The translations under genes were made by a program, and so were the position numbers. This document shows, in pieces, positions 1-7,660 of a stretch of 7,660 bases of DNA. The stretch covers positions 1 to 7,660 of the forward strand of contig JAFRLP010000248.1 in the NCBI GenBank assembly GCA_017431185.1. Reading direction: 5' to 3'. The notes beneath the pieces are model-generated. The model was not told where the DNA came from. It did not search any database and worked only from the letters and a program-made list of their open reading frames with translations. This stretch comes from Victivallales bacterium. Its GTDB lineage: Bacteria; Verrucomicrobiota; Lentisphaeria; Oligosphaerales; Oligosphaeraceae. The first letter of the stretch is position 1. The number at the start of each line of letters is the position of its first letter.

Positions 1-1064
1 AAGTCGATGATGACCTTGCCGACGCGCTTGATGGCCCGTACCTGCGCCATCCAACTGGCGACTTGTTTTTCGTTGGTGGTATCGACATCATCCAAGTGCA
101 TGACTTCATTCTTGATGTAGAAATCCAATTCGCGGGAAAGGAAGCCGCCCAAGTCCTTGTGGATGAAATAGTCGAAGGTGTTTTTCGCGACGTATGCCTT
201 GAGATGCTTGCCCAGAAGCGTCAATGATTTCTTCGGGTCCTGCGAGATGGGATTCAATAAAAACAGTAGCGGTTTGCATTCATTGGCAATCCACGTGGTG
301 ATGCGCTTCTCATTGTCCGTGGCATAGTCGAACTTCTTGTCTGCTGGAATGTCAAACGTGAAGCGGATGAAGAGTTCTTTGCGTTCCGCGTCGAATTCAA
401 AGGTTTTGATGTCAGGCTGCTCCTGTGTCTCGTTGTAGAGCATGAAGACGCGTTTGGAATCGGCGGATTCCTTGTTGTTGTTCTGTTCCGTCGTGGCGTC
501 CACAAGCCGAAAGTGAATCGTATAGCCCTCGGCCACGAAGGTGTAGTCCTTGAAGTTCTCGCTTGTCTTGATGTAGTATTGGTCCTGATTTGCCCAGTAG
601 AGCTTGACTTCCTCCCCCTCGTAGGGAATGGCATAGACACCTTCCTTGTAGCGGCGCTTGGAGATGAAGTCTCCTTCTTCATAGTAGCGGCTGAAGAAGC
701 TCAAGAGGTGGGAATAGACATCCGCCTCCAAACCTGACAAATCGACGCCTTTGGCAAGTTGCGTCTTCAGGTCGGCATACTCTTTAACCATCGGAATCGC
801 CTGGGGCAAGGCCGCAATCGCCGCTCCATCCCCCAACTGTTTTTCGATTTCGAGAATGCGTTTTTCGATTTCAGTAGTGTCTGCCGCAAATGGCGCCAAT
901 GTCTCCTGAACTCTTTTCGGCAGGCCTTCGGAGAGAAATTTCTCTATCTCCTTCTTCCGAATATTCATGATGCGGTAGATGCCAAAGTCCAGGTCGGCCT
1001 TGTCAATCTCAAAGATTTCCCGCAGGCGTTCTATCAGTCGATTGAGTTGTTCGGAAGCATTCAT
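1..1064 (-). CDS. Site-specific DNA methyltransferase (Mod/N6-adenine type), N-terminal part, runs off left edge
   Basis: The minus frame is open from the start to the window edge, giving 354 residues. I read the translation by hand; it begins MTMNASEQLNRL and contains DLDFGIYRIMN (about 27-37), SFFSRYYEEGDFISKRRY (about 123-140), YAIPYEGEEVKLYWANQDQY (about 144-163) and DYFIHKDLGGFLSREL (about 305-320). From memory, this is the conserved N-terminal region of large (roughly 1000-residue) bacterial adenine methylases of the Mod/COG2189 kind that sit beside SNF2 helicases. The SAM-binding and DPPY catalytic motifs would lie beyond position 1, so catalysis is not shown here. I chose the ATG at 1064 because AAGGGA stands six bases upstream. 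In-frame ATGs at 1070 and 1085 are alternatives, and the latter overlaps the helicase stop as ATGA. It is the third gene of the HTH-helicase-methylase operon and probably protects host DNA or marks the target site. Confidence 0.85.
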   Translation of the reverse strand, partial: MNASEQLNRLIERLREIFEIDKADLDFGIYRIMNIRKKEIEKFLSEGLPKRVQETLAPFAADTTEIEKRILEIEKQLGDGAAIAALPQAIPMVKEYADLKTQLAKGVDLSGLEADVYSHLLSFFSRYYEEGDFISKRRYKEGVYAIPYEGEEVKLYWANQDQYYIKTSENFKDYTFVAEGYTIHFRLVDATTEQNNNKESADSKRVFMLYNETQEQPDIKTFEFDAERKELFIRFTFDIPADKKFDYATDNEKRITTWIANECKPLLFLLNPISQDPKKSLTLLGKHLKAYVAKNTFDYFIHKDLGGFLSRELDFYIKNEVMHLDDVDTTNEKQVASWMAQVRAIKRVGKVIID

Positions 1065-1070
1065 GGTCAT

Positions 1071-1076
1071 TCCCTT
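1071..1076 (-). promoter_or_regulatory. Ribosome binding site of the methyltransferase gene
   Basis: AAGGGA on the minus strand, six bases before the ATG at 1064. It favours that start over the ATG at 1070, which directly abuts the motif, and over the ATG at 1085, which overlaps the helicase stop and lies upstream of the motif. Confidence 0.5.
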
Positions 1077-1081
1077 GTCAT

Positions 1082-3985
1082 TCATTTCAACGTCCAGTGC
1101 AAGACGAACAGAGGTTGCTCTGTAACAGTCTGGACGAGCTTCTTTTTCAGTGCGGAAAGAATTTGTGCACGTTTGGCTTCGGCGGCATCCTCCACGGCAT
1201 CAATGTTACGACGTGCCTTGGAAAGTTTTTTCTCCAATTGCGCAGCCAGTTCCGTTGCCTCTGTCTGTTCCGTCAAATTGGCTGCATTTTCGATGGCGCG
1301 CCTGGCCGCCTTAAGTTCGGCACGAATGGTGTCAACGGTATGCTGCGCTGCCTTCACCTGGTCATCCTGCCAGCGTTCCAATTGTGCCTGGCGTTCTTTG
1401 AAAAGTTTGTTGGATGTCTCCAGCTCTCGTTGTGCCGTGGCATTGGAGAGCAAAGACGCCTCCTTTTGCAGACGTGCTTCCACGTCTGGGGTAATACTGT
1501 GAGGCTCTCCCATGGCGCCATCCAGGCTGAAGAATTGTTCCAGAACATCCGTTGGAATGCTTTGCCTGTCTTCCGTGAAACCGGAGAAGAGAAGAGAATC
1601 TTCCGTGTCGATTCCTTCGGCGATTCGCTTGTTCAGAAACATCCAGCCGGATTTTCCCTTCATTTGCTCCAGCACGGATATTTTCCCATGATAACCGGAA
1701 ATGTCAAATGTCACATCGCACACAGGCGGATGAAGCTGAGATGCTGCATTTAGGCACCAATTGCCCAATTCACAGTTGGTACGATAAATGTGGCCGTACT
1801 CCTTATTCTCTCCTTTGTCCTCATTTCTTCGCAAATCCGACTTTGGCTTCAATGCATAGAGGCCAGCGGGAATATCTTCCTCTGGAGGTTGACGCAAAGT
1901 GAAGGTCAATGCTTCGTCATTGAAATCCGCACGTTCTTTCAGCATGAATTCTGTAAGACGCCAGAATTTGCGACCATATTCACCTAGGCAATCCAGCGCC
2001 TCGTCATAGTCGATTTTCAGGATTTGACGTACCGAATCGTCAAAGTTTTCCAGTACCTGGCGTCGCGTCTGCCGCATTTTGTCATTGATTTCCGCTTCAA
2101 GTTCGGCCTGAAGCTGGTCAAATCTCGCCTGGATTTCCTCCTCTGTGCGACATTGTTGGTAGAGCTCCAAAATCTTGCGCTCCAGTCCAACGCCGCTTTC
2201 CAACTGGCCAAGCACTTCATCGGAAGCTCCGAATACCCCATTGAACAACCGGAATTTGCTCGTCAGCAATTCATAGACACGTTTATCGGCTGCATTCCTT
2301 TCATTGAGGAAGTTGATGACGACCACGTCGTGTTTCTGCCCATACCGATGGCAACGGCCAATCCGCTGTTCGATGCGCTGCGGATTCCACGGCAGGTCAT
2401 AATTGATGACAAGAGAACAGAACTGCAGGTTGATTCCTTCTGCTCCGGCTTCAGTCGAAATCATGATTTTTGCCTTGGTGCGGAAGTTCTCCACCAAGGC
2501 ATGGCGCATCATGATGGCCTTGCTGCCTTCCGTATTCACTTCTGAATTATAGCGGTTGTCGGCCATGAACTCCGTATAAATCATTTCGGCAACAGGGTCT
2601 TTCTTGCCGCCGCCTGAATAGCAGACAACTTGTCCTTTGTATCCATGCTGCTCAAGATAGGTTCGCAGATAGTACATGGAGCGACGTGATTCCGTGAAGA
2701 TGACCGTTTTCTCCTCTGCGCCTAGTTCGCGCATTTTGGTCCAGCCTTGCTGCAGTGCAGTCAACAGGCTTTCCGTTTTCGTGTCCACAGTGACGTCATA
2801 CGTCATGTGGATAAAGTGGTCCAGTTCATCTATCTCCTTCTGGAGTTTCTTCATGTCAATAACTTTGTGATTTTCTTCAGGAGGCTCTTCATCCTCCACT
2901 TCATCATCCAGAAGTTCGGTTTCGTCAAGATAATCATCCAGTGCATCCACGTCCAGCAAGACATCTTCTGGAATGTCCTCATCTTTGTTTTCGTCCCGCA
3001 AGGCAATCAATCTGGCCTTGATTGCCTCCAAAGTACTACGCAATGCGTTCGTGCTGGATGCCAAAAGCTTTCGCACGACGAGTGTAATCAACTGGCGTTG
3101 CCCCTGGGGGAAGGCATAGCAGTCCTGTTGTTGAAGAAAACGAGATACAGCATCATAGAGTCTTTGCTCTGCTTCCTGGGGGATAAAACGCATGGTAAGC
3201 AGGCGGCGTTCTGTATAGCGGATGTATTCCGCCACATCCTTGCGCAGAGTGCGTCGGCAAAAGGATGCCAGTCGCTTACGTAGCCCTTCGATATCTCCGC
3301 CAGCATTGGCATACATGTTACGGAAACTCGGCAGGTCGGGAAACATCTCTTCGTCAATGAGGGTGGCAATGCCATATAGCTCAGACAACGAGTTCTGCAA
3401 AGGGGTTGCTGTGAGAAGAATCTTCCGACGTTCGCTTAAAGCCCAGCGCAGACGTTGACCGATTTTGCTGCTTTGACGATATGAATTGCGCAATTTGTGA
3501 GCTTCGTCGATTACAACCAGCGACCATTCTATCGCTCGTAAATCTTCCGCCATTTTGCTTGCGAAATGATAAGATGTAATGATGATATCATTTGTTGAAA
3601 ATGGCCTAGGTCTCCCGTTTCGCGTCGCTTGATTATATGACTTGGCATCAAGTATTGTTGCTCTAAGGTTGAATTTATCCTCCAATTCAACCTGCCATTG
3701 CTTACGTAGTGATGCAGGACAAATGACCAGTAAGTGCCGTTTCCTTTCAGCATTGAACTGACATAGCACCAAGCCAGCTTCAATCGTTTTTCCAAGACCA
3801 ACTTCATCGGCAAGCAGAACCCCTTTGGAAATTGGAGAATGCATCGCAAATAGGGCAGCTTCAACCTGATGCGGGTTTAAATCCACCGATGCGTCAAAGA
3901 GGGATTGACTCAGACGCTCCAGCCCCTCTCCACCACGACGCGTTAGCTCGTTGGCAAAATAAATTGCATGGAAAGGAGTAATCAT
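1082..3985 (-). CDS. SNF2-family DEAD/DEAH-box helicase (967 aa)
   Basis: Complete ATP-dependent DNA translocase of the SNF2/RapA superfamily-2 type. Visible motifs are Walker A DEVGLGKT (60-67), Ia PASLRKQW (90-97), II DEAH (160-163), III TATPLQN (192-198), V STEAGAEGINLQ (510-521) and VI QRIGRCHRYGQ (540-550). A strongly acidic insert (about 331-372, 23 of 42 residues D or E) separates the two RecA lobes. The C-terminal third has no domain I recognise and includes an E/A/K-rich, probably coiled-coil stretch (about 832-945). The start ATG overlaps the TGA of the HTH gene (ATGA), and its own stop is 17 bases before the preferred methylase start, so the three genes form one transcription unit. 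In known anti-phage systems, SNF2 helicases paired with a methylase act as DNA-translocating or sensing subunits; that role is inferred here. No nuclease motif is visible in this protein. Confidence 0.92.
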   Translation of the reverse strand: MITPFHAIYFANELTRRGGEGLERLSQSLFDASVDLNPHQVEAALFAMHSPISKGVLLADEVGLGKTIEAGLVLCQFNAERKRHLLVICPASLRKQWQVELEDKFNLRATILDAKSYNQATRNGRPRPFSTNDIIITSYHFASKMAEDLRAIEWSLVVIDEAHKLRNSYRQSSKIGQRLRWALSERRKILLTATPLQNSLSELYGIATLIDEEMFPDLPSFRNMYANAGGDIEGLRKRLASFCRRTLRKDVAEYIRYTERRLLTMRFIPQEAEQRLYDAVSRFLQQQDCYAFPQGQRQLITLVVRKLLASSTNALRSTLEAIKARLIALRDENKDEDIPEDVLLDVDALDDYLDETELLDDEVEDEEPPEENHKVIDMKKLQKEIDELDHFIHMTYDVTVDTKTESLLTALQQGWTKMRELGAEEKTVIFTESRRSMYYLRTYLEQHGYKGQVVCYSGGGKKDPVAEMIYTEFMADNRYNSEVNTEGSKAIMMRHALVENFRTKAKIMISTEAGAEGINLQFCSLVINYDLPWNPQRIEQRIGRCHRYGQKHDVVVINFLNERNAADKRVYELLTSKFRLFNGVFGASDEVLGQLESGVGLERKILELYQQCRTEEEIQARFDQLQAELEAEINDKMRQTRRQVLENFDDSVRQILKIDYDEALDCLGEYGRKFWRLTEFMLKERADFNDEALTFTLRQPPEEDIPAGLYALKPKSDLRRNEDKGENKEYGHIYRTNCELGNWCLNAASQLHPPVCDVTFDISGYHGKISVLEQMKGKSGWMFLNKRIAEGIDTEDSLLFSGFTEDRQSIPTDVLEQFFSLDGAMGEPHSITPDVEARLQKEASLLSNATAQRELETSNKLFKERQAQLERWQDDQVKAAQHTVDTIRAELKAARRAIENAANLTEQTEATELAAQLEKKLSKARRNIDAVEDAAEAKRAQILSALKKKLVQTVTEQPLFVLHWTLK

Positions 3986-4191
3986 GGCTGCTCTTCAATA
4001 TGGAGGGGCGAACGACGCTTCTGGATGCTATCCAACCATGTATCGACTTCCTCTTTTCTAAACAACCATTTCTTCCCGATTCGAACAGCAGGCATCTGCT
4101 TGGTTTCTATCCAACGGTAGATAGTATCTTTGCTGACGTTCAAATACTTTCCGACGTCTTCAACTTTCCATAGACTTTCGTCAGAATTCAT
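3982..4191 (-). CDS. Excisionase-type helix-turn-helix DNA-binding protein (69 aa)
   Basis: Small winged-HTH protein of the excisionase/MerR-like HTH_17 type. LWKVEDVGKYLNVSKDTIYR (about 7-26) holds the helix-turn-helix, and MPAVRIGKKWLFRKEEVDTW (about 33-52) gives the wing and the typical second helix. The length fits the family. The start is supported by AGGAAA eight bases upstream and by a promoter-like sequence 45-75 bases upstream. It is the first gene of the operon and shares ATGA with the helicase, so translation is probably coupled. Such proteins either bend DNA for recombinases or act as local regulators. No integrase gene is present in the window, so I infer a regulator or specificity accessory of the helicase-methylase system rather than a true excisionase. 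Confidence 0.85.
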   Translation of the reverse strand: MNSDESLWKVEDVGKYLNVSKDTIYRWIETKQMPAVRIGKKWLFRKEEVDTWLDSIQKRRSPLHIEEQP

Positions 4192-4199
4192 TGCTGATG

Positions 4200-4205
4200 T
4201 TTCCT
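4200..4205 (-). promoter_or_regulatory. Ribosome binding site of the HTH gene
   Basis: AGGAAA on the minus strand, eight bases before the ATG at 4191, within GCAGGAAACATC. It supports this start for the first gene of the operon. Confidence 0.6.
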
Positions 4206-4235
4206 GCGTTAAAAATCAATTGAAACAAATGTAAC

Positions 4236-4265
4236 ATAATATATATTTAGCATTGAAAATCCCAA
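4236..4265 (-). promoter_or_regulatory. Probable promoter of the HTH-helicase-methylase operon
   Basis: On the minus strand TTGGGA (4265-4260) is followed after 16 bases by TATATT (4243-4238), or after 18 bases by TATTAT (4241-4236), in an AT-rich tract. A start near 4230 would leave a leader of about 40 bases before the HTH gene. A Bacteroidota-style TAnnTTTG box (TACATTTG, 4233-4226) also occurs, so the exact element depends on the host. The box faces away from the rightward TATAAT at 4327, so the two candidate promoters are divergent, a layout compatible with control by the HTH protein. Confidence 0.45.
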
Positions 4266-4302
4266 GCCCCTAATCGTCATTCTTTTTGGATTCTGCCTTA
4301 TT

Positions 4303-4332
4303 TTGCTATTTATTACTATTTATTGCTATAAT
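4303..4332 (+). promoter_or_regulatory. Candidate rightward promoter with perfect TATAAT box
   Basis: TTGCTA (4303-4308), an 18-base spacer, then an exact TATAAT (4327-4332). The spacer contains a tandem of ctatttatt units at ten-base spacing (4306, 4316). No plus-strand protein gene follows. A hairpin and two rightward-capable terminators lie downstream, so a short non-coding transcript is possible. An AT-rich stretch produces such boxes by chance, so this is only a candidate. Confidence 0.35.
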
Positions 4333-4368
4333 GACAGGCAAAAATCTTTGTTTCTTAGTGGTTTCAGT

Positions 4369-4417
4369 AAACAGCACACCCGCCAAATGGGCGAAGCCAT
4401 TGGCGGGCACGCTGTTT
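4369..4417. repeat. Large imperfect inverted repeat (18-base arms)
   Basis: The left arm (4369-4386) and right arm (4400-4417) pair at 15 of 18 positions: AAACAGC and CCCGCCAA pair perfectly with GCTGTTT and TTGGCGGG, separated by a three-base mismatch bubble. The loop is 13 bases. No T-run follows on either strand, so it is not a standard terminator. It could be the core fold of a small RNA, a cruciform or protein-binding site, or a vestige of a mobile-element end. Confidence 0.6.
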
Positions 4418-4526
4418 GCAATCTTCAAACTGTTTTTCACTCTCAATAGTTGTCATGATTTGTCAATGTTTGGCATGTTTTGCTGGCAGGTGTCCATGTG
4501 GGCCATGCGGGAAGTGCGTCAATGCG

Positions 4527-4553
4527 AAAAACGGCCCCCTTTGAGGGGCTTTT
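4527..4553. terminator. Bidirectional intrinsic terminator
   Basis: A GC stem (GCCCC at 4534-4538 with GGGGC at 4545-4549) is followed by TTTT on the plus strand (4550-4553). On the minus strand the same stem is followed by TTTTT (the complement of 4531-4527). It can end a leftward transcript from the ATPase gene and a rightward transcript from the TATAAT box. Confidence 0.6.
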
Positions 4554-4590
4554 GCCATTCATGGATATAGATCCCTGAAAATACCTTCGT

Positions 4591-4624
4591 GCCCGAGGGG
4601 GGCTCCCTGGGAGCCTTTTCGGGC
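4591..4624 (+). terminator. Nested hairpin, probable rightward intrinsic terminator
   Basis: The inner palindrome GGCTCCCTGGGAGCC (4601-4615) is followed by TTTT (4616-4619). An outer pair, GCCCGA (4591-4596) with TCGGGC (4619-4624), encloses it. The T-run lies only on the plus strand. No plus-strand protein gene ends here, so it either backs up the terminator 40 bases before it or is left over from a lost gene. Confidence 0.5.
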
Positions 4625-4822
4625 ATTTCAACTCAAAACCGACCCGTTTTTTGCTTCCCGCGGAGCGTTCTCTGAAAGCCCTCGCTGTTGGGCTGAAAAC
4701 GACGATGCGGTCATTTCCCGCCGCTGCTCAACGGGACCCTTTCTTGACGCGTCGGACGGTATGCTTGGAAAAATAAGGCTGAGCGTTTCTGTGCAGGGGA
4801 AGTGGTCGTTAGCAGCATCATA
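4625..4822. other. Intergenic tail after the ATPase gene, no gene seen
   Basis: I found no recognisable protein, RNA gene or clear terminator here. A GACGCGTC palindrome (4746-4753) and a T6 run (4649-4654) without a good stem are the only visible marks. Reading frames that cross it are shadows of the ATPase gene or have no recognisable product. Confidence 0.5.
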
Positions 4823-6016
4823 TCATCCGAGCAGCCAGTCCAAGGCATTGAGTTTGCGGATGCCGTCGATGTTGTCGGCGGGGTCTTCGTCCAGGGTGAG
4901 GAGGAACTTGGGATGATGGTCGCGGATTTTGCCGAAAGGTGCGAGTTCTCGCTCCAGGGTTGCGTGGTCGCGGACGGTGGCGGCGACCTGGTAGTATTCC
5001 GTCCCGTTGGCGTTTTCCGCCACGAAATCCACCTCCAGGGAACCGACCTTGCCGATATGCACCTTGTATCCGCGACGGAGCAACTCCAGGAAAACGACAT
5101 TCTCCAGGATGTGGCCGACGTCCTGCGAACGCCCTGAAAGGAGATGTCGGCGGAGACCGACATCCACCACGTAGTACTTCTCCAATGTCTTCAGCAACTG
5201 CTTGCCCTTCACATCGTATCTCTCCGCCTTGTAGATGAGGAAACATTCCAGCAACGCGTCCAAATACCTCTCGATGGTCCTCGAATCGGACTTGCGTCCG
5301 TCGGAGGTCAGCGCTCCGGCGATTTTCCGCGTAGAGAGTTCGCTGCCGATGCTGTCGAACACGAACTTCGTCACGCTGTCCAGCATCAGCGGGTCGGGGA
5401 TTTTCCGCCTCTGGGCGATGTCCTTCAGGAGGATGGTGTTGTAGAGTCCCTCAAGGTAGTCCTCCAGTTCCCGTGGCGTGTCCAGCAATTCTCCTGCGTA
5501 TGGGAAGGAGCTTTTGCCGACATATTCGGCATACAGGCGTGAGCGTTCCCCATCTCCGCGCATTTCCACAAATTCACGGAACGACAGCGGGAGCATCTTG
5601 ATCTCCACATAGCGTCCCGAAAGCAGGGTGGCAATTTCGTGGGAGAGGAGATTCGCATTTGAGCCAGTGATATAGATGTCCACGTCAGGGCGAATGTAGA
5701 TGCTGTCGATGACCTCGGGAAAATCCTCGCACAACTGCACCTCGTCCACGAACACGTATGTCATCTCGCCTGGTTTCAGCCTGTCCTTGATGTACGAATG
5801 GAGGGCGTCGGGATTCCGCAACGGCTTGTTGTCCCTGTCCTCGAGGTTCACCGACACGATGCGTTCCGCCGGAACCCCCTGGGTTTGCAACCACTCCTGG
5901 AACATCTCCAAAAGGAACGATTTTCCACATCGGCGCACGCCAGTGACGACCTTGATGACCTGCTTGGCGCGCCAGCCACGCAGACGTTCCATGTATTCCC
6001 TGCGCTCTATCTTCAT
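4823..6016 (-). CDS. AAA_14-DUF4143 family ATPase (397 aa)
   Basis: Complete protein of the common bacterial and archaeal AAA_14 + DUF4143 type. The N-terminal ATPase shows Walker A GVRRCGKS (26-33), Walker B YVFVDEVQ (87-94), a sensor-like ITGSNANLLS (116-125) and SGRYVEIKMLPLSFREF (133-149), typical of the family. The C-terminal domain (about 190-397) has the DUF4143 pattern with a restriction-endonuclease-like fold: E305, then LEVDFV (327-332) with D330, then YYQVA (341-345). The usual lysine after the second strand is replaced, so cleavage activity is doubtful. The start is supported by AGGAGAGG just upstream and a promoter at 6055-6082. It is a single-gene unit with palindromic sites upstream. 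The biological role of this family is poorly known; links with DNA metabolism or mobile elements are inference. Confidence 0.93.
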   Translation of the reverse strand: MKIERREYMERLRGWRAKQVIKVVTGVRRCGKSFLLEMFQEWLQTQGVPAERIVSVNLEDRDNKPLRNPDALHSYIKDRLKPGEMTYVFVDEVQLCEDFPEVIDSIYIRPDVDIYITGSNANLLSHEIATLLSGRYVEIKMLPLSFREFVEMRGDGERSRLYAEYVGKSSFPYAGELLDTPRELEDYLEGLYNTILLKDIAQRRKIPDPLMLDSVTKFVFDSIGSELSTRKIAGALTSDGRKSDSRTIERYLDALLECFLIYKAERYDVKGKQLLKTLEKYYVVDVGLRRHLLSGRSQDVGHILENVVFLELLRRGYKVHIGKVGSLEVDFVAENANGTEYYQVAATVRDHATLERELAPFGKIRDHHPKFLLTLDEDPADNIDGIRKLNALDWLLG

Positions 6017-6020
6017 TTGA

Positions 6021-6028
6021 CCTCTCCT
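6021..6028 (-). promoter_or_regulatory. Ribosome binding site of the ATPase gene
   Basis: AGGAGAGG on the minus strand, ending four bases before the ATG at 6016. It is a near-perfect Shine-Dalgarno sequence and fixes this start over the internal methionine at residue 9. Confidence 0.75.
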
Positions 6029-6054
6029 GTTGATGATTTTGCTGATATTGTCCT

Positions 6055-6082
6055 AATATACCCCAAAAACTTTAAAAATCAA
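6055..6082 (-). promoter_or_regulatory. Promoter of the ATPase gene
   Basis: TTGATT (6082-6077), a 16-base spacer, then TATATT (6060-6055) on the minus strand. Transcription would start near 6048, leaving about 32 bases before the ATG. The palindromes at 6086-6150 begin just upstream of the -35 box, where an activator or a repressor could act. Confidence 0.55.
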
Positions 6083-6085
6083 CAT

Positions 6086-6111
6086 AGTTTGTGGAATCAA
6101 TAACACAAACT
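6086..6111. promoter_or_regulatory. Operator-like inverted repeat 1 (AGTTTGTG...CACAAACT)
   Basis: Perfect eight-base arms AGTTTGTG (6086-6093) and CACAAACT (6104-6111) around ten bases. The site sits directly upstream of the ATPase -35 box and shares ATAACACAAAC (6100-6110) with the second palindrome. A binding site for an unidentified dimeric regulator is likely. There is no T-run, and its place upstream of a promoter argues against a terminator. Confidence 0.5.
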
Positions 6112-6119
6112 TTGTATTT

Positions 6120-6377
6120 TTAATGACTTTGTGTTGCCGATAACACAAACCTATTGGCTTTTTCGGGCGGGGGGATAGCGTGCCCGTCGCTCTCGCTGAT
6201 ATCATCCCGCCACCCTTTCAGGGTTCGAGTTTTTGGGGGCGTCTGCGCCACGTCGGGCTTCGTGTCCTCAACCAATTCTCGGATGTTTTGCAAAAACGGC
6301 GTGAAATGCTGCTGGTGCATCACGTCAATGGCGTCATTCATCCGCAGATGTAGGTCGGAAAGGCAGAGAATCTTCAT
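6120..6377 (-). pseudogene. Metallophosphoesterase, 5' remnant
   Basis: The first residues, MKILCLSDLHLR, are the classic calcineurin-like phosphoesterase start, with the first metal ligands D8 and H10. The match seems to continue through TPFLQNIRELVEDTKPDV (about 26-43). At that point a functional enzyme continues with a hydrophobic strand and the GD motif, but here the frame turns into a proline/charged tail and stops after 85 residues. The GD, GNH and GH ligands are absent. An earlier in-frame ATG at 6434 would lie inside the upstream ORF, and the ATG at 6377 with a weak GGAAAA upstream matches the family start. I infer that a deletion or insertion removed about two thirds of the gene; a diverged small protein is less likely. 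Confidence 0.6.
6128..6149. promoter_or_regulatory. Operator-like inverted repeat 2 (TTTGTGTT...AACACAAA)
   Basis: Perfect eight-base arms TTTGTGTT (6128-6135) and AACACAAA (6142-6149) around six bases. The 11-mer ATAACACAAAC recurs at 6100-6110 and 6140-6150, exactly 40 bases apart, about four helical turns. Extra ACTTTGT half-sites occur at 6109 and 6126. The site overlaps the tail of the phosphoesterase remnant. Confidence 0.5.
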
Positions 6378-6411
6378 TTGTTTTCCGTTAGAAAGATGTT
6401 GAAATTCAATT

Positions 6412-6603
6412 TTATGAGGAAGCCTCGTTTTCATTGCCAGAGGACTCGTTTTCAGGAGGGCCCCACATTTCCTTGTAGAACATGATGTAATCAGTTATGG
6501 ATACAGGATATAGCGGATAATAGTACCGATATAGCCTCTTGAATAGTCGTAGCATTTTCTCATGACAGGCGAAATCCAATAGATGGTCTAGGCATTGCTC
6601 CAC
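6412..6603 (-). CDS. Small hypothetical protein or remnant (63 aa)
   Basis: Starts with GTG and contains CLDHLLDFACHEKMLRLFKR (about 4-23) and YYYPLYPVSITDYIMFYKEM (about 27-46), then an acidic Asn/Glu/Ser-rich tail. The aromatic, helix-rich core looks like real protein, and I have a vague memory of similar small hypothetical proteins near phosphoesterase genes in Bacteroidales, which I cannot verify. No good ribosome binding site precedes the GTG. The frame stays open upstream (including RCRRKELCTKQASLNE) as far as the TAG that ends the S-component-like gene, so the true N-terminus may be lost. It ends 34 bases before the phosphoesterase remnant. Function unknown. Confidence 0.5.
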   Translation of the reverse strand: MEQCLDHLLDFACHEKMLRLFKRLYRYYYPLYPVSITDYIMFYKEMWGPPENESSGNENEASS

Positions 6604-6660
6604 TTCGTTCAGACTGGCCTGTTTGGTACAAAGTTCCTTGCGACGGCATCTCGCAGCGGC

Positions 6661-7197
6661 CTAAACCTCCTCTTGAAAAGGCGCGACACCAAATTCCTCC
6701 TGCAACACGATGGCCATCGGAATGCCGAGCACAATCGGGAAGATCACTTCGTTCCCAAGCACAATACAGGCGAACAAAACGGCATTCACATCCGAATAGG
6801 CAAATGCGACTGCTGGAGTTATGATGAGGGCTTCCAGGAAGGCGGCGAGAACGATCACCACCGTATGGAAGAGCAGGTCTGGAATCGTCCTCAGTGCGAA
6901 CGGATGCCTGCCATAGCGCCTCCAGAGAAACCAGACTGCGCACGGGCCGAGGAAATTTGCCGCGAAGCCCGCTAGGGAAGACCAGCGCAGGGCATTGTCG
7001 AGGAGGTCGGAAACCAGATTTCCGCAGGCGTTGGCCAGGCAGCCGACGGGGCCGTAGAAGACGCCGTATATCGCGGCGAGCGCGCTGACCGGCCGCACAT
7101 TCGTGAAGCCGGGAATCAGGTTCATCGCCTTGAAGGGGATGGCAAAAAGCAGATAGACGGCCAGCAACAGGATGAAATTGCGCAACTGACGCTTCAT
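6661..7197 (-). CDS. Multi-pass membrane protein resembling an ECF-transporter S component (178 aa)
   Basis: Highly hydrophobic, with about five or six membrane segments, for example NFILLLAVYLLFAI (7-20), a segment around 38-60, LAGFAANFLGPCAVWFLW (about 75-92), a segment around 108-132 and IVLGNEVIFPIVLGIPMAIV (about 144-163). The stretch NVRPVSALAAIYGVFYGPVG followed by LANACGNLVSDLL resembles QueT-like and other ECF substrate-binding subunits, which bind a vitamin or precursor and work with a separate EcfA/EcfT module. No such module is in the window. The start overlaps the stop of the EamA-like gene as ATGA, with GGGAGG seven bases upstream, so the two membrane proteins are translationally coupled. 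The substrate cannot be named. It might instead be an uncharacterised membrane protein of similar shape. Confidence 0.6.
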   Translation of the reverse strand: MKRQLRNFILLLAVYLLFAIPFKAMNLIPGFTNVRPVSALAAIYGVFYGPVGCLANACGNLVSDLLDNALRWSSLAGFAANFLGPCAVWFLWRRYGRHPFALRTIPDLLFHTVVIVLAAFLEALIITPAVAFAYSDVNAVLFACIVLGNEVIFPIVLGIPMAIVLQEEFGVAPFQEEV

Positions 7198-7601
7198 TTT
7201 CCGGCCTCCCGCTGTACCCGCTTCCCTCGGATGTCAATGATTTCCGCCAGACTGCCGCAAAGGACCAGGACCGCCCCCAGCACGACTGTCGGCGTCAGAT
7301 GGACTGGCGTGATTACGCTGGCAGGCAGGATTAGTCCCCAGACCATGGAAAAGACAATCTCCAGCGAATAGACGACGGTTGCGTTCGTGGCGGTCACATG
7401 CTTCAAGGCGATGATGTTGAGGGACAGCGCGATGGCCTCGATGAAATAGGAGTAAATGGCCCACGAGGCGACCAGCGCCCGCGACAGGGGCAGCCCGAAA
7501 AACAGACGTGGGTCCTGCCAAAGCCAGCCGAACAGGGCGAACACTCCCGTGAAGAGTTCCAGAAGGATGGCGATGGCGAGAGGGTCGTGTCTTTTTGCCC
7601 A
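7194..7601 (-). CDS. EamA/DMT-family transporter, C-terminal half, 5' end disrupted
   Basis: The frame from 7601 reads WAKRHDPLAIAILLELF, then AIYSYFIEAIALSLNIIALK, ATNATVVYSLEIVFSMVWGL and LTPTVVLGAVLVLCGSLAEI. This is the second EamA repeat of drug/metabolite transporters, with the typical Ala/Thr-rich helix before SLE and a closing hydrophobic helix. A GTG at 7544 could serve as a start but would cut into the first helix. The same frame continues upstream with a plausible hydrophobic segment (WGVLLVVVA) after a TAA at 7602-7604, so the gene is either broken by a nonsense mutation or affected by sequence error near the contig end, where C-runs occur. Family members are about 290 residues with two EamA repeats. 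The substrate is unknown. Confidence 0.7.
   Translation of the reverse strand, partial: WAKRHDPLAIAILLELFTGVFALFGWLWQDPRLFFGLPLSRALVASWAIYSYFIEAIALSLNIIALKHVTATNATVVYSLEIVFSMVWGLILPASVITPVHLTPTVVLGAVLVLCGSLAEIIDIRGKRVQREAGK
7205..7210 (-). promoter_or_regulatory. Ribosome binding site of the S-component-like gene
   Basis: GGGAGG on the minus strand, seven bases before the ATG at 7197. It lies inside the last codons of the upstream transporter gene and confirms the ATGA-overlap start. Confidence 0.65.
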
Positions 7602-7660
7602 TTAGGCCACAACAACCAATAGTACCCCCCACACCAAGCACCCCCCCCCCAAAACGGCAA
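7602..7660 (-). pseudogene. In-frame upstream continuation of the EamA-like gene beyond a TAA
   Basis: Reading the transporter frame past the TAA (7602-7604) gives a hydrophobic helix-like run of Gly, Val, Leu and Trp, as expected just before the AKRHDPLA segment of an EamA protein. The stretch contains a C6 run (7625-7630) and a C10 run (7641-7650), both prone to length errors. I read it as the interrupted middle of the same gene rather than a separate feature. Confidence 0.35.

Follow-up and report, generated by a model that had tools for sequence, protein, structure and literature searches.

The window analysed here comprised 7,660 nucleotides (G000:C95:14949-22608) of a 3.26-Mb draft genome, estimated at 95% completeness and 8.5% contamination; against the worry over contamination stand close relatives of the operon in genomes of the same family. 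The HTH, SNF2 helicase and methylase genes of the original prediction were recovered on the minus strand as open reading frames. They encode a small excisionase-type HTH_17 protein of 69 aa (3982..4191; Pfam HTH_17 and TIGR01764), a DrmD-like SNF2-family helicase/translocase of 967 aa (1082..3985; SNF2-rel_dom, Helicase_C and DrmD models, motifs) and the 5' part of a mod gene (1..1085), whose N-terminal 361 aa at 3-1085 include most of the conserved N-terminal region of Mod. The rest of the system had been expected beyond position 1, and a longer minus-strand operon running to a TIR gene was found there (positions left of the window are given as negative numbers). Mod was completed to 1052 aa (L002:12875-16033, window -2073..1085, likely start codon 1064). 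It is followed by an AAA_21 ATPase of 374 aa (-3199..-2075) and a DUF4276 protein of 233 aa (-3875..-3174), which are the two halves of HEC-01, and then by Res (1247 aa; -7621..-3878), an ABC-type ATPase (700 aa; L002:5298-7400, window -9650..-7548), a 275-aa protein of an unnamed family (L002:4328-5155, window -10620..-9793) and a TIR protein (264 aa; -11433..-10639). All nine genes are uninterrupted open frames, and the expected motifs were present in six.

The HTH and helicase genes overlap by 4 nt through a shared ATGA at 3982-3985, as first read. A similar overlap had been proposed between the helicase stop and the methylase ATG. A possible ATG at 1085 would give this 4-nt overlap, but an ATG at 1064 leaves a 17-nt gap; the latter was judged likelier because AAGGGA lies 7 nt upstream of it in the sequence and because it agrees with the start in the closest relative, L157, where the SNF2-Mod gap is 28 nt. 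By longest frames, Mod and AAA are separated by 1 nt and DUF4276 and Res by 2 nt, while AAA and DUF4276 overlap by 26 nt and Res and ABC by 74 nt. From these tight junctions and the run of approximately 15 kb in one direction, a single operon of nine genes is predicted, a layout that does not in itself prove one transcript.

Promoter-like sites were located as consensus matches just upstream of the HTH gene (4236..4265, minus strand). Within 3900-4830, counted on both strands, 4 such sites were found against a mean of 1.5 in shuffles. Terminator-like hairpins, also consensus matches, lie between the operon and the next gene upstream (4534..4549, minus strand; a second at 4379-4395), with 7 sites on both strands, some overlapping, against a mean of 1.2 in shuffles. 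The gene directly upstream, beyond these hairpins, encodes an AAA_14 and DUF4143 ATPase on the minus strand (4823-6016) that matched PADLOC PDC-S01 with E 5e-151. At 6661-7544, minus strand, lie a gene for a QueT-like membrane protein and an adjacent EamA-like transporter gene, both under Pfam cut-offs, which are ordinary genes bordering the defence region. At the opposite end, beyond the TIR gene, L002:214-3119 (window about -14734 to -11829) is a region in which a 171-nt repeat occurs four times within tandem similar ORFs; its copies show 62-88% identity to a reference copy. These ORFs look RhuM-like; the one short ORF among them that was run against Pfam gave no match.

Mod is a beta-class adenine methylase with DPPF at residue 547 and then FAGSGTT at residue 800. 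A methylase continuation lacking SAM and DPPY motifs had been named as evidence against a defence operon; since both DPPF and FAGSGTT are present, that objection falls. The best solved folds for Mod were Type III Mods, EcoP15I included, so that beta-class motifs, a target recognition region and a Type III fold occur together in the protein. It also carries an extra, highly conserved N-terminal region of approximately 410 aa, for which a structure was predicted at pLDDT 80; this model (pTM 0.61) gave 0 PDB matches at E <= 0.001. Res matched PADLOC REase_III at 601 bits, its only PADLOC match, and contains Walker A, DEGH, GRGVR and PD..DPK. An SF2 helicase and a PD-(D/E)xK-like motif are therefore encoded in one protein alongside mod. 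The nuclease domain is called PD-(D/E)xK-like from its motif pattern, and a single-sequence search of Res against the PDB returned no match. On these motifs and models the core is identified as Type III restriction-modification of a catalogued kind, with Res as the predicted Type III partner of Mod.

The HTH protein scored 60.1 bits with Pfam HTH_17 (cut-off 27) and 63.3 with TIGR01764 'excise' (cut-off 28.8), and is probably the regulator of the operon. A similar gene (59% identity) heads the related locus L005, and plasmid locus L114 has an HTH gene in the same place. Among the 44 loci with sequence upstream of SNF2, an HTH_17 leader was clear in L005, weak in L040 and marginal in L076; an excisionase-type leader, as originally described, does head the window's operon but is inconstant among relatives.

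In the SNF2 protein, SNF2-rel_dom (133 bits) and Helicase_C (69 bits) were matched, and Walker A, DEAH, TATPLQN and motif VI are present. Its nearest models were those of DrmD (PADLOC, 664 bits; NCBIfam NF038318, 670.7 bits). The NF038318 (DrmD_b) cut-off is 950, so the protein is a clear DrmD relative and no called member; a cross-match to DrmA (162 bits) lies far under the DrmD score. The original prediction had filed the genes with DISARM class 1, BREX variants or similar sets and had proposed a search for a Res-like gene, ATPases, PLD and DUF1998. A Res-like gene and ATPases were indeed found to the left, but no separate DrmA or DrmC/PLD among the operon's proteins. MZB (PF09369), the domain (MZB/DUF1998) that marks DrmB, gave 0 matches in the genome (approximately 95% complete), compared with matches in 8 of 14 control genomes. 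PglZ (PF08665) likewise gave 0 matches in the genome and was matched in 2 of 14 controls. BREX was rejected for the missing PglZ, and DISARM for the missing DrmB, DrmA and DrmC together with the sub-cut-off DrmD score. MADS was rejected at curated cut-offs (MAD1 62.9 vs 80; MAD3 105.3 vs 420). With a DrmD score below cut-off, neither DrmB nor PglZ found in the draft genome, and Type III Mod and Res, the genes are assigned on sequence grounds to an SNF2-equipped Type III restriction-modification operon, not DISARM. The broader call of a defence-type operon was upheld: restriction genes and further likely defence modules were found.

HEC-01, a defence candidate already catalogued, was assigned from two adjacent PADLOC matches, HEC-01A for the ATPase (E 6e-135) and HEC-01B for DUF4276 (E 5e-72). 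The ATPase is also matched by the AriA, Old and GajA models. Its partner is DUF4276 in Pfam and matches only HEC-01B models in PADLOC, and it is not the AriB of PARIS. The DUF4276 protein contains EGxTE and D.YG motifs, which we take to be Toprim-like. Since a sequence search of the PDB returned nothing significant for it (best E 1.3), its nuclease role is one that we infer. Literature searches, with bioRxiv preprints outside their range, returned no paper with DUF4276, none with DUF4391, a methyltransferase and a helicase, none combining SNF2, 'type III restriction', DISARM and embedded, and no title on such an operon.

Relatives were collected by scanning GTDB genomes with 33 aligned Mods; the best 80 of at least 574 yielded 79 loci, which come from many phyla. 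A labelled Mod was lacking in L059, L069 and L073, and with these excluded 76 loci were retained, in which ORFs were called by simple scripts. SNF2 lay upstream of Mod on the same strand in 45/76, Res downstream in 70/76 and both in 41/76 (best 80 of at least 574); L032 was added to the SNF2 loci by tblastn. Contigs from a viral collection (n = 18, of which L242 and L250 resemble each other and could be a single contig) had SNF2 upstream in 11, Res downstream in 14 and both in 10, with slots nearly empty. The same-strand SNF2-Mod order seen in 45/76 relatives (best 80 of at least 574), in L032 and in 11/18 viral contigs is beyond chance. Counting relatives in which SNF2 was detected or in which 3.5 kb or more of sequence was available upstream, 15 of 61 lacked SNF2 (best 80 of at least 574), which is therefore not obligatory. 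On the Mod tree (74 rows), SNF2 presence required 11 changes over 59 rows, Mod-Res occupancy 19 changes and HEC-01 presence 5 changes, the latter two each over 70 rows.

Among deposited phage records, 0 of 50,697 covered 80% of Mod and 151 gave a partial match, while at least 80% of Mod was covered in 25 of 336 matching plasmid records. Within 59 related genomes, Mod matches at E 1e-44 or better were found in 7, including its own (G000, G005, G006, G011, G018, G029, G056). The Aeromonas media plasmid pE31A (L114) carries the first six genes of the window's operon in the same order, which is also that of L005. The slots are empty in an E. coli plasmid that carries HTH-SNF2-Mod-Res, whose HTH protein seems unrelated to the window's; at least 80% of this sequence was covered in 2 of 5,426 E. 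coli genomes. A separate arrangement was observed in L010 from 3762 onwards, where long Mod genes for proteins of 1085 and 1064 aa flank a 382-aa ORF and are followed by one Res.

Direct abutment of helicase and methylase had been read as a compact variant of a layout in which DUF4391 often lies between them. The SNF2-Mod gap was at most 161 nt in 33/45 loci (best 80 of at least 574), so abutment is the usual layout. A search for DUF4391 covered 49 of the genomes behind the 79 loci (best 80 of at least 574) and detected it in a single one, the genome of L055, a locus with both slots empty (gaps 43 and -4 nt). DUF4391 belongs to another helicase-methylase family with a Mod of approximately 630 aa, represented by L181 (helicase, DUF4391, 632-aa methylase) and L183, the second pE31A locus (SNF2-DUF4391-ATP-binding protein-Mod (629 aa)-AAA-DUF4276-Res). 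DUF4391 as a standard neighbour in the window's family was rejected; it marks the short-Mod family. Plasmid pE31A thus carries two different Type III-like operons (L183 and L114), with HEC-01 between Mod and Res in both.

ORFs of at least 80 aa occupied the SNF2-Mod slot in 11/45 loci and the Mod-Res slot in 34/70, about half (best 80 of at least 574). Of 77 slot ORFs, 30 were compared with Pfam; 20 of these matched and 10 did not. The matches were YhcG/DUF1016 nuclease (3), GmrSD (3), Fic (2) and one each of PHP-AAA_23, Abi_C, Schlafen AlbA_2, AAA_15/21, Bro-N, NOV_C, RhuM, PolyVal kinase, DUF2971, AAA_33/zeta-like, a borderline PLDc_2 and an integrase-core transposase. The SNF2-Mod slot of L158 contains a PDC-M25A/B pair. 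HEC-01 pairs occupied the Mod-Res slot in 6/70 loci (L005, L027, L038, L052, L060 and L079; best 80 of at least 574), and HEC-01 was also found at the mod-res junction of the second Type III-like family (L183, L184).

DUF4276 was present in 61/299 and 27/194 genomes sampled. Two independent samples of HEC-01 loci were examined. Sample A comprised the 23 top DUF4276 matches at or above 134 bits, with the G105 row (L079's own genome) removed; 19/23 were readable, L227, L230, L234 and L235 having no labelled DUF4276 frame. Sample B comprised 13 of 16 matches at or above 114 bits, with the own locus, L156 and G110 left out, and was readable in 10/13 (not L161-L163). A Mod or Res label occurred within five ORFs of DUF4276 in 0/19 and 0/10 readable loci, respectively, by a labelling based on a small set of references, with which many Type I contexts would go unnoticed. 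HEC-01 as a dedicated mod-res junction partner was rejected on these counts. A helicase-labelled gene adjoins DUF4276 in L238 and L165 (same strand) and in L170 (other strand), and 'free-standing' therefore means here that no Mod or Res label was present.

On the tree of the AAA ATPases (in which the embedded row L046 has no labelled DUF4276), the embedded label showed no clustering beyond that of shuffles (for the long-Mod slot copies, 71 of 500 shuffles were as low). Over 41 rows, embedded and free states required 10 changes; for the nine long-Mod slot copies the number was 7, of which at least 5 were forced by well-supported branches. The clade with the ATPase of the window's operon (SH-aLRT 100) includes L156, from the other slot, L166, with no Mod or Res near, and L164. 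The L005 ATPase belongs to another lineage, 47% identical to the window's although in the same slot, and its operon is orthologous to the window's (SNF2 76%, Res 77% identical). From the tree changes and this other-lineage ATPase in an orthologous operon, HEC-01 was captured repeatedly: it has entered such operons several times. At L164:8400-10420, HEC-01 is flanked by what is left of a mod gene (34 codons from the C-terminus of Mod) and, with less certainty, by the start of a Res-like gene, and it looks as if left behind after loss of Mod and Res.

Exchange was also visible between the window's operon and L156, a locus from the same taxonomic family as the window's genome, in which HEC-01 is located between SNF2 and Mod. 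By sequence identity, SNF2 (83%), AAA (76%), DUF4276 (56%) and ABC (64%) are more alike than Mod (35-36%) and Res (37%), which shows that Mod-Res and the accessories were exchanged separately. Some parts are broken in relatives: the L005 DUF4276 does not hold one frame and the L156 Mod is split in two pieces.

Downstream of Res, an ABC gene was found in the window's operon, L157 (same locus as L005), L156 and L158. The usual Walker A pattern was not found in a motif scan of the window's ABC protein. Relatives of this ATPase are annotated DUF2326 or SMC, and in two Burkholderiales plasmids and one Mesorhizobium plasmid (L116, L178, L179) one follows a helicase-helicase-giant methylase operon with overlapping ends. 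The ABC ATPase is, by these gene neighbourhoods, a recurrent add-on of helicase-methylase systems. The 275-aa family had 37 database matches. Relatives lie between hsdS and hsdR (L180) and in a helicase-DUF4391-methylase locus (L181), so that the 275-aa protein itself belongs to a restriction-embedded family. That the ABC, 275-aa and TIR proteins might form one ABC-three-component system is an idea weakened by the ABC genes that follow Res in L156-L158 without the other two, by those of the three plasmids and by the 275-aa relatives in other restriction loci; tblastn found no 275-aa or TIR relatives in the L157, L156 and L158 stretches. The ABC ATPase and the 275-aa/TIR pair are likely to be further defence modules.

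Gene content, order, motifs, family membership and modular exchange were read directly from the loci. Taken together, we think it probable that the window holds the promoter-proximal end of a composite defence operon with a Type III core, an SNF2 accessory, HEC-01 and further modules. Counted against this explanation are the 15 of 61 relatives that lack SNF2 (best 80 of at least 574), the missing PDB matches of DUF4276 and Res, the Walker A pattern missed in the ABC protein, the estimated contamination of the draft genome, and the Mod or Res neighbours of HEC-01 seen in 0/19 and 0/10 readable loci. The activities, the division of labour and the anti-phage function are those that we infer from the sequences. 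Mod would methylate adenine within a short site whose identity depends on the protein's variable central region, and the Mod-Res complex would recognise unmethylated sites on incoming DNA. Res would then move or slide by its SF2 ATPase and cut by its PD-(D/E)xK-like domain; in Type III systems cutting depends on ATP and takes place between two unmodified sites of inverse orientation. SNF2, upstream of mod in most relatives with enough upstream sequence, may serve as an accessory translocase on double-strand DNA, clearing or remodelling the DNA for Mod-Res or giving that complex a longer range, and the HTH protein probably represses or tunes the operon. HEC-01 would be an autonomous module acting like OLD/PARIS systems, its ATPase sensing a phage trigger and releasing or activating the DUF4276 nuclease as a second layer. 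The ABC ATPase and the 275-aa/TIR pair would add further likely defence modules.

The same genes could instead constitute one integrated machine of SNF2, Mod, Res, HEC-01 and ABC, in which HEC-01 is a guard that fires when Mod-Res is inhibited. The six-gene order common to the window's operon, L005 and the Aeromonas plasmid would fit such a machine, as would the retention of SNF2, HEC-01 and ABC together in L156 despite Mod-Res exchange and the copies of HEC-01 that lie between mod and res in another Type III-like family. It is nevertheless considered unlikely: none of the 29 readable independent loci had a Mod or Res neighbour, embedded copies are scattered in the tree, the pair occupies just 6/70 mod-res slots (best 80 of at least 574), and L164 retains HEC-01 next to a mod remnant.

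Solitary adenine methylases often regulate genes, and an epigenetic or housekeeping set is conceivable on that ground. The patchy distribution in 7/59 related genomes, the plasmid carriage, the nuclease-like motif of Res and the TIR and HEC-01 neighbours make it very improbable. Less probable still is a decaying, non-working locus, an idea suggested by the broken DUF4276 and Mod genes of relatives and opposed by the nine intact frames and the motifs of the window's own locus. We give least weight to a DISARM class 1 or DISARM-like locus built on a DrmD-type helicase and an adenine methylase; the SNF2 protein is nearest to DrmD and cross-matches DrmA, but it falls under the DrmD_b cut-off, no DrmB match was found in the genome and no separate DrmA or DrmC/PLD in the operon, and Mod and Res match Type III models.

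Returning to the composite operon, novelty lies not in its Type III core, which belongs to a known kind, but in the SNF2-equipped layout with its cargo and in the evidence of exchange. The locus is of interest mainly because it shows clearly how defence genes can be nested in other defence genes, and a vague 'helicase-methylase defence' call becomes a defined system, with a layout open to testing, in which a Type III core is joined by an SNF2 accessory and by sockets for cargo. Some relatives have SNF2 or HEC-01 and others do not; they form a natural deletion series, in which it can be asked directly whether nested defences just travel with the restriction core or guard it. HEC-01 is a good choice for testing autonomy, since it is found in the window's operon, in operons of a second Type III-like family and in loci that have no such neighbours. 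A bolder proposal, which we regard as possible though doubtful, is that SNF2, the long Mod and Res make up a third ATP-driven restriction machine, distinct from Type III and DISARM. In it, the N-terminal 410 aa would couple the SNF2 and Res motors, and the SNF2-mod and mod-res junctions would be sockets for back-up modules (HEC-01, PDC-M25, Fic, YhcG nuclease, GmrSD, Schlafen and others) that are co-expressed with the core and fire when phages disable it.

Compared with known systems, the operon shares with Type III restriction-modification (EcoP15I and Mbo45V Mod; PADLOC MTase_III PDLC03646 and REase_III PDLC03654) the placing of mod upstream of res, an N6-type Mod with DPPF before FAGSGTT and a variable target region, and a Res with SF2 helicase motifs and a PD-(D/E)xK-like motif. 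It differs in the approximately 410 extra N-terminal residues of Mod, the SNF2 gene before mod and the other modules between mod and res. A DrmD-like SNF2 helicase beside an adenine methylase recalls DISARM class 1, but no DrmB was found in the genome, and the operon has no separate DrmA or DrmC. Both proteins match the models of HEC-01 strongly (in PADLOC a 'Hma-embedded candidate' of AAA ATPase and DUF4276); the window's copy lies in a Type III operon, whereas the independent-sample copies had no Mod or Res neighbour. As in PARIS (AriA and AriB), OLD and Gabija, an ABC-type AAA ATPase is paired with a small protein, presumably Toprim-like as are the partners in that class; here the partner is DUF4276, not of the AriB family. 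Like Hma, the operon combines a helicase, a methylase and an ATPase and has other defences embedded. The Hma methylase is m5C according to Payne 2021 (PMC8565338), whereas the window's Mod is of N6/N4 type and has a Res partner. Embedded defences also occur in Type I loci: DarTG2 is embedded in an EPEC Type I locus with a small leading repressor, RptR (PMC12255303), and PrrC lies inside the EcoprrI Type I locus, PrrC and PARIS being precedents for systems nested in or guarding restriction loci (PMC12707154). The window's operon resembles these in having a second defence inside a restriction locus and, as in the EPEC case (PMC12255303), a small leading regulator; it differs in that those loci are Type I and carry other cargo.
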